Origin: an uncultured Gammaproteobacteria bacterium
GTDB taxonomy: Bacteria; Pseudomonadota; Gammaproteobacteria; Arenicellales; JAANXG01
DNA length: 64,000 nt
Reading direction: 5' to 3'
NCBI GenBank assembly: GCA_947259175.1
Contig: CAMYKW010000027.1
Coordinates: 1-64,000 of the forward strand
The translations under genes and the position numbers were made by a program. This document shows positions 1 through 64,000 of the stretch, piece after piece (positions within the stretch are counted from its first letter, which is position 1; each line of letters begins with the position of its first letter). A model generated the notes under the pieces. The model was not told where the DNA came from. It saw nothing but the letters and a program-made list of their open reading frames with translations, and searched no databases.

Positions 1-1
1 T

Positions 2-607
2 CCCCAGGTGATCGAGGCATGGTCAAAACTGTTGCACAAATGCAGCACCGCTCGCCTGTTTCTGGCAAGTACCGCGATGAAATCGATACACAATCGAGAG
101 TGGCTGAAACAGGGTTTCGCCAAGCGCCGCGTCGACCCGCAACGCATTGAAGTCCATGGCCCCGCTGAACACTTTGCCTATCTCGAATACTATAACCAGA
201 TCGATATCGCCCTTGACGCCTGGCCCTACAACGGTGGGACGACGACCATGGAGGCCATCTGGCAGGGGGTGCCGGTACTGGCCATCGAGGGTGATCGCTG
301 GGCGGCGCGCACCAGCCAGTCCTTGTTGCGCAGAACCCATTTGGGTGAATTTGTCAGTGCAACGCCCCGGGCCATGATCAAACTTGCGTGGCGTCTGGCA
401 AAAGACAACGATACGCCTCAACGGCTGCGCTGTATTCGGCAAGAAATGCGATCCAGACTGGAACAGTCCTCCGCTTGTGATGCCCCCTCTCTGGCGCAGG
501 CAATGGAATCCGTTTATGAGCAGGTATTAGAGGCTGGATACCAAAGCAATTCATCCGCCGACAGCCATTCGCAAACAGGGGTCCCAAAAGGGGTCGGTGA
601 CAAATGA
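2..607 (+). CDS. OGT/SPINDLY-like glycosyltransferase, C-terminal part (5' truncated)
   Basis: This open frame runs in from the window edge, so only about the last 200 residues are seen; the GTG at base 8 is not a real start. The sequence DIALDAWPYNGGTTTMEA and the following GVPVLAIEGDRWAARTSQS match the sugar-nucleotide-binding end of the O-linked GlcNAc transferase family (glycosyltransferase 41), which normally follows a TPR array. Expected role is transfer of a sugar from a nucleotide donor to protein; substrate unknown. The last residues (GVPKGVGDK) and the stop codon are encoded inside a perfect intergenic hairpin, so the native C-terminus may have been replaced by repeat sequence. Confidence 0.8.
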   Translation, partial: PQVIEAWSKLLHKCSTARLFLASTAMKSIHNREWLKQGFAKRRVDPQRIEVHGPAEHFAYLEYYNQIDIALDAWPYNGGTTTMEAIWQGVPVLAIEGDRWAARTSQSLLRRTHLGEFVSATPRAMIKLAWRLAKDNDTPQRLRCIRQEMRSRLEQSSACDAPSLAQAMESVYEQVLEAGYQSNSSADSHSQTGVPKGVGDK

Positions 608-631
608 GAATTATTTGTCACCGACCCCTTT
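587..631. repeat. Perfect 19-bp inverted repeat with 7-nt loop
   Basis: AAAGGGGTCGGTGACAAAT and its exact reverse complement flank GAGAATT. The left arm holds the stop codon of the upstream glycosyltransferase frame. The form is that of REP/BIME-type intergenic palindromes, which in gammaproteobacteria are often moved by Y1 (TnpA-REP) transposases. It could also stop transcription, since the right arm ends in TTT. Confidence 0.75.
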
Positions 632-662
632 CAACTGGACCCCTTTCAACTGCCTTTCAACT
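623..662. repeat. Short tandem repeat GACCCCTTTCAACTG
   Basis: Two exact 15-bp copies (623-637, 638-652) are followed by a shortened third copy ending CCTTTCAACT. The first copy overlaps the right arm of the 587-631 hairpin, suggesting replication slippage from the end of that palindrome. Confidence 0.7.
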
Positions 663-688
663 ACGGTTAATCGAAGTATCGGAAGTAT

Positions 689-751
689 TGGATGAATCGC
701 GACTGCAAGCCGCCTTCGCAGAAGAGTTTGAATGAATCGCGTTTGCAAAGC
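689..751. repeat. Dispersed repeat pair, core GAATCGCG..TGCAA
   Basis: TTGGATGAATCGCGACTGCAAGC and TTTGAATGAATCGCGTTTGCAAAGC lie 38 bp apart. Two related copies with the same spacing style occur at 9701-9757, so this is a dispersed intergenic family. Between the pair and the next gene (to 874) no further feature is evident except an AT-poor stretch that must hold the promoter of the kinase gene. Confidence 0.55.
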
Positions 752-874
752 GCTGCCACATTCTAATCATTCGCCCATTGTTGTTGATGTTCCCGCAGCT
801 TTGGCGCGAGTGCCGTTGACGTATTGCTGCGGCGCAGCATGCCAGGGACCCTGAAAACAGGGCACAATTAAGCT

Positions 875-2344
875 ATGCAGGATCGATACGGACAACGACG
901 GGCTTGGGCGGCCAGCGGGTTGGCGGCGGTGTTTGCGCTGCTGCTGCTGACCGCGTTTCTGATGGTCGCCAATCCGGACACCGCGGCGCGGCTGGCATGG
1001 GCGCAGCTGGTGCTGGTGGTGGCGGGCGCGGTGCTGGCGGTGCTGGCCGCGTGGGGGCAGCGCGAGGCCGGCGCGGACGGCGCGCAGGCGGTCGGGGAGG
1101 CGTACGGCGATTCGTCGGCGCAGCTTGCGCAGGATCTGAAGCGCCTGAGCGATCAAGCGGCGGCCAAGTCGGCGGATGCGGGGCTGGTGCCGCGGGCGGC
1201 GACGCACCTGGTGCGCAAGGCGCGGTCGCTGGAGCTGCTCTACGATGTGGCGGCGAGCATTAATGTGTCGCGGGATCTGGATGACCTGTTGACCCGCTCG
1301 ATCCGGGTGTTGAAGGAGGTGGTCGGCGCCCACGCCGGCAGCGTGCGCCTGGTGGAGGGCGACGGTCACATGCGCATGGTGGCGAGCATCGGCAGCGACG
1401 CGGATGTGGTGGAGCTGAGGCAAAAATACTCCGCGAGCGCGCAGACCATCGACACCGGCGAGCGCGGCGGTCTCGAGGACGTCACCTATTTCCCGCACCT
1501 GGGGTTGATCTCGGTACCGCTGCCGTACCGCAACCGCACCCAGGGGGTCGTCGACCTGTATATCGACGACGCCACGTTCGTCGACCGTGACGACGTCAAG
1601 GCACTGTTGACCAGCGTCGGGCGGCACCTGGGCATGGCCATCGAGCGCCACAGCCTGGATCACGAACGCGAGCGCCTGTCGCGCATGGAGGAGCGCACGC
1701 GCATGGCCCACGAGCTCCACGACTCGCTGGCGCAGACCCTGGCCAGCCTGCGCTTCCAGGTGCGGGTGTTGGACGAGACCCTGCACCAGGAAGACGAGTC
1801 GGCGGTGTGGCAGGAGATGGAGCGCGTGGAAAACAGCCTCGACGAGGCGCATACCGAGCTGCGCGAGCTGATCGCGCGCTTCCGCGCCCCCATCGACGAG
1901 GACGAACTGGTCCCCGCCGTTGCTAAAATGATCAAACGCTTCGAAAATGAGACCGGCATCACCACCTTCCTGCAAAACGAATGGGCCTACTCGGAGCTGC
2001 CGCAGGATCTGGAGGTCGAAGTCATTCGCATCGTGCAGGAGGCGCTGGCCAATGCGCGCAAGCACAGCCAGGCGCACGCCCTGCGGGTGTTGTTGCGCAG
2101 CAATGCTGTAGGTGAGCATCGCGTACTGGTGGAGGACGACGGCATCGGCATCGGCATCGACGGCGCCCCGCAGGGGGATCAGGCCGGCGAGCACATCGGC
2201 TTGATCGTGATGCAGGAACGGGCGCAGCGCCTGGGCGGCGAGCTCAAGATCGAGAGCGAACCCAATGAGGGCACGCGGGTGGAGCTCACCTTCCACTACC
2301 CGCTGGCGCAACCGGATATAACTGTTAAGAGTGCGGCGTCGTAG
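875..2344 (+). CDS. NarX/NarQ-family sensor histidine kinase
   Basis: The 489-residue protein has two closely spaced N-terminal membrane segments (about 14-33 and 40-60), a GAF-like domain (about 125-255), a HisKA_3 helix with the H-box MAHELHDSLAQ (His near 280) and a C-terminal HATPase with DDGIGIG. This is the architecture of NarX/LiaS-type kinases that phosphorylate a NarL/LuxR regulator, here the next gene 3 bp downstream. The gap between the membrane segments is only a few residues, so the periplasmic nitrate-binding module of NarX is absent; the signal is more likely read by the GAF domain or the membrane. Position upstream of the aldehyde oxidoreductase genes suggests control of redox metabolism, which is inference. 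Confidence 0.85.
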   Translation: MQDRYGQRRAWAASGLAAVFALLLLTAFLMVANPDTAARLAWAQLVLVVAGAVLAVLAAWGQREAGADGAQAVGEAYGDSSAQLAQDLKRLSDQAAAKSADAGLVPRAATHLVRKARSLELLYDVAASINVSRDLDDLLTRSIRVLKEVVGAHAGSVRLVEGDGHMRMVASIGSDADVVELRQKYSASAQTIDTGERGGLEDVTYFPHLGLISVPLPYRNRTQGVVDLYIDDATFVDRDDVKALLTSVGRHLGMAIERHSLDHERERLSRMEERTRMAHELHDSLAQTLASLRFQVRVLDETLHQEDESAVWQEMERVENSLDEAHTELRELIARFRAPIDEDELVPAVAKMIKRFENETGITTFLQNEWAYSELPQDLEVEVIRIVQEALANARKHSQAHALRVLLRSNAVGEHRVLVEDDGIGIGIDGAPQGDQAGEHIGLIVMQERAQRLGGELKIESEPNEGTRVELTFHYPLAQPDITVKSAAS

Positions 2345-2347
2345 ACC

Positions 2348-2998
2348 ATGAAAGTATTGATTATTGATGACCATGCCCTGTTTCGCAGCGGGCTCGAGGG
2401 CCTGCTCGCGCACCGCGGGATCGAAGTGGCGGCGATGACCGGCGACGGCGACGAAGGCCTGCGGCTCAGTGAGGAACTGGAGCTGGATATCATCCTGCTC
2501 GACCTGCGCATGCCCAAGATGGGCGGCATCGAGGTGTTGAAGAAGCTGCGCGAGCGCAACGTCACCACGCCGGTGGTGATGCTGACCACCAGCAGCGACG
2601 AGCGCGATCTGGTGGAGTCGCTGCGCTGCGGCGCGCAAGGCTATCTGCTGAAGGAGATGGAGCCTGACGACCTGGTGGTGGCGCTGCGCGACGTGGTCGC
2701 CGGCAAATCGGTGGTGGCGCCGGGGCTCACCGACGTGCTGGCGCGGGTGGTGCGCCAGGGCGATACCGACAGCATGGCCGAGGCGTCGTCGCCGTTCGAC
2801 GACCTGACGCCCCGCGAGCGCGAGATCCTGTGCCATCTGTCCGAGGGCCAGAGCAACAAGGTGATCGCCCGCAACCTGGGCATATCCGACGGCACCGTGA
2901 AGCTGCACGTGAAATCCATCCTGCGCAAGCTGGACGTGCACTCGCGGGTGGAGGCGGCGGTGATGGCGGTGGAACAGGGCCTGTCGCATAAGTCATGA
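2348..2998 (+). CDS. NarL/LuxR-family response regulator
   Basis: The 216-residue protein starts with a receiver domain (acidic pocket IIDDHALF, phosphoacceptor Asp in LLDLRMPKMGG near 57, Lys in YLLKEME) and ends with a LuxR-type helix-turn-helix (LTPREREILCHLSEGQSNK, then GTVKLHVKSILRKL). The HTH closely resembles NarL/NarP. It begins 3 bp after the kinase stop and is surely its partner. The regulon cannot be read from sequence; the AOR genes downstream are the obvious candidates. Confidence 0.92.
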   Translation: MKVLIIDDHALFRSGLEGLLAHRGIEVAAMTGDGDEGLRLSEELELDIILLDLRMPKMGGIEVLKKLRERNVTTPVVMLTTSSDERDLVESLRCGAQGYLLKEMEPDDLVVALRDVVAGKSVVAPGLTDVLARVVRQGDTDSMAEASSPFDDLTPREREILCHLSEGQSNKVIARNLGISDGTVKLHVKSILRKLDVHSRVEAAVMAVEQGLSHKS

Positions 2999-3069
2999 CG
3001 TGTGCTGGACTTTGACATCCGCGGGGAGTAAAAACGGCCGCATACACGTGAAACTGCTGGGAAACAAAG

Positions 3070-3390
3070 ATGTCTAATCCCCCCGAAATCAACCACGCCA
3101 CGCGCACCGAGATCGAGTCCGCCGTATACCGGAAGATGATCGAACACCTGCGTAAATACCCCGAAGTGCAGAACATCGATCTGATGAATCTCGCCTATTT
3201 CTGCCGCAACTGCCTGTCGAAATGGTACCGCTCCGCGGCCGCGGAGCAGGGCATCGACATCGATTACGACCAGGCGCGGCAGATCGTCTACGGCATGCCC
3301 TACGCGGAGTACAAACAACGTTATTCCAAGGAGGCCTCGCCGGAACAACTCGCGGCGTTCGAGGAAGCCGAGAAAAAGGCCACCGAATAG
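3070..3390 (+). CDS. DUF1244 family protein
   Basis: A 106-residue cytosolic protein with the hallmark NIDLMNLAYFCRNCLSKWY of the DUF1244 family, a small helical fold of unknown function found widely in proteobacteria. The CRNC pair could bind metal or be redox active, but this is unproven. It lies 71 bp after the response regulator and 25 bp before the MoeB-like gene, on the same strand, so it may belong to the same transcript. Confidence 0.85.
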   Translation: MSNPPEINHATRTEIESAVYRKMIEHLRKYPEVQNIDLMNLAYFCRNCLSKWYRSAAAEQGIDIDYDQARQIVYGMPYAEYKQRYSKEASPEQLAAFEEAEKKATE

Positions 3391-3415
3391 ACCGCCCGCG
3401 GGGACTGACCAGACC

Positions 3416-4216
3416 ATGACCACCGCCGCCGCCAAAGCGCTACTCAACGACGAGCAACTGCTGCGTTACAGCCGCCAGATCTTCCTGCCGGAGATCGACG
3501 TCGAGGGCCAGCAGCGCCTGTTGCGCTCCAAGGTGATGGTGCTGGGCCTGGGCGGTCTGGGCTCGCCGATCTCCATGTATCTCGCCAGCAGCGGTGTAGG
3601 CCAACTGGTGGTGGTCGATCCCGATCAGGTGGAGCTGTCTAATCTGCAACGGCAGATCGTGCACAGCAGCGACGCGCTGGGCATGGAGAAGGTGGCGTCC
3701 GCCAAGCGCACCCTCAACGGGCTGAACCCGGATGTGGACATCGTCACCCACAACCGCAGGCTGAGCGAGGCCGAGTTGATCGAGGCGGCGCGCGGGGCCG
3801 ATGTGGTGGTGGACGGCACCGATAACTTCGACGCCCGCTTTACCATTAATCGCGCCTGCCATGCGGCGGGTAAGCCGCTGGTGTCGGGCGCGGTGGTGCG
3901 CATGGAGGGCCAGGTGTCGGTGTACCGTTTCGACCAGCCGGGCGGCCCGTGTTATAACTGTCTGTACCCGGAGTCCAACACGGCGCCGGCCGGGCAGGGC
4001 GAGCGGTCGAGCTGGCAGAATTGCTCGGAGACCGGTGTGCTCGCTTCGGTGGCCGGCATCATCGGCTGTATCCAGGCCACCGAGGTCGTCAAGCTGTTGC
4101 TCGGGATCGGCGAGGTGTTGAGCGGCCGGTTGCTGTTGCTGGATGCGCGCACGATGGAATGGAACACCGTCGGTCTGCGCAAAGACCCCCAATGCTCGGT
4201 CTGCGGGACCGAGTGA
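3416..4216 (+). CDS. moeB: HesA/MoeB/ThiF-family adenylyltransferase
   Basis: The 266-residue protein has the E1-like Rossmann motif VLGLGGLGSP, the adenylation-site pattern DNFDARFTINRAC, and two zinc Cys pairs (CYNC and CSVC) near 180 and 262. These enzymes adenylate the C-terminal Gly-Gly of MoaD or ThiS so that it can be thiocarboxylated. With a MoaD-like gene in the following operon (8009) and a second MoaD at 45793, the likely job is molybdopterin synthase activation. A role in thiamine synthesis cannot be excluded from sequence, but no thi genes are nearby. Confidence 0.85.
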   Translation: MTTAAAKALLNDEQLLRYSRQIFLPEIDVEGQQRLLRSKVMVLGLGGLGSPISMYLASSGVGQLVVVDPDQVELSNLQRQIVHSSDALGMEKVASAKRTLNGLNPDVDIVTHNRRLSEAELIEAARGADVVVDGTDNFDARFTINRACHAAGKPLVSGAVVRMEGQVSVYRFDQPGGPCYNCLYPESNTAPAGQGERSSWQNCSETGVLASVAGIIGCIQATEVVKLLLGIGEVLSGRLLLLDARTMEWNTVGLRKDPQCSVCGTE

Positions 4217-4273
4217 GGAGAATCACGATATAGTAGACCCAAAGCGGGAGCGGTTTTCGCGATCACCAATAAA

Positions 4274-4293
4274 GCACCGCCGATGAGCGGTGC
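4274..4293 (+). promoter_or_regulatory. Hairpin in the leader of the AOR operon
   Basis: GCACCGC and GCGGTGC pair around a 6-nt loop, 47 bp before the ferredoxin start codon. There is no T-run behind it, so it is not a simple terminator. It could be part of a cofactor-sensing leader (Moco-type riboswitches occur in front of such genes), but I could not match the known consensus. Bases 4217-4340 hold nothing else recognisable. Confidence 0.3.
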
Positions 4294-4340
4294 GGCGCGA
4301 GGACCGACCCTTTAGCCCAACCACCGCAAAGGAGGAAAGC

Positions 4341-4862
4341 ATGCTACGAGCGCTACAGCTGGAGCCGGAGAAATGTACCGGTTGTCTGCAATGTGAGATG
4401 GCCTGTTCGTTTGAAAACGAGGGCGTTTTCAACCCGGCCAAGTCCCGCATCAAGGTGTTTAATTTTCACGACCAGGGGCGATTCGCGCCCTACACCTGCA
4501 CCCAGTGCGACGAGGCGTGGTGCATGCATGCGTGTCCGGTGGAGGCCATCGTGGTCAATCAGGACACCGGCGCCAAGGAGGTGCTGGATTCGGTTTGCGT
4601 CGGCTGCAAGGTGTGCACCATCGCCTGCCCGTTCGGCACCGTCAACTACAGCCACGATTCCGGCAAGGTCATCAAGTGCGACCTGTGCGGCGGCGATCCG
4701 TGGTGCGCCAAGGCGTGTCCCACCGGGGCGATCACCTACGTCGACATCGACAGCACCGGTCTGGGCCGCATGCGCGCCTGGGCGCAGCAGGGCGTGCCGT
4801 CGGCGGCGAGCTTCAATGCGCCGATGGAAAAAGACGTTCAGACCTACGGCCAGGCACAATAG
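4341..4862 (+). CDS. AOR-associated polyferredoxin (AorA-like electron-transfer subunit)
   Basis: The ORF track starts upstream, but ATG 4341 has a strong SD (GGAGG) and gives 173 residues. The protein is a four-cluster ferredoxin of the HycB/DmsB type: CTGCLQCEMAC, CTQCDEAWCMHACP, CVGCKVCTIACP and CDLCGGDPWCAKACP. It would carry electrons to or from the tungsten subunit encoded 15 bp downstream. The order ferredoxin, W-subunit, FAD subunit matches the three-subunit aldehyde oxidoreductases known from Aromatoleum-type betaproteobacteria rather than the one-subunit archaeal enzyme. Confidence 0.88.
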   Translation: MLRALQLEPEKCTGCLQCEMACSFENEGVFNPAKSRIKVFNFHDQGRFAPYTCTQCDEAWCMHACPVEAIVVNQDTGAKEVLDSVCVGCKVCTIACPFGTVNYSHDSGKVIKCDLCGGDPWCAKACPTGAITYVDIDSTGLGRMRAWAQQGVPSAASFNAPMEKDVQTYGQAQ

Positions 4863-4877
4863 AAGGAGGGCAACGAC

Positions 4878-6731
4878 ATGGCATGGGCGAATAAAGTATT
4901 ACGCGTGAATCTGACCGAGGGTACGGTTTCCGACGAGCCATTGAATATGGAATGGGCGCAGCAATACCTGGGTCAGCGCGGCCTGGCGTCGAAGTACCTG
5001 TTCGAGGAGATCGATCCCAGATGCGATGCGCTGGGTGCGGACAACAAGCTGATCCTGACCACCGGCCCGTTGACCGGCACCATGGCCTCCACCGGCGGGC
5101 GTTATTCGGTGGTGTGCAAGAGTCCGTTGACCGGGGCGATCGCGTGTTCCAATTCCGGCGGCTATATCGGTGCGGAGATGAAGAACGCCGGCTGGGACAT
5201 GGTGATCGTCGAGGGCAAGTCGCCAAAGCCGGTGTATCTGTACATCCACAACGACGACGCGCAGCTGCTGGACGCATCGGCGATCTGGGGCAAGTCGGTG
5301 TGGGACGCGGACCGCATCCTGCACCAGACCCATCAGGACCCGCTGATCCGCATCTCGCTGGTCGGGCGCTCGGCGGAGCAAGGCTGTCTGTACGCGGCGG
5401 TGATCAACGACCTGCACCGCGCCGCGGGGCGTTCCGGCGTCGGCACGGTAATGGCGTCGAAGAACTTGAAGGCGCTGGTGTGCCGCGGCACCAAGGGCGT
5501 GGGCAACGTCAAGGACCCGCTGCGCTTCATGCAGGCTACCGAGGACGGCAAGCGGGTGCTGCGCGAGAACGCGGTGACCGGCCAGGGCCTGCCGCAATAC
5601 GGCACCCAGGTGTTGATGAATGTGATCAACGAGGCCGGCGCGATGCCGACGCGCAATATGCGCGAGACCCAGTTCGAGGGCGCGCACAATATCTCCGGTG
5701 AGGCGATGCACGAGCCGCGCAAGTCCGACGGGCAGCCGAATCTGACCACCAACGCCGCGTGCTTCGCGTGCACCATCGCCTGCGGGCGCATCTCGACCAT
5801 CGACAAGGAGCACTACACCATCCAGAACAAGCCCGAATACTGGGGCAATTCCGGCGGCCTGGAGTACGAGGCGGCGTGGGCGCTGGGTTCGGATACCGGG
5901 GTGGACGACCTGGACGCGCTCACCTACGCCAACTTCGTGTGCAACGAGGACGGATACGATCCGATCTCGTTTGGCGCCACGGTGGCGGCGGCGATGGAGC
6001 TGTACGACCTGGGCGTGATCACCCAGGAGCACACCGGCGGCATCGATTTCAAATTCGGCTCCGCCGAGGCCCTGACCCAGGCGGCCGAGCTGGTGGCCAC
6101 CGGCGAGGGCTTCGGCAAGGATCTCGGCCTGGGGTCGAAGCGCCTGTGCGAGAAGTACGGCCGCCCCGAGTTGTCGATGACGGTCAAGGGCCAGGAATTC
6201 CCGGCCTACGATCCGCGCGGCATCCAGGGCATGGGTCTGGCCTATGCCACCGCCAACCGCGGTGCGTGTCACCTGCGCGGCTACACCGTGGCCTCGGAGA
6301 TCCTCGGCATCCCGGAGAAGACCGATCCGTTGTCCACCGAGGGCAAGCCGGAGCTGGTCAAGGCGTTCCAGGATGCCACCGCGGCATTCGATTCCAGCGG
6401 CCTGTGCATCTTTACCTCGTTTGCCTGGACCCTGGACGACGTCGCGCCGCAACTCGACGCCGCATGCGAGGGCGAGTGGACCACCGAGAAGCTGCTGGAG
6501 GTCGGTGAGCGGGTGTGGAACCTGGAGCGGCAGTTCAACCTCGTCGCGGGACTCACCAGTAAGGATGACACCCTGCCCAAGCGGCTGTTGGAGGAGGGCG
6601 CCAACGCGGGACCGGCCAAGGGCAAGGTCAACGAGCTCGGCAAGATGTTGCCCGAGTACTACACGGTGCGCGGTTGGGACCAGGACGGCGTGCCCACCGC
6701 GGAGACGCGGCAACGTTTGGGCTTGGCCTAG
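4878..6731 (+). CDS. Tungsten aldehyde:ferredoxin oxidoreductase, catalytic subunit
   Basis: The 617-residue protein matches the AOR family from end to end (MAWANKVLRVNLTEGTV, GRYSVVCKSPLTGA). The single Fe4S4 cluster ligands are visible as CFACTIAC (near 294-301) plus the distant Cys in DSSGLC (near 506), and the conserved RGACHLRGY motif of the pterin domain is present. These enzymes oxidise aldehydes to acids with a bis-tungstopterin cofactor and can also reduce acids. Start ATG 4878 follows AGGAGGG. A tungstate importer (tupABC) lies 4 kb away. The family is cytoplasmic and no signal peptide is seen. Confidence 0.93.
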   Translation: MAWANKVLRVNLTEGTVSDEPLNMEWAQQYLGQRGLASKYLFEEIDPRCDALGADNKLILTTGPLTGTMASTGGRYSVVCKSPLTGAIACSNSGGYIGAEMKNAGWDMVIVEGKSPKPVYLYIHNDDAQLLDASAIWGKSVWDADRILHQTHQDPLIRISLVGRSAEQGCLYAAVINDLHRAAGRSGVGTVMASKNLKALVCRGTKGVGNVKDPLRFMQATEDGKRVLRENAVTGQGLPQYGTQVLMNVINEAGAMPTRNMRETQFEGAHNISGEAMHEPRKSDGQPNLTTNAACFACTIACGRISTIDKEHYTIQNKPEYWGNSGGLEYEAAWALGSDTGVDDLDALTYANFVCNEDGYDPISFGATVAAAMELYDLGVITQEHTGGIDFKFGSAEALTQAAELVATGEGFGKDLGLGSKRLCEKYGRPELSMTVKGQEFPAYDPRGIQGMGLAYATANRGACHLRGYTVASEILGIPEKTDPLSTEGKPELVKAFQDATAAFDSSGLCIFTSFAWTLDDVAPQLDAACEGEWTTEKLLEVGERVWNLERQFNLVAGLTSKDDTLPKRLLEEGANAGPAKGKVNELGKMLPEYYTVRGWDQDGVPTAETRQRLGLA

Positions 6732-6740
6732 GAGGGTGGC

Positions 6741-8012
6741 ATGCGACACATAGTTATCGGTGCCGGCCCCGCCGGCGTGGTCGCCGTGGAGCATCTGCGC
6801 GCCTTTGATCCCGAGGGCCAGATCACCCTGATCGGCGACGAACCGGAGCCGCCGTACTCGCGCATGGCGATTCCCTACTATCTGATCAACCAGATTGACG
6901 AGCGCGGCACCCATCTGCGCAAGGATGCCGGGCATTTCGATGCCCTGGGCGTGGAGGTGCTGCAGGCCCGGGTCACCGCGGTGGACACCGCCGCCAAGAC
7001 CCTGAGCCTGGCCGCCGGTGACAGCGCTGCTTTCGACAAGCTGCTGATCGCCACCGGGTCCAGCGCGCTGACGCCGATGATTCCCGGGGTGGAATCAGAC
7101 GGCGTGTACCGCTGCTGGACGCTGGCGGATGCACGCAACATCGTCCGCCTGGCGCAGCCGGGCAAGTCGGTGGTGTTGATCGGCGCGGGATTCATCGGCT
7201 GCATCATCCTCGAGGCGCTGGCGGCCAGCGGCGCCGACCTCACCGTGGTGGAGGTCGAGAACCGCATGGTGCCGCGCATGTTGAATGACACCGCCGGTGG
7301 CCTGATCAAGAAATGGTGCGAGGACCATGGTGTGAAGGTGCTCACCTCGACCAAGGTCGAGTCCATCGACCAGGGTTCCGGTGACCGTCCGTTGAACGTG
7401 GTGTGCGACAGCGGCGAGGCGATCGCCGCGGACATGGTGATTACCGCCACCGGGGTCAGCGCCAACACCGGTTTCCTGAACGACAGCGGCATCGATGTGG
7501 ATCAGGGTGTGGTGGTGGACGACTATCTCAACACCAGCGCCGACGACGTGTACGCCGCAGGCGACGTCGCCCAGGGCAAGGATTTCTCCACCGGCGGCTT
7601 CAACGTACAGGCGATCCAGCCCACCGCGGTGGAACACGGACGCATCGCCGCGCGCAACATGGTGCAGGGTAATCATCATGCCCACCGCGGCAGCGTGAAC
7701 ATGAACGTGCTGGACACCCTGGGGTTGATTTCCAGTTCGTTCGCGATGTGGATGGGCGTGGACGGGGGCGACAGCGCGGAGGTGAGTGATCCCGGCCGTT
7801 TCCGCTACGTCAACCTCCAGTTCCAGGACGACAGGCTGGTCGGCGCGTCGACTCTCGGCTTGACCGACCACGTCGGTGTGTTGCGCGGGTTAATCGAGAG
7901 CAAGGTCCGGCTCGACGGCTGGAAGGAAAAACTGAAACAGGACCCGACGCGGCTGATGGAGGCCTACATCGCGCGCACCCAGGCCCTGGGGCATAACGCG
8001 TATGTGAGATGA
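6741..8012 (+). CDS. NAD(P)/FAD-dependent oxidoreductase, AOR FAD subunit
   Basis: A 423-residue pyridine-nucleotide-disulfide-type reductase with an N-terminal FAD-binding motif (VIGAGPAGVVAVEHL), a second Rossmann fold for NAD(P)H (VLIGAGFIGCIILEAL, near 147) and the C-terminal FAD motif DVYAAGDVAQ. It starts 9 bp after the AOR gene and overlaps the next gene by ATGA, so it is cotranscribed. In three-subunit AORs this subunit links the ferredoxin subunit to NAD, allowing NAD+-coupled aldehyde oxidation. No disulfide-active CxxxxC is evident, which agrees with a pure electron-transfer role. Confidence 0.88.
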   Translation: MRHIVIGAGPAGVVAVEHLRAFDPEGQITLIGDEPEPPYSRMAIPYYLINQIDERGTHLRKDAGHFDALGVEVLQARVTAVDTAAKTLSLAAGDSAAFDKLLIATGSSALTPMIPGVESDGVYRCWTLADARNIVRLAQPGKSVVLIGAGFIGCIILEALAASGADLTVVEVENRMVPRMLNDTAGGLIKKWCEDHGVKVLTSTKVESIDQGSGDRPLNVVCDSGEAIAADMVITATGVSANTGFLNDSGIDVDQGVVVDDYLNTSADDVYAAGDVAQGKDFSTGGFNVQAIQPTAVEHGRIAARNMVQGNHHAHRGSVNMNVLDTLGLISSSFAMWMGVDGGDSAEVSDPGRFRYVNLQFQDDRLVGASTLGLTDHVGVLRGLIESKVRLDGWKEKLKQDPTRLMEAYIARTQALGHNAYVR

Positions 8013-8260
8013 GGATTACGCTGAAGTTGTTCGCGACCCTGGGTGATCTGCTGCCGGAGGGCGCCAAGGCCAACACCTTGGAGGTGGAGGTGCCCGAGGG
8101 TGCGACGCCCCATCAGGTGATCGATCAATTTCAGGTGCCGCGGGCGATGGCGCACCTGGTGCTGTTGAACGGCGTCTACGTGGACGTCGCGGACCGCGAC
8201 AAGCCGATTATCCACCCCGGCGACGCCATCGCCATCTGGCCGCCGGTGGCGGGCGGTTGA
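8009..8260 (+). CDS. MoaD/ThiS-family sulfur carrier in the AOR operon
   Basis: An 83-residue beta-grasp protein starting MRITLKLFATLGDLLP and ending PPVAGG, the Gly-Gly tail that is adenylated and thiocarboxylated. It overlaps the FAD-subunit gene by four bases. A second, different MoaD is encoded at 45793 while only one MoaE is in the window, so this copy may be dedicated to the tungsten cofactor of AOR. Both could also serve the same MoaE. Confidence 0.87.
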   Translation: MRITLKLFATLGDLLPEGAKANTLEVEVPEGATPHQVIDQFQVPRAMAHLVLLNGVYVDVADRDKPIIHPGDAIAIWPPVAGG

Positions 8261-8296
8261 ATGGGCGGCCGCGGCGCGGACCCGCAGGAGGTCCGC

Positions 8297-8572
8297 GTGA
8301 CCAAGGACATGGCGCTGTCCCACGCGGATTTCTTCCGTGTGCTGCCCAAGCTGCTCGACGGACGCAGCTATGAGATCGACGGCCGCACGGTGCGCATCGC
8401 GGTTGGGCCAGGGCGCATCGAAATCCGTTTGTCCCCTGAAGGCGGGCGGGCGATGGGCGCGTTGCGCCTGCCGCGCACCCAGGTCGAGCTGCGCTTTCGC
8501 GGCTGCCCGTCGCCGGCGGTGCAGTCGTTTCTCGCCGAGTTCGATTTGCGCTACCGCCGCGGGGGCGGTTAA
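8297..8572 (+). CDS. Small AOR-operon protein of unknown function
   Basis: I do not recognise this family. GTG 8297 is chosen because AGGAGG sits directly upstream, giving 91 residues; the track start at 8261 lacks an SD. The protein is soluble, beta-rich by appearance (YEIDGRTVRIAVGPGRIEIRL) with a basic C-terminus ending RRGGG. It sits between the MoaD-like gene and moaA in the AOR operon, so a part in AOR maturation or cofactor assembly is a reasonable guess. Confidence 0.6.
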   Translation: MTKDMALSHADFFRVLPKLLDGRSYEIDGRTVRIAVGPGRIEIRLSPEGGRAMGALRLPRTQVELRFRGCPSPAVQSFLAEFDLRYRRGGG

Positions 8573-8605
8573 ATAAGCGTGGCGCAGGGGGCGCGTGGAG
8601 ACCTA

Positions 8606-9628
8606 ATGAAGGCAGGCAAAATACAAGACCAGTTGGGGCGGCCGGTGCGGGATCTGCGCATCTCGGTGACCGACCGCTGCAATTTCCGCTGCGTGTATTG
8701 CATGCCCCGGCAGCAATTCGGCGCCGGCCACGCGTTCCTGCCGCGGCGGGATCTATTGAGCTATGAGGAGATCACCCGGGTCGCGCGGGCGTTCGTCGGC
8801 CTGGGGGTGAAGAAGTTGCGCATCACCGGCGGTGAACCGCTTATCCGCCATGAATTGCATCACCTGGTCTACGAACTGGCGGCGATCCCGGGGGTCGAGG
8901 ACTTGAGCATGACCACCAACGCCTCGCGCCTGACGCGGGAGATGGCCCACACGCTGAAGGACGCGGGCCTGAAGCGGGTGACCGTCAGCCTCGACGCGCT
9001 GGACGATCGCACCTTCATGGCGATCAACGACGTGGATTTTCCGGTGGGCAAGGTGCTAGCAGGGTTGGAGAACGCCGAGGCCGCCGGGCTGGCGCCGATC
9101 AAGGTGAACATGGTCGTCAAGCGCGGCGTCAACGAGCACAGCATCGTGCCCATGGCGCGCTTCTTTCACGGCACCGGGCATATCCTGCGCTTCATCGAGT
9201 TTATGGACGTCGGCCACAGCAATGGCTGGCGGCTGGATGATGTGCTCCCCGCCACCCAGGTGGTGGAGCAGATCAACAGCGAGCTGCCCATCGAGCCGGC
9301 GGATCCCAACTATCGCGGCGAGGTCGCGAGGCGCTGGCGCTACCGCGACGGCGGCGGTGAGATCGGCGTCATCTCATCGGTGACCCAGCCGTTTTGCCGT
9401 GAATGCGCCCGCGCCCGCTTGTCCGCCAAGGGTGATTTGTATACCTGTCTGTTCGCCACCGACGGTCATGACTTGCGCCATCAGATCCGCGACCGGCGGC
9501 TGTCCGACGCCGAATTGCAGGACCACATCGCGTCGATCTGGCGACGCCGTGCCGACCGCTATTCACAGATCCGCACCGAGCACACGGTGAATCTGCCCAA
9601 GATCGAGATGTCTTACATCGGCGGGTAG
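8606..9628 (+). CDS. moaA: GTP 3',8-cyclase MoaA
   Basis: A radical-SAM enzyme of 340 residues that makes the first intermediate of molybdopterin from GTP. The SAM cluster motif CNFRCVYCMP, the GGEPL motif and the C-terminal second-cluster cysteines (CRECARARLSAKGDLYTC) are present, and the chain ends in the catalytically needed Gly-Gly (YIGG). ATG 8606 with GGAG upstream is preferred over GTG 8579. It is the last gene of the AOR operon; the partner moaC lies far away at 46787. Confidence 0.93.
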   Translation: MKAGKIQDQLGRPVRDLRISVTDRCNFRCVYCMPRQQFGAGHAFLPRRDLLSYEEITRVARAFVGLGVKKLRITGGEPLIRHELHHLVYELAAIPGVEDLSMTTNASRLTREMAHTLKDAGLKRVTVSLDALDDRTFMAINDVDFPVGKVLAGLENAEAAGLAPIKVNMVVKRGVNEHSIVPMARFFHGTGHILRFIEFMDVGHSNGWRLDDVLPATQVVEQINSELPIEPADPNYRGEVARRWRYRDGGGEIGVISSVTQPFCRECARARLSAKGDLYTCLFATDGHDLRHQIRDRRLSDAELQDHIASIWRRRADRYSQIRTEHTVNLPKIEMSYIGG

Positions 9629-9962
9629 CGCTCGCAGGGTTCACACAGATCAAAAAATATCGGGCAAGTGCCTGTATGTAGGAGCGCCTTATAAGCGCGA
9701 TTGAATGATTCGCGATTGCAGACCGTTCCCACGGGCTGACGTTCGCGGTTGCAAACCCCCACAGGAAGGTGCCGCGCGCTCTCGGTGGTAAAAGCCCCTC
9801 CCCGGGCCGTCATCCTCCGGCCCCGACTATGTCATCCTGAAGCCCAACGGGCTGAAGGATCTTTGTGTGGGGATTTTATCGGGCAGAAAGCTTCTTCGCG
9901 TTGCTCAGAACGACACAATCGCACTCAATGGTCCCCGACCCTGTTGTATTCAGCTCTCGGTT
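9629..9962. repeat. Intergenic repeat cluster between convergent moaA and moaB
   Basis: No gene is seen. TTGAATGATTCGCGATTGCA (9701) and GACGTTCGCGGTTGCAAAC (9738) repeat the family found at 689-751, preceded by TGTAGGAGCGCCTTATAAGCGCGA, which looks like a Pseudomonas-type REP palindrome. From about 9830, GTCATCCTGAAGCCCAACGG to CTCAGAACGACAC has imperfect matching ends (GTCATCCTGA and TCAGAACGAC), the pattern of a widespread proteobacterial intergenic element. The ORFs drawn through this region are not supported. Confidence 0.55.
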
Positions 9963-10481
9963 TTACTTGTCCAGCAGCCGCGGCATCAGCTCCACCAGGT
10001 TGCACGGCCGGGTGCGAAAGTCGAGTTGTGGGCTGATGAGTTTGTCCCAGCCGTCGGCGCAGGCGCCGGAGGAGCCCGGCAGGCAGAAGACGTAAGTGCC
10101 GTTGGCGACGCCGGCCACGGCGCGCGACTGCAGCGTCGACGGTCCCACCGAGTCGTACGAGAGGACCCGGAACATCTCTCCGAAGCCGTTGATTTCCTTG
10201 TCGAAAAGCGGTTTGACCGCCTCCGGGGTGCCGTCGCGGCCGGTGATGCCGGTGCCCCCGGTGGTGAGCACCACCTGGGTGGCGTCGTCGCCGATCCAGT
10301 GCGATACGGCGGCGCGGATGCGATACACGTCATCGGGGATGATCTGTTTTTCCTGCAGCCGGTGGCCGGCTTCTTGCAGCCGGTCGATCAACAGTTTTCC
10401 GGACTTGTCGGTGGTTTCGTCGCGGGAGTCGGAAACCGTCAACACCGCAATATTCAGCGGTATAAATTTACGATCGCTCAT
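9963..10481 (-). CDS. moaB: Molybdenum cofactor biosynthesis protein B
   Basis: A 172-residue MogA/MoaB-fold protein with VLTVSDSRD near the N-terminus and the signature TTGGTGITGRDGTPEAV. Members adenylate molybdopterin before metal insertion or have a related role. It follows tupC by 18 bp on the minus strand, so it is the last gene of a tupABC-moaB operon. Coupling to a tungstate importer suggests it helps activate pterin for tungsten insertion. Confidence 0.92.
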   Translation of the reverse strand: MSDRKFIPLNIAVLTVSDSRDETTDKSGKLLIDRLQEAGHRLQEKQIIPDDVYRIRAAVSHWIGDDATQVVLTTGGTGITGRDGTPEAVKPLFDKEINGFGEMFRVLSYDSVGPSTLQSRAVAGVANGTYVFCLPGSSGACADGWDKLISPQLDFRTRPCNLVELMPRLLDK

Positions 10482-10499
10482 AGCGGGGTACGGTCAGGG

Positions 10500-11207
10500 T
10501 CAACCAGGGAAGCGTGTGACCTTCGTCGCGCGGCTGCGTTTGAAAGCCGGTTCGACGTTGACGAGCTTGCCGCCGACCAGTTGCGTGTGGTGGTCGGCGA
10601 TCGGCGTGAGTCCGGTCTGGTCGTGGCTGGCGACGAGGATCGCCATGCCCTCGTTGCGCAGCGCATCGATCAACTGGTAGGTGCTGATCCGGGACTGTTG
10701 ATCCATGTTGGTGGTCGGTTCATCCAAGGCCAGCACCGAGGGGTTCACAATGCGCGCCCGTGTCAGCGCGACGCGTTGCTTTTCACCGCCGGACAGGGAC
10801 CGGGCGTTGCGGTGCGCGAGATGGTCCAGGCGCGCCCAGCGCAGCGCGTCGGCGACCGTGTCGTAGAGGTGCGCCCGCGGCTCCTTGTGCAAGCGCAGGC
10901 CGTACGCGATGTTCCGCTCCACCGTGGTGTCCAGCATATAGGGATCCTGATGCAGATAGACGAGGTTGCGCTGGATTTTTACGCGCGCCTTGGACCACGA
11001 CAGGACCGCGTCCTTCACCTGCACCTTGGCGCTATCGGGTTTGACCAGGCCCGAGACGATTTTCAACAGCGTGGTTTTGCCCGCGCCGTTGTCGCCGGTG
11101 ATCAGCATGCATACGCCCGCGTTGACGACGAACTCGTCGATGTTCAGCAGCACCCGGTCGCCGAAGCGTTTGGTCACGTGACGGAAGTGAAATAACGGCG
11201 TTTTCAT
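10500..11207 (-). CDS. tupC: Tungstate ABC transporter ATP-binding protein
   Basis: The 235-residue ATPase shows Walker A GDNGAGKTT, Q-loop LVYLHQDPY, ABC signature LSGGEKQRVAL and Walker B VLALDEPTT. It overlaps the tupB gene by 4 bases. Family resemblance and the TupA/TupB neighbours support tungstate (or molybdate) uptake; the ModC-type C-terminal regulatory TOBE domain is absent, as expected for TupC. Confidence 0.88.
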   Translation of the reverse strand: MKTPLFHFRHVTKRFGDRVLLNIDEFVVNAGVCMLITGDNGAGKTTLLKIVSGLVKPDSAKVQVKDAVLSWSKARVKIQRNLVYLHQDPYMLDTTVERNIAYGLRLHKEPRAHLYDTVADALRWARLDHLAHRNARSLSGGEKQRVALTRARIVNPSVLALDEPTTNMDQQSRISTYQLIDALRNEGMAILVASHDQTGLTPIADHHTQLVGGKLVNVEPAFKRSRATKVTRFPG

Positions 11208-11905
11208 GCCTGCATCGCCAAGCGGTGTCTTAACGTGGATAGTGAATAGTTGAGCACCAGGGCCAACACCAGCAATACGATCCCCAACGCGATGCCCTGG
11301 GCAAACTGGCCTTTGCTGGTTTCCAGGGCGATGGCGGTGGTGATATTGCGCGTGTAGTTGAGGATATTACCTCCCACCATCATGGAGCAACCCACCTCGG
11401 CGATGATCCGACCGAAGGCGGCGATTACCGCGGCGAACAGGCCGTAGCGCACCTCGTGCATCACGGTGAACATGGCGCGCAGCGGGGGCGCCCCCAGGGT
11501 GTAGGCGGTCTCCCAGACGCGTTGATCGGCGGATTGCAGGGCCGAGTGCCCCATGGCCACCAGGATCGGAAAGCTGAGCACCATCTGCCCGAGCACCATC
11601 GCGGTCTGGGTGAACAACAGCTTGAGATCGCCGAACGGTCCGCTGCGCGACAACAGCAGATACAGGGTCAGACCGACCACCACCGCCGGCACCGCCAGCA
11701 GGGTGTGAAACAGCGACACCAGGGTGCGCCGTCCGGGAAACTCGAAGTGGGCCAGGGCGTAGGCGGTGAGCAGCGCCGGCGGCGTGGTGTACAGGATCGC
11801 CTGAAACGAAACCCCGAAGGAAATGCTGATGATAGCCCAAAGCTCCGCATCGCCGGAGACCAGCAGGCTCAGCGCCTTGAGCGATGCGTCGGTGAGGCTT
11901 TCCAT
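11204..11905 (-). CDS. tupB: Tungstate ABC transporter permease
   Basis: A 233-residue inner-membrane protein with about five hydrophobic helices and the EAA-type cytoplasmic loop (ETAYTLGAPPLRAMFTVMHE) that docks on the ATPase. It matches the TupB/WtpB-like BPD permease class. Start and stop overlap its neighbours (tupA stop TGA overlaps its ATG by one base), showing tight translational coupling. Confidence 0.88.
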   Translation of the reverse strand: MESLTDASLKALSLLVSGDAELWAIISISFGVSFQAILYTTPPALLTAYALAHFEFPGRRTLVSLFHTLLAVPAVVVGLTLYLLLSRSGPFGDLKLLFTQTAMVLGQMVLSFPILVAMGHSALQSADQRVWETAYTLGAPPLRAMFTVMHEVRYGLFAAVIAAFGRIIAEVGCSMMVGGNILNYTRNITTAIALETSKGQFAQGIALGIVLLVLALVLNYSLSTLRHRLAMQA

Positions 11906-12729
11906 CAGTTAGCGCCCGCCAGCGGAAAGAATAGGGTCTCGCCGTTGATCGTGAAGTTCTTGATGATGTCCTGACCTTGTTGGGAGGTAAGCCACTCGAT
12001 GAGGCGCATCGCGCCCCGGTAGTTGATGTCCTCGTAGCGCTGTGGACTTACCGCGATGATGCCGTAGCGGTTATACAGGCGTTGGTCGCCGGCGACCAGT
12101 AAAAGGAGATGCGTCAGGGTGGGCTTGTGGGCTAGCCAGGTGCCGCGATCGGTGAGGGTATAGCCGTCGAGTTCCTCGGCCATCTGCAACACCTTGCCCA
12201 TGCCCTGACCGGCTTCGCGGTACCAGGATCCGCCGGGTGTGATTCCCGCCTGCCGCCACAGCCATCGCTCACGCTTGTGCGTCCCCGAGTCGTCGCCCCG
12301 CGAGACGAAGGGCAGTTGCGCTTTTTGAATGCGGTTCAACGCCGCCAATGCGTCTTTCAGGCCGCGGATTTTCGCGCCGTCGGTATGCGGCCCGATAATG
12401 ACGAAGTCGTTGTACATCACGTCGCGGCGGTTGACGCCGTAGCGGGCGCTCACAAACTCCATCTCGTCCTCATAGGCGTGCACCAGCAGCACATCCGCGT
12501 CGCCGTCGCGCCCCATGCGCAACGCCTTGCCGGTGCCGACGGCGATGACGTGGACCGGGTAGCCGGTTTGCTCTTCGAACGGCGGCAGCAACTGGCGCAA
12601 CAGGCCGGAATTGTCGGTGCTGGTGGTGGTCGCCAGCCTGATCGGACGCTGGGCGGCGGTTGCCGGCGGCGTCGATAGGGACAGCATCAATGTGACGACT
12701 ATTAAGCTTACGCCAATCGCATTGCGCAC
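11905..12729 (-). CDS. tupA: Tungstate-binding periplasmic protein
   Basis: GTG 12729 is chosen because GGAG lies 7 bases upstream and the product then starts with a clean signal peptide (MRNAIGVSLIVVTLMLSLS) of a 274-residue protein; the track start adds 13 unlikely residues. The mature chain begins with the TupA hallmark LATTTSTDNSGLL, where the TTTS loop binds the oxyanion, followed by DADVLLVHA. It would deliver tungstate with high affinity to TupBC. Divergent from moaE with about 60 bp between starts. Confidence 0.9.
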   Translation of the reverse strand: MRNAIGVSLIVVTLMLSLSTPPATAAQRPIRLATTTSTDNSGLLRQLLPPFEEQTGYPVHVIAVGTGKALRMGRDGDADVLLVHAYEDEMEFVSARYGVNRRDVMYNDFVIIGPHTDGAKIRGLKDALAALNRIQKAQLPFVSRGDDSGTHKRERWLWRQAGITPGGSWYREAGQGMGKVLQMAEELDGYTLTDRGTWLAHKPTLTHLLLLVAGDQRLYNRYGIIAVSPQRYEDINYRGAMRLIEWLTSQQGQDIIKNFTINGETLFFPLAGAN

Positions 12730-12790
12730 GCAGGGGCTCCGGTAGTATGGTTGTTGTGATCCGATCATGTTTACCGGTGAAAAGGTGGTA

Positions 12791-13228
12791 ATGCAAGTCC
12801 AATTGCGCGAGCAAGAATTCGATCCCTGGCAGGAGATCGCCGACCATCAGGTGCAGCACCTCGGCGCGGCCGGCAAATGGGGCGCCACCGCGGTATTCGT
12901 CGGCACCATGCGCGATGATAACGAGGGCGACGCGGTCACCGGCATGACCTTGGAGTATTACCCGGAGATGACCGAACGTCATCTGCGCGCCATTGCCGAA
13001 CAGGCGATGGCGACATGGGACATTATCGATGTGCTCATTCTTCACCGCGTCGGCGACGTCGTGCCGGGTGAGCCGATCGTGTTGGTGACGGTTTGGGCCG
13101 CGCACCGGGCGGCGGCTTATGACGCCAACAGGTTCATCATGGAAGACTTGAAATCCAAGGCGCCGTTCTGGAAAAAAGAACAAACCGCGGCCGGCGCGCG
13201 CTGGGTGGAGCGCAATACCCCGGGTTAG
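12791..13228 (+). CDS. moaE: Molybdopterin synthase catalytic subunit
   Basis: The product (145 residues from ATG 12791, which has AAGGTGG upstream) is MoaE, the large subunit that transfers sulfur from MoaD thiocarboxylate to precursor Z. The active-site lysine segment MEDLKSKAPFWKKE and the HRVGDVVPGE motif are present. It is the only MoaE in the window and must work with one or both MoaD proteins (8009, 45793). A 100-bp inverted-repeat element starts 2 bp after its stop codon. Confidence 0.92.
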   Translation: MQVQLREQEFDPWQEIADHQVQHLGAAGKWGATAVFVGTMRDDNEGDAVTGMTLEYYPEMTERHLRAIAEQAMATWDIIDVLILHRVGDVVPGEPIVLVTVWAAHRAAAYDANRFIMEDLKSKAPFWKKEQTAAGARWVERNTPG

Positions 13229-13229
13229 T

Positions 13230-13329
13230 CCAGCTACTATTCATGGCACGTGGTTGAGACACCCGCAATTTTAGTTCAGTGAAAATGCGACTCAGCCCAT
13301 TGGTGCTGCTTGCCGAGAATCGTAGCTGG
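13230..13329. repeat. 100-bp MITE-like element, copy 1
   Basis: The ends are CCAGCTACTATTC and GAATCGTAGCTGG, an inverted repeat with one mismatch. A second element at 22958-23057 has the same length and nearly the same ends but a different interior. GTTAG occurs on both flanks and could be a target duplication. The element sits directly behind the moaE stop codon. Bases 13330-13393 hold nothing recognisable. Confidence 0.65.
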
Positions 13330-13393
13330 GTTAGCGCGCAGTCCGGCTTCCTGATGGAGTTGTCGTCATCTGGGATCTCGGCGGATATGCGGC

Positions 13394-14662
13394 TTAGACG
13401 ACTTCGCTGAACGGTAACACCTGCACCCGATCGCCGGGCTCCGCGGCTTCCGCTTCCAGCGGTAGCACGATAAAGCAGTTCGCGTCGGCCATCGACCTGA
13501 GGATGCCTGAGCCTTGAGGACCGGTCTTGTCCACTACCAGCTCACCGTCATCGTCCTGGGACAACACGCCGCGCTGGTATTCGGTGCGGCCCGCTTTCTT
13601 GCGCAGCTTGGTCGTGCAACGCGCCTGCAACAACAGCGGGGGGGTATCGGTTCCGCCCTGTAATCGCTTAAGCGCCGGCTGCACGAACAAATAGAATGTA
13701 ACCATCACCGACACCGGATTGCCGGGCAGCCCGAAAAAATACGCGTCCTTGATCTTGCCGAACGCCAGCGGCCGACCTGGTTTCATCGCCACTTTCCAGA
13801 AATCGATCTGTCCCAATTGTTCCAGAGCCTCCTTGACGAAGTCCGCCTCACCGACGGACACCCCGCCGGAGGTGATCAACACGTCGGCGCACGCCGCCCC
13901 CTGCTCGAAGGCGTTGTAGGTGTCCTCGCGGGTATCGGCGACAACGCCCAAGTCGATGAGCTCCACGCCGAGACGGGTCAACATGCCGTACAGGCTGTAG
14001 CGGTTGCTGTCGTAAATCATACCGGGCTCCAGTGGTTCGCCGATCGACCGCAGCTCGTCGCCGGTGGAGAAAAATGCCACGCGCACGCGACGCGTCACCA
14101 CCACCTCGCCGATGCCCAGTGAGGCCAGCAGTCCTAGGTCCGCCGGCTGCAAACGGTGACCCCGGCGCAACACGGTATCGCCCGCGGCGATATCCTCGCC
14201 GGCTTGACGCACATTCTGACCCGCCCGGTGACGGTCATCGATGCGAATGCCGTCCGCGGTTTGTTCCACGTGCTCCTGCATGACCACGGTATCGGTGCCC
14301 TGCGGCATCACCGCTCCGGTCATGATGCGCACGCACTCACCGGCGTTTACCGTACCCTGAAATTCATGCCCGGCCCACGAGGTGCCCACGACCTTCAGTT
14401 CCCGGGTGCCGTCGTCCGGCAGTGCGTCGGCGTGCAATGCATAGCCGTCCATCGCGGAATTGGTATGGCTGGGGACGTCGATGCGGGAGCGAATGTCCTT
14501 AGCCAGCACGCGGTCCAGCGCCGCGCGCAGATGAATTTTCTCGAAACCGCGGACCGGCGCTACGGCCGACTGGATGCGTTGTGTCGCCTGCTCAGACAAT
14601 AGAGATGCCGGATCGTAGTCGTCCATGCAACTGGCGGAGGTATCGATGGTAGCCGAGTTCAT
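13394..14662 (-). CDS. moeA: Molybdopterin molybdenumtransferase MoeA
   Basis: A full-length 422-residue MoeA, which inserts molybdate or tungstate into adenylated molybdopterin. Seen are the N-terminal SAMDGYAL motif, the MoaB-like domain motifs FSTGDEL and TSGGVSVGEAD, MKPGRPLAFG, GLPGNPVSV, and the C-terminal beta-barrel domain IV. It stands alone on the minus strand next to moaE. About 240 bp upstream (14663-14899) hold its promoter region; TACAAT on the minus strand near 14698 is a possible -10. Confidence 0.93.
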   Translation of the reverse strand: MNSATIDTSASCMDDYDPASLLSEQATQRIQSAVAPVRGFEKIHLRAALDRVLAKDIRSRIDVPSHTNSAMDGYALHADALPDDGTRELKVVGTSWAGHEFQGTVNAGECVRIMTGAVMPQGTDTVVMQEHVEQTADGIRIDDRHRAGQNVRQAGEDIAAGDTVLRRGHRLQPADLGLLASLGIGEVVVTRRVRVAFFSTGDELRSIGEPLEPGMIYDSNRYSLYGMLTRLGVELIDLGVVADTREDTYNAFEQGAACADVLITSGGVSVGEADFVKEALEQLGQIDFWKVAMKPGRPLAFGKIKDAYFFGLPGNPVSVMVTFYLFVQPALKRLQGGTDTPPLLLQARCTTKLRKKAGRTEYQRGVLSQDDDGELVVDKTGPQGSGILRSMADANCFIVLPLEAEAAEPGDRVQVLPFSEVV

Positions 14663-14899
14663 GATGGGTGCTGTATCGCTGACTAGGGCAGGTCATTGTA
14701 ACATTCCCGCCGCCCGCGGCCGCTATCGGTGGTTCTGCGGCGCGGCAGCGAGGCGCGGAGTGTGAATCCGCAGGACATCCTCCCCGGCGAGGTTGGCCGG
14801 ATGCCCCGAAACGCAACGATGTCTCAGGGAAAGGGCAGTACGGAGTTATCTGCGGGTGCGACGAGGCGTGGCGGGTCAGCGGCGGCGCCGGTACCGGCG

Positions 14900-17131
14900 C
14901 TAGTCCAGTTCGTCGATTGATTTCGGGGCGCTGATGTAGTGGCCCTGGGCGTAATCCACCCCGAGTTCTCCGAGCATGTCCAGGGTCTCCCGCGTTTCCA
15001 CGAACTCGGCGATGGTCTGTTTGTCCATGACCTTGGCGACTTCATTGATCGATTTGACCATCGCCTTGTCGATGGGGTCTTCCACGATGTCCCGCACGAA
15101 CAAGCCGTCGATCTTGATGAAATCCACCGGTAACTGTTTCAGGTAGGCAAACGAAGACAGGCCGCTGCCGAAGTCATCCAAGGCGATGCGGCAGTTTCTT
15201 TCTTTGATTTCCTGAATAAACCGCGAGGCGCTGGACAGATTCGCGATGGCGGCGGTCTCGGTCACCTCGAAGCAAATTTTGTGCGCGGGGACGCCGGTGC
15301 TATCCAGTTTTTCCAATACGAAGGCCAGAAATTCCTCGTCACCCAGCGAATGCCCGGAAAGATTGATGGAACAAAGGAACAGCCCATCGACATGACGGGG
15401 TTTGCTTTGCAGCCAGTCCAGGGCGCTGCCCACGACCCAGCGGTCTATACGCACCGAATACTTGTACCGTTCGGCGGCCGGCAGGAAACTTCCCGGCAGG
15501 ACCATACGGCCTTTTTCGTCCTCCATGCGCACCAACAGCTCGTAATGTTGCTGACCGGAATCGCCGTCGCCGTCTACCGGCACGATCGGCTGGTAAAACA
15601 ATCTGAACCGGTTTTCCTCCAGTGCGCAGTTGATCTTTGCGATCCATTCGATTTCGCGATAACGCCGGGCCAGCTCGGTGTCGTTTTCCTCATAGATGTG
15701 GATACGGTTGCGACCGTCGTCCTTCGCCGCATAGCATGCGGTATCAGCGGCGCTCAGCACGCCGGCAATGCTTTCGCTGGTTTTGGTGATGGGTACCAGG
15801 CCGATGCTGACCGCGATGCTGAAGCTGCTCTCTCCCCACAAGAACCGATAATCCACGATCGCCTGTCGCAACGCGTTGGCGACCCGGGTCGCTTGATTCA
15901 AGTTGCAACTTGTCATCAAAACCGCAAACTCGTCGCCGCCAAGCCGCGCCAGGGTGTCTTCCCGGCGCACGCAATCCTGAAGCAGTGCGCCCAGTTGGCG
16001 CAACAGTTCGTCGCCGGCGACATGGCCGCAGGTGTCGTTGATGATCTTGAACTGATCGAGGTCGAGATAACACAATGCGTGTTCCGAATCCTCCCCGCGC
16101 GCCTTCTCCAGAACGGACTGCAGCCGTACCTCGAATTCGCGCCGGTTCACCAAACCGGTCAGCGCGTCATGGGTGGCTTGATAGGAAAGCTGCTCGGACA
16201 GGGTATGGGCTTCCGTGACGTCCTCGCATACCATCAACATCGCCTTGGCGTCTTTTTGGGGATCTTCTCCGTCAATCACGCTTGCCGAGGCGCGTATCCA
16301 AATGTGCGTGGCGTCCTTGTGACTCTGACAGCTTTCCCAGCGGTGCACGATGTCCGGCGTGGCGAAGCAACTCTTGATGTGCTCCATGGCCAACTCTTTC
16401 TGTGGGTCGATGTACAAGTCCAGTACGTTGGTGCCGATCAACTCGCTCACGGAATAACCGAGGTGTTCCGCCCCGAATCGATTCACCGAAAGAATCTGTC
16501 CCTGCTGATCCAGGGTGAAAAACATGGAAGGTGTGTCGTTGTACAAGATGCGGTAACGCTCCTGGCTGCGCAGCGCTTTTTCTTCGGCATGTTTGCGTTC
16601 GGCCACCTCCGCGCGCAACGCCCGGTTCGCGTCCAGCAGCTCTCCGGTGCGTTCTGCGATGCGTTGCTCCAGTAGCTTTTGGTCCTTGCGGATGAGATCC
16701 TGGGTGGTCTTGTGCGAGAGATGGGTCTTGATCCTCGCGACCAGGACGGAATAATCGATGGGACGGGTGATGTAGTCGTTGGCGCCCAGCTCCAGCGCCT
16801 TGACGACGTCGTCGATGTCGTCCTTCACCGTCAACATCAGCACCGGAAGCTCGGTCTCGGAATATTCCCTGCGTATCGCCCGCAGCACGTCGATGCCGCT
16901 CATGCCCGGCATCAGCACGTCGAGAATGATCAGATGAAACTCTTGCTTGGCGACGCAGTTGAGCGCTTCCTTGCCGCTGGCCGCCTCGGTAACGCGGTAA
17001 TTGGGATGGGTGAGCAGGGATTTCAATACCGAACGGTTGGTGGGGACATCGTCCACCACCAGGATATTGCACACCTTATCGTCGGAAGAAACTCCTTCAG
17101 TTAAATCGATCGGTTGCAGGTGGCTGCTCAT
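14900..17131 (-). CDS. Response regulator with PAS, GGDEF and EAL domains
   Basis: The 743-residue cytosolic protein has a receiver (VVDDVPTNRS, Asp in IILDVLMPGMSG near 72), a coiled-coil linker (about 140-190), a PAS domain (about 195-310), a GGDEF domain with intact RLGGDEFAVL and an RxxD inhibitory site five residues before it, and an EAL domain. The EAL motif reads ELLVRM, a tolerated variant, and the other catalytic positions (SINLSG, FEVTET, DDFGSG, FIKIDG, AEFVET, YAQGHYI) look intact. It can therefore both make and break c-di-GMP. No kinase is attached, but the RpfC-like hybrid kinase is about 3 kb away and could phosphorylate it; no RpfG (HD-GYP) is present in the window. Confidence 0.9.
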   Translation of the reverse strand: MSSHLQPIDLTEGVSSDDKVCNILVVDDVPTNRSVLKSLLTHPNYRVTEAASGKEALNCVAKQEFHLIILDVLMPGMSGIDVLRAIRREYSETELPVLMLTVKDDIDDVVKALELGANDYITRPIDYSVLVARIKTHLSHKTTQDLIRKDQKLLEQRIAERTGELLDANRALRAEVAERKHAEEKALRSQERYRILYNDTPSMFFTLDQQGQILSVNRFGAEHLGYSVSELIGTNVLDLYIDPQKELAMEHIKSCFATPDIVHRWESCQSHKDATHIWIRASASVIDGEDPQKDAKAMLMVCEDVTEAHTLSEQLSYQATHDALTGLVNRREFEVRLQSVLEKARGEDSEHALCYLDLDQFKIINDTCGHVAGDELLRQLGALLQDCVRREDTLARLGGDEFAVLMTSCNLNQATRVANALRQAIVDYRFLWGESSFSIAVSIGLVPITKTSESIAGVLSAADTACYAAKDDGRNRIHIYEENDTELARRYREIEWIAKINCALEENRFRLFYQPIVPVDGDGDSGQQHYELLVRMEDEKGRMVLPGSFLPAAERYKYSVRIDRWVVGSALDWLQSKPRHVDGLFLCSINLSGHSLGDEEFLAFVLEKLDSTGVPAHKICFEVTETAAIANLSSASRFIQEIKERNCRIALDDFGSGLSSFAYLKQLPVDFIKIDGLFVRDIVEDPIDKAMVKSINEVAKVMDKQTIAEFVETRETLDMLGELGVDYAQGHYISAPKSIDELD

Positions 17132-17461
17132 GTGGACGACGGTACACGGTATAACAACAGCGCACTATTGCAGTGAGAAATCAGGGGCATACGCCGGGCT
17201 TCTCAGGTTCGCGAACAAATCGGGTTTGATTACTGGAGTATAGCGGTTATATGTGTTCACGCAAGCGCCATGCCTGTCGCGACGCGCCGACTGTATGCAC
17301 CCGTTTTGATCGGGTAAGGCCCACCGCGTCGATATATCAATAGAGGATGAGGCATCGATCATCCGGCCGGTAAAAAAAGCGGGCGCCAACGAATGTTGGC
17401 GCCCGCACGCCGACTGGCTGATCTTGATGACGTCAGGGCAGTGTCAATGATACATCCGCCG
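17132..17461. other. Intergenic region between the GGDEF-EAL gene and rpfF
   Basis: Apart from the rpfF terminator (17371-17406) no gene is seen. The stretch 17132-17370 must carry the promoter of the GGDEF-EAL gene (minus strand); no clear -35/-10 pair was recognised. Confidence 0.5.
17371..17406 (-). terminator. Rho-independent terminator of rpfF
   Basis: GCGGGCGCCAAC and GTTGGCGCCCGC form a perfect 12-bp stem with a 4-nt loop; on the minus strand it is followed by seven T. It lies 56 bp behind the rpfF stop codon. Confidence 0.92.
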
Positions 17462-18382
17462 CTACAGGCCTTTGGTTTTCTGGCCACGCATGATGAACTC
17501 CATGTGTTTGAGATCCGTGTTGTTCAATTCCAGAGCGGTATCGGCCCAGATTTCAATGGACCCCTTCAAGTCCTCGTATTTGATTGCCGATGATGCGTTG
17601 ATCATACGGCGCAGGCCCCATTCCCCATTGGCCTGTCTGGCGTGCCGCTTGATGTAATCCCACACCGCGGCCTCCCCGCGACCTTCTTCGGCAAGTACGT
17701 CGATCAAATCCATTTCGTATAATTCTTCCGCGGTGTAGGACCGGCCGCTTTGGATGAATCGCTCGGCCTGGATGGGCGTTAGACGCCGCGACAGCAACTG
17801 GTAGGCCCCCATGCCGGGAAACATGTTGAAAATTGCCTCGGGAAAGCCCATTTTCGTGCCGCGTTCCGCAATCACCACGTTGGACGACAACGCGGCCTCC
17901 AGTCCGCCGCCCAATGCGGTTCCTTGAACGAGTGATATCGTAGTCACCGGGAGATCGTAGTTGGTCGCATTCTTGTATACGAGGTCGATGCATTTCTGAC
18001 CGAACTGAACCAGGGCGTCACGATCGCGGTTTTTTATCAGGCCGGAGATGTACTGCAAATCACCGCCAAGATTAAACACGCCGGGGATCTCGGACGCCAG
18101 CACCTGGTAGCGCAGGCGGTCTTTGCTGCCGTTCGACAGTTCTTGCCGGATTCGTCCCTCGATATTAATTTGTTCACTGCGCAACCGCGTCAGCAAGTCC
18201 GGTACGATCTTGTTCGGACAAGACTCGGCGAACGACATCCACAATACACCGAGGGTCTTGTCATAATTCGTATTGATGAATTGTTGCTGTCGCTGCCGGG
18301 TGAGCTGCTCGATGGCGCCTGGGGTGAGGTGTGTCGGACGAATCGGCGCCTGCGGCCATTGTTTCGGGATTATTGTCGACAT
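17462..18382 (-). CDS. rpfF: DSF-type signal synthase, crotonase family (RpfF-like)
   Basis: ATG 18382 has AAGGAG 7 bases upstream, giving 306 residues, the usual RpfF length. The crotonase core GTALGGGLEAALSSNVV and MGFPEAIFNMFPGMGAY is close to RpfF of Xanthomonas; the two glutamates (GGGLE and FPE) are 20 residues apart, as are the catalytic pair Glu141/Glu161 there. RpfF dehydrates 3-hydroxyacyl-ACP and releases a cis-2-unsaturated fatty acid signal. The gene is divergent from an acyl carrier protein and a ketosynthase, which may feed it, and from an RpfC-like sensor. About 140 bp separate it from the ACP gene; TATGAT on the minus strand near 18420 is a possible -10. Confidence 0.9.
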   Translation of the reverse strand: MSTIIPKQWPQAPIRPTHLTPGAIEQLTRQRQQQFINTNYDKTLGVLWMSFAESCPNKIVPDLLTRLRSEQINIEGRIRQELSNGSKDRLRYQVLASEIPGVFNLGGDLQYISGLIKNRDRDALVQFGQKCIDLVYKNATNYDLPVTTISLVQGTALGGGLEAALSSNVVIAERGTKMGFPEAIFNMFPGMGAYQLLSRRLTPIQAERFIQSGRSYTAEELYEMDLIDVLAEEGRGEAAVWDYIKRHARQANGEWGLRRMINASSAIKYEDLKGSIEIWADTALELNNTDLKHMEFIMRGQKTKGL

Positions 18383-18523
18383 TGCCAAACTCCTTCGATG
18401 TCATGTTTTATTGAACAAATCATACGGAGTTTTACGCGACGATTTCCATGCCGCCGATAAGCGGTACTTCTGGCAGGTATTAGTGGATTTTTACCATTTA
18501 CAATGCTGCGTCATTAGGCCAAG

Positions 18524-18862
18524 ATGACTGCCCACATTACCAACCAACACACTAAGCTTTTACCCACATCGATTATGCTCATGGATCGCGAAGTCAATAT
18601 GAAGTCCCGGCCGATGGACCGCGCCGGTATCGAACAGCGCGTTATGCGCATCGTCAAGGAGGTACTCGTGATTGACGAAGAGACCGTAGACCTGGATGTC
18701 TCGATCACCGAACAACTTGCCCCCGACTCCCTGGATCAAATGCGTTTGTACATGGCGCTCGAAGATGAGTTTCAAGACACGATTCCCGAGGATGAAATGG
18801 AACGGATCCATACGGTGCGGGACATCATCAAGTCTATCGAGACGAAGCACGCGGGCATTTAA
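18524..18862 (+). CDS. Acyl carrier protein in the DSF locus
   Basis: A 112-residue ACP with the phosphopantetheine site PDSLDQM (Ser) preceded by a typical helix (IEQRVMRIVKEVLVIDEE). The frame has several in-frame ATGs (18524, 18575, 18581, 18599, 18614); the usual ACP length would start near 18614, but none of the later starts has a good SD, so the first is given with doubt. It is followed 6 bp later by a ketosynthase. TACAAT near 18499 is a plausible -10. It is clearly not the housekeeping AcpP, whose site is normally DSLD within a GADSLDT context, and is probably a dedicated carrier for signal synthesis. Confidence 0.82.
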   Translation: MTAHITNQHTKLLPTSIMLMDREVNMKSRPMDRAGIEQRVMRIVKEVLVIDEETVDLDVSITEQLAPDSLDQMRLYMALEDEFQDTIPEDEMERIHTVRDIIKSIETKHAGI

Positions 18863-18868
18863 TCTTTA

Positions 18869-20236
18869 ATGCGTCGGGTAGCAATCACGGGTGCGGGATG
18901 CCTGAGCGCGCTTGGGGGTGACGCGGAGGAATTCTGGAGCAATTGCCTGCGCGGCAAATCTGTCGTTGCGGAAATTCCGGACGCCTGGAGTTATTATTCA
19001 AAGTTGAAGTCCCGCCTGTGGTCCCCGTTGCCGCCGATAGATTACAGCGCCCGCGGACTGTCCCGCGTCGAGCAACTGCAGCTCGATCCCGCCGCGCAGT
19101 TGACGATATGCGCCGCGCAAGAGGCCATTGAACGAGCCCGGTTAGTCACGGAGCTGAAAGACAAAAAGAGCAACCGATTTGCCATACGCGATATCGATCC
19201 GCTGCGCTTCGGCGTGTTCATGGGCACCGGCGTCGGCGGTTTGCACAGCCTGCTCGAGAACCATTGCCATCCGGTCGTGGCGCGACACAAGTCCGAACTG
19301 AAGGAATTGCTGGATGCCGGGGATATTCCCGCTCATGCGCGGACTGCGATTACGTCGGTGATCGATCATATGCCTCACCCGAAGCGCGTGAATCCATTTG
19401 TCGCCTCGATGTTCATGCCCAACGCATTTGCGGCGGCATTGGGACTCAAGTTTTCGCTCCGGGGCATCAATTCCACGTCTGCCGGCGCGTGCGCCGCGGG
19501 AACCATTGCCATCGGTAAGGCATTCAGGGCGATACGCAGCGGCAGGGTCAGCCTGGCGCTGGCGGGCGGCGCCGATTACCTGGCGGATAGCTACGGATAT
19601 ATCTTTCGCGGATTCGACGCCGCCGGTACCTTGGTCCGGGATTGTGAAGAACCCGAACGCGCGAACCGACCGTTCGATAACAAACGTTCGGGATTTCTTT
19701 GTAGCCAAGGCGGCGCCGCTGTCTTGGTATTGGAGGATCTGCAGCACGCCATGGAGCGGAGGGCGCCGATGGTGGCGGAAATCATTGGCTACGCGGAATC
19801 GTTCGACGCACACAGCATGATGAGCCTGGAGCCGGGCGGGAAGCAGATAGAGCGCATGATCAATGCGGCGCTGGATGACGCCGGAATCACCGCAACTGAT
19901 GTCGATTACGTCAACGCCCACGCGACCGGCACGCAGAACAACGACGCCATCGAAGCCAGGATGTTGCGCAGAGTGTTCGGCTCGTCGGTGCCGGTAAACG
20001 CCACTAAATCATTGACCGGCCACGTCGTCGGCGCGAGCGGGGCCCTGGAGGCGTTGGTTTGCGCGCTGAGCCTGAAACATCAAACGACCCACCGGTGCCT
20101 GAATCTGGATGATCCGGTTGAAGACCTGAATTTCGTTCAATCCGCGCAGCCCCAGAACCTGTCGGTGGCGATCTCGCAGTCGTTTGCGTTCGGCGGTCAT
20201 AATGCGGGCCTGATATTGCGGCGCGCCGAACAATAA
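18869..20236 (+). CDS. Beta-ketoacyl-ACP synthase (FabF-type) in the DSF locus
   Basis: The 455-residue condensing enzyme shows the complete Cys-His-His set: Cys in AGACAAGTIAIG (near 210), His in NAHATGTQNND (near 351) and His in KSLTGHVVGASGALEA (near 386). It is longer than standard FabF (about 412), with an extra N-terminal segment around 90-150. It starts 6 bp after the ACP gene and almost surely works with it, extending an acyl chain by two carbons. Next to rpfF, the natural inference is supply of a specific 3-hydroxyacyl-ACP, although no ketoreductase is present. Confidence 0.87.
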   Translation: MRRVAITGAGCLSALGGDAEEFWSNCLRGKSVVAEIPDAWSYYSKLKSRLWSPLPPIDYSARGLSRVEQLQLDPAAQLTICAAQEAIERARLVTELKDKKSNRFAIRDIDPLRFGVFMGTGVGGLHSLLENHCHPVVARHKSELKELLDAGDIPAHARTAITSVIDHMPHPKRVNPFVASMFMPNAFAAALGLKFSLRGINSTSAGACAAGTIAIGKAFRAIRSGRVSLALAGGADYLADSYGYIFRGFDAAGTLVRDCEEPERANRPFDNKRSGFLCSQGGAAVLVLEDLQHAMERRAPMVAEIIGYAESFDAHSMMSLEPGGKQIERMINAALDDAGITATDVDYVNAHATGTQNNDAIEARMLRRVFGSSVPVNATKSLTGHVVGASGALEALVCALSLKHQTTHRCLNLDDPVEDLNFVQSAQPQNLSVAISQSFAFGGHNAGLILRRAEQ

Positions 20237-20391
20237 GCGTTGCGCCGCCGGGGGATATCGCCGATCGTGTGTCCGGTGGCGCGGCTGTCCCTGGAGTGAC
20301 ACCCAGGCCATCCCTGCTATACTGTGGAAAAGCTGTGGATACCCGCGGATCCGACGAAATAAATCTAAGGTATTTCAATTAGCTAGCAGGA

Positions 20392-22956
20392 ATGCCTCTC
20401 GCTTTTATTAAAAATCAGCTCAAGCGTTGCCCGCCAACCGATCTGGAGCAGAATTTCCTGCGCGCCGTTGCCGGCGGGCTGATTCTCCTGTATCTGTGGG
20501 GCGTGGGGGCGATCGGACCGGAATCCAACGCCGATTCACTGTTTCTTCCCCACACCATACCGGCGTACGCCTCGTTCGTGATCGGGATGCTGGCGTCGCT
20601 GGTGATATATCCCGCAGAGTCAAAGGCACGCCGCTTAGGCGGCATGTTTGTCGACCTGTCATTCATTTCCTATTTCCTCTACGGCGGCGGAGAGCTCGCC
20701 GCGCCGCTGTTCTTTGTCTACTACTGGGTGATCGTGGGCAACGGTTTTCGCTGGGGCATCCTGTACCTGTACTCCGCGATGGCCGTCAGCCTTGCGGGCT
20801 TCGGCGTCGTTTTCGTGACCAGCGAATTCTGGTTCAACCAGTCGCACGTCGCCATGGGCGTGATTCTCGGACTGATCGTAGTGCCGCTTTTCGTGTCCAG
20901 GCTGATCACGCGTTTGAACGATGCGCTGACCCACGCGAAGAGCGCCAATCTCGCCAAGACTTCTTTCCTTGCGAACATGAGCCATGAGATTCGCACCCCG
21001 CTCAACGGCGTGATCGGGATGTCGGATCTGCTGACAACCACGCGGCTGGACCGGGAACAACGCGACTTCGTGCAAACCATTCAGGCATCCGCCGGCACGC
21101 TGCTGTCCCTCGTTGAAGACATTCTGGATATCTCCAAGATCGAGGTCGGCAAGGTCGAGATAGAAAAGACGGAATGCTACATCTCGATGCTGGTTAACAA
21201 CATTGCGACGATGTTGCGTCCGCAGGCCGAGGGTAAGGGGCTGTATATCAGAGTGGATGTCACGCCGGATGTGCCCGCGTTGGTGGTGGGCGACCCGCAG
21301 CATCTTCGTCAGGTGTTGATCAACCTGATCGGCAACGCGATCAAGTTTACCGAGGAGGGCGGCATAGAGGTGCGGGTGACGCGGATGGCGGGTGACGTGG
21401 CGAATGCCCAAGTGCGTTTCGAGGTTATCGATACCGGCATCGGCATTCCCCACGACGTACAGGATAAGATCTTCGAGACCTTCGCCCAGGCCGACGAATC
21501 CACCACCCGAAAATACGGCGGCACCGGATTGGGCACCGCCATCAGCAAGCAGCTGATCGAGCTGATGGGAGGTGAGATCGGGTTGCAGAGTTCGCCGGGA
21601 CAGGGAAGCCGCTTCTGGTTCACATTGGATTTTGAGTTACCGTCTGCCGATCAGGTGTTGGCGAGGAGCGACGAAGTGGGTCTGGATGCGGCGCGGGTGC
21701 TGCTCATACAGTCCGACGTTCAGGATCGCCATAAAATCCGCCGCGCCATCTCGAGCTGGGTCGATGAGATCGACATCGCCAGAAACGAAGCCGATGCGTT
21801 GCGTAAATTCAGGGCATCCGCAGAGGATGGCGAACCGTTTCACATCGCCATCGTGGATCATCCGGTGAAAGGACTGGATCCGGCGGCCTTCAGCGACAAA
21901 GCAAGAGAGTGCGTCGGCACTTACCCGTTGTCGTTGATGGCCATTGCCACCCGGCTCAAGCAGGAAGAACACGACGTATTCAAACAAGCGGGTTATGAGA
22001 CCGTATTGTCGTCGCCCATCGACAAAACCTTGTTGTTCAACGCACTGCACGCGTGCCGTGCATCGGTGGTCGTGGAGCACGCGCAGGTTGCCCGGCTGAT
22101 CGACTATTATCCCAAGGCGGGCACCGCGGAACGGACGTTGGAAATCCTGGTGGCCGAGGATAATGAGGTCAATCAGAAGGTTATCACCAAAATACTGGAG
22201 CGGGCGGGACACCGGGTGTTCGTTGCCGGCCACGGCGAAGACGCGCTGATCCGTCTGGACCAGCGCGAATTCGATATCGCTATCGTCGACATGCATATGC
22301 CGGAGATCGATGGATTGAACGCGGTCAAAATCTTTCGTTTCACCCACACCAACCGGGCCTACATGCCGTTTATCGTGCTTACCGCCGACGCCACCGTCGA
22401 GGCGCGGCGGCGATGCGAGGAAGCCGGGGTGGACGCCTTTTTGACCAAACCGGTGAAGGCGACGCAGTTGCTGGACACCATCAACCGCGTTGCGGAAAAA
22501 TCCGAGCCCTCGCCTCCGATCACCCTGCCGACGTTGCTGGCGACACAGCATGCGGCGGAAGCCGGTATCTCAGAAGAGACCTTTGATCCGCGCATGCTTC
22601 GCGAGCTGGAGGAGTTGAGCGGTGACATCCGTTTTGTCGATGAAATCGTACAGGTATTCGGACAGGACGGCGCGCGTCTGCTGGATTCCATGGATCGAGC
22701 ATTCCAGGATGATCAATTTCAAAAACTGCGCGAATCGGCGCATGCGCTCAAAGGCAGTGCCGCGAACCTCGGCGCGACGCGATTGTTCGACTTATCGACG
22801 CGCATCAACGAATTGAAGATGTCAGAGTATGCTGAGCTGAGCGAATCATTGTTATCCCGGGCCAGAGAGGAATTCGACAGGGTCAAGGTCGAGCTGGACT
22901 ACCATGTACGGCAGCGGAGCACGGGCGCAGTCCCCCGGAACGAATCTGTGGATTAA
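20392..22956 (+). CDS. rpfC: RpfC-like hybrid sensor histidine kinase
   Basis: The 854-residue protein has five or six N-terminal membrane helices (about 26-175), a HisKA domain with [17 protein letters not shown] (His198), HATPase (about 300-420; [17 protein letters not shown]), a degenerate receiver-like region (about 430-565), a full receiver with Asp in [11 protein letters not shown] (near 633) and an Hpt domain with His in [15 protein letters not shown] (near 784). This is the RpfC plan (sensor of DSF, phosphorelay to RpfG) with one extra receiver-like segment. It lies 155 bp after the ketosynthase; TATACT near 20319 suggests its own promoter. A 100-bp repeat follows its stop. Confidence 0.88.
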
Positions 22957-22957
22957 C

Positions 22958-23057
22958 CCAGCGACTATTCCTGTTAGGCGCTGGAGGGACTCCAACTTCA
23001 CTTCTGTGAAGTGAAGACGTAGGGGAGCCGGTATATCGCACTAAGAATAGTCGCTGG
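22958..23057. repeat. 100-bp MITE-like element, copy 2
   Basis: Perfect 13-bp terminal inverted repeats CCAGCGACTATTC and GAATAGTCGCTGG enclose an inner perfect hairpin CTTCACTTC TGT GAAGTGAAG (22996-23016). ATTAAC flanks both ends. Length is exactly that of the element at 13230. It sits between the rpfC stop codon and the stop codon of the convergent ABC ATPase, where it could act as a bidirectional terminator. Confidence 0.75.
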
Positions 23058-23058
23058 A

Positions 23059-23841
23059 TTAACCAATTATCGGAACACACAGTGTGGCGGCATGGCCGGT
23101 CACGGCGCCGAAATCCACAACGTCCACCTCCACGCCATAAAGTTCGTGTAGCGATTCCGGGTTGATGACGTGTTTTGGTTCGCCGAGCGCGGTGAGTCTT
23201 CCATTTTTGATCATTGCCACCCGGGACGCTACATGAAAAGCGTGGTCGGGATCGTGACTCGACATGATGATGGTGATTCCAGAACGCGCCAGGCGCTGGA
23301 TCGCGTTCAGTACCAGCACCTGATTACCGAAATCGAGATTCGCAGTGGGTTCGTCCATGATCACCAGTTGGGTTTGCTGCGCCAGTGCGCGCGCGATCAG
23401 CGTCAACTGGCGTTCCCCGCCGCTGATGTGGGTATACACCGCATGCGCGAGGTGATCGATCTTCAAGCTTTGTAACGCCTCGTGGGCGATCTCGTGGTCG
23501 CGCTGCGACGGTGAAGCGAACACACCGATGTGGGCGCTGCGTCCCATCAGCACCACCTCCATGACCGTGAACGGAAGATAGGCGTCGTGTTGTTGCGGCA
23601 CATAACTCAGCGTGCGCGCAATGCGTGGTTGCGTCCAGCGGCCGATGTCTTCGCCGTCTATGGTAATGCCGCCACCCCGGACCGCAAGCAGCCCCAGCAA
23701 GGTCTTGAATAGCGTGGTCTTGCCGCTGCCGTTGGGACCCAGGAAGCACAACACCTCGCCGGGATTGACCGTGAGGCTGAGTTGGTCGCCCACCGGGTGA
23801 TCCGGATATCCGAAGGCCAGTTGATGAACAGCCAGAGTCAT
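23059..23841 (-). CDS. FecE/BtuD-type ABC transporter ATP-binding protein
   Basis: From ATG 23841 (overlapping the permease stop as ATGA) the protein has 260 residues with Walker A GPNGSGKTT, Q-loop YVPQQHDAYLP, signature ISGGERQLTLIARA and Walker B LVIMDEPTANLD. The class serves iron-siderophore, heme, cobalamin and, in some cases (MolBC), molybdate import. No substrate-binding protein gene is in the window, so the cargo is unknown. Confidence 0.85.
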   Translation of the reverse strand: MTLAVHQLAFGYPDHPVGDQLSLTVNPGEVLCFLGPNGSGKTTLFKTLLGLLAVRGGGITIDGEDIGRWTQPRIARTLSYVPQQHDAYLPFTVMEVVLMGRSAHIGVFASPSQRDHEIAHEALQSLKIDHLAHAVYTHISGGERQLTLIARALAQQTQLVIMDEPTANLDFGNQVLVLNAIQRLARSGITIIMSSHDPDHAFHVASRVAMIKNGRLTALGEPKHVINPESLHELYGVEVDVVDFGAVTGHAATLCVPIIG

Positions 23842-24872
23842 TGCCAACCCCGCGTCGACCGTGCCAATAGCCACAGGAAAAACGGCGCGCCCAGCAGGGC
23901 GGTGAGAATTCCCAGCGGGATCTCCACCTCGGCGAAAGCCCGCGCCAGGTCATCGATAAGCAGCAGATAAGCGGCACCGATCAACATGGACATCGGCAGC
24001 AGCCGCCGGAAATCCGGTCCCACCAGCAGGCGGGTGATGTGGGGAATCATCAATCCGACCCAACCAATCACGCCGCTGATGGAAACCGCAGCGGCGGTAA
24101 TCAAGGTGGCGGCGCCGATAAACAGCAGCCGCATGCGGCCGGTGTGGATACCCAGCGCGCGCGCCTCCTCGTCACCCAGGGACATGATGTTCATTCGCCA
24201 GCGCAACAAAACCAGAGGAATCAGGCCCAGGAATACAATGATCAAGGTCACCCACATCTCGTCACCGGTGACCGCATTCAGGCTTCCCAGCAACCAGAAG
24301 GTGATCGCAGGCAGCTCATCATAGGGGTCCGCGAGATATTTGAGCAGCGACACGCCGGCGCCGGCCAGGGCGCCCATGACCACTCCGGCCAACACCAGCA
24401 CCAGCATCGGGTCGTGGCCACGCACCGCCTGGCTGATAAAGTACACCGTGAATACCGTCGCCATGCCAAACACAAAAGCCATCATCTGAATCGCGAACGT
24501 CGGTAGCGCCAGGGCGATGCCCAGAACCGCCCCGAGACCGGCACCGGCGGAGACCCCGAGAATGTCGGGAGAAGCCAGGGGGTTGCGAAACAAAGACTGG
24601 TAGGTGGCGCCCGCCGCCGACAACGCGGCTCCGACCACCAGCGCCGCCGCTACCCGGGGGATGCGGATTTGAAAAATGACGGTGTCGATCACCGGCGGCA
24701 GCGAATGCGAAGCGCCGCTCAGCCGCGCCCACAAAACGGTGATCAGATCGCGAAGCGTGACATCGAATTTGCCCACCATGATCGACACCACCACGAGACA
24801 CAGCAGCAGCGCCAGCGACGCGCCGATATGGCTGTGCGTCGAATCCTGTTTGGCGTGTGTGTGATTGGCCAA
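23838..24872 (-). CDS. FecCD-family ABC transporter permease
   Basis: The track ORF starts far upstream inside the neighbouring gene; TTG 24872 with GGCGGAAG upstream gives 344 residues, the usual FecCD length, starting with a His-rich segment (ANHTHAKQDSTHSH). About ten membrane helices and the motifs RIPRVAAALVVGAALSAAG, RNPLASPDILGVSAGAGLG and GVIGWVGLMIPHITRL are typical. It pairs with the ATPase downstream. The His-rich N-terminus may bind metal. Partner binding protein missing nearby. Confidence 0.85.
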   Translation of the reverse strand: MANHTHAKQDSTHSHIGASLALLLCLVVVSIMVGKFDVTLRDLITVLWARLSGASHSLPPVIDTVIFQIRIPRVAAALVVGAALSAAGATYQSLFRNPLASPDILGVSAGAGLGAVLGIALALPTFAIQMMAFVFGMATVFTVYFISQAVRGHDPMLVLVLAGVVMGALAGAGVSLLKYLADPYDELPAITFWLLGSLNAVTGDEMWVTLIIVFLGLIPLVLLRWRMNIMSLGDEEARALGIHTGRMRLLFIGAATLITAAAVSISGVIGWVGLMIPHITRLLVGPDFRRLLPMSMLIGAAYLLLIDDLARAFAEVEIPLGILTALLGAPFFLWLLARSTRGWQ

Positions 24873-24946
24873 TTTCTTCCGCCGTTGGAGTGTGGTGCCG
24901 AGTATTACCAGGGGGCCGGGATAAAACAAGCGAAAAAGCGGTGCGT

Positions 24947-26803
24947 CTATTTTCGCGTGTGTGCGGTCGAACTCAGCAATCCATGGCGCAGTCCCGTCTC
25001 CCGCGCGCGCCGGCATTGGCTCTCGCTGAGCGCGGTGTGCGCAGCGTGCGTCGATTCGCGCATTAGGTTCCCTTCATCGGCGCTGTGTTCGCCGCTATCC
25101 GTCAACACGTGAAACAGCTCGTGGGCGAGCGCAATGCCGGTGTCGCTGGTGTCCGCGGCCAACCACACCGTATCGCGCAACCAGGGACGCGTGGCGGTAT
25201 TGGCGCGGCCAAACGCCTCGCCGTCGAATCCAATCTCCATCGCGGTCCCGCGCACCAGGAATACGGCCGGGTTCGCCAATTTTGCCGCTTTGATCAGGGT
25301 GTCGGCGGTGCCGGCGTGGAAATCCATGAGATACGGTGGGGTGTGCAGTGGATGCAGCGTTGCGCGTACGAGGCTGATGCCACACTGCACCAGGATATCC
25401 GCTGTGGATCGCACCATCGACTGAACTTCGTCTCGCACCCACCCCGAGCCTTCCAGGACGGCGAGATCAAGTTTCAGATTCACGTCCCCGGCGGCCGGTC
25501 CCCGGTCACTCAGTGTCACTGCGGATCCGCGAATGATGCGAGCGGTATCGGCGAGCGGATCGGGAAGATATCCCACACGCACATAGTCGCGTAAACCGGC
25601 ATCCCGGGCGCGTCGAAATATCGCCGTCTTTAGTGCTGCGGTGCTTAGGGCGGGATTTTCGGCGAGCAGCCGCGCGGCCAGGGCCGCGATTCGCGACACC
25701 GCATAGCTGGATCCCGAAACCTGACGGTTGCTGCCGTCGAAGTCCAGCGTGATCCGACGCTCCGCGGGCACCAGCAGATCCACCGCGACCGGTCCCCAGT
25801 TGACGCGATCGGCGGGGCGCGCGTAATCGTCCGCCGAGGTCACGGTAATCAGGTTGTCCAAGTCGAGCGCTGCGGGGTATACCGGATATCGATCGATGTT
25901 GCGCCCATTGTTGCCCGCCGAGGCAATGAACAAGATTCCCGGATGCGCCGCCGCGGCTTCGGCGAATGCCCGCCACTCGGCAGCGCGGTTACTCCCCATG
26001 GGAATCGCCGCGATGCGTATCTCGTGCCTGGCGGCGTGCAGGACTAAATCGCGCATGCGCTCCATGGCCGGCCGCGGATATCGGTACGGCACGATGCGTG
26101 CAAGCGGCGCTTCCTTGACGACTAACGCGGCGGTGCGGGTACCGTGTCGTTGAATGACAAACGCCGAGCGCGGGTTGTGGGCGTCGAACGGCCGGTCATC
26201 CAGGTCCCAAAAATCGTATCCGATCAGACGCCCATCCGCGCCGCGCGCGAGGGCCGATAATATGTCCGGCAACAGGTAGTTGACGCCCGAGTCAACCAAT
26301 GCCACCCGCACGCCGTCCTGATGCACCCCGGGCGGTACCGGGGGGTTGACCGGTTCGCGGGCTCCGTTGCTCCGCAACGAAGCGTCGAGATGGACCAGTT
26401 CCAGCGCGTAACCGCCCTGGCCGTAGCGCAATGCGCGGGCGAGACGCAGCGCGCAGCCATGGTCAAAGGCGAAAAAAAACTCCGGGCGCCCTTGGGTGTC
26501 GGTCAGTTCCGCCCGCACGCCACGCAATTTTTCTCGCGGCGCAATGCGCTGCAATGTCATGCGCCGCCCTCCCGACAGGATGAACTGCCAGGTTTGACCG
26601 ATAACGCGATCTCCGGCCTGTAAGGGCCCGCGCTCGACCGTAACGACTGCGGGCATTTGCCCGAGATCGTCGGCCACGTTGTCTACTGGCGTGCGGCACA
26701 TGGTGGCGGCGATATCCCGCCCGAGGTGTTCCGGTCCGGATGCGGCGGTGGCCGCATGGAATCCCACGTACAGTGCGGAGAACATGATTAACCGTCGGAT
26801 CAT
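24947..26803 (-). CDS. Secreted subtilase (S8) with an added HExxH segment
   Basis: The 618-residue protein has a signal peptide (MIRRLIMFSALYVGFHAATA), a prodomain-like stretch and an S8 domain with Asp in VALVDSGVNY (near 185), His in RHGTRTAALV (near 222), the oxyanion Asn in SAGNNG and Ser in VSGSSYAVSR (near 368). Behind it, a further ~200 residues contain IALAHELFHVLTDSGEH followed by DEGNLM, the HExxH zinc-protease pattern with a downstream His and a Met-turn-like LM. Either the C-terminal part is a second protease domain or a relic. It is divergent from yqeC. Cargo or target is unknown; periplasmic or outer location expected. Confidence 0.75.
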   Translation of the reverse strand: MIRRLIMFSALYVGFHAATAASGPEHLGRDIAATMCRTPVDNVADDLGQMPAVVTVERGPLQAGDRVIGQTWQFILSGGRRMTLQRIAPREKLRGVRAELTDTQGRPEFFFAFDHGCALRLARALRYGQGGYALELVHLDASLRSNGAREPVNPPVPPGVHQDGVRVALVDSGVNYLLPDILSALARGADGRLIGYDFWDLDDRPFDAHNPRSAFVIQRHGTRTAALVVKEAPLARIVPYRYPRPAMERMRDLVLHAARHEIRIAAIPMGSNRAAEWRAFAEAAAAHPGILFIASAGNNGRNIDRYPVYPAALDLDNLITVTSADDYARPADRVNWGPVAVDLLVPAERRITLDFDGSNRQVSGSSYAVSRIAALAARLLAENPALSTAALKTAIFRRARDAGLRDYVRVGYLPDPLADTARIIRGSAVTLSDRGPAAGDVNLKLDLAVLEGSGWVRDEVQSMVRSTADILVQCGISLVRATLHPLHTPPYLMDFHAGTADTLIKAAKLANPAVFLVRGTAMEIGFDGEAFGRANTATRPWLRDTVWLAADTSDTGIALAHELFHVLTDSGEHSADEGNLMRESTHAAHTALSESQCRRARETGLRHGLLSSTAHTRK

Positions 26804-26889
26804 GTGTGGTTAACGCTATAATCAATCATCAGATGACACGCGGCGCAGAATACCAGCAATAATGCATGCTCGCCGCCAGAATAACCCCG

Positions 26890-27669
26890 ATGGCATCAGA
26901 TTTACTGGATTTGTTTCGCGCCCGCAGCGGTGTCGTGTGTATTGTCGGCGCGGGCGGCAAGAAGACCACGCTGTACCGTCTGGCCACCGCGCACAGCGGG
27001 CGGGTCGGGATCACCTCCACGGTACTCACGCCGCCGTTTCGCAACCGGCTGGACGCGCATGTCGTAGTCGCGGACCCGGCCGGGCTGTCCGCGGCGGTTG
27101 CCGGCGCGGCGCAAAAACACGCGCGCGTCGCATTCGCGACCCCGTGTGAAAAACCGGCGCGCTTGGGCGGGGTGGCGCCCGCACAAGTCAGCGAGATCCA
27201 CGTGCGGGCGGGATTTGACCTCAGTCTGGTTAAGGCCGACGGCGCACGCTTGAAATGGATTAAGGCGCCGGGTGCGGACGAACCGGTGATGCCGCCGGCG
27301 ACGACTGTCATCGCGGTGGTATCGGCACGCGCCATGGGCGTGCCGCTGTCGGAAAAAACCACCCACCGGCTGCAGGAGTTCGTCCAAGTTACCGGGGCGC
27401 GTTACGGCGAGCCGATTAGCCCGCAACAGGTGGCGCGATTGTTGACCAGTGAGCAGGGATCATTGAAAGGCGTGGGCGATGCGCGGGTGATCGCGCTGAT
27501 TAACATGGTGGAGACCCCCGCGCAGCACGCCATGGCGCGTGAGGCGGCACAACAAGCCCTGGATCTCAGCGGGCGCATTGAGCGCGTGGTTCTGGCGCGC
27601 ATGATTGATGGAGGGACGCATACCGGAATAAATTCAAAGCTCCGGGGACATGACATCCGATCCGGTTGA
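26890..27669 (+). CDS. yqeC: YqeC-family selenium/molybdenum hydroxylase accessory protein
   Basis: A 259-residue protein from ATG 26890 (the family starts close to its P-loop-like motif; ATG 26866 is an alternative). The motif VVCIVGAGGKKTTLYRLA and LVKADGARLKWIKAP match the putative selenium-dependent hydroxylase accessory family YqeC. A perfect -10 (TATAAT, 26817) lies upstream. The usual partner enzyme, a molybdenum hydroxylase, is not in the window, and the formate dehydrogenase here uses Cys rather than selenocysteine, so the client is unclear. Confidence 0.8.
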   Translation: MASDLLDLFRARSGVVCIVGAGGKKTTLYRLATAHSGRVGITSTVLTPPFRNRLDAHVVVADPAGLSAAVAGAAQKHARVAFATPCEKPARLGGVAPAQVSEIHVRAGFDLSLVKADGARLKWIKAPGADEPVMPPATTVIAVVSARAMGVPLSEKTTHRLQEFVQVTGARYGEPISPQQVARLLTSEQGSLKGVGDARVIALINMVETPAQHAMAREAAQQALDLSGRIERVVLARMIDGGTHTGINSKLRGHDIRSG

Positions 27670-28030
27670 GATGGCGCCGATCGCGGTTACGGCTTTCAGG
27701 GCTCAAAGTGGCCGCGTCGTGGGACTATTAGGTTCGATGGAGAAAGCACTGCGGCTGCTTGTGCCGTGCTCTGTTTACGGAAAATCCCGCTTCCATAAAT
27801 CGCTGCTACGGAAGGCAACAAGCCGAATCGGGGAGAAATACCCGGGACCGTCGCCCGCAGGGATGCGGGCGTCGAGCCTACAAGGATGTATTCACGGCGG
27901 GTCCCGGGAATTTTTCTTCGATGCGGCTCCCCACGGGACGTTACGCTTCTGATGCCGTGTTCCGTTTACGGGATAATCCGCTCCCACAGACGCAGGACGG
28001 TCCACGTGCGGCAAGGACACTGATCTCCTG
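27670..28030. repeat. Palindromic intergenic repeat with flanking direct repeats
   Basis: No gene is supported. Imperfect ~37-bp direct repeats (GTGCCGTGCTCTGTTTACGG at 27761 and GATGCCGTGTTCCGTTTACG at 27951) flank a palindromic unit 27841-27908: CCCGGGACC and GGTCCCGGG outer arms, with CGCCCGCA and TGCGGGCG inside, and the text GGATGCGGGCGTCGAGCCTA. The latter resembles a repeat common in gammaproteobacterial genomes. The track ORFs 27650-27952 and 27759-28274 run through this repeat and are rejected. Confidence 0.65.
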
Positions 28031-28494
28031 CTATTCCTCGACGATAACTACGGGCTTCGCTGTTTCCCAATCGGCTCCCGCGGGGATGAATTTCTTGAAG
28101 CGCTCGGATATTCCCTCGTCGGTAAAATCGCGTTCCACCGCCAACAGCGTATTCTCCCTTCTTCTTCGGCAGCCTGCATGGCGGCGGCGAGATCCGGCGC
28201 GCCGTAGCGGTCGACGAGGTGCGCCGCGAGGTGCTCGACTACAGACCGGAAATCCGCGTCGCTGGCGGCGGTGATCGCCACCAAGGTGCTGCGTCCGAAG
28301 CTCCCGACCCCGAGAAAACCGCAGTTGAACGCCTGCAATTGTTTTCCGGACAGCGTTGCCGGATTGTGGTCGAGAAACTCGAATCCGCCGGACACCGCCC
28401 ATTCCCCGGGACGCGCGGGGTCGGGGAACACCTCGACGTCGGAGTCGTCCAGTCTCACCACCCGGGGGAGTTTTCGCGGCTTCATTGAAGGCAT
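28031..28494 (-). pseudogene. Frameshifted small protein gene (DUF6505-like)
   Basis: Two minus-strand frames together give one plausible protein: MPSMKPRKLPRVVRLDDSDV to AAAMQAAEEE in one frame, then ENTLLAVERDFTDEGISER to the stop at 28031 in another. The switch is near 28156-28168 in a GAAGAAGAAGGGAG run, consistent with loss of one base. From memory it resembles DUF6505, a small family found near formate dehydrogenase genes; this naming is tentative. The frameshift may be real inactivation or a sequencing error in the repetitive run. Confidence 0.6.
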
Positions 28495-28648
28495 AGCATG
28501 TCTCGTAAGCTACGCTGGATGCTGGCATAGTGCCGCGAGCGAGGCAACCGACGGCCCGATCTGATGTCAAAATCCTCTTAACACCGCAGTTTTTTCCTGA
28601 CGGGGGCCGGTTTTTGAATTAGAATCGTTCCACCCAGAGGAGCGCACG

Positions 28649-30016
28649 ATGCATTCAGCAGGCCCGATGCGGCGGGGCAACCCGCTCCAGGCATCCGTTC
28701 TGATCGTCAGCGAGGACACGGCGTTCGCAACCCGGTTGCGGCATGCGTTACGCGCCTCGTGCGCCCTGGTGGACACCGCGCAAGACCTCCGGCAAGCTGA
28801 TGCGTTGCGCGCACGTTGTCTGTTCGATCTGATCGTGTTGGATGTTTCGCAGCGGCATCGCAGCGCCATCGACTGGCTGGCCCAGACCCGCAGCAACGGA
28901 CGGCGCGGTCCGGCGGTCGTGGTCTCGGAGCACACCGATGCCCGTCTGGTGCTCGATGCGATGCACGCCGGCGCGCAAGACTTCGTTGAGAAATCGTTTG
29001 GCACCCAGGCGCTGGTCGATGCGGTTATTCGCATCCTTCCTCCCAGTCATAAATCCACCGCGCCGGCGCCGGCCAACGTGGACGAGCACATCGAGGCTCT
29101 GGTGGGGCGATCGCCCGCGATTCAGGATCTGCGGGAAAAAATCATACGCCTTGCGCCACGTTCATCCGTGATCTTGATCCAAGGTGAAACGGGAACCGGC
29201 AAAGAACTCGTTGCACAAACCCTGCATGAACTCAGCGACCGCGAAGGAGAGTTTGTGCCCATAAACTGCGGTGCGCTGTCGCCGGATATTATCGAAAGTG
29301 AATTGTTCGGCCATGTGCGCGGGGCGTTCACCAGCGCATTCAATTCCCGTGAAGGACTTTTTCATTACGCGCGCAAAGGGACTTTGTTTCTCGATGAAGT
29401 TTCCGAGATGCCCTGGGAGATGCAGGCCAAGTTACTGCGTGCGCTGGAGGAACGCAGCGTCCGGCCGGTGGGCGCCAACCGTGAAGTCGAGATCGACACC
29501 CGGGTAGTGTGCGCGTCGAATCGCGACCTGTCGGAATCGATGGCGGCGGGAAAGTTTCGCCATGACCTGTATTACCGAATAAACGTGATCGCGCTCTCTA
29601 TACCACCACTGCGTGAGCGGCCTGAGGATTTGCTCGATCTTGCGCCCTACCTGTCCCAGGCAATAGCTGTCGAGATGGGCATAGAACCCTTGAGTTTCAC
29701 TCCGGAGGAGCTCAAGAAATTACAAAGTCACCCCTGGCCGGGGAACGTGCGTGAACTCAGAAACGTGATCGAGCGCGCGATGTTGTTGGGGCACACTCCC
29801 GGCGAGTGCTGTCAAACGAACAGTACGGTTGCAACGGTTACCTGGCCAGCCCATCTTACCCTCGCCGAGGTCGAGAAGAGGCATATCTTGAACATGTTGA
29901 ACGAGGCGGGCGGTAATAAATCCGAGGCGGCCAGGCGGTTGGGGATTTCCCGCAAGACCCTGGAGCGCAAGGTCAAGGCGTGGAATGGCGAACACGACGC
30001 ACAGCGTTCGCGCTGA
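28649..30016 (+). CDS. Sigma-54-dependent response regulator (NtrC family)
   Basis: A 455-residue activator: receiver (about 15-130, Asp in IVLDVSQRH, Lys in FVEKSFG), AAA+ domain (about 150-385) with Walker A GETGTGKE, and a Fis-type HTH (NKSEAARRLGISRKTLERK) at 415-440. The sigma-54 contact loop reads GAFTSA instead of GAFTGA. SD AGAGGAG precedes ATG 28649. No kinase gene is next to it, so it is an orphan regulator. A strong sigma-54 promoter and an upstream palindrome lie in front of the fdh operon about 3 kb away, making that operon its likely target. Confidence 0.9.
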   Translation: MHSAGPMRRGNPLQASVLIVSEDTAFATRLRHALRASCALVDTAQDLRQADALRARCLFDLIVLDVSQRHRSAIDWLAQTRSNGRRGPAVVVSEHTDARLVLDAMHAGAQDFVEKSFGTQALVDAVIRILPPSHKSTAPAPANVDEHIEALVGRSPAIQDLREKIIRLAPRSSVILIQGETGTGKELVAQTLHELSDREGEFVPINCGALSPDIIESELFGHVRGAFTSAFNSREGLFHYARKGTLFLDEVSEMPWEMQAKLLRALEERSVRPVGANREVEIDTRVVCASNRDLSESMAAGKFRHDLYYRINVIALSIPPLRERPEDLLDLAPYLSQAIAVEMGIEPLSFTPEELKKLQSHPWPGNVRELRNVIERAMLLGHTPGECCQTNSTVATVTWPAHLTLAEVEKRHILNMLNEAGGNKSEAARRLGISRKTLERKVKAWNGEHDAQRSR

Positions 30017-30070
30017 TTCCCGCAGATCCCGGAACGAAGATTCGCAACGATTTTCATCAGGTGGAAAGGT

Positions 30071-30277
30071 ATGAACGAAGACAAGTTTAATTTAGAAATG
30101 CGTTCGTTTCTCAAACGGGTTGGGATTACCTCCCAGCGTGAAATCGAAAAGGTGGTGCGTGATGCGCTCGACAGCGGCGCGTTACAGGGCAACGAGCAGA
30201 TCGCGGTAAAAGTAACGCTGGAAATCATGGCTCCCGAATCGAGTAAAACCATCGAGGGTACGATCTCGCTGGAGTAA
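30071..30277 (+). CDS. DUF6494 family protein
   Basis: A 68-residue protein (MNEDKFNLEMRSFLKRVGIT, then SQREIEKVVRDAL) with a good SD (AGGTGGAAAGG). I recognise the pattern of DUF6494, a small family of unknown function that occurs in formate dehydrogenase gene neighbourhoods. It is 54 bp behind the sigma-54 activator and probably cotranscribed. Predicted soluble, helix then beta hairpins. Confidence 0.78.
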   Translation: MNEDKFNLEMRSFLKRVGITSQREIEKVVRDALDSGALQGNEQIAVKVTLEIMAPESSKTIEGTISLE

Positions 30278-30338
30278 TACCGCCAGGAAACGGCCCCATG
30301 CCCCATGCCTCATCCCGGCGGCTGCCGTACCTGGATTG

Positions 30339-30803
30339 ATGCGTACCTACCATGCGCAAACAACGGTGCCATGGACACAGGCTCAGGTCTACGCGCTCAT
30401 CGCCGATGTCGCACGCTATCCCGACTTCCTCCCGGGTTGGCGCAAGGTGTCGGTGATTCGCGCGAGCGAGAATCGAGCCGAGGTATCGCAGGAAATCGGC
30501 ATCGGTCCGGTGTCGCTGAAATTCATCTCCGCCGCGGTATTCTGTCCCCTCGACAAGATCACTATCCGTTCACGAGCGGCTCCGTTTTCGCACTTGCACC
30601 TGTGCTGGACCTTAGCCGCGGCGGAACCCGGTTGCCGCGTGACCCTGCTTATCGAAGCGGCTTTTCGATCCCGGCTGCTGGCGGGATTGCACGGCAGGAT
30701 TCTGGAGTCGCTTGCGCAGCGCATGTTGCGCGCGTTCGAGCGGCGGGCGTTTGCGCTGTACGGCAGCGCGGACCCAGCGGATGTAAAATCGCCGTCAGGC
30801 TGA
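30339..30803 (+). CDS. SRPBCC/RatA-like START-fold protein
   Basis: The product (154 residues from ATG 30339) resembles the Coq10/RatA branch of the SRPBCC superfamily: VYALIADVARYPDFLPGW near the N-terminus and a helix (LAQRMLRAFERRAFALYG) at the end. Coq10-like members bind ubiquinone; RatA-like members act on ribosomes. No neighbour tells which. Its 3' end overlaps the convergent regulator gene by 9 bp. Confidence 0.75.
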   Translation: MRTYHAQTTVPWTQAQVYALIADVARYPDFLPGWRKVSVIRASENRAEVSQEIGIGPVSLKFISAAVFCPLDKITIRSRAAPFSHLHLCWTLAAAEPGCRVTLLIEAAFRSRLLAGLHGRILESLAQRMLRAFERRAFALYGSADPADVKSPSG

Positions 30804-31748
30804 CCAAACGATCTGACCGCAGTTGTCGAACCTATATCCGCCGAACACCGCCGCTAATCGCCGGCATTCCGGGCCGTTGAGTTGTTCGATCAGTTTTTGA
30901 AACAGCGTTCTGAAAAACACCCCGCGATCCAGCGCGAGGTCATAGGCTTCCCAACCCACCGGGATGAAATCCAGGCCGAATTCGTTTGCCAGGCTACGGG
31001 GGCCGGGGCCTACGTCCGCTTCTTCGCGGTTCAGGTGTGACGCTACATCTCGTTCCGAGAGTACGCGCGCGGTTACCCGCAGCCGCGTGGGATCGACCTT
31101 GTGTCGGCTGAATAACTCACGCAAATAACGCTGGGCGCCGGCGCTGTCATGACGCATGACCCAACGCGCCTGACTTTCAAATAAGCGGCCGATGTCCCCG
31201 GCAGCTTCGATCAGCCCGGGTGACACTACCAACCCCTGTTCGCGTTCGAACGCACGTACCAGCACCCAGTTCTTATACGGCGGGTATTGCCTCACCAACG
31301 CGGCGTGCCGCCGGGTGCTCTCCTGTGCCGGTCCCCAGCGCACACCGCAGACATCCGCACGTTGCCGCGCGAGGAGCGACAAGCCGAGTTCAGTGCCGGT
31401 ATTCGTATAGCTGACCAGCGCGTGTCCCTGCATCTCGTTGACGATGTGAGTGATTGCGTGCTGAATCAAACTGTCGTCACTACCGGTCACCACCAGGCGG
31501 TCGGTTAACAGCCCGCCGTGACTCGATTCCATCAGCCAACGATCCACCAGCTTGCGCGGAAACAACCACTTGCCGGTAACCTTGGTGCCCGGGATTTTTC
31601 CCTCGCTCACCAGCGCGTACACCTTCTTGGTGTTGATGTGCAGGTAGTCGGCGACTTCCTTGACGCTCATGAACTGTCTCAGACTGACGTCGGCTCCGGG
31701 GCGTATGGGTCGCACTTTGCTGGAAGATCGAAGGGCATCGCGATCCAT
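30795..31748 (-). CDS. Excisionase-type HTH regulator with PBP-like domain
   Basis: A 317-residue protein with an N-terminal MerR/excisionase-type helix-turn-helix (MSVKEVADYLHINTKKVYAL) at 27-75 and a C-terminal periplasmic-binding-protein-like domain (about 90-300). This combination is found in regulators near molybdoenzyme genes, where the PBP part is thought to sense molybdate, tungstate or a cofactor form. It lies 3 bp after fdhD in the same direction, divergent from the fdh operon, and could bind the palindrome in the shared intergenic region. Confidence 0.82.
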   Translation of the reverse strand: MDRDALRSSSKVRPIRPGADVSLRQFMSVKEVADYLHINTKKVYALVSEGKIPGTKVTGKWLFPRKLVDRWLMESSHGGLLTDRLVVTGSDDSLIQHAITHIVNEMQGHALVSYTNTGTELGLSLLARQRADVCGVRWGPAQESTRRHAALVRQYPPYKNWVLVRAFEREQGLVVSPGLIEAAGDIGRLFESQARWVMRHDSAGAQRYLRELFSRHKVDPTRLRVTARVLSERDVASHLNREEADVGPGPRSLANEFGLDFIPVGWEAYDLALDRGVFFRTLFQKLIEQLNGPECRRLAAVFGGYRFDNCGQIVWSA

Positions 31749-31751
31749 GCT

Positions 31752-32636
31752 TCAAGTACCGGTTTTTTCATGCGGCACGCCGCGCAGGCTGCGCGGATTG
31801 TGCTCGGGTTTGGCGTCGAACTGAACTTGTCGATGGCCATGATAGACCAGGAAATGCCTGCCTTTGGCGCGTGCAATCATCACCACGCCCAGATCGCGGG
31901 CCAACTCCAGGCCCATGTGAGTAATGCCGGAGCGCGACAACAGTACCGGAATTCCCATGTGGGCAGCCTTCATCACGATCTCGGAGGTCAGCCTGCCGGT
32001 GGTGTAGAAAATCTTGTCGCCGCCATCGATCTCGTCGAGCCACATACGGCCGGATATGGCATCCGCGGCGTTGTGGCGGCCGACATCCTCGACGAACATT
32101 AACACCCGGGTGTCGTGACACAAAGCGCAACCGTGGACCGCGCCGGCTTTTTTATAGAGTTCGTTATACGCGCTGATCGATTTCAACAGCCCGTATATCG
32201 TCGATTGACAAATCATGACTTCCGGCAGACGCACGTCGTACAACTTGTCCAGGGTGCAGCTGAACACCGTTCCCTGGGCGCAACCCGTAGTTACGGTGCG
32301 CTGCGATGACTTAGCCTCCCAATCGACGATCCCCCGGCCACTGGCGGTCGCTACGTCAACGCGTTCACTTTCCCAGTCCACGCTAACCGCAGTGATTTCC
32401 GTAATGTTTTCGATCAATCGTTGGTTACGCAGGTAACCCAGGGCGAGTTCTTCCGGTTGCGTGCCCAGGGTCATCAGCGTAACGACTTCCTGCCCGTCGA
32501 CCTTGAGGGTGAGTGGAAATTCGCCGGCGACGCTGAGTTGTCGCCGCTCGCCATGCTCGTCGATGGCGAATACCTCTTGGGTCGGCGTGAGACCGGCGTC
32601 GGTCATCTTCGGTCGGTGCGTGGCTGATGTGGACAT
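31752..32636 (-). CDS. fdhD: Formate dehydrogenase sulfurtransferase FdhD
   Basis: The 294-residue protein matches FdhD, which passes sulfur from a cysteine desulfurase to the bis-MGD cofactor of formate dehydrogenase. The catalytic Cys pair is CALC (near 175), followed by VEDVGRHNAADAI and TTGRLTSEIVMKAA. It is the first gene of a two-gene operon with the HTH-PBP regulator and is divergent from the fdh structural genes, which it serves. Confidence 0.92.
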   Translation of the reverse strand: MSTSATHRPKMTDAGLTPTQEVFAIDEHGERRQLSVAGEFPLTLKVDGQEVVTLMTLGTQPEELALGYLRNQRLIENITEITAVSVDWESERVDVATASGRGIVDWEAKSSQRTVTTGCAQGTVFSCTLDKLYDVRLPEVMICQSTIYGLLKSISAYNELYKKAGAVHGCALCHDTRVLMFVEDVGRHNAADAISGRMWLDEIDGGDKIFYTTGRLTSEIVMKAAHMGIPVLLSRSGITHMGLELARDLGVVMIARAKGRHFLVYHGHRQVQFDAKPEHNPRSLRGVPHEKTGT

Positions 32637-32797
32637 GCCGTGGATTTAAATTAAGAAGTTGGCGTAGAACCGTGCAATTTTCGTTCCTAACCCCAGCAGT
32701 ATCGCGAAGCTTGAGCAATAGGATGTAAACAAGCAGTCAGCGCGAGCGCAGCGCCGGGAATCTACGCCGCAAGAGGTGCCCCAGCCGGCAGCACAAT

Positions 32798-32814
32798 CGG
32801 GTCAAATTGACCCG
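32798..32814. promoter_or_regulatory. 17-bp palindrome, probable regulator site
   Basis: CGGGTCAAATTGACCCG has two perfect 8-bp arms around one base. Its place about 75-90 bp upstream of the -24 element fits an enhancer (UAS) for the sigma-54 activator at 28649, or an operator for the HTH-PBP regulator at 30795. Confidence 0.6.
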
Positions 32815-32886
32815 ACATGGTTAAAAGTGTCGTACCCGAAGTGACGCAAGCGGCGCTGTCGCGAGGAAATCCGCCGCTTGTCGGCC

Positions 32887-32902
32887 TGGTACGGTAGTTG
32901 CC
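32887..32902 (+). promoter_or_regulatory. Sigma-54 (-24/-12) promoter of the fdh operon
   Basis: TGGTACGGTAGTTGCC matches the consensus TGGCACG-N4-TTGCW closely, with GG and GC separated by exactly 10 bases. Transcription would start near 32913, 50 bp before the DUF3305 gene. Confidence 0.8.
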
Positions 32903-32962
32903 TCTAGTAAGTTGGAACCGCAACCGTAATTTAGCGCCGCAACGCGCGGTCGAAGAGTTGAC

Positions 32963-33520
32963 ATGCCCCAGGATACGTTGCCATTTCAACCCGAGGCGCA
33001 GCCGAAAGGTGGGTACCGGTTTCCGGTATCGGTCATCGTCGAGCGCCGGGAAATCAAACGAGACCGCTGGTCGTTTCCCAGTTGGGAGGCGACCGGAGTG
33101 GTGGCCGGAGAGCGTTTAGGCAGCGTTGCGGCCAAAACACCGATCCACAGCGACGCGCAACGTCAGCACTTTCTCTGGAGCGGCCTGACCTTGGAGTTCT
33201 TCCGCGATGAGACCGAGAGTTATTGGCACAATTTACAGGGCAGTCGGCCATCGCTGTTCGTAATTTGCCGCGAGGAGCATGAAGACGATGATGACTCACT
33301 GGAACCCTACCTCGTCACCGCCGATCCCCATGAGGCGGACGCCTATCTGGAAACCGAGGGCACGGTTTTCGCCGTGCCTATTCCGCCGGATCTGTATCAA
33401 TGGTTGGAGCGATACGTGATGACGTACTACCGGCCCGGGGAACAAAAGAAACGAAAACGCAAGCGCTGGCAGGAGGGCGAGCACCGTGATCAAGCACCCG
33501 CGCGTGGACGACGGCACTGA
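32963..33520 (+). CDS. DUF3305 family protein (fdh operon)
   Basis: A 185-residue soluble protein matching DUF3305 (FPVSVIVERREIKRDRWSFP), a family almost always found in front of formate dehydrogenase genes with DUF3306. Function is unknown; by context an assembly or maturation factor. The C-terminus is very basic (KKRKRKRWQ), suggesting contact with nucleic acid, membrane or an acidic partner such as the DUF3306 protein. Overlaps the next gene by 35 bp. Confidence 0.85.
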   Translation: MPQDTLPFQPEAQPKGGYRFPVSVIVERREIKRDRWSFPSWEATGVVAGERLGSVAAKTPIHSDAQRQHFLWSGLTLEFFRDETESYWHNLQGSRPSLFVICREEHEDDDDSLEPYLVTADPHEADAYLETEGTVFAVPIPPDLYQWLERYVMTYYRPGEQKKRKRKRWQEGEHRDQAPARGRRH

Positions 33521-34091
33521 CAACCACGAAGATTTTCGGCAACGTTGGTCGCGCCGCAAGGCGGCGGCCGGCGGATCGCACGAACCCGAGTCCGTGCCGG
33601 AACCACAAGCCGCGGACCCGGCGCCGTCGCCGGAGCCACCGGCAAAGACTGACGCCGATATGCCCGCGGTTGAGTCCATCGACGAATCGACCGACATGAG
33701 CGACTTCTTTTCTCCGCAGGTGAGTGACAAGCTGCGGCAGGTGGCATTGCGAAAACTGTTTCATTTGCCGCAGTTCAACGTCGTTGATGGACTCGACGAT
33801 TATGATGACGACTTCACGGCCTTTGAGGCGCTGGGGGAAATCGTGACCGCGGACATGCGTCATCGGATGGAGCTGGAACAAGACGAACGGGCTGCTTCCG
33901 AGGCCGCGGACGTATCCGGGGAGAATGCCCTCGAGGACGAAGGGCGAACCGCGGCCGGGGAATCCGGGGAACAGGACCAGGCGCGCGAGCAAGCGGCAGA
34001 AGAAGAGGCGCGCGAAGCTATTGCGGATGCACATGATCCAGATGCACACGATTCATCGGTAGAGAACGATGACGAACACCGAGACGCCTGA
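33486..34091 (+). CDS. DUF3306 family protein (fdh operon)
   Basis: GTG 33486, with AGGAGGG upstream, gives 201 residues. The N-terminus FRQRWSRRKAAA and the middle MSDFFSPQVSDKLRQVALRKLF are DUF3306 signatures; the C-terminal third is very acidic and low in complexity (many Glu, Asp, Ala). It overlaps both neighbours (35 bp and 23 bp), so it is translated in a coupled way. Probably works with DUF3305 in FDH biogenesis; the basic tail of one and the acidic tail of the other could interact, which is inference. Confidence 0.85.
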   Translation: MIKHPRVDDGTDNHEDFRQRWSRRKAAAGGSHEPESVPEPQAADPAPSPEPPAKTDADMPAVESIDESTDMSDFFSPQVSDKLRQVALRKLFHLPQFNVVDGLDDYDDDFTAFEALGEIVTADMRHRMELEQDERAASEAADVSGENALEDEGRTAAGESGEQDQAREQAAEEEAREAIADAHDPDAHDSSVENDDEHRDA

Positions 34092-35802
34092 CAGCAACCC
34101 GGACGCAGCGGCACTGCCGCTGCCGGCGCACACCGTGGACGGCGCGGCGCGGCGTGAGGCGTTACAAGAGCACGCGCAGCGCCCCCGTTTCCAGACCACC
34201 GCGGTTGCCTACGTGTCCAGGGGTGTCGCGTTGGTGATCGGTGAGCGGGAACCGGCGCTACAGGCGGCCGCTCAACTGAAACAAGGCGGTCTCGACACGG
34301 CGGTGCTGATCGAAGCATCCGATGACGACGAGCGACTGTCGGTAAACATGACCGACGGCGGCATAGTCGCGGCACGCGGTGTAATCACCGAGTGTAGCGG
34401 TCATCTCGGTCGTTTTGTGGTGCGCGTCGCGGGCAAGCAGGGGGCGATTAATCTGGCTCGCGAACTACAATTCAAACGCGATGATTTCGATCTGGTGCTC
34501 GACCTGAGCCGGGTACCGAACATTGATGTGCAGATTCCGCCGCCGGGATATTACGCACCATCCGGTGGGGCGGCACTGAGGCGCGCGTTGGACGCGCTGC
34601 CGGAGATGGTCGGCGAATACGAGAAACCCAAATATTTTTCATACGATCCGGACATCTGTGCGCACGGCGAACGCGGCTTGGCAGGTTGCCGCCGCTGTAT
34701 CGACGCCTGTCCCACCGATGCCATTCACTCGCTCGGAGAGCGGATCGAAGTCGATGCGCATTTATGTCAAGGCGGCGGCAGTTGTGCGACCGCCTGTCCG
34801 ACCGGGGCGATTCGTTACGTATATCCTCCGGTGAGCCATCTGTTGGACGGATTACGCGGTCTGCTGCGCGGTTACCGCGAGCGGGATGGTGAGCGCCCGG
34901 TGGTGTTGTTCTACAGTGAATGGGGGCGCGAGCAACTGACACGCTGGAGCGACCGTTTGCCCGAATCGGTATTGCCAGTCGAAATTGAAGATGTGGGCTC
35001 CGTCGGCCTCGAGGTGTGGCTGGCGGCGCTCGCGTACGGCGCACACCAGGTTTGGCTGCTGATCACCGAGGGTATGCCGCCGGCGATCGGCGGTGCGCTC
35101 GATGAGCAGTTGCGGGTGGCGCGGGAGCTGCTCGCCGGCATGGGATTCGAACCCGGCCGGATCGTGATGATCACCTCAGCGGACGGGATTCCGGCGCAAG
35201 TCTATGAGCAGGGGTTGGCGGCATCGGCCCGCTTCGCCGGCCAGGACGACAAGCGCACCAATATCCGTCTGGCGATGGATCACCTCTATGCCCACGCCGC
35301 CACACAAAAGAAATCAGTCACGCTCAGTGCCCCGGCGCCGTTTGGCGAGATCAAGGTCAGTCGCGAGGCCTGCACCCTGTGCATGGGTTGCGTCGCCGTG
35401 TGCCCGGCGGGTGCGTTATCGGACGGTGAAGACATGCCGCGGTTGTTGTTTATCGAGGCCAATTGTGTGCAGTGCGGTCTGTGCGCCAACGCGTGCCCGG
35501 AGTCGGCGATCAAGCTCGCGCCGCGCTTTGCTTACGACGCGGAGCTGCGCGGCAAACCCCGGCTGATGCATGAGGAAGAGCCGTTCAACTGCATCAACTG
35601 CGGCAAACCGTTCGCCACCAAGAGCCTGATGGCGCGGATGCGGGAAAAACTCGCCGGCCACTGGATGTACCAGGATGCATCCCAGCGGCGGCGCCTGGAG
35701 ATGTGCGAGGACTGCCGCATATCGGACTTGTATCTAAAAGACGGTGGCATCGAGGTGTACGACAAACCCGCCAACCGGGATGTGTCGGGTGGGTCAGAGT
35801 GA
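34069..35802 (+). CDS. Polyferredoxin of the fdh operon
   Basis: The 577-residue protein holds four ferredoxin-type cluster motifs: GCRRCIDACP and CQGGGSCATACP (near 205-245), CTLCMGCVAVCP and CVQCGLCANACP (near 440-480), plus C-terminal Cys pairs CINCGKPF and CEDCR that may bind zinc or another cluster. The stretch between (about 270-420) resembles a hydrogenase-maturation or CoB-CoM reductase delta-like fold. No membrane helix or signal. It belongs to a family annotated as 4Fe-4S ferredoxin in formate dehydrogenase operons; it may pass electrons or help load clusters. Confidence 0.82.
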   Translation: MTNTETPDSNPDAAALPLPAHTVDGAARREALQEHAQRPRFQTTAVAYVSRGVALVIGEREPALQAAAQLKQGGLDTAVLIEASDDDERLSVNMTDGGIVAARGVITECSGHLGRFVVRVAGKQGAINLARELQFKRDDFDLVLDLSRVPNIDVQIPPPGYYAPSGGAALRRALDALPEMVGEYEKPKYFSYDPDICAHGERGLAGCRRCIDACPTDAIHSLGERIEVDAHLCQGGGSCATACPTGAIRYVYPPVSHLLDGLRGLLRGYRERDGERPVVLFYSEWGREQLTRWSDRLPESVLPVEIEDVGSVGLEVWLAALAYGAHQVWLLITEGMPPAIGGALDEQLRVARELLAGMGFEPGRIVMITSADGIPAQVYEQGLAASARFAGQDDKRTNIRLAMDHLYAHAATQKKSVTLSAPAPFGEIKVSREACTLCMGCVAVCPAGALSDGEDMPRLLFIEANCVQCGLCANACPESAIKLAPRFAYDAELRGKPRLMHEEEPFNCINCGKPFATKSLMARMREKLAGHWMYQDASQRRRLEMCEDCRISDLYLKDGGIEVYDKPANRDVSGGSE

Positions 35803-35865
35803 CTGAGAGGCCGCCCATTTTCTCGTAATTACCGTTAAAGACCTGCTTTTTACCGGAGAATTAGT

Positions 35866-35958
35866 ATGACTTTTGACCGTTATTGCTCCGAATTTTCCCT
35901 GTATTCGTGGCATGAACCGTGCAAGCCCCAAGGGACAGGGACACACGGCGATGAGTGA
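35866..35958 (+). CDS. Possible 30-residue small ORF upstream of the TorD-like gene
   Basis: ATG 35866 has a good SD (CCGGAG) and opens MTFDRYCSEFSLYSWHEPC, ending at a TGA that overlaps the start of the TorD-like gene (ATG 35951, sequence GATGAGTGA). It could be a real tiny protein or a leader peptide whose translation opens the TorD start. It is too short for the ORF track; no family recognised. Confidence 0.35.
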   Translation: MTFDRYCSEFSLYSWHEPCKPQGTGTHGDE

Positions 35959-36571
35959 GGAGCACGCAGCCGTGGACGCGGTGCCTGGCGCGGTGGACGA
36001 TGCCGATGCCCTGCGCGCCGGCATTTACCGCCTGCTGGCGACGCTGCTGGCGGCGCCGCCGAGCCAGGAGCTGCTGGATACGCTCAAGGTGGTGGAGGCG
36101 GGGGAAGACGATGCCCCGCTGGCCCCCGCCTGGCGGATGCTGGCGTTGGCGGCGCAACGGACGTCGGCGGCGGCGGCGGACGATGAGTACCACGCGCTGT
36201 TTGTCGGGATTACCCGCGGCGAGATGATGCCCTACGGCTCATGGTACTTGACCGGCTTCCTGATGGAGCGGCCGCTGGCGGAGTTGCGACAGGATTTGAA
36301 GGAGTTGGGCTACGCGCGCGATCCGGATGTCAAGGAGCCGGAGGATCATGCGGCGGCATTGTGCGAAACGATGAGCCTGCTCATCGATGACCAGGACACC
36401 GGATTCGGCCGGCGCAAGAAGTTTTTCGATGACCACATCGAGCCATGGATGATGCGGTTCTTTCAGGACCTGCAGTCGGCGGAGGCGGCGGAGTTTTACG
36501 GCGCCGTGGGGCTGCTGGGTGAAAAGTTTTTACAGGTCGACAAGCGCTATCTTGGGATGACGCCCCACTGA
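35951..36571 (+). CDS. TorD/DmsD-family molybdoenzyme chaperone
   Basis: From ATG 35951 (MSEEHAAVDAV) the protein has 206 residues, the usual TorD length; the track start adds 26 residues. The all-helical family signature includes DDEYHALFVGITRGEMMPYGSWY and the late EFYGAVGLLGEKFLQVD. TorD-type chaperones bind the TAT signal of a molybdoenzyme until its cofactor is in place. Here the client would be FdhA, encoded two genes downstream. Confidence 0.87.
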   Translation: MSEEHAAVDAVPGAVDDADALRAGIYRLLATLLAAPPSQELLDTLKVVEAGEDDAPLAPAWRMLALAAQRTSAAAADDEYHALFVGITRGEMMPYGSWYLTGFLMERPLAELRQDLKELGYARDPDVKEPEDHAAALCETMSLLIDDQDTGFGRRKKFFDDHIEPWMMRFFQDLQSAEAAEFYGAVGLLGEKFLQVDKRYLGMTPH

Positions 36572-36665
36572 TGCGCGCGCCGGCCGGATTATTTTTGAAT
36601 GATGGAAGTACGTGATCACGTTGTAAGCTGAATCGATTTAACGACCCGAAAGGAGGGGACTCCAG

Positions 36666-36875
36666 ATGAAAGACAAGGGTGTATCCATGAACCGACGCGG
36701 ATTTCTCAAAGGAGCGGCGATGGTCGGCGGCGCGGCCGCGGTATCGACGCTGAGCCAGGGTGTTACGGCTGATGCCCAATCCGTCGACAAGCCGGCCCCG
36801 GCGAGCGGCGACAAACCCCAAGGGTACCGGATGACCCCGCATATTCGCGAGTACTACGAGAAGGCGCGTTTCTAG
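36666..36875 (+). CDS. Formate dehydrogenase region TAT-signal small protein
   Basis: A 69-residue protein with a twin-arginine signal (MNRRGFLKGAAMVGGAAAVS) and a short tail (YRMTPHIREYYEKARF). Proteins like this are seen just before fdhA in many proteobacteria and are known only as the formate dehydrogenase region TAT target family. It may be a small subunit or escort exported together with FDH. SD AAGGAGG precedes ATG 36666. Confidence 0.88.
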   Translation: MKDKGVSMNRRGFLKGAAMVGGAAAVSTLSQGVTADAQSVDKPAPASGDKPQGYRMTPHIREYYEKARF

Positions 36876-36931
36876 GCAGCAGCGTCCGACTCGAATCACC
36901 AACTAAGCGTGGTTTTAGAGGAGATCAAGTG

Positions 36932-39811
36932 ATGAAGTTGATCAAAAAACGAGGCGCCAACGCCTCCACCGCAGCGCCCGGTCTGGGTGAGGCGATCGAT
37001 CGACGGACGTTTCTGCGTCGATCAGGGGTCGCCCTGGGTGGCGCCGCCGTATCCGGTGCGTTACCGGTCACCATGATGCGCAAGGCGCACGCGAAGGGCG
37101 CCAGCCCGAAAGCGGGGATCGCAACCGAGATGCGACGTTCCATATGCACCCACTGTTCCGTCGGATGCGGCGTCATCGCCGAGGTGCAGAACGGGGTGTG
37201 GACGGGCCAGGAGCCCGACTTCGAGTCCCCCTTCAATCTCGGCTCCCACTGCGCCAAGGGCGCATCGGTGCGCGAGCACGGGATCGGCGAGCACCGATTG
37301 AAACATCCGATGAAATTGGTTGGCGGCAAGTGGAAGAAGCTTTCCTGGGACGAGGCCATCAACGAAATCGGCGACAAGCTGATGCAAATCCGCAAGGAAT
37401 CAGGTCCCGACTCTGTGGCGTGGATGGGGTCAGCCAAGCACAGCAACGAGCAGGCCTACCTGTTCCGCAAGATGGCGGCGATGTGGGGCACCAACAACGT
37501 CGATCACCAGGCGCGCATCTGCCACTCCACCACCGTGGCCGGCGTGGCGAACACCTGGGGCTACGGTGCAATGACCAATTCCTACAACGACATGCACAAC
37601 TGCAAGGCGATGATCTTCATCGGCAGTAACGCCGCCGAGGCCCATCCGGTGGCCATGCAGCACATCCTGCGCGCCAAGGAAAACGGCGCCAAGATGATCG
37701 TGTGCGATCCGCGGTTTACACGCACCGCCGCGCATGCGGACCACTTCGTACGATTGCGCCCGGGCACCGACGTCGCGTTGGTATGGGGCATGTTGTGGCA
37801 CATCTTCGAGAACGGCTGGGAAGACAAGGAATACATCAGTCAGCGCGTTTGGGGCCTGGACCGGGTCCGCGAAGAGGTCAAGAAATGGACGCCCGAGGAG
37901 ACCGAGCGGGTGACCGGGGCACCGCCGGATGTGGTCAAGCAGGCGGCGCAGATCATGGCCGAGAACCGGCCCGGCACCATTGTCTGGTGCATGGGCGGCA
38001 CGCAACACACCTCGGGCAACAACAACACGCGCTCATACTGCGTGTTGCAGTTGGCGCTGGGTAATATCGGTAAGTCCGGCGGCGGCGCCAATATCTTCCG
38101 CGGCCACGACAACGTACAAGGCGCGACCGATCTGTGCGTGCTGTCGCATTCGCTGCCCGGGTACTACGGCCTGTCGGCGGGGTCGTGGAAGCACTGGTCG
38201 CGGGTGTGGGACCTCGACTATGAATGGGTGGCGTCCCGCTTCGATCAGGACAAGGTCGAGGGCGACAAGGGCAAGCCGGTGAGTCCGATGAATTACAAGG
38301 GTATCCCGGTTTCGCGCTGGATCGATGGGGTGTTGGAAGACCCCAAGAATATGGGCCAGAAGGACCGCATCCGCGCACTGTTCATGTGGGGTCACGCGGT
38401 CAACAGCCAGACCCGCGGACCGGAGATGAAAAAGGCCATGGAGATGTTGGATATGCTGGTGATCGTAGACCCGTATCCGACCCACGCGGCGGTGATGAAC
38501 GACCGCAAGGACGGCACCTACCTGCTGCCCGCGTCGACCCAGTTCGAGACCTACGGCTCGGTGACCGCGTCCAACCGCTCCATCCAGTGGCGCGACAAGG
38601 TGATCGACCCGGTGTGGGAATCGTTGCCCGACCAGACGATCATGTACAAGCTGGCCAAAAAGCTGGGTTTTGCTGATCAGATGTTCAAGAACATCAAGGT
38701 CAACAGCGATGAACCCCTGGTGGAGGATGTCACCCGCGAGTTCAACAAGGGCATGTGGACCATCGGTTACACCGGCCAGAGTCCCGAGCGCCTGAAACTG
38801 CACGCGGAGAATCGCAAGACCTTTAATACCACCACCTTGAAGGCCGAGGGCGGCCCGGCGGACGGCGACTACTACGGCATGCCGTGGCCGTGCTGGGGCA
38901 CCGCCGAGATGAAGCATCCCGGCACGCCGATCCTGTACGATCCGAGCACGCCGGTGGCGGAGGGTGGTTTGACCTTCCGCGCCCGGTTCGGTGTCGAGCA
39001 CGACGGCGAGAACCTGCTGGCCGAAGGCTCCTACAGCAAGGGATCGGAGATCAAAGACGGCTATCCCGAGTTCAAGGCCGATATGCTCAAGCAGCTCGGT
39101 TGGTGGGACGATCTCACCCCCGAGGAGAAACAGCTCGCCGAAGGCAAGAACTGGAAGACCGACCTGTCCGGCGGCATCCAGCGCGTCGCCATCAAGCATG
39201 GTTGCGCGCCGTTCGGCAACGCCAAGGCGCGCACCTTCGTGTGGACGTTTCCGGATCCGATACCGATCCATCGCGAGCCTTTGTATACGCCGCGGCGCGA
39301 TCTGGTGGCGGACTATCCGACCTACGCCGACCGCAAGCGGTTCTACCGGTTGCCCACCCGCTACGAATCCATTCAGTCCCAGGACTTTTCCAAGGACTAT
39401 CCGATCATCTGGACCAGTGGGCGCCTGGTGGAATACGAGGGCGGCGGCGAGGAACAAAGGTCCAATCCGTGGCTGGCGGAACTGCAACAGGACATGTTCG
39501 TGGAGGTCAACCCCACCGACGCCAACAACCTCGGTATCCGTGACGGCCAAATGGTGTGGATGGACAGTCCGGAAAAAGCCAAGATCAAGGTCAAGGCTCA
39601 GGTAACGCGGCGGGTGGCGCCGGGGGTGGTATTCACCCCATTCCACTTCGGCGGTTGGTTCCAGGGCGAAGACCTGGTTGCCAAGTATCCGCAGGGCACC
39701 GCGCCGCTGGTTCGCGGTGAAGCATGTAACACCGCGATGACCTACGGCTATGACTCCGTGACACAGATGCAGGAAACGAAAGTGTCCCTGTGTCGAATCC
39801 GGCCGGCGTAA
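36932..39811 (+). CDS. fdhA: Formate dehydrogenase catalytic subunit, Cys type
   Basis: The 959-residue alpha subunit starts with a TAT signal (RRTFLRRSGVALGG), binds one Fe4S4 cluster (CTHCSVGC and the later Cys of HCAKGA) and carries the bis-MGD domains. The metal-ligand position reads ARICHSTTVAGVA, i.e. cysteine (near 196) in place of selenocysteine, followed by the catalytic His. Domain IV with the cofactor-closing region ends the chain. It oxidises formate to CO2 in the periplasm, or the reverse. ATG 36932 (GAGGAG upstream) is preferred over the GTG one codon earlier. Molybdenum or tungsten cannot be told from sequence; a TupABC importer suggests tungsten is possible. Confidence 0.94.
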   Translation: MKLIKKRGANASTAAPGLGEAIDRRTFLRRSGVALGGAAVSGALPVTMMRKAHAKGASPKAGIATEMRRSICTHCSVGCGVIAEVQNGVWTGQEPDFESPFNLGSHCAKGASVREHGIGEHRLKHPMKLVGGKWKKLSWDEAINEIGDKLMQIRKESGPDSVAWMGSAKHSNEQAYLFRKMAAMWGTNNVDHQARICHSTTVAGVANTWGYGAMTNSYNDMHNCKAMIFIGSNAAEAHPVAMQHILRAKENGAKMIVCDPRFTRTAAHADHFVRLRPGTDVALVWGMLWHIFENGWEDKEYISQRVWGLDRVREEVKKWTPEETERVTGAPPDVVKQAAQIMAENRPGTIVWCMGGTQHTSGNNNTRSYCVLQLALGNIGKSGGGANIFRGHDNVQGATDLCVLSHSLPGYYGLSAGSWKHWSRVWDLDYEWVASRFDQDKVEGDKGKPVSPMNYKGIPVSRWIDGVLEDPKNMGQKDRIRALFMWGHAVNSQTRGPEMKKAMEMLDMLVIVDPYPTHAAVMNDRKDGTYLLPASTQFETYGSVTASNRSIQWRDKVIDPVWESLPDQTIMYKLAKKLGFADQMFKNIKVNSDEPLVEDVTREFNKGMWTIGYTGQSPERLKLHAENRKTFNTTTLKAEGGPADGDYYGMPWPCWGTAEMKHPGTPILYDPSTPVAEGGLTFRARFGVEHDGENLLAEGSYSKGSEIKDGYPEFKADMLKQLGWWDDLTPEEKQLAEGKNWKTDLSGGIQRVAIKHGCAPFGNAKARTFVWTFPDPIPIHREPLYTPRRDLVADYPTYADRKRFYRLPTRYESIQSQDFSKDYPIIWTSGRLVEYEGGGEEQRSNPWLAELQQDMFVEVNPTDANNLGIRDGQMVWMDSPEKAKIKVKAQVTRRVAPGVVFTPFHFGGWFQGEDLVAKYPQGTAPLVRGEACNTAMTYGYDSVTQMQETKVSLCRIRPA

Positions 39812-39823
39812 GGAGAAAAAACC

Positions 39824-40414
39824 ATGGCACGTATGAAATTTCTTTGTGACGCTGAGCGGTGCATCGAGTGTAATTCCTGTGTTACCGCTTGTAAGAATGA
39901 GCATGAAGTTCCGTGGGGCGTGAACCGTCGCAGGGTGGTAACCCTGAACGACGGCGTACCGGGCGAGAAATCGATCTCGGTGGCTTGTATGCACTGCACC
40001 GATGCCCCCTGCGCAGCGGTGTGTCCGGTGGACTGTTTCTACACCACCGACGACGGCATCGTGCTTCATGACAAGGATCTGTGTATCGGCTGTGGCTACT
40101 GCTTCTACGCCTGTCCGTTCGGCGCACCGCAGTATCCGCAGCAGGCGGCATTCGGGGTCCGCGGCAAGATGGATAAATGCACATTCTGTGCGGGCGGTCC
40201 ACTGCAGGACAACTCCAATGTCGAGTATGAAAAGTATGGCCGCAACCGCATCGCCGAAGGCAAGCTGCCGTTGTGCGCCGAAATGTGCTCGACAAAGGCG
40301 TTGCTTGCAGGAGACGGCGACATGATCGCGGACATCTACCGGCAACGGGTATTGAAACGCGGAGGCAGGCCCCAGACCTGGGGTTGGGAATCCGCCTACG
40401 GCACGACAGGATAG
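39824..40414 (+). CDS. fdhB: Formate dehydrogenase iron-sulfur subunit
   Basis: A 196-residue four-cluster ferredoxin subunit: CIECNSCVTACK, CMHCTDAPCAAVCP, CIGCGYCFYACP and CTFC with a later CAEMC. It starts 12 bp after fdhA and wires the catalytic subunit to the membrane cytochrome b. It has no signal of its own and would be exported by hitchhiking on FdhA. There is no C-terminal membrane anchor like that of E. coli FdnH. Confidence 0.92.
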   Translation: MARMKFLCDAERCIECNSCVTACKNEHEVPWGVNRRRVVTLNDGVPGEKSISVACMHCTDAPCAAVCPVDCFYTTDDGIVLHDKDLCIGCGYCFYACPFGAPQYPQQAAFGVRGKMDKCTFCAGGPLQDNSNVEYEKYGRNRIAEGKLPLCAEMCSTKALLAGDGDMIADIYRQRVLKRGGRPQTWGWESAYGTTG

Positions 40415-40490
40415 TGTGTGGGTGCGGGGCCGGGCCAGCGCCCGCCCCCGCTCGTTTTTTACCCGATGCAGGTCGAAGGAGATCGAGGCA

Positions 40491-40685
40491 ATGACTAGGT
40501 TATTGAGTTTGTTCACGGGCGTCTCGCTGGCATTTATTGTCTCCGGTTGTTATGAATCGCCAAGCGTGACCTCGTATGAACCGGGAGTTTACAAGGGCGC
40601 TAAAGATCCACTAATGCAGGCCAATAAGGACCAGCGGGCGGAGACCATGAAAAAGCGCTTTGAGATGGTCCAGACCGACCGGTGA
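40491..40685 (+). CDS. Small lipoprotein 1 of the fdh operon
   Basis: ATG 40491 follows AAGGAGAT and gives 64 residues (the track start at 40416 has no SD). A lipoprotein signal with lipobox FIVSGC is followed by a short, charged tail (SYEPGVYKGAKDP, ending VQTDR). Family not recognised. It lies between fdhB and fdhC, next to a second tiny lipoprotein, and probably belongs to the FDH complex or its assembly. Confidence 0.75.
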   Translation: MTRLLSLFTGVSLAFIVSGCYESPSVTSYEPGVYKGAKDPLMQANKDQRAETMKKRFEMVQTDR

Positions 40686-40694
40686 GGACGCGGC

Positions 40695-40871
40695 GTGCGT
40701 AACACCTGGCTGTCAGCGATGGTGATGTTCGTGCTTATGTCGGCGGGTTGTTCGCAAGTCAGGGAGCCGTGGGTTTCCAGTGACGAACAGCTTGCCGGCG
40801 AAAGGTCGCGGTCGGCGGAGCAGGCTCAATTGCTGCGCGACCGTCTGGTCGCAGGCCAGAACGACCGGTAA
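40695..40871 (+). CDS. Small lipoprotein 2 of the fdh operon (not in ORF track)
   Basis: GTG 40695 with GAGGA 8 bases upstream opens a 58-residue frame ending TAA at 40871, too short for the track. It has a signal peptide with lipobox LMSAGC and a charged helical tail (DEQLAGERSRSAEQAQLL, ending QNDR). Size, lipobox and the shared final DR suggest it is a distant relative of the preceding lipoprotein. It starts 9 bp after it and 21 bp before fdhC, so it is within the operon. Confidence 0.72.
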   Translation: MRNTWLSAMVMFVLMSAGCSQVREPWVSSDEQLAGERSRSAEQAQLLRDRLVAGQNDR

Positions 40872-40892
40872 TGAATCGGAGGCTTCGCAGTC

Positions 40893-41951
40893 ATGAATAC
40901 AAGACTTGAATCAAAAAAACGTCATGCAAGAATCATGCTCTGGAGTGCGGTGATTATCGTATTCGGTGCGATGTTCCTGCCGTTGGCTAGCTATGTGTTT
41001 ACGGATACGGTGTCTGCGCGGGCCGCCGCCGCCCAGGATGCCAATCCGCGGGCCAACTACTGGCGTGCGGTGCGTGAGGGTAACCAGGGCTACACGTCAT
41101 CTTCAGGCCCCTACACCACCAATGTCCTGATCCAGAACGGGGGGCAGAACTGGCGGCACTTGCGGAACGGGCCGGTCGCCAACTTCCTTCCGTGGATACT
41201 CGCGGTGATGGTGCTGGTGATCGCGTTGTATCACCTGATTAAGGGCACCCAGCGAATTGAAGGGCCGATTTCAGGAAAGACGGTGCCACGTTGGACGCTT
41301 TTTGAACGTGTCCTCCACTGGTACACGGCCTCCTTGTTCATTGTGCTGGCGATCACCGGTCTGAGCCTGCTGTTCGGACGCGCGGTGCTGATCCCGATCC
41401 TGGGTCCGTGGGGATTCGGCGCGTGGGCGGATTTTTCAATCATGCTGCATAATTATCTGGGGCCATTTTTCGTCGTCGGCGTGCTGCTCGAGATTCTTGT
41501 TTGGGCGCGTATGAATATCCCCAAAGAAGCCGATCGGCAATGGTTCAAGAAGGCCGGAGGTCTGTTCAGTGGTGAGCATGTCCCGGCGGGACGCTCGAAC
41601 GGCGGGGAAAAAGTGTGGTTCTGGATGGTGGCGATTTTTGGGATCGTAGTTTCGGTGACCGGGTTGATTCTCGATTTTCCAAATTTTGAACAGTCCCGAG
41701 AAACCATGCAGCTCATGAACATCATCCACGCGATTTCTTCGGTAATCTGGGTGGCCATAGCTCTCGGTCACATGTACATGGGAACCCTGGGCAACGAGGG
41801 GGTGCTGCAGGGGATGACCCAGGGCCGCGTGAGCGTGGAGTGGGCCAAACAGCACCACGATCTGTGGTATGAGGAAGTCAAGGATCAAGCGAGCAGCGGG
41901 GACACGGAGTCCGCGGCTGAACCGGGCAGCGCCGCCAAACAACCGAGTTAG
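40893..41951 (+). CDS. fdhC: Formate dehydrogenase cytochrome b556 subunit
   Basis: A 352-residue inner-membrane cytochrome b with an N-terminal membrane helix (15-35), a periplasmic loop and four further helices. Histidines in FERVLHWYTASLF, IMLHNYLGPFF and VAIALGHMYMG are in the positions of the heme b ligands of FdnI/FdoI-type gamma subunits. It passes electrons from FdhB to the quinone pool. It is longer than E. coli FdnI because of the N-terminal extension. A strong terminator ends the operon. Confidence 0.92.
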   Translation: MNTRLESKKRHARIMLWSAVIIVFGAMFLPLASYVFTDTVSARAAAAQDANPRANYWRAVREGNQGYTSSSGPYTTNVLIQNGGQNWRHLRNGPVANFLPWILAVMVLVIALYHLIKGTQRIEGPISGKTVPRWTLFERVLHWYTASLFIVLAITGLSLLFGRAVLIPILGPWGFGAWADFSIMLHNYLGPFFVVGVLLEILVWARMNIPKEADRQWFKKAGGLFSGEHVPAGRSNGGEKVWFWMVAIFGIVVSVTGLILDFPNFEQSRETMQLMNIIHAISSVIWVAIALGHMYMGTLGNEGVLQGMTQGRVSVEWAKQHHDLWYEEVKDQASSGDTESAAEPGSAAKQPS

Positions 41952-41977
41952 TGCTGCGCCGCCGAGCTGAATTTGCG

Positions 41978-42008
41978 CCGGGCGCACTTTGGTGCGCCCG
42001 GTTTTTTT
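41978..42008 (+). terminator. Rho-independent terminator of the fdh operon
   Basis: CCGGGCGCAC and GTGCGCCCGG pair around TTTG and are followed by seven T, 26 bp after the fdhC stop codon. Confidence 0.94.
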
Positions 42009-42073
42009 ATTCTATAAATCGAATATGATTGAATCATTAACCCTGCGCGGTTCTTAAACGCCAATCCCGCTGC

Positions 42074-42649
42074 ATGAAACGATTCCCCGAGCCCATACGG
42101 CGCGCCATGCGCGCCAGCGGCGCCGCGGCCACCTGTGTGCCGGTTCAGATAGACCACGGACGTTGGGAGAGCGCGCTGTTCATCCACGTGGCGGGCCCCG
42201 AATGCAAACAGGACCGCTACCTGCTGAAACGCGCGACCACGCCGACGCCGGCCTCCTTGCAGTCGGAATTCTTGTCCCACGAGCGGGCCGCAGTGGTGCT
42301 GTTCCGCGTGCAGGCGCTTACCATACCGGACGACCCGCTGGCGTTCGAAATCCTGCTGACGCCGGGGAAGGTGTCGAGCCACTATGAGTGCCTGAAATTG
42401 TTGGCGCAACAAGCGCGATTGTGCTGGTTTTTTGGTGACACGGATTACCGTGTCATCCAGGCGCTTGATCAAGAGATCGGCGCCGAACAGCACAACAACT
42501 TCGAAACCCTGGCGCGCGAGGCGTTTGCCCATGACAGTGTGCTGCGAATGGCGGGCAAGTACGACGCCGATGCGGCGGTGGCGGAAATCGTCTCGCATTA
42601 TGCATTGCGCCGGGGAGTTGCACGCGCTGCGGATACAATCGAACATTGA
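42074..42649 (+). CDS. Hypothetical protein behind the fdh operon
   Basis: The family is not recognised. The 191-residue protein is soluble with no signal peptide, basic N-terminus (MKRFPEPIRRAMRASGAAA) and a helical C-terminal half (FETLAREAFAHDSVLRMAG). It starts a new unit after the fdh terminator and the ankyrin gene follows after 3 bp, so the two are cotranscribed. Its codon use and GC look like its neighbours. Confidence 0.65.
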   Translation: MKRFPEPIRRAMRASGAAATCVPVQIDHGRWESALFIHVAGPECKQDRYLLKRATTPTPASLQSEFLSHERAAVVLFRVQALTIPDDPLAFEILLTPGKVSSHYECLKLLAQQARLCWFFGDTDYRVIQALDQEIGAEQHNNFETLAREAFAHDSVLRMAGKYDADAAVAEIVSHYALRRGVARAADTIEH

Positions 42650-42652
42650 GCG

Positions 42653-43378
42653 ATGCCTAAGAATCACCTGCATTGTAAAACCCAGCTAAACGCACTGATC
42701 CTGTTTCTCAGTGTGGTGCTGCTCATTCTGGCGGGATCTATGCGGGTGTCCGCTTCAGAGGCTGATTCAGCCGGCCCGGGCAGCACCCGTCCCGGTTCCG
42801 GGACGGGCAACGGCAAGACCGCGCTGATGCTGGCGGCGCGCAATCGGCAACTGGAGCGCGTCGCCGCGCTGCTGCAAGCCGGCGCCGACGCCGATCGCGC
42901 CAACGCTAACGGCGGGACACCATTGATGTATGCCGTGCTCGGCGGCGACCCGCGGATCGTCAGATTGCTGCTCGACCAGGGGATCGATTTGAATGCCCAG
43001 GCGGACAACGGCTGGTCTGCAGTGATGATTGCGGTGGCGAAAGGATATGTAGATGTTTTGGCCATGCTGTTGGACGAAGGGGCGGACCCGACCCTCGCGG
43101 ATGTCTATGGCTGGACACCGTTGATGCGCGCGGGATTCGAGAACCGGACTGCGGCGTTGCGGCTCCTGCTCGCGGATGGCCGGGTGGACGTCAATCGCCG
43201 GGGCGATAACGGTATTACCGCACTGCATCTCGCGGCAACCCAGGGTCACGTCGAGATCGCGCGGCTATTGATGGCGCACGGCGCCGATCCGCAGATCAAG
43301 GACAACTATGACCGCACCGCCTCGCAGATAGCGATGCAGCGCAAGCATACGGATCTGCTCGAGGCGCTCGGTAACTAG
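42653..43378 (+). CDS. Exported ankyrin-repeat protein
   Basis: A 241-residue protein with an N-terminal signal or anchor (LNALILFLSVVLLILAGS) followed by about five to six ankyrin repeats (GKTALMLAARNRQLERVAAL, GGTPLMYAVLGGDPRIVRLL, NGWSAVMIAVAKGYVDVL, YGWTPLMRAG, NGITALHLAATQGHVEIA). Ankyrin repeats bind proteins; the partner is unknown. Periplasmic location expected. Similar small exported ankyrin proteins often sit beside redox enzymes. Confidence 0.85.
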   Translation: MPKNHLHCKTQLNALILFLSVVLLILAGSMRVSASEADSAGPGSTRPGSGTGNGKTALMLAARNRQLERVAALLQAGADADRANANGGTPLMYAVLGGDPRIVRLLLDQGIDLNAQADNGWSAVMIAVAKGYVDVLAMLLDEGADPTLADVYGWTPLMRAGFENRTAALRLLLADGRVDVNRRGDNGITALHLAATQGHVEIARLLMAHGADPQIKDNYDRTASQIAMQRKHTDLLEALGN

Positions 43379-43403
43379 GCCTGGCCCGCAGTCAGGCGCG
43401 CCG

Positions 43404-44153
43404 TCAGCACAAGATCCGGGTCTTGCAATACCGGTCCAGCGGCGTGACTTCGGTTTTCGCCCCCACCTGGCGATCGACATCCGAGGTCAGGTATTCCAGC
43501 TGCAGCCGGGCGGCGAATTTGGCGAAGAACTTGTCGAACATCTCTCCACCATAAGTGCCTAGGGCGTACAAATTATCGTTGGACTCATCGTAAGCCAGCT
43601 GAATGGCGGCCAACGGCTGTTTCGCCGGGCCACCCAACACCCGCGCGCCGTTGCGCGCATCGTATACGCTCTTTTCCGAACAGCAGTGAATGAGTTGCGA
43701 GCCTTCCGAGGCCCGCCGCCGCTTGTCCTGGAAGCGTACTCGTTCGTGGCGGTAGTTAATAAAACTCACCGCCCTGGCCGGATGTGTCATCTTGTGCGCG
43801 CAAATCGCGGAAAAAGCAACGATGGCGGCATTCGGACCCACACCTCCCTGCCAACGATAGGAATCGCCCGCTTCGGTCCGCAGTTCGACCTGCGGTTTGG
43901 CGGGTGCGCCGAGATTGACGAGAAAACACGGTGTGGTCACGTAGGGGTAATGAAAAATATAATTCTCGCCGACCAACAAATCCGCTGCGCGCAGCGGGCG
44001 TTGCACCTCATCGATCAGCAACGAACGCTGGTACGCCTTGTATTGACCTTTCGGCCGGGCGAGGGCCAGACTTTGGGCGCCGGCCGCCAGGGCGGTCATG
44101 CAGATTTTGACGAACCCGCGTCGATTCATGCCGCGTGGCTGCTTTTTGCTCAT
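43404..44153 (-). CDS. TAT-exported Rieske-like protein with altered ligand motif
   Basis: A 249-residue protein with a twin-arginine signal (MNRRGFVKICMTALAAGA) and a Rieske-like fold. The first ligand pair is present (ICAHK, Cys-x-His). The second should read Cys-x-x-His, but here it is HCCSEKS, with Lys where the His is expected. The codon is AAG, so this is not a one-base change from His. Either the cluster is bound differently or lost. It stands alone between the ankyrin gene and the biotin-ligase-like gene, convergent with the former. Confidence 0.7.
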   Translation of the reverse strand: MSKKQPRGMNRRGFVKICMTALAAGAQSLALARPKGQYKAYQRSLLIDEVQRPLRAADLLVGENYIFHYPYVTTPCFLVNLGAPAKPQVELRTEAGDSYRWQGGVGPNAAIVAFSAICAHKMTHPARAVSFINYRHERVRFQDKRRRASEGSQLIHCCSEKSVYDARNGARVLGGPAKQPLAAIQLAYDESNDNLYALGTYGGEMFDKFFAKFAARLQLEYLTSDVDRQVGAKTEVTPLDRYCKTRILC

Positions 44154-44293
44154 AGCCTCGTTCGCGAAATATGCTCAATCAGGACCGGTAAGTCTAGCAA
44201 CGGGCCCGGGTGCTTAAAACCGGACAAACTGCACCATCTACCCAAGCCGGGGACGCTGTTTCTGGTGTCCGGCGGGATTCTGTTCCAGTTTCA

Positions 44294-45073
44294 CTAAGCG
44301 GCCACAAAATCGGGCTCGAAGAAAGCCGCCAAGGTGATGTCGCGGGCGTGGCGCTCGTCGACGGTCAAGCTGAGGGCTCCCCGGTCATCGAGGTCGTGGA
44401 AGGCGCCGGTGATTTCGGCATCCCGCAGCCGGACGGTCTGTGTCAACGGCGCGCCCTGGGCGCGAGTGAGCCACGCCTTGCGCACCGGTGCGAAGCCATC
44501 GTCGGCCCAGCGGTTGAGCCATGACAGAAACTGGCGGCAGAAGGTTTCGGCCAATTGCACCCGGTCGTGGCTTGCGAAACTCTCACCCCGCAGGCTTGCG
44601 GAGTCGAAACCCAGGCTGTTCGGATTGTCGAACACGTTCACGTTGACGCCGAGCACCATCCACTCCGGCACATCGTTGTCGCCCACAACGCCGCTCAGGG
44701 TGATGCCAGCTACTTTGCCGCGATTCAGAAGCACGTCGTTCGGCCAACGGTAGCGCAACTCAGCCATGGGCTCCGCCTGTTCGGCGATCGCCATGGCGAT
44801 GCAGATAGTGGCGATGAGGCTGACCTGGCAAACAATATCGAATCTCTGTTCCGGTCTCAGCACCAGTGCCAGATGCAGGTTGTTGTGGCCCGATATCCAG
44901 TAACGATTGTTGCGGCCCAATCCCTCGGTTTGGGACTTTGCCCACACCAGGGTGCCCTCGTCGGCACCTTGGGCTGCGAGGCGTTCCGCGTGGGCGCGCG
45001 CGCTGTCGGTCTTTTCCAGCGCTACCAGCTCATAAAGCGGCGGGGGACTAAGCGTTCGTTCCGTGGATTCCAT
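44294..45073 (-). CDS. Biotin/lipoate-ligase-fold protein beside mobA
   Basis: The 259-residue protein has the BirA/LplA catalytic fold but no DNA-binding domain. The ligand lysine segment RWPNDVLLNRGKVAGITL is kept, while the biotinyl-AMP loop GRGRxGRxW reads GLGRNNRYW. It overlaps mobA and is probably translated with it. Relatives occur next to mobA and fdh genes in other proteobacteria, so it may modify a part of the molybdoenzyme system rather than act as the housekeeping biotin ligase. The target is unknown. Bases 44154-44293 show nothing clear. Confidence 0.72.
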   Translation of the reverse strand: MESTERTLSPPPLYELVALEKTDSARAHAERLAAQGADEGTLVWAKSQTEGLGRNNRYWISGHNNLHLALVLRPEQRFDIVCQVSLIATICIAMAIAEQAEPMAELRYRWPNDVLLNRGKVAGITLSGVVGDNDVPEWMVLGVNVNVFDNPNSLGFDSASLRGESFASHDRVQLAETFCRQFLSWLNRWADDGFAPVRKAWLTRAQGAPLTQTVRLRDAEITGAFHDLDDRGALSLTVDERHARDITLAAFFEPDFVAA

Positions 45074-45690
45074 TAGCGGCGTGCCACGGTTTGTTCCAGG
45101 GCTTCCAGTTCCCGGGGATGATTAACATTCATGAACACGTCCGGTTGATCCGAGAAATCACACAACGCGGTTTGATGTTGGGCGAACCACTTGTCGATTT
45201 TCCGTTCCCCTGCGTCCAGAAATGCGAGGATGCTGCCGAGGAGTTCGCGTCGTAACATCAAGAATACCGGATGGGTGCGTTCACCATCGTGGACCACGCA
45301 CACCTCTGCATTGTTCACCGCGAGCGTGGTAAAAAGCCGCGCCGCCAGATCGCCCGGGACCAGCGGTGAATCGCAAGGGGCCGTAAGTACAAAAGGCGTG
45401 ACCGCGGATTGCATTCCACTCGCCATACCGGCCAACGGACCGGCGTAGTCGCCGACCACATCGCTCACCACGCTGCAACCAAACTCGCGATACGCGTCGA
45501 GGTTGCGATTGGCGTTGATGATGACTTGGGCGACTTGCGGTTGCAGCGCCGTGAGAACGTGCCGCAGCATGGGACGCCCGGCGAGGAGGGTCAAGCCCTT
45601 GTCCGCGCCACCCATCCGCCGTGCGCGGCCACCGGCGAGTATGACGCCGGTGATCTCGCGCCTCGGATAATTCAACGGCGCCGGCGCCAT
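45073..45690 (-). CDS. mobA: Molybdenum cofactor guanylyltransferase
   Basis: From ATG 45690 the protein has 205 residues. The GTP-binding loop VILAGGRARRMGGADKGL and the later PCDSPLVP motif identify MobA, which attaches GMP to Mo-molybdopterin to form MGD, needed by FdhA. The gene is the first of a two-gene minus-strand unit with the ligase-like protein and is divergent from moaD (103 bp between starts). Confidence 0.93.
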   Translation of the reverse strand: MAPAPLNYPRREITGVILAGGRARRMGGADKGLTLLAGRPMLRHVLTALQPQVAQVIINANRNLDAYREFGCSVVSDVVGDYAGPLAGMASGMQSAVTPFVLTAPCDSPLVPGDLAARLFTTLAVNNAEVCVVHDGERTHPVFLMLRRELLGSILAFLDAGERKIDKWFAQHQTALCDFSDQPDVFMNVNHPRELEALEQTVARR

Positions 45691-45792
45691 GGTGCGGCAT
45701 GCAGCTTGTGGCAAGTCTCCATGAATCTTAAGCTAACAAAACTCGACTCTGGATGCGATGAAAATTCACGTCAATTCGGTTAAACTGTGCGC

Positions 45793-46026
45793 ATGAAGAT
45801 CAAGGTGAAATTGTTTGCCAGTCTGCGCGAACGCCTCGGTTTCGCCGACCAGGATGTGGAGGTCGCGGACGGGCACACCGTCGGTGACGTGTGGAACAAC
45901 ATCGCCGGTACCAACGATCTGCCGGATAATATCATGGCCGCCGTCAACATGGACTACGTGCGGCCGGACACCCGGGTGGCGGACGGCGACGAAGTCGCGT
46001 TCTTTCCACCGGTCACCGGCGGTTGA
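45793..46026 (+). CDS. moaD: Molybdopterin synthase sulfur carrier subunit
   Basis: A 77-residue beta-grasp protein from ATG 45793 (MKIKVKLFASLRERLGF) ending PPVTGG, the canonical MoaD tail. It is clearly closer to standard MoaD than the copy in the AOR operon and is the likely main partner of MoaE (12791). Bases 46027-46209 behind it show no feature. Confidence 0.92.
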   Translation: MKIKVKLFASLRERLGFADQDVEVADGHTVGDVWNNIAGTNDLPDNIMAAVNMDYVRPDTRVADGDEVAFFPPVTGG

Positions 46027-46209
46027 CGCAAACATCGAGCCGGCGCGCGATGGCGACCGTGGCGATTCGGCCAACCGTATGCACGGCACGCAAGATCCGG
46101 CGTTGAATGCCGCGTATCCCGGTCACGCGTCCGCGGTGGCCGCTATTGCATGCACGATTTTCTTTGGATGCGGTGTTAATCCTGTCCGTATTTAAATCCT
46201 TCAGCAGCC

Positions 46210-46773
46210 ATGAAATCCGATATCCGGCGTTGGGACGCCAAGTACACGTCACTGGCTTACACCCCGGAGTTTGCTCCCGATCCCCTGCTGCTTGAACATG
46301 CAGCGCTGTTGACCGGCCGAGGTGTGTCGCTGGATGTCGCCTGCGGCACCGGAGACAACGCCCTGTACCTGGCCCAGCGGGGATATAACAGCTATGCCGT
46401 GGATGGCAGCATCGAGGGACTCCGCCATTGCCGGCGCAAGGCCGGCGACAACCGCCTCGAGGTGACACTGTTTGTCGCCGATTTGGAGCTGCTGTCTCTG
46501 CCGGGGAACAGCTTTGATGTCATCGTGGTGATGAGATATCTGGATCGTGACCAGATTCCGCGGCTCAAGCACACACTAAAACCCGACGGCTTGCTGGTGT
46601 TCAAGACCTTCAATCGAAATTTTCTCCGTGAAAAACCGGACTTCCCCGGCGCCTATGTGCTGGATGACGGTGAACTCAAAGCCTGGTTCAAGGGCTGGCG
46701 GTGCGTAGACACCAACGACGTGCCGGGCAACGTGGACAAGTTTAGCTACTGGCTGGGCTATAGAACTTTGTGA
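46210..46773 (+). CDS. Class I SAM-dependent methyltransferase
   Basis: A 187-residue methyltransferase with motif I LDVACGTGDNALYLA, motif II-like DVIVVMRYLDR and a TehB-like C-terminus (DGLLVFKTFNRNF). It resembles tellurite-resistance or thiol methyltransferases, but the substrate cannot be deduced. It is convergent with moaC and alone in its unit. Confidence 0.82.
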   Translation: MKSDIRRWDAKYTSLAYTPEFAPDPLLLEHAALLTGRGVSLDVACGTGDNALYLAQRGYNSYAVDGSIEGLRHCRRKAGDNRLEVTLFVADLELLSLPGNSFDVIVVMRYLDRDQIPRLKHTLKPDGLLVFKTFNRNFLREKPDFPGAYVLDDGELKAWFKGWRCVDTNDVPGNVDKFSYWLGYRTL

Positions 46774-46786
46774 CGGCGTTTGAGGC

Positions 46787-47275
46787 TCATTCTCCCGTCT
46801 GGTCCCTGACCCAGGTTCCCGAGCGTCCTCCGGATTTTTCCAGCAACCGGATATCGGTGATGGTCATCCCCCGATCCACCGCCTTACACATATCGTAGAT
46901 CGTGAGCAGCGCGATCTGCACCGCGGTCAATGCTTCCATCTCCACCCCGGTCTGACTGCGGGTTTCAACCCGCGCCCGGCATTGTACACAGACGCTTTTC
47001 GGGTCCAATGTCAGATCCACCTCTACCTTGGTGACCGGTATCGGATGACACAAAGGAACCAGGTCGGCAGTGCGTTTCGCCGCCATGATACCGGCGATGC
47101 GCGAGGTGGCCAGGACGTCTCCCTTCTTGTGTCCGCCTTCCTGAATCAATGCCAGCGTCTCGGCGCGCATTGAGATCCTGCCCGCAGCCACGGCAATTCG
47201 GTGTGTGACGTCCTTACCGCCGACGTCCACCATATGCGCTTCGCCGGATTGATTGAGATGTGTGAGTTGGCCCAT
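46787..47275 (-). CDS. moaC: Cyclic pyranopterin monophosphate synthase MoaC
   Basis: Starting at ATG 47275 ([20 protein letters not shown]) the length is 162 residues, as in E. coli MoaC; the track start at 47329 would add 18 residues and overlap the upstream gene. Key motifs [23 protein letters not shown] and MCKAVDRGM are present. It completes the reaction begun by MoaA (8606). It follows the S24 peptidase gene closely on the minus strand. Confidence 0.92.
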
Positions 47276-47294
47276 GTCGTTGATAACCGCCGGC

Positions 47295-47603
47295 TTATAG
47301 ATAACTTTTACGCTGGCGTCCGCGTCCATTGGACTTGGATATAATGCGCCCCTTGATCGCGTTCACTCCGGGAATTTCCATGGTATCGTAGTGTTGGTTG
47401 AGTGGTCTGAGAAGCCAACGGCCATGTTCGATGCGTAGTTGACGAAAGAAATATTCACCTTCATGGAGGGCGACTACGTAGCAACCATCCTCGACCAGTA
47501 CACTGGGTTCGATAACAATAACTTCGCCCTCCGTGAATTCCGGCTCCATACTGTCTCCGAGAACGCGTAAGGCAAAGGGCTCACTTCCCGCGCATCCACT
47601 CAT
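47295..47603 (-). CDS. Small S24/LexA-type peptidase-fold protein
   Basis: A 102-residue protein with the S24 serine motif [10 protein letters not shown] and the beta-rich peptidase fold but no DNA-binding domain. At the usual catalytic Lys position it has Arg (EYFFRQL). Small S24 proteins of this kind occur elsewhere in proteobacteria, so Arg may be normal for the subfamily; from memory I believe so. Autoproteolysis is doubtful. It precedes moaC by about 20 bp. The 246 bp upstream (47604-47849) hold its promoter and that of the SDR gene. Confidence 0.8.
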
Positions 47604-47849
47604 AGTAGTTGGAGTCTACCAGAGTTTCCGTGCGCTATGGACCCGCCGTGCAATGACCCCCTGGCTGCGTTGTCTGTTTATGCTTCGTGCATTGTCGAGC
47701 GCATATTTTAAGCAATGCGCGATGACGGTTTGTCGTCGCTTGGACTGCGGAACCCGCAACGGCGATGTCGAGGAGTGTGAGCCGATGCTTGGCATGGTGG
47801 CGGTCAGCGGGTAACCTGTGGCGCGTCATAACAGCGGAGCGCGGCGCTG

Positions 47850-48563
47850 ATGTTCAATTTTGACGGCAAGGCGGTAATCGTGACCGGCGGCGCCGGGGCC
47901 CTGGCGGGCGAGGTCGCGCGGCGTTTCGCCGCGGCCGGAGCGAAGATCGTGCTCGTGGACATTGACCGGGACGGATTACGGAATGCGCTGTCGAGTCTGG
48001 ACGCCCCGGCGTCGTCTATCTGCGTCACCGCCGATCTCACTGACCAACAATCGGTAGCCGACATGGTTGATCAAGCCGTGGACCGATTCGGTGCCATCGA
48101 CGTGTTGGCCAATATCGCCGGCGGCTTCACCATGGGCCCGCGGGTTCATGAGACCGACGTCGCGGACTGGGACTTCATGCTGGATCTCAACGCCAAATCC
48201 GTGTTTCTGACCTGCCGTGCGGTGCTTCCCCACATGCTTCCCCGCGGCGGCGGCAAGATCGTCAATATCGCCGCACGGGTGGCCAATGAGGGCAAAGCCG
48301 GTATGGCCCCTTACAGCGTGTCTAAATCCGCGGTCGCCCGGTTGACCGAGAGCCTTGCCGCCGAATACCGCAACGACAATATCAATATCAACAGCATCAT
48401 GCCCGGGACGATAGACACACCCGCCAATCGGCGCGACATGCCGGACGCGGATTTCAGCAAATGGGTGTCGCCGGCGGCGCTCGCAGAGGTGATCTTGTTT
48501 CTGGCGTCCGACGCCGCGCGTGCCGTACACGGCGCCAGTATCCCGGTGTTCGGGTTGACCTGA
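47850..48563 (+). CDS. SDR-family NAD(P)-dependent oxidoreductase
   Basis: A 237-residue short-chain dehydrogenase with the cofactor motif TGGAGALAG, NIAGG and the catalytic YSVSK. Thirteen residues before the Tyr, where most SDRs have Ser, the sequence reads IAARVAN and the position is Ala. The substrate is unknown; FabG-like reduction is a possibility, though the missing Ser argues against a standard mechanism. Confidence 0.82.
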   Translation: MFNFDGKAVIVTGGAGALAGEVARRFAAAGAKIVLVDIDRDGLRNALSSLDAPASSICVTADLTDQQSVADMVDQAVDRFGAIDVLANIAGGFTMGPRVHETDVADWDFMLDLNAKSVFLTCRAVLPHMLPRGGGKIVNIAARVANEGKAGMAPYSVSKSAVARLTESLAAEYRNDNININSIMPGTIDTPANRRDMPDADFSKWVSPAALAEVILFLASDAARAVHGASIPVFGLT

Positions 48564-48583
48564 GGGTTAGCCCGGTTTAACCC

Positions 48584-49360
48584 TTACCACTCGCCTTTGG
48601 CGCCGGCCTGCATGATCTTTTGCATCGCGTCGCGAATGCGGGCCGCGTCTTGTTTCAACTGGTCGGTGAGCTTGGAATCCGGGTGCCACGCCATCGCCAG
48701 CCAGCTGACGTCCCAGTCCAGGGTCATCAACCAGATGTCGCCGTTGGCGTCCTCCATTACCGCGATGCGGCACGGGATGAAGACTACGAACTCAGGGCTG
48801 AAATCCAGCATACGGCGACCGACGGTGGCATCGCAATACTGCAGGATCTCCACCCGCAGCGCCGGTATTCCACTGGTCGCTGACGCGTCCTTCCAGAACT
48901 TGTTGTGTCCCACCTTCTTAAAATTCACGTCGTTGGCTTTCAAGTCCATGGACTCGATGACATCGTCGAACGCGACACCCTCGTCCACTTTCAGCTTCGA
49001 CGTCATCATGTTGAACAGATCGCGCATTGACATGGAACTCATCGACATCATTTGCTGAAACCACATCTTCTTCTGTTCAACGGGTACCGGAGGCAGCACC
49101 CGGTTGGAATTCGCCATGTAGCGTTCCCGCAGGACTTTCTGCGCTTGTTCAGATAACACCTCGATGGAACGGTCGCCGAGTTCCGGCCTGGGCTTCAGTT
49201 CTTCTTCGACCGTCATCGGTGTTTCCACCGCAGCTTGCTCGCTGCCCGGGGCAGCGGCGCCGGTTTGTCCGGTTTGTTGCGCGTAGGCCGAAGGCGAAGG
49301 CAAACACAACGCCAACGCAGTGATGGATAACATGATGCCGGCACAGTTTCTGGTATTCAC
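48584..49360 (-). CDS. Exported DUF302 protein
   Basis: A 258-residue periplasmic protein (signal MLSITALALCLPSPSAYAQQ; GTG 49360 has GGGAGGG upstream) with a Met-rich helix (QQMMSMSSMSMRDLFNMM) and a DUF302 fold (FIPCRIAVMEDANGDIWLMT). DUF302 proteins are found in sulfur-oxidising and other proteobacteria, role unknown; some bind heme or metal. The Met-rich segment could bind copper. Stands alone, convergent with the SDR gene. Confidence 0.78.
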   Translation of the reverse strand: MNTRNCAGIMLSITALALCLPSPSAYAQQTGQTGAAAPGSEQAAVETPMTVEEELKPRPELGDRSIEVLSEQAQKVLRERYMANSNRVLPPVPVEQKKMWFQQMMSMSSMSMRDLFNMMTSKLKVDEGVAFDDVIESMDLKANDVNFKKVGHNKFWKDASATSGIPALRVEILQYCDATVGRRMLDFSPEFVVFIPCRIAVMEDANGDIWLMTLDWDVSWLAMAWHPDSKLTDQLKQDAARIRDAMQKIMQAGAKGEW

Positions 49361-49521
49361 TAGCTACGCCCTCCCGCTTACGTCGGAAAAATCTGTTTGC
49401 CTGGAAATCAAGATGATCAACTTCTCAATGTCGCTAAAGGATACCGCCTACCGCGGTATGCCAACAACTGCCCTGGGCAGTACGACAAAAAACCCGAAAC
49501 CGACCTGGAAATTGCCTCAGT

Positions 49522-50907
49522 CTATTGCGGATGGAACCACGACAGTTTGTTGTGCAATTCAACCACCTTGCCGATGATTACCAGGGTCGGCGCGCGCACG
49601 TCGGCGGAATTGACGATCTCCGGCAGGGTGCCGAGGTCGCCAATGAGCACCCGTTGCTGTTGCGTAGTGCCTTGTTCGATGAGCGCCGCGGGCGTCGCCG
49701 CCGGCAGACCGTGTGCGATCAGCTCGCGGCAGATGATGTCCAGGCCGGCAAGACTCATATAGATCACCACCGTCTGTTGTGGCTGGGTCAATGCCTGCCA
49801 ATTCAAATTCGCGGTGCCGTCTTTCATGTGCCCGGTGACGAACACGCAGGACTGCGAATAATCGCGGTGCGTAAGCGGGATGCCCGCGTAGGATGCGCAT
49901 CCCGCGGCGGCGGTGATGCCGGGCACCACTTGAAACGGAATGCCCGCGTCGGTCAGACGATCGATCTCCTCGCCGCCGCGTCCGAAGATGAACGGATCGC
50001 CGCCCTTCAAACGCAGCACGCGTTTGCCCTGTTGTGCCAGTTCAACCAGCAACTCGTTGATCTCCGCTTGCGGCACCGCGTGTTTCGAGCGTTCCTTGCC
50101 GACATAGACTCGATCCGCATCACGACGCGTGAGTTCCAGTATCTCCGGGCTCACCAAGCGGTCGTAGAGGATAATGTCCGCCTGCTGCATCAGGCGCAGG
50201 GCACGAAACGTGAGCAGATCCGGATCTCCAGGACCGGCGCCCACTAGATAGACCTCACCGGTTATCTCACTGGTTCGCCCCTCGTCCACGGCCTGCTCCA
50301 GGGCCCGGCGCGCCGCCGGCTCCTGTCCGGCGAGCAGCATCTCGGCGATGGGCCCTTCCAATACGCCCTCCCAGAAGCGCCGGCGCTCATCGGTGGTCGC
50401 GAAGCGCTGCTTAACCTGTTGGCGGAAGCCTTCCACCAGGCTTGCGAGGCGCCCGTAGGCGGCGGGTATCAGGGTTTCCAAACGGGCGCGCAACAGCCTG
50501 GCCAGGACCGGCGAGGCGCCGCCGGTGGACACTGCGATCACCACCGGAGAACGATCCACAATCGACGGCATGGTGAAACTGCAAAGCGCCGGTTGGTCCA
50601 CCACGTTGACCGGGATATTGTGTTGTTTAGCGAGATCCGAGACCCGCCGGTTGAGCTCCACATCATCGGTGGCGGCGATGACCATCTGGCTCCCAAAGAT
50701 ATCGTCCGGTTCGAAGCTGCGCTGACGGTGCTCGATTTCGCCGCTATCACGCTGAGCGGACAAGCGATCGCACAGTTCCGGAGCCACCACCGTAACCCGA
50801 CCACCGGCCTTGCACAGCAACGTGACTTTGCGCGCGGCGATGTCGCCGCCACCTACCACCAGACACGGGCGGTCCTTGATGTTGAGGAATATGGGAAAAA
50901 ACTTCAT
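49522..50907 (-). CDS. cysG: Siroheme synthase CysG
   Basis: A 461-residue trifunctional enzyme. The N-terminal half is precorrin-2 dehydrogenase/ferrochelatase ([12 protein letters not shown]; active-site Ser in [14 protein letters not shown]) and the C-terminal half is the uroporphyrinogen-III methyltransferase ([31 protein letters not shown]). It makes siroheme for sulfite or nitrite reductase, or for d1-heme and dissimilatory sulfite reductase. No client reductase is in the window. Confidence 0.95.
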
Positions 50908-51174
50908 AGGCTTGGGCTGCTTTGCACCTTTAATTGAAGCGACAAAGGTATGATTGGGGAATATCCTCTTGTTGATATGTTTTCGTTTCCATATGGCCAG
51001 GGTGTCTCACGGGGCTGCCCATCAAACCGTTAAAAGCGAAGTGCGACGCGGCGCTTGTGTCCGCTCGGCGACGGACTTCATCACGGCGGGCGTTGTCCTC
51101 GCGGGTGAAAGCCGTTCCACAAGGCTGAGATATTGTGGAAGCACAAGTAATATCTGGCAACATCCAGCAACCGG

Positions 51175-52194
51175 TTATGTAATAGAGAGCGATTTGAATT
51201 GCTCGGTGGGGAAGTTGTTCGACGCGAGAAAATCCCGCGCAGCCCCGGCCACGGCGTCAGGACCCGCGACATAGAAGTCGCAGTCATTCACGTTTTCGTG
51301 TTTCGTGCTGATTTGCCGGAGCAGGGCCCGTGATACGTCCTGCCAAGCATCGTCCTGTAGGCCAGCCGCTACGTTCACTTGTGGACAAAGATCCGCGGCG
51401 GTCAAAGGCGTATAAGAAAAACTATCGAAAACGTCTAGCCACGAACGCACCAGATTGTGCATATAGTGGGCGCCTTCGGATTCCACAATCCAATATAGCT
51501 GCAGGTGCTCGCTTTGCTCCAATTGCATTGCATGCTCGATTAAACTTTTGATCGGCGCAAATCCGGTGTTGAAAGCAAGGAAAAAAATACTGCGGCGCGA
51601 ATCGTCATTGAGAGTGAATTCACCGAACGGGCCGGTGATCTGCACCGCGCCGGTGGGTTTCAACGTTGTGACTTGCCGCGAGAAAGCGTCATCGGCGATC
51701 ACGCGGATGTGGAACTGGATATTGCGGTCATCGCAGGGACAACTGGCAACCGGGTGCGTGGCGGAGACTTGATTATCGAGTTCCAGCCGCACGCTTTGAC
51801 CCGCCAGAAAACGCAGCCGTTGCGTGCGTGGGGTTTGCAGGTGCAGCAGCACGACATCGCTGGTGAGTGGAGTCAATTTCTTCACCCGGGCGTTGATGGT
51901 TTGCTCCGGAATCACCGCACTATCCGCAACCTCGATGACGACATCGCCATCCGCGGTATAAGAGCACAGCAGGACATGACCCATGCTCTTTTCCGCCTCA
52001 CCCAACACAAAATCGTGATGACTGATCTTGCGCACTTCGCCGGACACCAGACGCGCCCGGCACAGACCGCAGTTGCCGTTGCTGCAGCCGTAATTCAGCG
52101 GCACGCCGGCCTGTAGCGCGGCATCGAGTATCGAATCATTACCGTCAACGCGGAATTCCTGATCGCTGGGCTCGAGTCGGACTATACCGGGCAT
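51175..52194 (-). CDS. 2Fe-2S ferredoxin-FAD/NAD reductase
   Basis: From ATG 52194 the protein has 339 residues: an N-terminal plant-type ferredoxin (CSNGNCGLCRARL and the later Cys of LLCSYT) followed by an FNR-like FAD and NAD(P)H module. This is the build of CDP-6-deoxy-hexose reductase (AscD)- or oxygenase-type electron-transfer proteins. No oxygenase is adjacent; its partner is unknown. Bases 50908-51174 between this gene and cysG hold nothing recognised. Confidence 0.85.
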   Translation of the reverse strand: MPGIVRLEPSDQEFRVDGNDSILDAALQAGVPLNYGCSNGNCGLCRARLVSGEVRKISHHDFVLGEAEKSMGHVLLCSYTADGDVVIEVADSAVIPEQTINARVKKLTPLTSDVVLLHLQTPRTQRLRFLAGQSVRLELDNQVSATHPVASCPCDDRNIQFHIRVIADDAFSRQVTTLKPTGAVQITGPFGEFTLNDDSRRSIFFLAFNTGFAPIKSLIEHAMQLEQSEHLQLYWIVESEGAHYMHNLVRSWLDVFDSFSYTPLTAADLCPQVNVAAGLQDDAWQDVSRALLRQISTKHENVNDCDFYVAGPDAVAGAARDFLASNNFPTEQFKSLSIT

Positions 52195-52416
52195 AAGGAC
52201 AACTATGTATGCAATGGCCGTGGAGTTATAGCACAGTTGGTCGCTAATCCGCATATTGCGCGAGTCGCCCGGCCTGTTCTTCGACTACCGGGATCCTTGA
52301 CGCAAACAGTGGGTCAACCTGGACAGCGGCGGATGCGGCTCCTATTATCAGGCGCCCCGAGCCTGGGCATGAGTTCCTGCTGGCCGGAAGTAATAAACAT
52401 CAATCAGAGGGCAGCG

Positions 52417-53463
52417 ATGCGTCCCGCGCAAATTCTAAAGATTCTCGACAATGAATTTCAGAGCGCCCGGCATGGACATCACACACCGGTCATGCTCTGG
52501 GGTGCGCCGGGAGTCGGTAAGTCGCAGATGGTGGCGCAAGCAGCCGGTCACCACAATGTGCCGGTCATCGATATCCGCCTGTCGCAGTTGGAACCCAGCG
52601 ATCTGCGCGGCATTCCGTTCCGCGTCGGCGACCTGGTGGAATGGGCGGTACCCGCAATGCTGCCCGCCGAGCAACGCCACGGCGCCAACGGTGTACTGTT
52701 TCTGGACGAGATCACCTCGGCGCCGCCGAGCGTGTCTGCGGCGGCCTATCAGTTGATTCTCGACCGGCGCCTGGGAGCGTATCAGGTACCGGAAGGGTGG
52801 GCGATTTTCGCCGCCGGTAATCGGCAGGGGGATCGCGGCGTGACTTATACGATGCCGGCGCCGTTGGCCAACCGGTTTTCCCATTTCGAGGTCGAGGTAA
52901 ATCTCGATGACTGGGTGACTTGGGCCTATGCCAGCGGAATTGACGAACGGGTGATTGCGTTTTTACGTTTCCGACCGGAGCTGTTGTTCGATTTCGATCC
53001 CGCCCACAACCCGGTCGCATTCCCCTCACCCCGCTCATGGGAGTTCACCCACCGGGCGTTACGGAAATTCGGCGGCTTCCCCGACATTCTGGTCGGCGCC
53101 CTGCAAGGGTGTGTGGGACCGGCCGCGGGAATTGAACTGCATGCGTTTATTCAGAATCTCGATAACCTGCCGGATATCGACGCGATCCTCGATGGGAATG
53201 AATCTCAGGTGCCGGAAGCGATAGATCTTCAGTACGCGGTGGCCAGCGCGCTGGTGGGACGCGCCGTGCAAGCCAAGGAAAACGGCAACGCCGAGCAAGT
53301 CTACGGGCGCATCCTCGACTACGCGGGCCGCTTTCCGCAGCGGGAAATGGGGGTTATGCTGGTCTCGGATATGCACCGTGCGGTGGGACAGGACCTGTTC
53401 GCCGTTCCACAGTTTGCAGACTGGGCCAAGGCGGTGGCCGACGTGGTGCTTTTCGAAGTGTAA
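52417..53463 (+). CDS. MoxR-type AAA+ ATPase
   Basis: ATG 52417 follows GAGGG and gives 348 residues; the track start at 52237 overlaps the neighbour's start region. The AAA+ core shows Walker A WGAPGVGKS, Walker B GVLFLDEITSAP, sensor I IFAAGNRQG. MoxR ATPases act with a VWA partner as chaperones that insert cofactors or remodel proteins; the DUF2201 gene downstream is such a partner. The target is unknown. Confidence 0.88.
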   Translation: MRPAQILKILDNEFQSARHGHHTPVMLWGAPGVGKSQMVAQAAGHHNVPVIDIRLSQLEPSDLRGIPFRVGDLVEWAVPAMLPAEQRHGANGVLFLDEITSAPPSVSAAAYQLILDRRLGAYQVPEGWAIFAAGNRQGDRGVTYTMPAPLANRFSHFEVEVNLDDWVTWAYASGIDERVIAFLRFRPELLFDFDPAHNPVAFPSPRSWEFTHRALRKFGGFPDILVGALQGCVGPAAGIELHAFIQNLDNLPDIDAILDGNESQVPEAIDLQYAVASALVGRAVQAKENGNAEQVYGRILDYAGRFPQREMGVMLVSDMHRAVGQDLFAVPQFADWAKAVADVVLFEV

Positions 53464-53633
53464 AGCCGCCGAGTAGGGCGCACGTAGACCAAGGACCAGG
53501 TACGGCACAACGCGCGAATCGAGTCGAAATGCGCCAGGTTTAATTTGCTTACCGATGAAAAACGCGCCACAGTTTGTAACCGCCGTTCCCAAACGACGTT
53601 ACCGCCACCCCGCATACCGGATGCCGAGAGTTC

Positions 53634-54833
53634 ATGGCTGACATCGAAACCAAGTTGAGCGCTGCCCGCACTCGGCTGATTCTGGACAAGCCGTTTCTCG
53701 GTGCGCTGGTGTTGCGACTGCCGATGACACGCGCTGATCCCAGGTGGTGTCCGACAACCGCCACGGATGCACGGGCTTTTTATTACAACGCTTCGTATGT
53801 CGAGGGCCTGTCCCTGGCGCAGACCCAGTTTGTTCTCGCCCATGAGGCCCTTCACTGTGCATTGTCCCATTTCGCCCGCCGCCGACACCGCGATAAGCGG
53901 CGCTGGGATCTGGCCTGTGATTTCGCGGTGAATCCATTGCTGGTTCAAGACGGTCTGTCGCCACCTCCGAACGCGCTGTATCTGGCCGAGTACGAAGGTA
54001 TGACGGCGGAGGAAATCTATCCGTTGATTGAAGAGAATACCGAGCAGCAACCGCAGGACCGGCATCTGTATGATGACGAAAATCAGCAGCGGCCGGATCG
54101 CGGCGGACTCGGTGAGCGCAGACAAGGCGACCCTGGCGCCGGCGACGCCGAACTGGACCAGGACCGCGGCGGGGCGCCGCAGCCGCCACCGCTGGAGCCC
54201 GACGAACGGGAGCGCCTGGAGACCCAGTGGCAGCAACGCCTCGCCGGGGCCGCACAACAGGCGATGCGCGCCGGCAAGCTGAGCGGGTTGCTGGCGCGCA
54301 TGGTGGATCATCTGCTGCAACCGCAGCTGCCGTGGCGCATGCTGCTGGCGCGTTACATGACCATGCAGGGCCGCGAGGACTTCAATTACGCACGCCCGGC
54401 GAGGCGCGAGGGGGAAGCGATTTTACCCAGCCTGAGAAGTGCTCAAGTGGATGTCGTCGTCGGGGTCGATACCAGCGGCTCGATATCGCAATCGGAACTC
54501 GATCAGTTTCTGTCGGAAGTAGATGCCATCAAGGGACAGATGAAGGCGCGCATCACGCTGCTTGCCTGCGACGTGCAATTGGCGCCAGGTTCGCCGTGGA
54601 TCTTCGAAGCCTGGGAGCCGGTGAGGCTGCCGGCCGAGATCCAGGGCGGCGGCGGAACGAGTTTCGTCCCGGTGTTCGCGTGGGTGGAGGCGCAAAATAT
54701 ACGGCCGGATCTGATGCTGTATTTTAGCGATGCGGAGGGCACGTTTCCGCAACAAGAACCTGACTATCCGGTGTTGTGGCTGGTCAAGGGCAAGGCCAAA
54801 ATACCCTGGGGCCAGCGCATCCAGTTGAACTAA
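53634..54833 (+). CDS. VWA-like DUF2201 metallopeptidase-type partner of MoxR
   Basis: The 399-residue protein begins with a metallopeptidase-like domain (VLAHEALHCALSHF, an HExxH motif), has a polar, low-complexity linker (about 140-200) and ends in a VWA-like domain with the MIDAS motif DTSGSIS. This is the DUF2201 architecture that goes with MoxR ATPases. It lies 170 bp after the ATPase gene; the gap has no other feature. Whether the HExxH is proteolytic is not known. Confidence 0.87.
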   Translation: MADIETKLSAARTRLILDKPFLGALVLRLPMTRADPRWCPTTATDARAFYYNASYVEGLSLAQTQFVLAHEALHCALSHFARRRHRDKRRWDLACDFAVNPLLVQDGLSPPPNALYLAEYEGMTAEEIYPLIEENTEQQPQDRHLYDDENQQRPDRGGLGERRQGDPGAGDAELDQDRGGAPQPPPLEPDERERLETQWQQRLAGAAQQAMRAGKLSGLLARMVDHLLQPQLPWRMLLARYMTMQGREDFNYARPARREGEAILPSLRSAQVDVVVGVDTSGSISQSELDQFLSEVDAIKGQMKARITLLACDVQLAPGSPWIFEAWEPVRLPAEIQGGGGTSFVPVFAWVEAQNIRPDLMLYFSDAEGTFPQQEPDYPVLWLVKGKAKIPWGQRIQLN

Positions 54834-54881
54834 AAACGTTAACAAGTGAAGGGTCGCGCGCCCGTGTCGCGCCGACGCGGG

Positions 54882-55322
54882 TTACACCTTGTCCTCGAAC
54901 CCGGCCTGCCGGTACCACTGTTTGGCCTTCTCCAGGTCCCTGGGCACCACGCGGCCCTCTTCGTACATTATCGCCAATGTGGTCTGCGAACCGACCAGGC
55001 CTTGCTCGGCGGCTCTGGTGAACCACTTCACCGCCTCGTCGCCGTCCTGCCCGACGCAGTCCCCCTCCATGTACATGAACCCCAAACCATGCTGCGCGAG
55101 TCCCAATCCCTGCTCGGCGGCGGCCTGCATCCATTTGCGGGCCATGTTTTCATTGCGCACCGTCCCCAGGCCGTTTTGATGCATGATGGCCAGCCGGTAT
55201 TGCGCCTCGGGGTTGTCTTGTTCGGCGATTGGCGTGAGCAGCTGCATGGCGCGGGCGAAGTGTTTCGCCTCGAATGCGGAAATTCCGCTCGCTAGATTCA
55301 TTCCTTCATCGGTGTCGGACAT
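54882..55322 (-). CDS. SEL1-repeat protein
   Basis: From ATG 55322 (MSDTDEGMNLASG) the protein has 146 residues built of three to four SEL1 repeats (AQYRLAIMHQNGLGTV, AQHGLGFMYMEGDCV, SQTTLAIMYEEGRVV). No signal peptide, so cytosolic. SEL1 repeats mediate protein contacts; the partner is unknown. The track start at 55445 is not supported. Convergent with the DUF2201 gene. Confidence 0.82.
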   Translation of the reverse strand: MSDTDEGMNLASGISAFEAKHFARAMQLLTPIAEQDNPEAQYRLAIMHQNGLGTVRNENMARKWMQAAAEQGLGLAQHGLGFMYMEGDCVGQDGDEAVKWFTRAAEQGLVGSQTTLAIMYEEGRVVPRDLEKAKQWYRQAGFEDKV

Positions 55323-55600
55323 CGCTTGTGTTCCCCACGGTAGGCGCGCTGATGATAGCGGGCCGGCGGCGGCTACGTAAACCGCAGCGCCCTCGCGAGT
55401 CGCGTTTGGCGACGGCGTTACCGGTAAACGAGGTCGGCAACCCATCGTGGCGCTGCGGCGTGATTAACTCAGATTATGACCGGGTAGTAAAATCCTTGGC
55501 GGTTCCCCGCGGTAACTCTCGAACTGAGCGTTAATCGGTTTATACTAAGTAGCGAGCAACTCCAGAGTCGGGCTTAAATGATAAAAGAGAGAGGGTAATA

Positions 55601-56929
55601 ATGATTAGAAAATCGAATAAGTTTCAATTGCTTAGCGGAGTCGGCGTGTTATTGGCCGGATTGTTGACGCCGCTTGTCGCGAGCGCCACCAACGGCTATT
55701 TCGCCCATGGTTACGGCGTCAAGGCCAAGGCCCTTGGCGGCGCAGGGGTGGCGATGCCGCTGGATGCCATGGACGCGGCGGTGAATCCCGCCAATATGGT
55801 GATGGTCGGTCAGGAATGGGATGTCGGCCTGACGTGGTTCAGCCCTCGGCGTGAGTACACGGTCACCGGCACGCCGAGCGGTTTTCCCGGAACATTCGGC
55901 CAAGTACCGGGCAATTTTGAAAGTGAAAGCAACCATTTCTTGATTCCCAACTTCGGCGCCAACTGGATGATCAGTAATGACGCCTCGGTCGGGCTGTCTG
56001 TTTACGGCAACGGCGGGATGAACTCCGACTGGAAGGCTTCCGGCATTGGCGGCGGCACCGGTGTGTTCGGCGCCGGCGATGCGGGGGTGGATTATTCGCA
56101 GTTGTTCATCAATGGTAGCTATGCCCGCAAGTTCGCCGGCGGCAAGGCCTCCTGGGGTCTGAGCGCCATCCTGGCGTACCATCGTTTCAAGGCCAACGGC
56201 GTGTCCACGTTCGCGGGGGTTTCCAACGATCCGACCCGGCTCACCAACCTGGGACACAAGGATTCATTCGGTTTCGGCGGCAAGTTCGGAGTAACCGGCG
56301 AAGTGAGCGACGGCTTCCGGCTGGCGGCCTCTTACCAAAGCAAGATCTATATGGACGAGATCGATTACTCCGGACTGTTCGCCGAGCAGGGTGACTTCGA
56401 TATTCCCCAGACCGTTACCGCGGGCCTGGCCTACGACATCGCCGACGGCGCAACGGTCATGGCCGACGTGCAGTGGATCGACTACAGCGGCGTCAAGGCC
56501 ATCTCCAATCCGCAGTTTCCGCAGTTCGCCACCTGTTCCGCACGTGCGACGCCGACCGATCCGAGTTGTCTGGGCGGCAACAACGGCATCGGATTCGGCT
56601 GGCGTGACATGACTGTCTACAAGCTGGGTGTGCAATGGGAAACCAGCGGCGGCTGGACCTGGCGGATTGGCGGCAGCGTCGCCAACCGGCAGCCGATTCC
56701 GTCGTCTGAGGTGCAGTTCAACATCCTGGCGCCCGGCGTGATCAAGGAGCACCTGACGTTCGGCTTCACCAAAGCCCTGAGCGACAGCTCCGGACTCGAT
56801 GTGTCGTTCATGTATGCCCCGTCGAATTCCGTGTCCGGTCCCAATCCGCTGGAGGCCCCCGGTGCGCAAACCATCGAACTGGAGATGAAACAGTACGAGA
56901 TTGCAGTTCAATACACCAAAGGCTTCTAG
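55601..56929 (+). CDS. FadL/OmpP1-family outer-membrane transporter
   Basis: A 442-residue protein with a signal peptide (LLSGVGVLLAGLLTPLVASA) whose mature start TNGYFAHGYGVKAKALGGAG is typical for the FadL hatch region. A 14-strand barrel is expected, ending in an aromatic C-terminus (YTKGF). FadL-type channels take up long-chain fatty acids and other hydrophobic compounds. It could transport a fatty-acid signal such as DSF, but there is no specific evidence. TATACT at 55541 is a possible -10. SD GAGAGGG. Confidence 0.9.
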   Translation: MIRKSNKFQLLSGVGVLLAGLLTPLVASATNGYFAHGYGVKAKALGGAGVAMPLDAMDAAVNPANMVMVGQEWDVGLTWFSPRREYTVTGTPSGFPGTFGQVPGNFESESNHFLIPNFGANWMISNDASVGLSVYGNGGMNSDWKASGIGGGTGVFGAGDAGVDYSQLFINGSYARKFAGGKASWGLSAILAYHRFKANGVSTFAGVSNDPTRLTNLGHKDSFGFGGKFGVTGEVSDGFRLAASYQSKIYMDEIDYSGLFAEQGDFDIPQTVTAGLAYDIADGATVMADVQWIDYSGVKAISNPQFPQFATCSARATPTDPSCLGGNNGIGFGWRDMTVYKLGVQWETSGGWTWRIGGSVANRQPIPSSEVQFNILAPGVIKEHLTFGFTKALSDSSGLDVSFMYAPSNSVSGPNPLEAPGAQTIELEMKQYEIAVQYTKGF

Positions 56930-56944
56930 GTCCACGATCAGATA

Positions 56945-56977
56945 CAGAGCCATGGCTGCGCCCATGGCTCTGTTTTT
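56945..56977 (+). terminator. Rho-independent terminator of the FadL gene
   Basis: CAGAGCCATGG and CCATGGCTCTG form a perfect 11-bp stem with a 6-nt loop, followed by TTTTT, 15 bp after the stop codon. Confidence 0.9.
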
Positions 56978-57014
56978 CATTCAATCGCAACGCATGAATT
57001 TAGAGAGAGTATCG

Positions 57015-57530
57015 ATGAATACATGGATTATCCGGGGCTGGGTCAGCGTGTCGATTCTTGCGCTGACCTCGATTGCCCAGGCCGAGACCGTATTGATGTC
57101 CGAGGAGTGGGGCGCCAAGGCGTGTCAGGCGTGGAACGCCGAACCGGTCTTGACCGATGAGTTGTTGCAGTCAGGTTGGGTAGCCAATAACAAGGACCGC
57201 GGGCACAAGATCATGCACGTGTACCGCACCGACTGCGCGGACAGCCCGCGGGTGGAGCTGCGCCTAGCCGAGCAGGACGGCAAGGCCAACTGCGTCTACG
57301 GCGGCAAAGTGGAAAACGAACCCGATTTGGATGTCGATTACATAATGCACGCCAAGACCAAGCGTTGGCTGCAGATGGGTAACGGAGACTACGGTCCCAT
57401 GTGGGCGATGATGAGTTTTCGCCTCAAATTCTCCGGACCCAAGATGGAGGCCATGAACAATATGGGTCCGTTCAAGAAATTCCTGCTGTTGGTGGGTCAG
57501 GTCCCATCTTCCGCCGAGAGTTGTCCCTGA
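57015..57530 (+). CDS. Exported SCP2-type sterol/lipid-binding protein
   Basis: ATG 57015 (GAGAGAG upstream) is chosen because the product then starts with a signal peptide (MNTWIIRGWVSVSILALTSIAQA); 171 residues. The C-terminal half (TKRWLQMGNGDYGPMWAMM and KFSGPKMEAMNNMGPFKKFL) matches the SCP2 lipid-carrier domain. Periplasmic. Next to a FadL channel, it may carry the imported lipid across the periplasm; the terminator between them shows separate transcripts. Confidence 0.8.
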   Translation: MNTWIIRGWVSVSILALTSIAQAETVLMSEEWGAKACQAWNAEPVLTDELLQSGWVANNKDRGHKIMHVYRTDCADSPRVELRLAEQDGKANCVYGGKVENEPDLDVDYIMHAKTKRWLQMGNGDYGPMWAMMSFRLKFSGPKMEAMNNMGPFKKFLLLVGQVPSSAESCP

Positions 57531-57555
57531 GGTCATCCCCTGAGGCCATCCGACG

Positions 57556-57580
57556 CCGGGGCCGGTCGCACCGGCCCCGG
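57556..57580 (+). terminator. GC-rich hairpin behind the SCP2 gene
   Basis: CCGGGGCCGGT and ACCGGCCCCGG form a perfect 11-bp stem with CGC loop, 25 bp after the stop codon. No T-run follows, so it is a weak or Rho-assisted terminator candidate. The remainder to 57730 must hold the pilU promoter. Confidence 0.55.
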
Positions 57581-57730
57581 GGCTGGTTTCCGCCACCGCA
57601 CCCCGCTCTAATCCTTCCATAATTCCCCGCAGTTGCTATCCTGTAAGATAGCGGTGCGGCCTCCGGGTTGGTGTGCGCCTGCTTTACACGTAAGATGAAC
57701 TTACTTCGCACAGCCCAGCGGGGATGACTC

Positions 57731-58900
57731 ATGGAAAATACCGATAATCCAACGAACTCCAATGTGTCCGTGGTGACCGAGGTCGCCTCTCCCGAAGTGC
57801 CGCAACCCTCCAGTGAAGCCGGGGACCCGTTGAAATATCTGGGTCTGGTGCTGGCTACCGCCGTGCGGCATCGCGCATCGGATATTCATTTCCGCGCCAA
57901 GAACCATCCTATCGTGAGGATCGACAGCGTATTGCGCCCATTACGCCAGTTCCCGGTGCTTTCGGTGACCGATATGGAGGTCCTGGCGCAAAAGATCATG
58001 AGCCCGAGACACTGGAACGATTTCGAGCGCGATTATCAAGTCGATCTTTCGTTCGGTCTGAAAGGCATTGGCCGGGTGCGCGTCAATGCCTATTTCCAGC
58101 GTGGCACCGTGGCAATGGCGTTGCGCGTTATTCAAACCCAGATCCCCACCCCCGAGGATCTCAAGTTGCCGTCGATGATTACCGACTTTACCCGCTTCGA
58201 GCGGGGTTTGGTGGTTCTCACCGGCGCCACGGGTTCCGGTAAGTCGACAACTATCGCGGCGCTAATCAATGAGATTAACTTCAATTATGCCAAGCATATC
58301 ATCACCATCGAGGACCCGGTGGAATTCATATTCAATGAAAACAGATGCATCATCTCGCAACGCGAGCTCGGCGTAGACGCGACCACCTTCGCGATGTCGA
58401 TGAAAGCGGCCTTGCGAGAAGACCCGGACGTCATCCTGCTGGGGGAAATGCGCGATCCGGAGACCATAGAGACCGCGCTCACCGCCGCAGAAACCGGCCA
58501 CCTGGTATTTTCCACCTTGCATGCGCCGGCGACTGCCGAAACCGTTACGCGCATGATTTCTGCGTTCTCCCCGGATGCTCAACCCACGATCCGCTCGAAG
58601 CTGGCGCAAAACCTGCGCGCGGTGGTGGCCCAGCGGCTGCTGCCCAAGGCCGACGGGGAGGGCCGGATCGTGGCCTGCGAGGTGATGACAGTGAGTAATC
58701 GCGTGCGCGAACTCGTACTCGATCCGCTGCGGGTGAAAGAAATCGCCGACCTGGTGCGCAAGGAATCGACGGTCGAAGGGATGCTGTCTTTCGATCAACA
58801 TCTGTTTGAGCTGTGCCGCGGCGGAGACATCACCGAAGAGACCGCACTGCAACACGCCAGCAGCGCGACCGACCTGCGTTTGAAGCTGGACGGCTTCTAG
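57731..58900 (+). CDS. pilU: Type IV pilus twitching ATPase, PilT/PilU family
   Basis: A 389-residue secretion-type ATPase with ASDIHFRAK, Walker A GATGSGKST, Asp box ITIEDPVEF, Walker B VILLGEMRDPET and the His box TGHLVFSTLHA. These motors pull back type IV pili. PilU rather than PilT is preferred because of the extended, low-complexity N-terminus and C-terminus, but no pilT neighbour is present to confirm it. Monocistronic here. Confidence 0.85.
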   Translation: MENTDNPTNSNVSVVTEVASPEVPQPSSEAGDPLKYLGLVLATAVRHRASDIHFRAKNHPIVRIDSVLRPLRQFPVLSVTDMEVLAQKIMSPRHWNDFERDYQVDLSFGLKGIGRVRVNAYFQRGTVAMALRVIQTQIPTPEDLKLPSMITDFTRFERGLVVLTGATGSGKSTTIAALINEINFNYAKHIITIEDPVEFIFNENRCIISQRELGVDATTFAMSMKAALREDPDVILLGEMRDPETIETALTAAETGHLVFSTLHAPATAETVTRMISAFSPDAQPTIRSKLAQNLRAVVAQRLLPKADGEGRIVACEVMTVSNRVRELVLDPLRVKEIADLVRKESTVEGMLSFDQHLFELCRGGDITEETALQHASSATDLRLKLDGF

Positions 58901-58920
58901 GCCGTATTCAGCGCCCATGC

Positions 58921-58950
58921 GCGCGGGCCGCGGTCGACCACGGCCCGCGC
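58921..58950 (+). terminator. 30-bp near-perfect palindrome behind pilU
   Basis: GCGCGGGCCG and CGGCCCGCGC enclose the inner palindrome GGTCGACC; total 30 bp with one mismatched pair. It starts 20 bp after the stop codon and is followed after 11 bp by TTTTAT, so it probably ends the pilU transcript. Confidence 0.6.
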
Positions 58951-58963
58951 GTGGTCGCACCTT

Positions 58964-58983
58964 TTATAAAAATTCTTTATAAT
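58964..58983 (+). promoter_or_regulatory. Promoter with LysR-type operator
   Basis: TTATAAAAATTCTTTATAA is a perfect 7-bp inverted repeat with a 5-nt spacer, matching the T-N11-A pattern of LysR-family sites, and it overlaps a perfect -10 element TATAAT (58978-58983). The LysR gene starts 36 bp downstream, so self-repression is likely. Confidence 0.6.
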
Positions 58984-59019
58984 CCCCCGCTGTCTCCAAA
59001 GGCTGAGTTTATGACGTAA

Positions 59020-59916
59020 ATGGCGGATCGCCGTCTCCAGGTCTTCTACACGGTCGCCCGGTTGCTGAGTTTTACCAAGGCCGCGGAGTCGTTGCATATG
59101 ACGCAGCCCGCGGTGACGTTCCAGATTCGTCAACTCGAGGAATACTTCAACACCCGGCTGTTCGACCGCACCCACAACAAGATCAGCCTCACCGAGGCCG
59201 GCGAGCAAGTATTCACCTACGCCGAACGGATCATCGGCTTGTACAACGAAATGGACAATCAGGTCCGTACCTTGACCGGTGACGTCATTGGCGTGTTGGT
59301 GATTGGCGCCAGCACCACCATCGCTGAATACCGGATTCCCAGCCTGCTGGGTCGGTTTCAAGCACGGTATTCCGATGTCAAGGTCCGCCTCAAGGTCTCC
59401 AACACCGTGGGTATCGTGCACATGGTGGAAGACAACGAGGTAGACGTGGGTATCGTCGAGGCACCCGTGACCAACAAAAATCTCGTCGTCAAGGTATGCT
59501 GGCATGATCAGTTGATGGCGGCATGTCCGCCGGAACATCCACTGTCGAAGAAAAAGTCCATCACGATCAACGAAATTCTGCCGTTTCCATTCATATGCCG
59601 AGAAGAGGGCTCTGGCACGCTGGACGTCATCGTCAGTTACTTGAAGAAAAATGGCCTGACGCTCAATGACTTGAACCTGATTATGGAATTTGGCAGCCCG
59701 GAGTCGATAAAAAGTGCCGTGGAGTCCGGGCTCGGCGTAACCCTGATTTCAGAATCCACGCTGAACAAAGAACTCAAATTGGGTACGCTGGCGGCAGTAC
59801 CCCTGGAGCCGCCGATGACGCGGCCGTTCTCCATCGTGTATCAGCGGCAAAAGTTTCGGCTGCGGGCGATGGAAGAATTTCTGAACTTTGCTGAACGGCA
59901 CTGCGACGATAAATGA
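59020..59916 (+). CDS. LysR-family transcriptional regulator (CysL/CbbR-like)
   Basis: A 298-residue regulator with the N-terminal winged HTH (FTKAAESLHMTQPAVTFQIR, 18-37) and a C-terminal effector-binding domain. The closest look is to CysL/CbbR-like members, but no cbb or cys target gene is adjacent. It is probably autoregulated through the palindrome upstream. The following small gene lies 25 bp downstream and may be cotranscribed. Confidence 0.88.
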   Translation: MADRRLQVFYTVARLLSFTKAAESLHMTQPAVTFQIRQLEEYFNTRLFDRTHNKISLTEAGEQVFTYAERIIGLYNEMDNQVRTLTGDVIGVLVIGASTTIAEYRIPSLLGRFQARYSDVKVRLKVSNTVGIVHMVEDNEVDVGIVEAPVTNKNLVVKVCWHDQLMAACPPEHPLSKKKSITINEILPFPFICREEGSGTLDVIVSYLKKNGLTLNDLNLIMEFGSPESIKSAVESGLGVTLISESTLNKELKLGTLAAVPLEPPMTRPFSIVYQRQKFRLRAMEEFLNFAERHCDDK

Positions 59917-59941
59917 CCCACCTGGGTGCCGGTTGTCGCGG

Positions 59942-60292
59942 TTGAATCCTCGGGAAAATAAACTTTTACGGCTGTATCGCCGTCTTGGCCGCGACGAACA
60001 GAGCAGCGTGCTGGATTTCGTTGAATTCTTGAACGAACGAAGCGGTGACCGTGCGCCCGAGGTGAAGGAACCGCTGAATATTCCCCGCCCCGAGAACGAG
60101 ACTGTCGTGAGTGCGATGAAAAGGCTAACCACGACTTACCCGATGTTGGAGACTCAGGATCTGCTTACCCAGGCATCGAGTCTCATGACGCAACACGTGA
60201 TGCGTGGTAGGGACGCGATGGAGATTATCGACGAACTGGAACAGCTGTTCCGCGACCACTACGAAAAAACACTGGCGGAGGACAACGGCTGA
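59942..60292 (+). CDS. Small hypothetical protein downstream of the LysR gene
   Basis: TTG 59942 (or a start within the end of the LysR gene, as in the track) gives about 116 residues. The protein is helical and soluble: LNPRENKLLRLYRRLGRDEQ, a Pro-rich middle (EPLNIPRPENETVVSAMKRL) and LMTQHVMRGRDAMEIIDELE at the end. I do not recognise a named domain, though proteins of this look are common in gammaproteobacteria. Start is uncertain since no good SD is seen. Confidence 0.65.
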   Translation: MNPRENKLLRLYRRLGRDEQSSVLDFVEFLNERSGDRAPEVKEPLNIPRPENETVVSAMKRLTTTYPMLETQDLLTQASSLMTQHVMRGRDAMEIIDELEQLFRDHYEKTLAEDNG

Positions 60293-60296
60293 CCGG

Positions 60297-60968
60297 TTAT
60301 AAGCGACCGGCCGGATGCTCAAACGCCACGACCGGCCAACCACGGCGTTTCGCTTCCGCGGCAAGGACTTCATCGGGATTCACCGCTACCGGATGATCCA
60401 CGATGCGCATGAGCGCCAGATCATTGTGCGAATCTGTGTAACACCAACTGCCATCAAGATTCTCTCCATGTTCTCTCATCCATGCATTGAGTAACGTAAC
60501 TTTGCCGTCCTGAAAGCAGGGCACGCCTTGCACCTCGCCGGTGAAGCGGCCGTCGATCATCTGCGGCTCGGTAGCGATCAACACGTCAACGGCGAACTCC
60601 CGGGCGATGGGTTCGGTAATAAAGCGGTTGGTCGCCGTAATGATCATCAGCGTGTGCCCTTTGGCGCGATGCCGCTCAACCAGGTCGTAGGCATGCCGGC
60701 TGATCATGGGTAGGATCTTGTCGATAACAAACTGCTGCCGCCACCGCCTGAGATCCAACGGGTCGTTGTCCTTGAGCGCCTTGAGTTGAAAGCGCAGGAA
60801 TTCGTCAATATCCAGCCTGCCGGCAACATAGTCCGCGTAGTAGCGCTCTTGCTCGGCGCGATGATGGTTTTCATCGACGACGTTGAGTTCCGCGAGATAA
60901 AGGCCCCAGGCGTGATCGCTGTCACCGCTCAACAGGGTGTTGTCCAGGTCAAATATTGCCAATGTCAT
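60297..60968 (-). CDS. HAD-superfamily IB hydrolase (SerB-like)
   Basis: A 223-residue phosphatase with the nucleophile motif FDLDNTLLSGDSD, motif II IITATNRF and motif III/IV YTDSHNDLALM. The HAD-IB group contains phosphoserine and phosphatidylglycerophosphate phosphatases and related enzymes. Homologues of this length near RppH are common in proteobacteria and are annotated only as HAD hydrolases. Convergent with the preceding gene. Confidence 0.88.
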   Translation of the reverse strand: MTLAIFDLDNTLLSGDSDHAWGLYLAELNVVDENHHRAEQERYYADYVAGRLDIDEFLRFQLKALKDNDPLDLRRWRQQFVIDKILPMISRHAYDLVERHRAKGHTLMIITATNRFITEPIAREFAVDVLIATEPQMIDGRFTGEVQGVPCFQDGKVTLLNAWMREHGENLDGSWCYTDSHNDLALMRIVDHPVAVNPDEVLAAEAKRRGWPVVAFEHPAGRL

Positions 60969-61425
60969 GGATCGAACTGCTCATGCAAGTCAACGCTCCT
61001 CGCCGGGGTACGGCATCAACTTCTGGTGCGGTTATCCGATTCGTTCCAGCGACGCGTGCCGCGGCCATATTACGCGAACCTAATGGGGCAGCGCACAATG
61101 TCTTTTCGACGAACCGCGGTACACGCTGTTCCAGGTCGACTCGCGCCAATGAGGGGGAAATCCCCGGCGCAAGCTTCAAGCTGGAATAACAGCCGGTTCG
61201 AATTGTAAATTAAACTACCGCGATCGAGCGATTGCGGCAAAATGACCTTCGTGAAACAATGTCAGCGTTGCCCGAAATGGCGCCGGCCGCGAGCAATTCA
61301 GGGCACATGGCGGAGAGAACCGCCGCGTACGGTGCTGTGAGCAGCAACGATTGGCGCTCCGAATGTACCCGCGCGAGTCATTGCGGGACTGGAGGCGGCT
61401 GCGTATCCATGATTTCATAACACCG
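60969..61425. other. Non-coding region between HAD gene and rppH
   Basis: In these 457 bp I see no supported gene; the short ORFs on both strands (60786-61208, 60956-61189, 60949-61179) have no recognisable domain and no SD. A small GGGGGAAATCCCC hairpin lies near 61155. The promoters for the HAD gene (leftward) and rppH (rightward) should be here. Confidence 0.55.
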
Positions 61426-61956
61426 ATGACGGACGATACTCACGACGAATTCCACAACAACGATGGATACCGGCGCAATGTCGGGATCATCTTGTTCAAT
61501 CGTTATAACCAAGTATTGTGGGCGCGGCGGCGCGCCCATGACGGCTGGCAGTTCCCACAAGGCGGGGTGCGGTACAACGAGACTCCCGAGGAGGCGTTGT
61601 TTCGCGAGTTGTACGAGGAGGTCGGATTGACCCGTGAACATGTGCGTGTGATTGCCAGGACCCAGGATTGGCTTAAATACGATCTGCCCCGCAAATTGCG
61701 ACGCAGACAACGATCAACACAAGAGACATTCATGGGGCAGAAGCAAATCTGGTTCCTGCTGCGTCTGTTGTGTGAAGACTCCAAGGTGTGTCTCAATACC
61801 TCGCCCAAGCCGGAGTTCGATCAATGGCAGTGGATCGAATACTGGCGCGCGGTGGACCAGATCGTGGATTTCAAGCGTCAGGTGTACAAGATGGCGCTGA
61901 CCGAACTGGAGCGATTTCTGCCTAACCTGGCAATGAGTCCCCGCCGCTCACGATAG
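61426..61956 (+). CDS. rppH: RNA pyrophosphohydrolase RppH
   Basis: From ATG 61426 (MTDDTHDEFHNNDGYRRNVGI) the protein has 176 residues, near the usual RppH size. The Nudix box GGVRYNETPEEALFRELYEE continues VGL, matching GX5EX7REUXEEXGU, and the FKRQVYKMALTEL tail is typical. It removes pyrophosphate from the 5' end of mRNA to start decay. No SD is visible at any candidate start. Confidence 0.93.
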   Translation: MTDDTHDEFHNNDGYRRNVGIILFNRYNQVLWARRRAHDGWQFPQGGVRYNETPEEALFRELYEEVGLTREHVRVIARTQDWLKYDLPRKLRRRQRSTQETFMGQKQIWFLLRLLCEDSKVCLNTSPKPEFDQWQWIEYWRAVDQIVDFKRQVYKMALTELERFLPNLAMSPRRSR

Positions 61957-61972
61957 TTCCGAGAACAACACC

Positions 61973-63067
61973 GTGAAACTCGTTAGCGTGCGCCGCAGTG
62001 TCTGGTGGTTATGTTTGCCACTGGTGTTTAACCTGGTCGGCTGTTCGACGGACAGCAACAGCGCGCCCAAGGCTTCGAAACCGCAGCGACGTGATGCCCC
62101 GCATTTAGTCGAAATCAGCGATGTCAGACGGCAAACACTCACCTATCCCTTTGAACGGTCCGGTACGTTGCGTGCGCTTCGGGAGGCGCGGATATTCAGT
62201 CAAGAGGAAGGCGCGGTATTGAAGGTGTTGGTGCGTGAGGGCGACGACGTCGCCGCCGGGGATGTGTTGGTGCGTTTGGATGACCGTGTTTTAACCGCGG
62301 AGCTGGACAAGTCCATTGCCAAACGCAGGCAATTTGAAAGTGATGTCAACCGATTGCAGCGCCTGCGCAGGAAGGATCTGTCCAGCGAGGAGACATTGAC
62401 CAAAGCGAAGACCGATTTACAGATCGCGGTTGCCGAGGAACGCTTGCTGAAAACGCGTCATGACTACATGACCATCCGTGCCCCTTTTGCCGGCACAATC
62501 GCGGAGCGTCTCATCAACGCCGGTGATGTCGCGCCGAAGCATCAACATTTAATGACTCTGGTTGATTCCTCGTCCCTGATCACCGATGTCAGCGTGTCGG
62601 AATTGCTGTTACCGGGACTGCAAGTCGGTGATGACGTGTCGGTGAGCATCGACGCGCTAGGCAAGCGGCGGCTGCCGGGTGTTATCAGCCGCATCTATCC
62701 GACTATCGATCGCGACACACGCAGGGGAAGACTGGAGGTGGTGCTGGAAAAGGTGCCGGAATCGGCGCGGGCCGGCCAATTCTGTCGGGTGGTGATCACC
62801 AGCCGGCGCACGGATGCGATAACTGTACCCCTTGCTGCGCTGCGCCGCGACGAAAACGGTGAGTACGTGTTCGTGATCGACCCAGACTTGCAGGTTCGGC
62901 GCCGCGGCATACACACCGGACTGCGCCTTTCGGATGCGGTGGAAGTGGTGTCCGGCGTGAGCGTCGGGGAGCGGGTGGTGACATCGGGCTTTCTCGATCT
63001 ACGTGAGGGACAAAAGGTGAAGCCAACGACTTCCGTGGCCGCGCCCGGTGTAACCCGTGGTGGCTAA
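61973..63067 (+). CDS. RND efflux periplasmic adaptor, lipoprotein
   Basis: A 364-residue membrane-fusion protein from GTG 61973 with a lipobox (FNLVGC), the biotinyl-lipoyl hairpin (EEGAVLKVLVREGDDVAAGDV and, after a coiled coil at 105-150, IRAPFAGTIAERLINAGDV) and beta-barrel domains. It links an RND pump to an outer-membrane channel. It overlaps the pump gene by 8 bases. Substrate unknown. Confidence 0.9.
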   Translation: MKLVSVRRSVWWLCLPLVFNLVGCSTDSNSAPKASKPQRRDAPHLVEISDVRRQTLTYPFERSGTLRALREARIFSQEEGAVLKVLVREGDDVAAGDVLVRLDDRVLTAELDKSIAKRRQFESDVNRLQRLRRKDLSSEETLTKAKTDLQIAVAEERLLKTRHDYMTIRAPFAGTIAERLINAGDVAPKHQHLMTLVDSSSLITDVSVSELLLPGLQVGDDVSVSIDALGKRRLPGVISRIYPTIDRDTRRGRLEVVLEKVPESARAGQFCRVVITSRRTDAITVPLAALRRDENGEYVFVIDPDLQVRRRGIHTGLRLSDAVEVVSGVSVGERVVTSGFLDLREGQKVKPTTSVAAPGVTRGG

Positions 63068-64000
63068 CGCCAAGCTACGCAGCGGCGGTCTGGCGGTGTG
63101 GTCCATTCGCCATCCAGTGGGTACCGTCATGATCGCGCTGGCGGTGGTGGTCTTGGGGCTCTCGGCATTAGATCGTTTGGCGGTGGACCTGCTACCGAAG
63201 CTCATCTACCCGCAGATCAGGGTGCGGATTATCGATCCCGGGGTATCCGCCAAGGTAATGGAGGATCAGGTAACGCGGCAACTCGAGGAACAGTTGGCGA
63301 TAACCGAGGACGCGATCCATGTGGAATCCAAGACCGTCGAAGGGACGAGCACCGTAAGTCTCTCGTTCCCCTACGGCAAGGATATTGATATCGCGTTGCG
63401 GGATGCAAGCACACGTTTGGATCGCGCCAAACGGTTCCTTCCCGATACCATCGATCCGCCGATCATATATAAGCTCGACCCCAGTCAGATCCCGGTCGCG
63501 GAATATGTATTGAGCTCTGTGCAACGTGATTCGGTGGCGCTGCGTACCTGGAGCGACGATGTATTCGCGAAATTCTTCCTCAATCTGCCGGGGGTGGCCG
63601 CGATCGAGGTGGGCGGCGGGCTGGTGCGCGAGATCCATGTGGTGCCGGATCAGCACCGCTTGGCCGGACTCGGATTGACCATTAACGATGTCGTAAGCGC
63701 TATTGACCGCGGCAACCTGGACCAACCCAGCGGACGACTCTCCCTGCCGGGGCTTGAATTCAGTAGCCGCACCGCCGGACGTGTGGTCAGCCTGGAGCAG
63801 TTGCGACAATTGCCTATAAGCACCCGTGGCAATGAGCAAGTGCCGTTAGGAGAGGTCGCCCAGGTCATTGACGCCCACGAGGACAACCGTCTGCGGGTGC
63901 GATTGAACGGCGTGCCCGGTGTGAAGATATCGGTGCAGAAGCAACCCGATGCCAACACCGTAGACGTCGCCGACGTAGTCTCCGCGCGCATGGCCTGGTT
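63060..64000 (+). CDS. RND-family efflux permease, N-terminal part (3' truncated)
   Basis: The frame is open to the window end and so is missing from the ORF track. GTG 63060 opens VANAKLRSGGLAVWSIRHPV, followed by the first membrane helix (GTVMIALAVVVLGLSAL) and the first porter domain of an AcrB/MdtB-like pump (DPGVSAKVMEDQVTRQLEEQ, LPGVAAIEVGGG). About 313 of roughly 1,030 residues are seen. An inner-membrane proton-driven exporter; substrate unknown. Confidence 0.9.
   Translation, partial: MANAKLRSGGLAVWSIRHPVGTVMIALAVVVLGLSALDRLAVDLLPKLIYPQIRVRIIDPGVSAKVMEDQVTRQLEEQLAITEDAIHVESKTVEGTSTVSLSFPYGKDIDIALRDASTRLDRAKRFLPDTIDPPIIYKLDPSQIPVAEYVLSSVQRDSVALRTWSDDVFAKFFLNLPGVAAIEVGGGLVREIHVVPDQHRLAGLGLTINDVVSAIDRGNLDQPSGRLSLPGLEFSSRTAGRVVSLEQLRQLPISTRGNEQVPLGEVAQVIDAHEDNRLRVRLNGVPGVKISVQKQPDANTVDVADVVSARMAW

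Follow-up and report, generated by a model that had tools for sequence, protein, structure and literature searches.

In Escherichia coli, formate dehydrogenase is placed under sigma-54 control by FhlA, which senses formate with GAF domains and controls fdhF and hyc via upstream activator sites. At norVW, the NorR sites take the form GTCA-N3-TGAC and lie upstream of a -24/-12 promoter. In Vibrio parahaemolyticus, loss of rpoN lowers expression of VP1510-VP1515, a cluster homologous to the one considered here, by 3-5 log2 units. No shift of the VP1510 promoter by purified RpoN was seen in vitro, and the authors regard the effect as indirect; they cite RpoN ChIP-seq for the V. cholerae counterpart (PMC9817140). 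Since an RpoN-dependent Vibrio cluster has been published, this kind of system is already known; what appear to be new here are the assignment of an activator, its binding motif, the two-way layout of the control region, and a kinase-less form of the activator carrying the loop GAFTSA. In the open-access literature, we found no description of a module joining fdh, sigma-54, and tungstate, and no paper assigning the activator, the dyad, or the tungstate link.

The window, that is, the whole 64-kb stretch of DNA analyzed, carries such a cluster on its plus strand. The operon begins with a DUF3305 protein gene (32963-33520, PF11749) and continues with genes for a DUF3306 protein (33486-34091, PF11748), a poly-4Fe-4S protein (34069-35802, Pfam Fer4 families), a TorD/NarJ-family chaperone (35951-36571, PF02613; the ATG at 35951 was read from the sequence), and the formate dehydrogenase large subunit (36929-39811), iron-sulfur subunit (39824-40414, Pfam Fer4 families), and cytochrome b subunit (40893-41951, PF01292). 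The large subunit was assigned by Pfam and by its best NCBIfam match, TIGR01591, which at 498 bits is under the 666-bit cut-off of that model. On the minus strand, fdhD, encoding the formate dehydrogenase accessory sulfurtransferase (31752-32636, PF02634, E 3e-71), forms an operon with a gene for an HTH_17-PBP_like protein (30795-31748, Pfam; hereafter HTH-PBP). Two further genes on the plus strand encode a sigma-54 enhancer-binding protein (EBP; 28649-30016), referred to as the activator, and a small DUF6494 protein (30071-30277, PF20104). DUF6494 is present in many related clusters, and in most families of the order it accompanies the fdh cluster even where the activator and HTH-PBP are missing. 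The gene at 26866-27669, near the activator, is one which we take to be a probable YqeC-type selenium-dependent hydroxylase accessory gene; in several relatives, a gene like it accompanies the fdh cluster.

The original prediction had placed a near-consensus -24/-12 box with exact GG-N10-GC spacing, together with an enhancer-like palindrome, in front of the fdh operon. The box, TGGTACGGTAGTTGCC (32887-32902, plus strand), is as stated: it reads TGGTACG-GTAG-TTGCC, with GG and GC exactly ten bases apart, and departs from TGGYRYG-N4-TTGCW only in its last base, where C replaces W. The distance from the end of its GC to the ATG at 32963 is about 61 bp. Matches of this type with up to two mismatches occur in the window at chance level (62 observed vs 65.8 expected from shuffles), so that the sequence by itself lends the box no weight. 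It was accepted as real because it is conserved in the genus. When the upstream regions of six congeneric genomes were aligned (374 columns, 86 of them invariant), the box formed the most invariant 16 columns (16/16) of the 330-bp upstream region, above the flanking DNA. This comparison of orthologous upstream regions, which had been proposed as a check, came out in favor of the box, which also recurs across relatives. The genome has one copy of rpoN.

Unlike the box, the palindrome carries weight from sequence alone, because only 0.01 palindromes of this kind (up to three mismatches) are expected by chance. It spans 17 bp (32798-32814) within a 19-mer (32797-32815) whose 9-bp arms flank one base. 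Its center lies about 82 bp upstream of the GG of the -24 element, at roughly -107 relative to the inferred start, and the 4.18-Mb genome contains a single copy of the exact 15-bp core. The predicted palindrome is thus present at an enhancer-type position, but it is not kept as a perfect palindrome in the genus, where 8 of its 17 columns are invariant and a looser dyad persists instead. By its matrix score and unique core, we designated this sequence, CGGGTCAAATTGACCCG, as the upstream putative activator site A (no strand assigned). A second, weaker putative site, B (TGGTTAAAAGTGTCGTA, 32818-32834, likewise without strand), was recognized by matrix score and genus alignment, its center being 20 bp from that of site A. 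Site B scores 5.4 bits in the window vs 10.1-16.4 bits in the congeners L111, L114, and L115, and 11 of its 17 columns are invariant within the genus.

A divergent -24/-12 box with GG-N10-GC spacing, AGGAACGAAAATTGCA (32673-32688, minus strand), faces fdhD on the other side of the intergenic region; GGAAC-N7-TTGCA is conserved there in six congeners, with 12 of 16 columns invariant, and the box recurs in relatives. A probable internal sigma-54 box, TGGCATGAACCGTGCA (35908-35923, plus strand), precedes torD. It is conserved in the genus and found in the same place in the family members L117 and L120, which have no fdh-facing box and retain the torD box. A possible activator site for the torD promoter, TGGGTCAGAGTGACTGA (35790-35806, no strand assigned), is weak at 5.1 bits and overlaps the end of the Fe-S protein gene; its TGGGTCA is conserved in six congeners, and a dyad with a box is located between the Fe-S gene and torD in many relatives. 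At 35867-35950, the genus also conserves an ATG-initiated short ORF of about 30 codons that overlaps the torD box; this stretch may reflect either a leader peptide or conservation of the promoter. Site B, the fdhD-facing box, and the torD box were absent from the original prediction, as were the HTH-PBP gene and the degenerate receiver and GAFTSA loop of the activator.

When 84,980 species were scanned with the HTH-PBP protein, 80 loci were returned, nearly all from Gammaproteobacteria and most with this fdh cluster. Among the 36 non-redundant loci with fdhD divergent from DUF3305, a box toward fdh was present in 30 (0.59 expected from Markov resamples), a box toward fdhD in 28 (1.10 expected), and both in 26 (0.03 expected); the loci were gathered by homology to one protein, which limits their independence, and box and dyad scores come from simple matrices. 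The genomes are also unevenly sampled, and those of related organisms do not count as independent observations. Where HTH-PBP is divergent from DUF3305, an HTH-PBP-facing box was found in 13 of 19 loci and an fdh-facing box in 3 of 19. Expectation maximization on the stretches between the two boxes, seeded with the window palindrome, yielded the motif TGGGWCAWWWTGWCCCA, a 17-bp dyad with the consensus TGGGWCA-N3-TGWCCCA whose sites are usually paired about 20-33 bp apart. A matrix trained on 33 loci outside the genus reached 14.6 bits, with a dyad match in 32 of the 33, compared to 5.9-8.1 bits for shuffled sets retrained in the same way. By this genus-excluded matrix, site A outscores every other site in the 64 kb (19.2 bits, compared to 13.0 bits for the runner-up). 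In many relatives, the same dyad is found with a sigma-54 box before torD and also between tupA and the activator gene, as expected of an activator regulon. The dyad is located upstream of the -24 element, is usually tandem, and is common to promoters that would be co-regulated; comparison across relatives thus argues for the enhancer role that had been suggested for the palindrome.

A search of the whole genome for the dyad (up to two mismatches) gave 59 sites per strand vs 31 for the reversed control, with only two non-fdh sites at one mismatch, so a wider dyad regulon in this genome cannot be claimed. In L181 and L155 (Sedimenticola), about 6 kb separates DUF3305 from HTH-PBP, and in L155 this interval contains additional dyad-plus-box pairs, which suggests that the regulon may be larger there. 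In L038, TGGTATGGTAGTTGCC lies 352 bp before DUF3305, upstream of DUF6494-DUF3305; this genome (G060) has neither the activator nor the HTH-PBP gene.

The protein encoded at 28649-30016 has the architecture REC, sigma-54 AAA+, and Fis HTH (Pfam, alignment, and tree), with intact Walker A, Walker B, and Fis-type HTH, and is 84-89% identical in four congeners and 66% in a fifth. Orthologs were found in five other genomes of the order. In four of these, the activator gene and DUF3305 share a contig; in the remaining one (G023), the activator adjoins fdhBC and fdhD on a separate contig. The activator was linked to the fdh cluster in every genome of the order in which an ortholog was found. In the phylogenetic tree, it falls into an fdh-linked clade with 100/100 support, apart from its paralogs, and L218, a more distant class match, is placed outside this clade. 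Across the order, the fdh box is present in 8 of 10 EBP-positive and 0 of 37 EBP-negative genomes (Fisher p 1.4e-7), the eight box-bearing genomes representing only three lineages. Two family members with an intact activator, G034 and G038, have no box before DUF3305; G038 retains the dyad. The genome also encodes other sigma-54 activators. From comparative evidence of this type, the predicted assignment of the 28649 activator to fdh is supported by the linkage to the cluster and the co-occurrence of box and activator in the order, and sigma-54 control of the operon by the conservation of the boxes in the genus and across relatives. V. cholerae VC1522 may be an ortholog of the activator.

In relatives, a cache-domain histidine kinase gene lies next to the activator gene, as does a divergent gene for a TupA-type tungstate transporter. 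There tupA is divergent from the activator gene and has its own dyad and box, which is not so here: a tupA-like tungstate-binding protein gene (11920-12708; NCBIfam NF041772, below cut-off) lies 16 kb from the activator. It was rejected as a fourth target, as the DNA upstream of it is coding (read as MoaE) and a -24/-12-like match at 12872-12887 is not conserved.

The original prediction described the activator as lacking a kinase, and this was borne out genome-wide, no full-length partner kinase being found in the genome. A full-length kinase adjoins the activator in five genomes of the order; these kinases share 50-52% identity with the L163 kinase, which has single-cache, HisKA, and HATPase_c domains. 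A full-length ortholog was absent from all six genomes of the genus, in which the best matches were partial and covered the catalytic part only. The receiver of the activator in these six genomes reads VSED, VTED, or VTGD where the orthologs have VDDE, so that the acidic pair is lost and the phospho-Asp and Lys are kept. Similarly, the loop contacting sigma-54 is GAFTSA in 6/6 genus genomes; the remaining orthologs of the order carry GAFTGA or GSFTGA. The protein thus departs from the GAFTGA loop of enhancer-binding proteins and lacks both the full receiver signature of a phosphorylated response regulator and the cognate kinase of a two-component pair; in the activator tree, the genus sits on a long stem branch (1.07). 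NorR with a serine at G266, the matching GAFTGA position, is active without signal and partly regulated, indicating that a change at this position can be tolerated (PMC2941729). We found no paper on GAFTSA in the open-access literature. From these features, we infer that the activator in the genus no longer needs phosphorylation and would be constitutive, controlled by its amount, or responsive to another input; GAFTSA might instead impair the contact with sigma-54. G163 provides another activator of the clade that has no kinase beside it (L255, 8965-10305); the receiver sequence LIVEQD in the same G163 gene (L202) hints at more than one orphaning event.

The HTH-PBP protein is probably a one-component oxyanion-responsive regulator. 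It resembles the PBP portion of the PRK14498 molybdopterin biosynthesis proteins, with a score under the cut-off of that model; a PDB search with it gave no match, and its gene adjoins fdhD in relatives. The signals of HTH-PBP and of the relatives' kinase are suggested only by their neighbors (TupA, MoaA, fdhD, and MobA) and by similarity at the family level. It is conceivable, though doubtful, that receiver decay and GAFTSA have made the activator of the genus phosphorylation-independent and that control of fdh has passed to HTH-PBP as a molybdate/tungstate-type sensor.

Taken together, the intergenic region between fdhD and DUF3305-fdh is best read, with a probability of roughly 0.8, as a two-way sigma-54 control region served by the 28649 activator on tandem dyads. 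Sequence comparisons support the boxes and dyads, the conservation of both, and the link to the activator clade; binding and activation by this protein are predicted from them. According to this model, sigma-54 RNA polymerase would occupy the -24/-12 box on each side, toward fdhD and toward DUF3305-fdh. The hexameric activator, or its ortholog in relatives, would bind the tandem dyads, strongly at A and weakly at B, and open both divergent promoters by ATP hydrolysis; torD-fdhABC is probably served by the additional box. The activator of most relatives is a response regulator with a cache-domain histidine kinase as its neighbor. In the genus, it would work without phosphorylation, and HTH-PBP, made together with fdhD, is the best candidate for an input.

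Three other readings were weighed against this one. That the fdh box and palindrome are chance matches would agree with the shuffle-level frequency of -24/-12-like matches in the window, but it is hardly credible: both elements are conserved in the genus and are found again in dozens of loci, which refutes this reading for the box and dyad as a class. The palindrome could alternatively be the operator of the HTH-PBP regulator, with the sigma-54 box served by another activator. HTH-PBP does co-occur with the activator and the fdh cluster in the order, G038 and G036 (the latter also with HTH-PBP) retain the palindrome without a -24/-12 box before DUF3305, and G037 and G039 have neither HTH-PBP nor the palindrome. 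However, G169, a 99% complete genome, has the dyad and both boxes with no HTH-PBP gene, which favors the activator as the binder and weakens the case for HTH-PBP; moreover, the same dyad accompanies sigma-54 boxes at the tupA and torD promoters, and L126 and L128 have no dyad before HTH-PBP and one before the activator gene. We consider this operator reading improbable.

Slightly less improbable, yet still unlikely, is that the orphan activator is defective in the genus and that fdh is driven by another sigma-54 activator or by a sigma-70 promoter. The degenerate receiver, GAFTSA, the long stem branch, and the presence of other activators in the genome would all fit such a loss. On the other hand, the Walker motifs and HTH are intact, the gene has been kept at 66-89% identity in five congeners, the -24/-12 box stays invariant in the genus, and NorR with the corresponding serine still activates (PMC2941729). 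The activator-driven two-way control region remains the preferred reading.

If correct, it would provide a widespread, little-studied formate dehydrogenase cluster with a concrete regulator and a searchable binding motif and would tie the cluster to the sensor kinase and tungstate uptake genes of relatives. The genus would offer a natural test of how a sigma-54 activator changes its control after kinase loss, and the loop position substituted here is the one whose change releases NorR from its sensor domain; a phosphorylation-independent GAFTSA activator would be the natural counterpart of the NorR G266S laboratory mutant.

Compared with ZraR, NtrC, and AtoC, the 28649 activator shares the REC-AAA-Fis architecture and, in its relatives, the adjacent histidine kinase, whereas the protein itself is far below each family's cut-off and is without kinase and acidic pair. 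It differs from FhlA in having a receiver domain and no GAF domain before AAA+, and the FhlA model scores below those of NtrC and ZraR. The dyad resembles the GTCA-N3-TGAC form of the NorR sites; NorR, however, contains a GAF domain, has three enhancer sites, and functions in NO reduction. The Vibrio cluster VP1510-VP1515 corresponds in its rpoN dependence and differs in that we found neither an activator nor an enhancer site assigned to it (PMC9817140), and its gene order is similar to that of the locus described here: Fe-S protein, chaperone, small protein, large subunit, Fe-S subunit, and cytochrome b.
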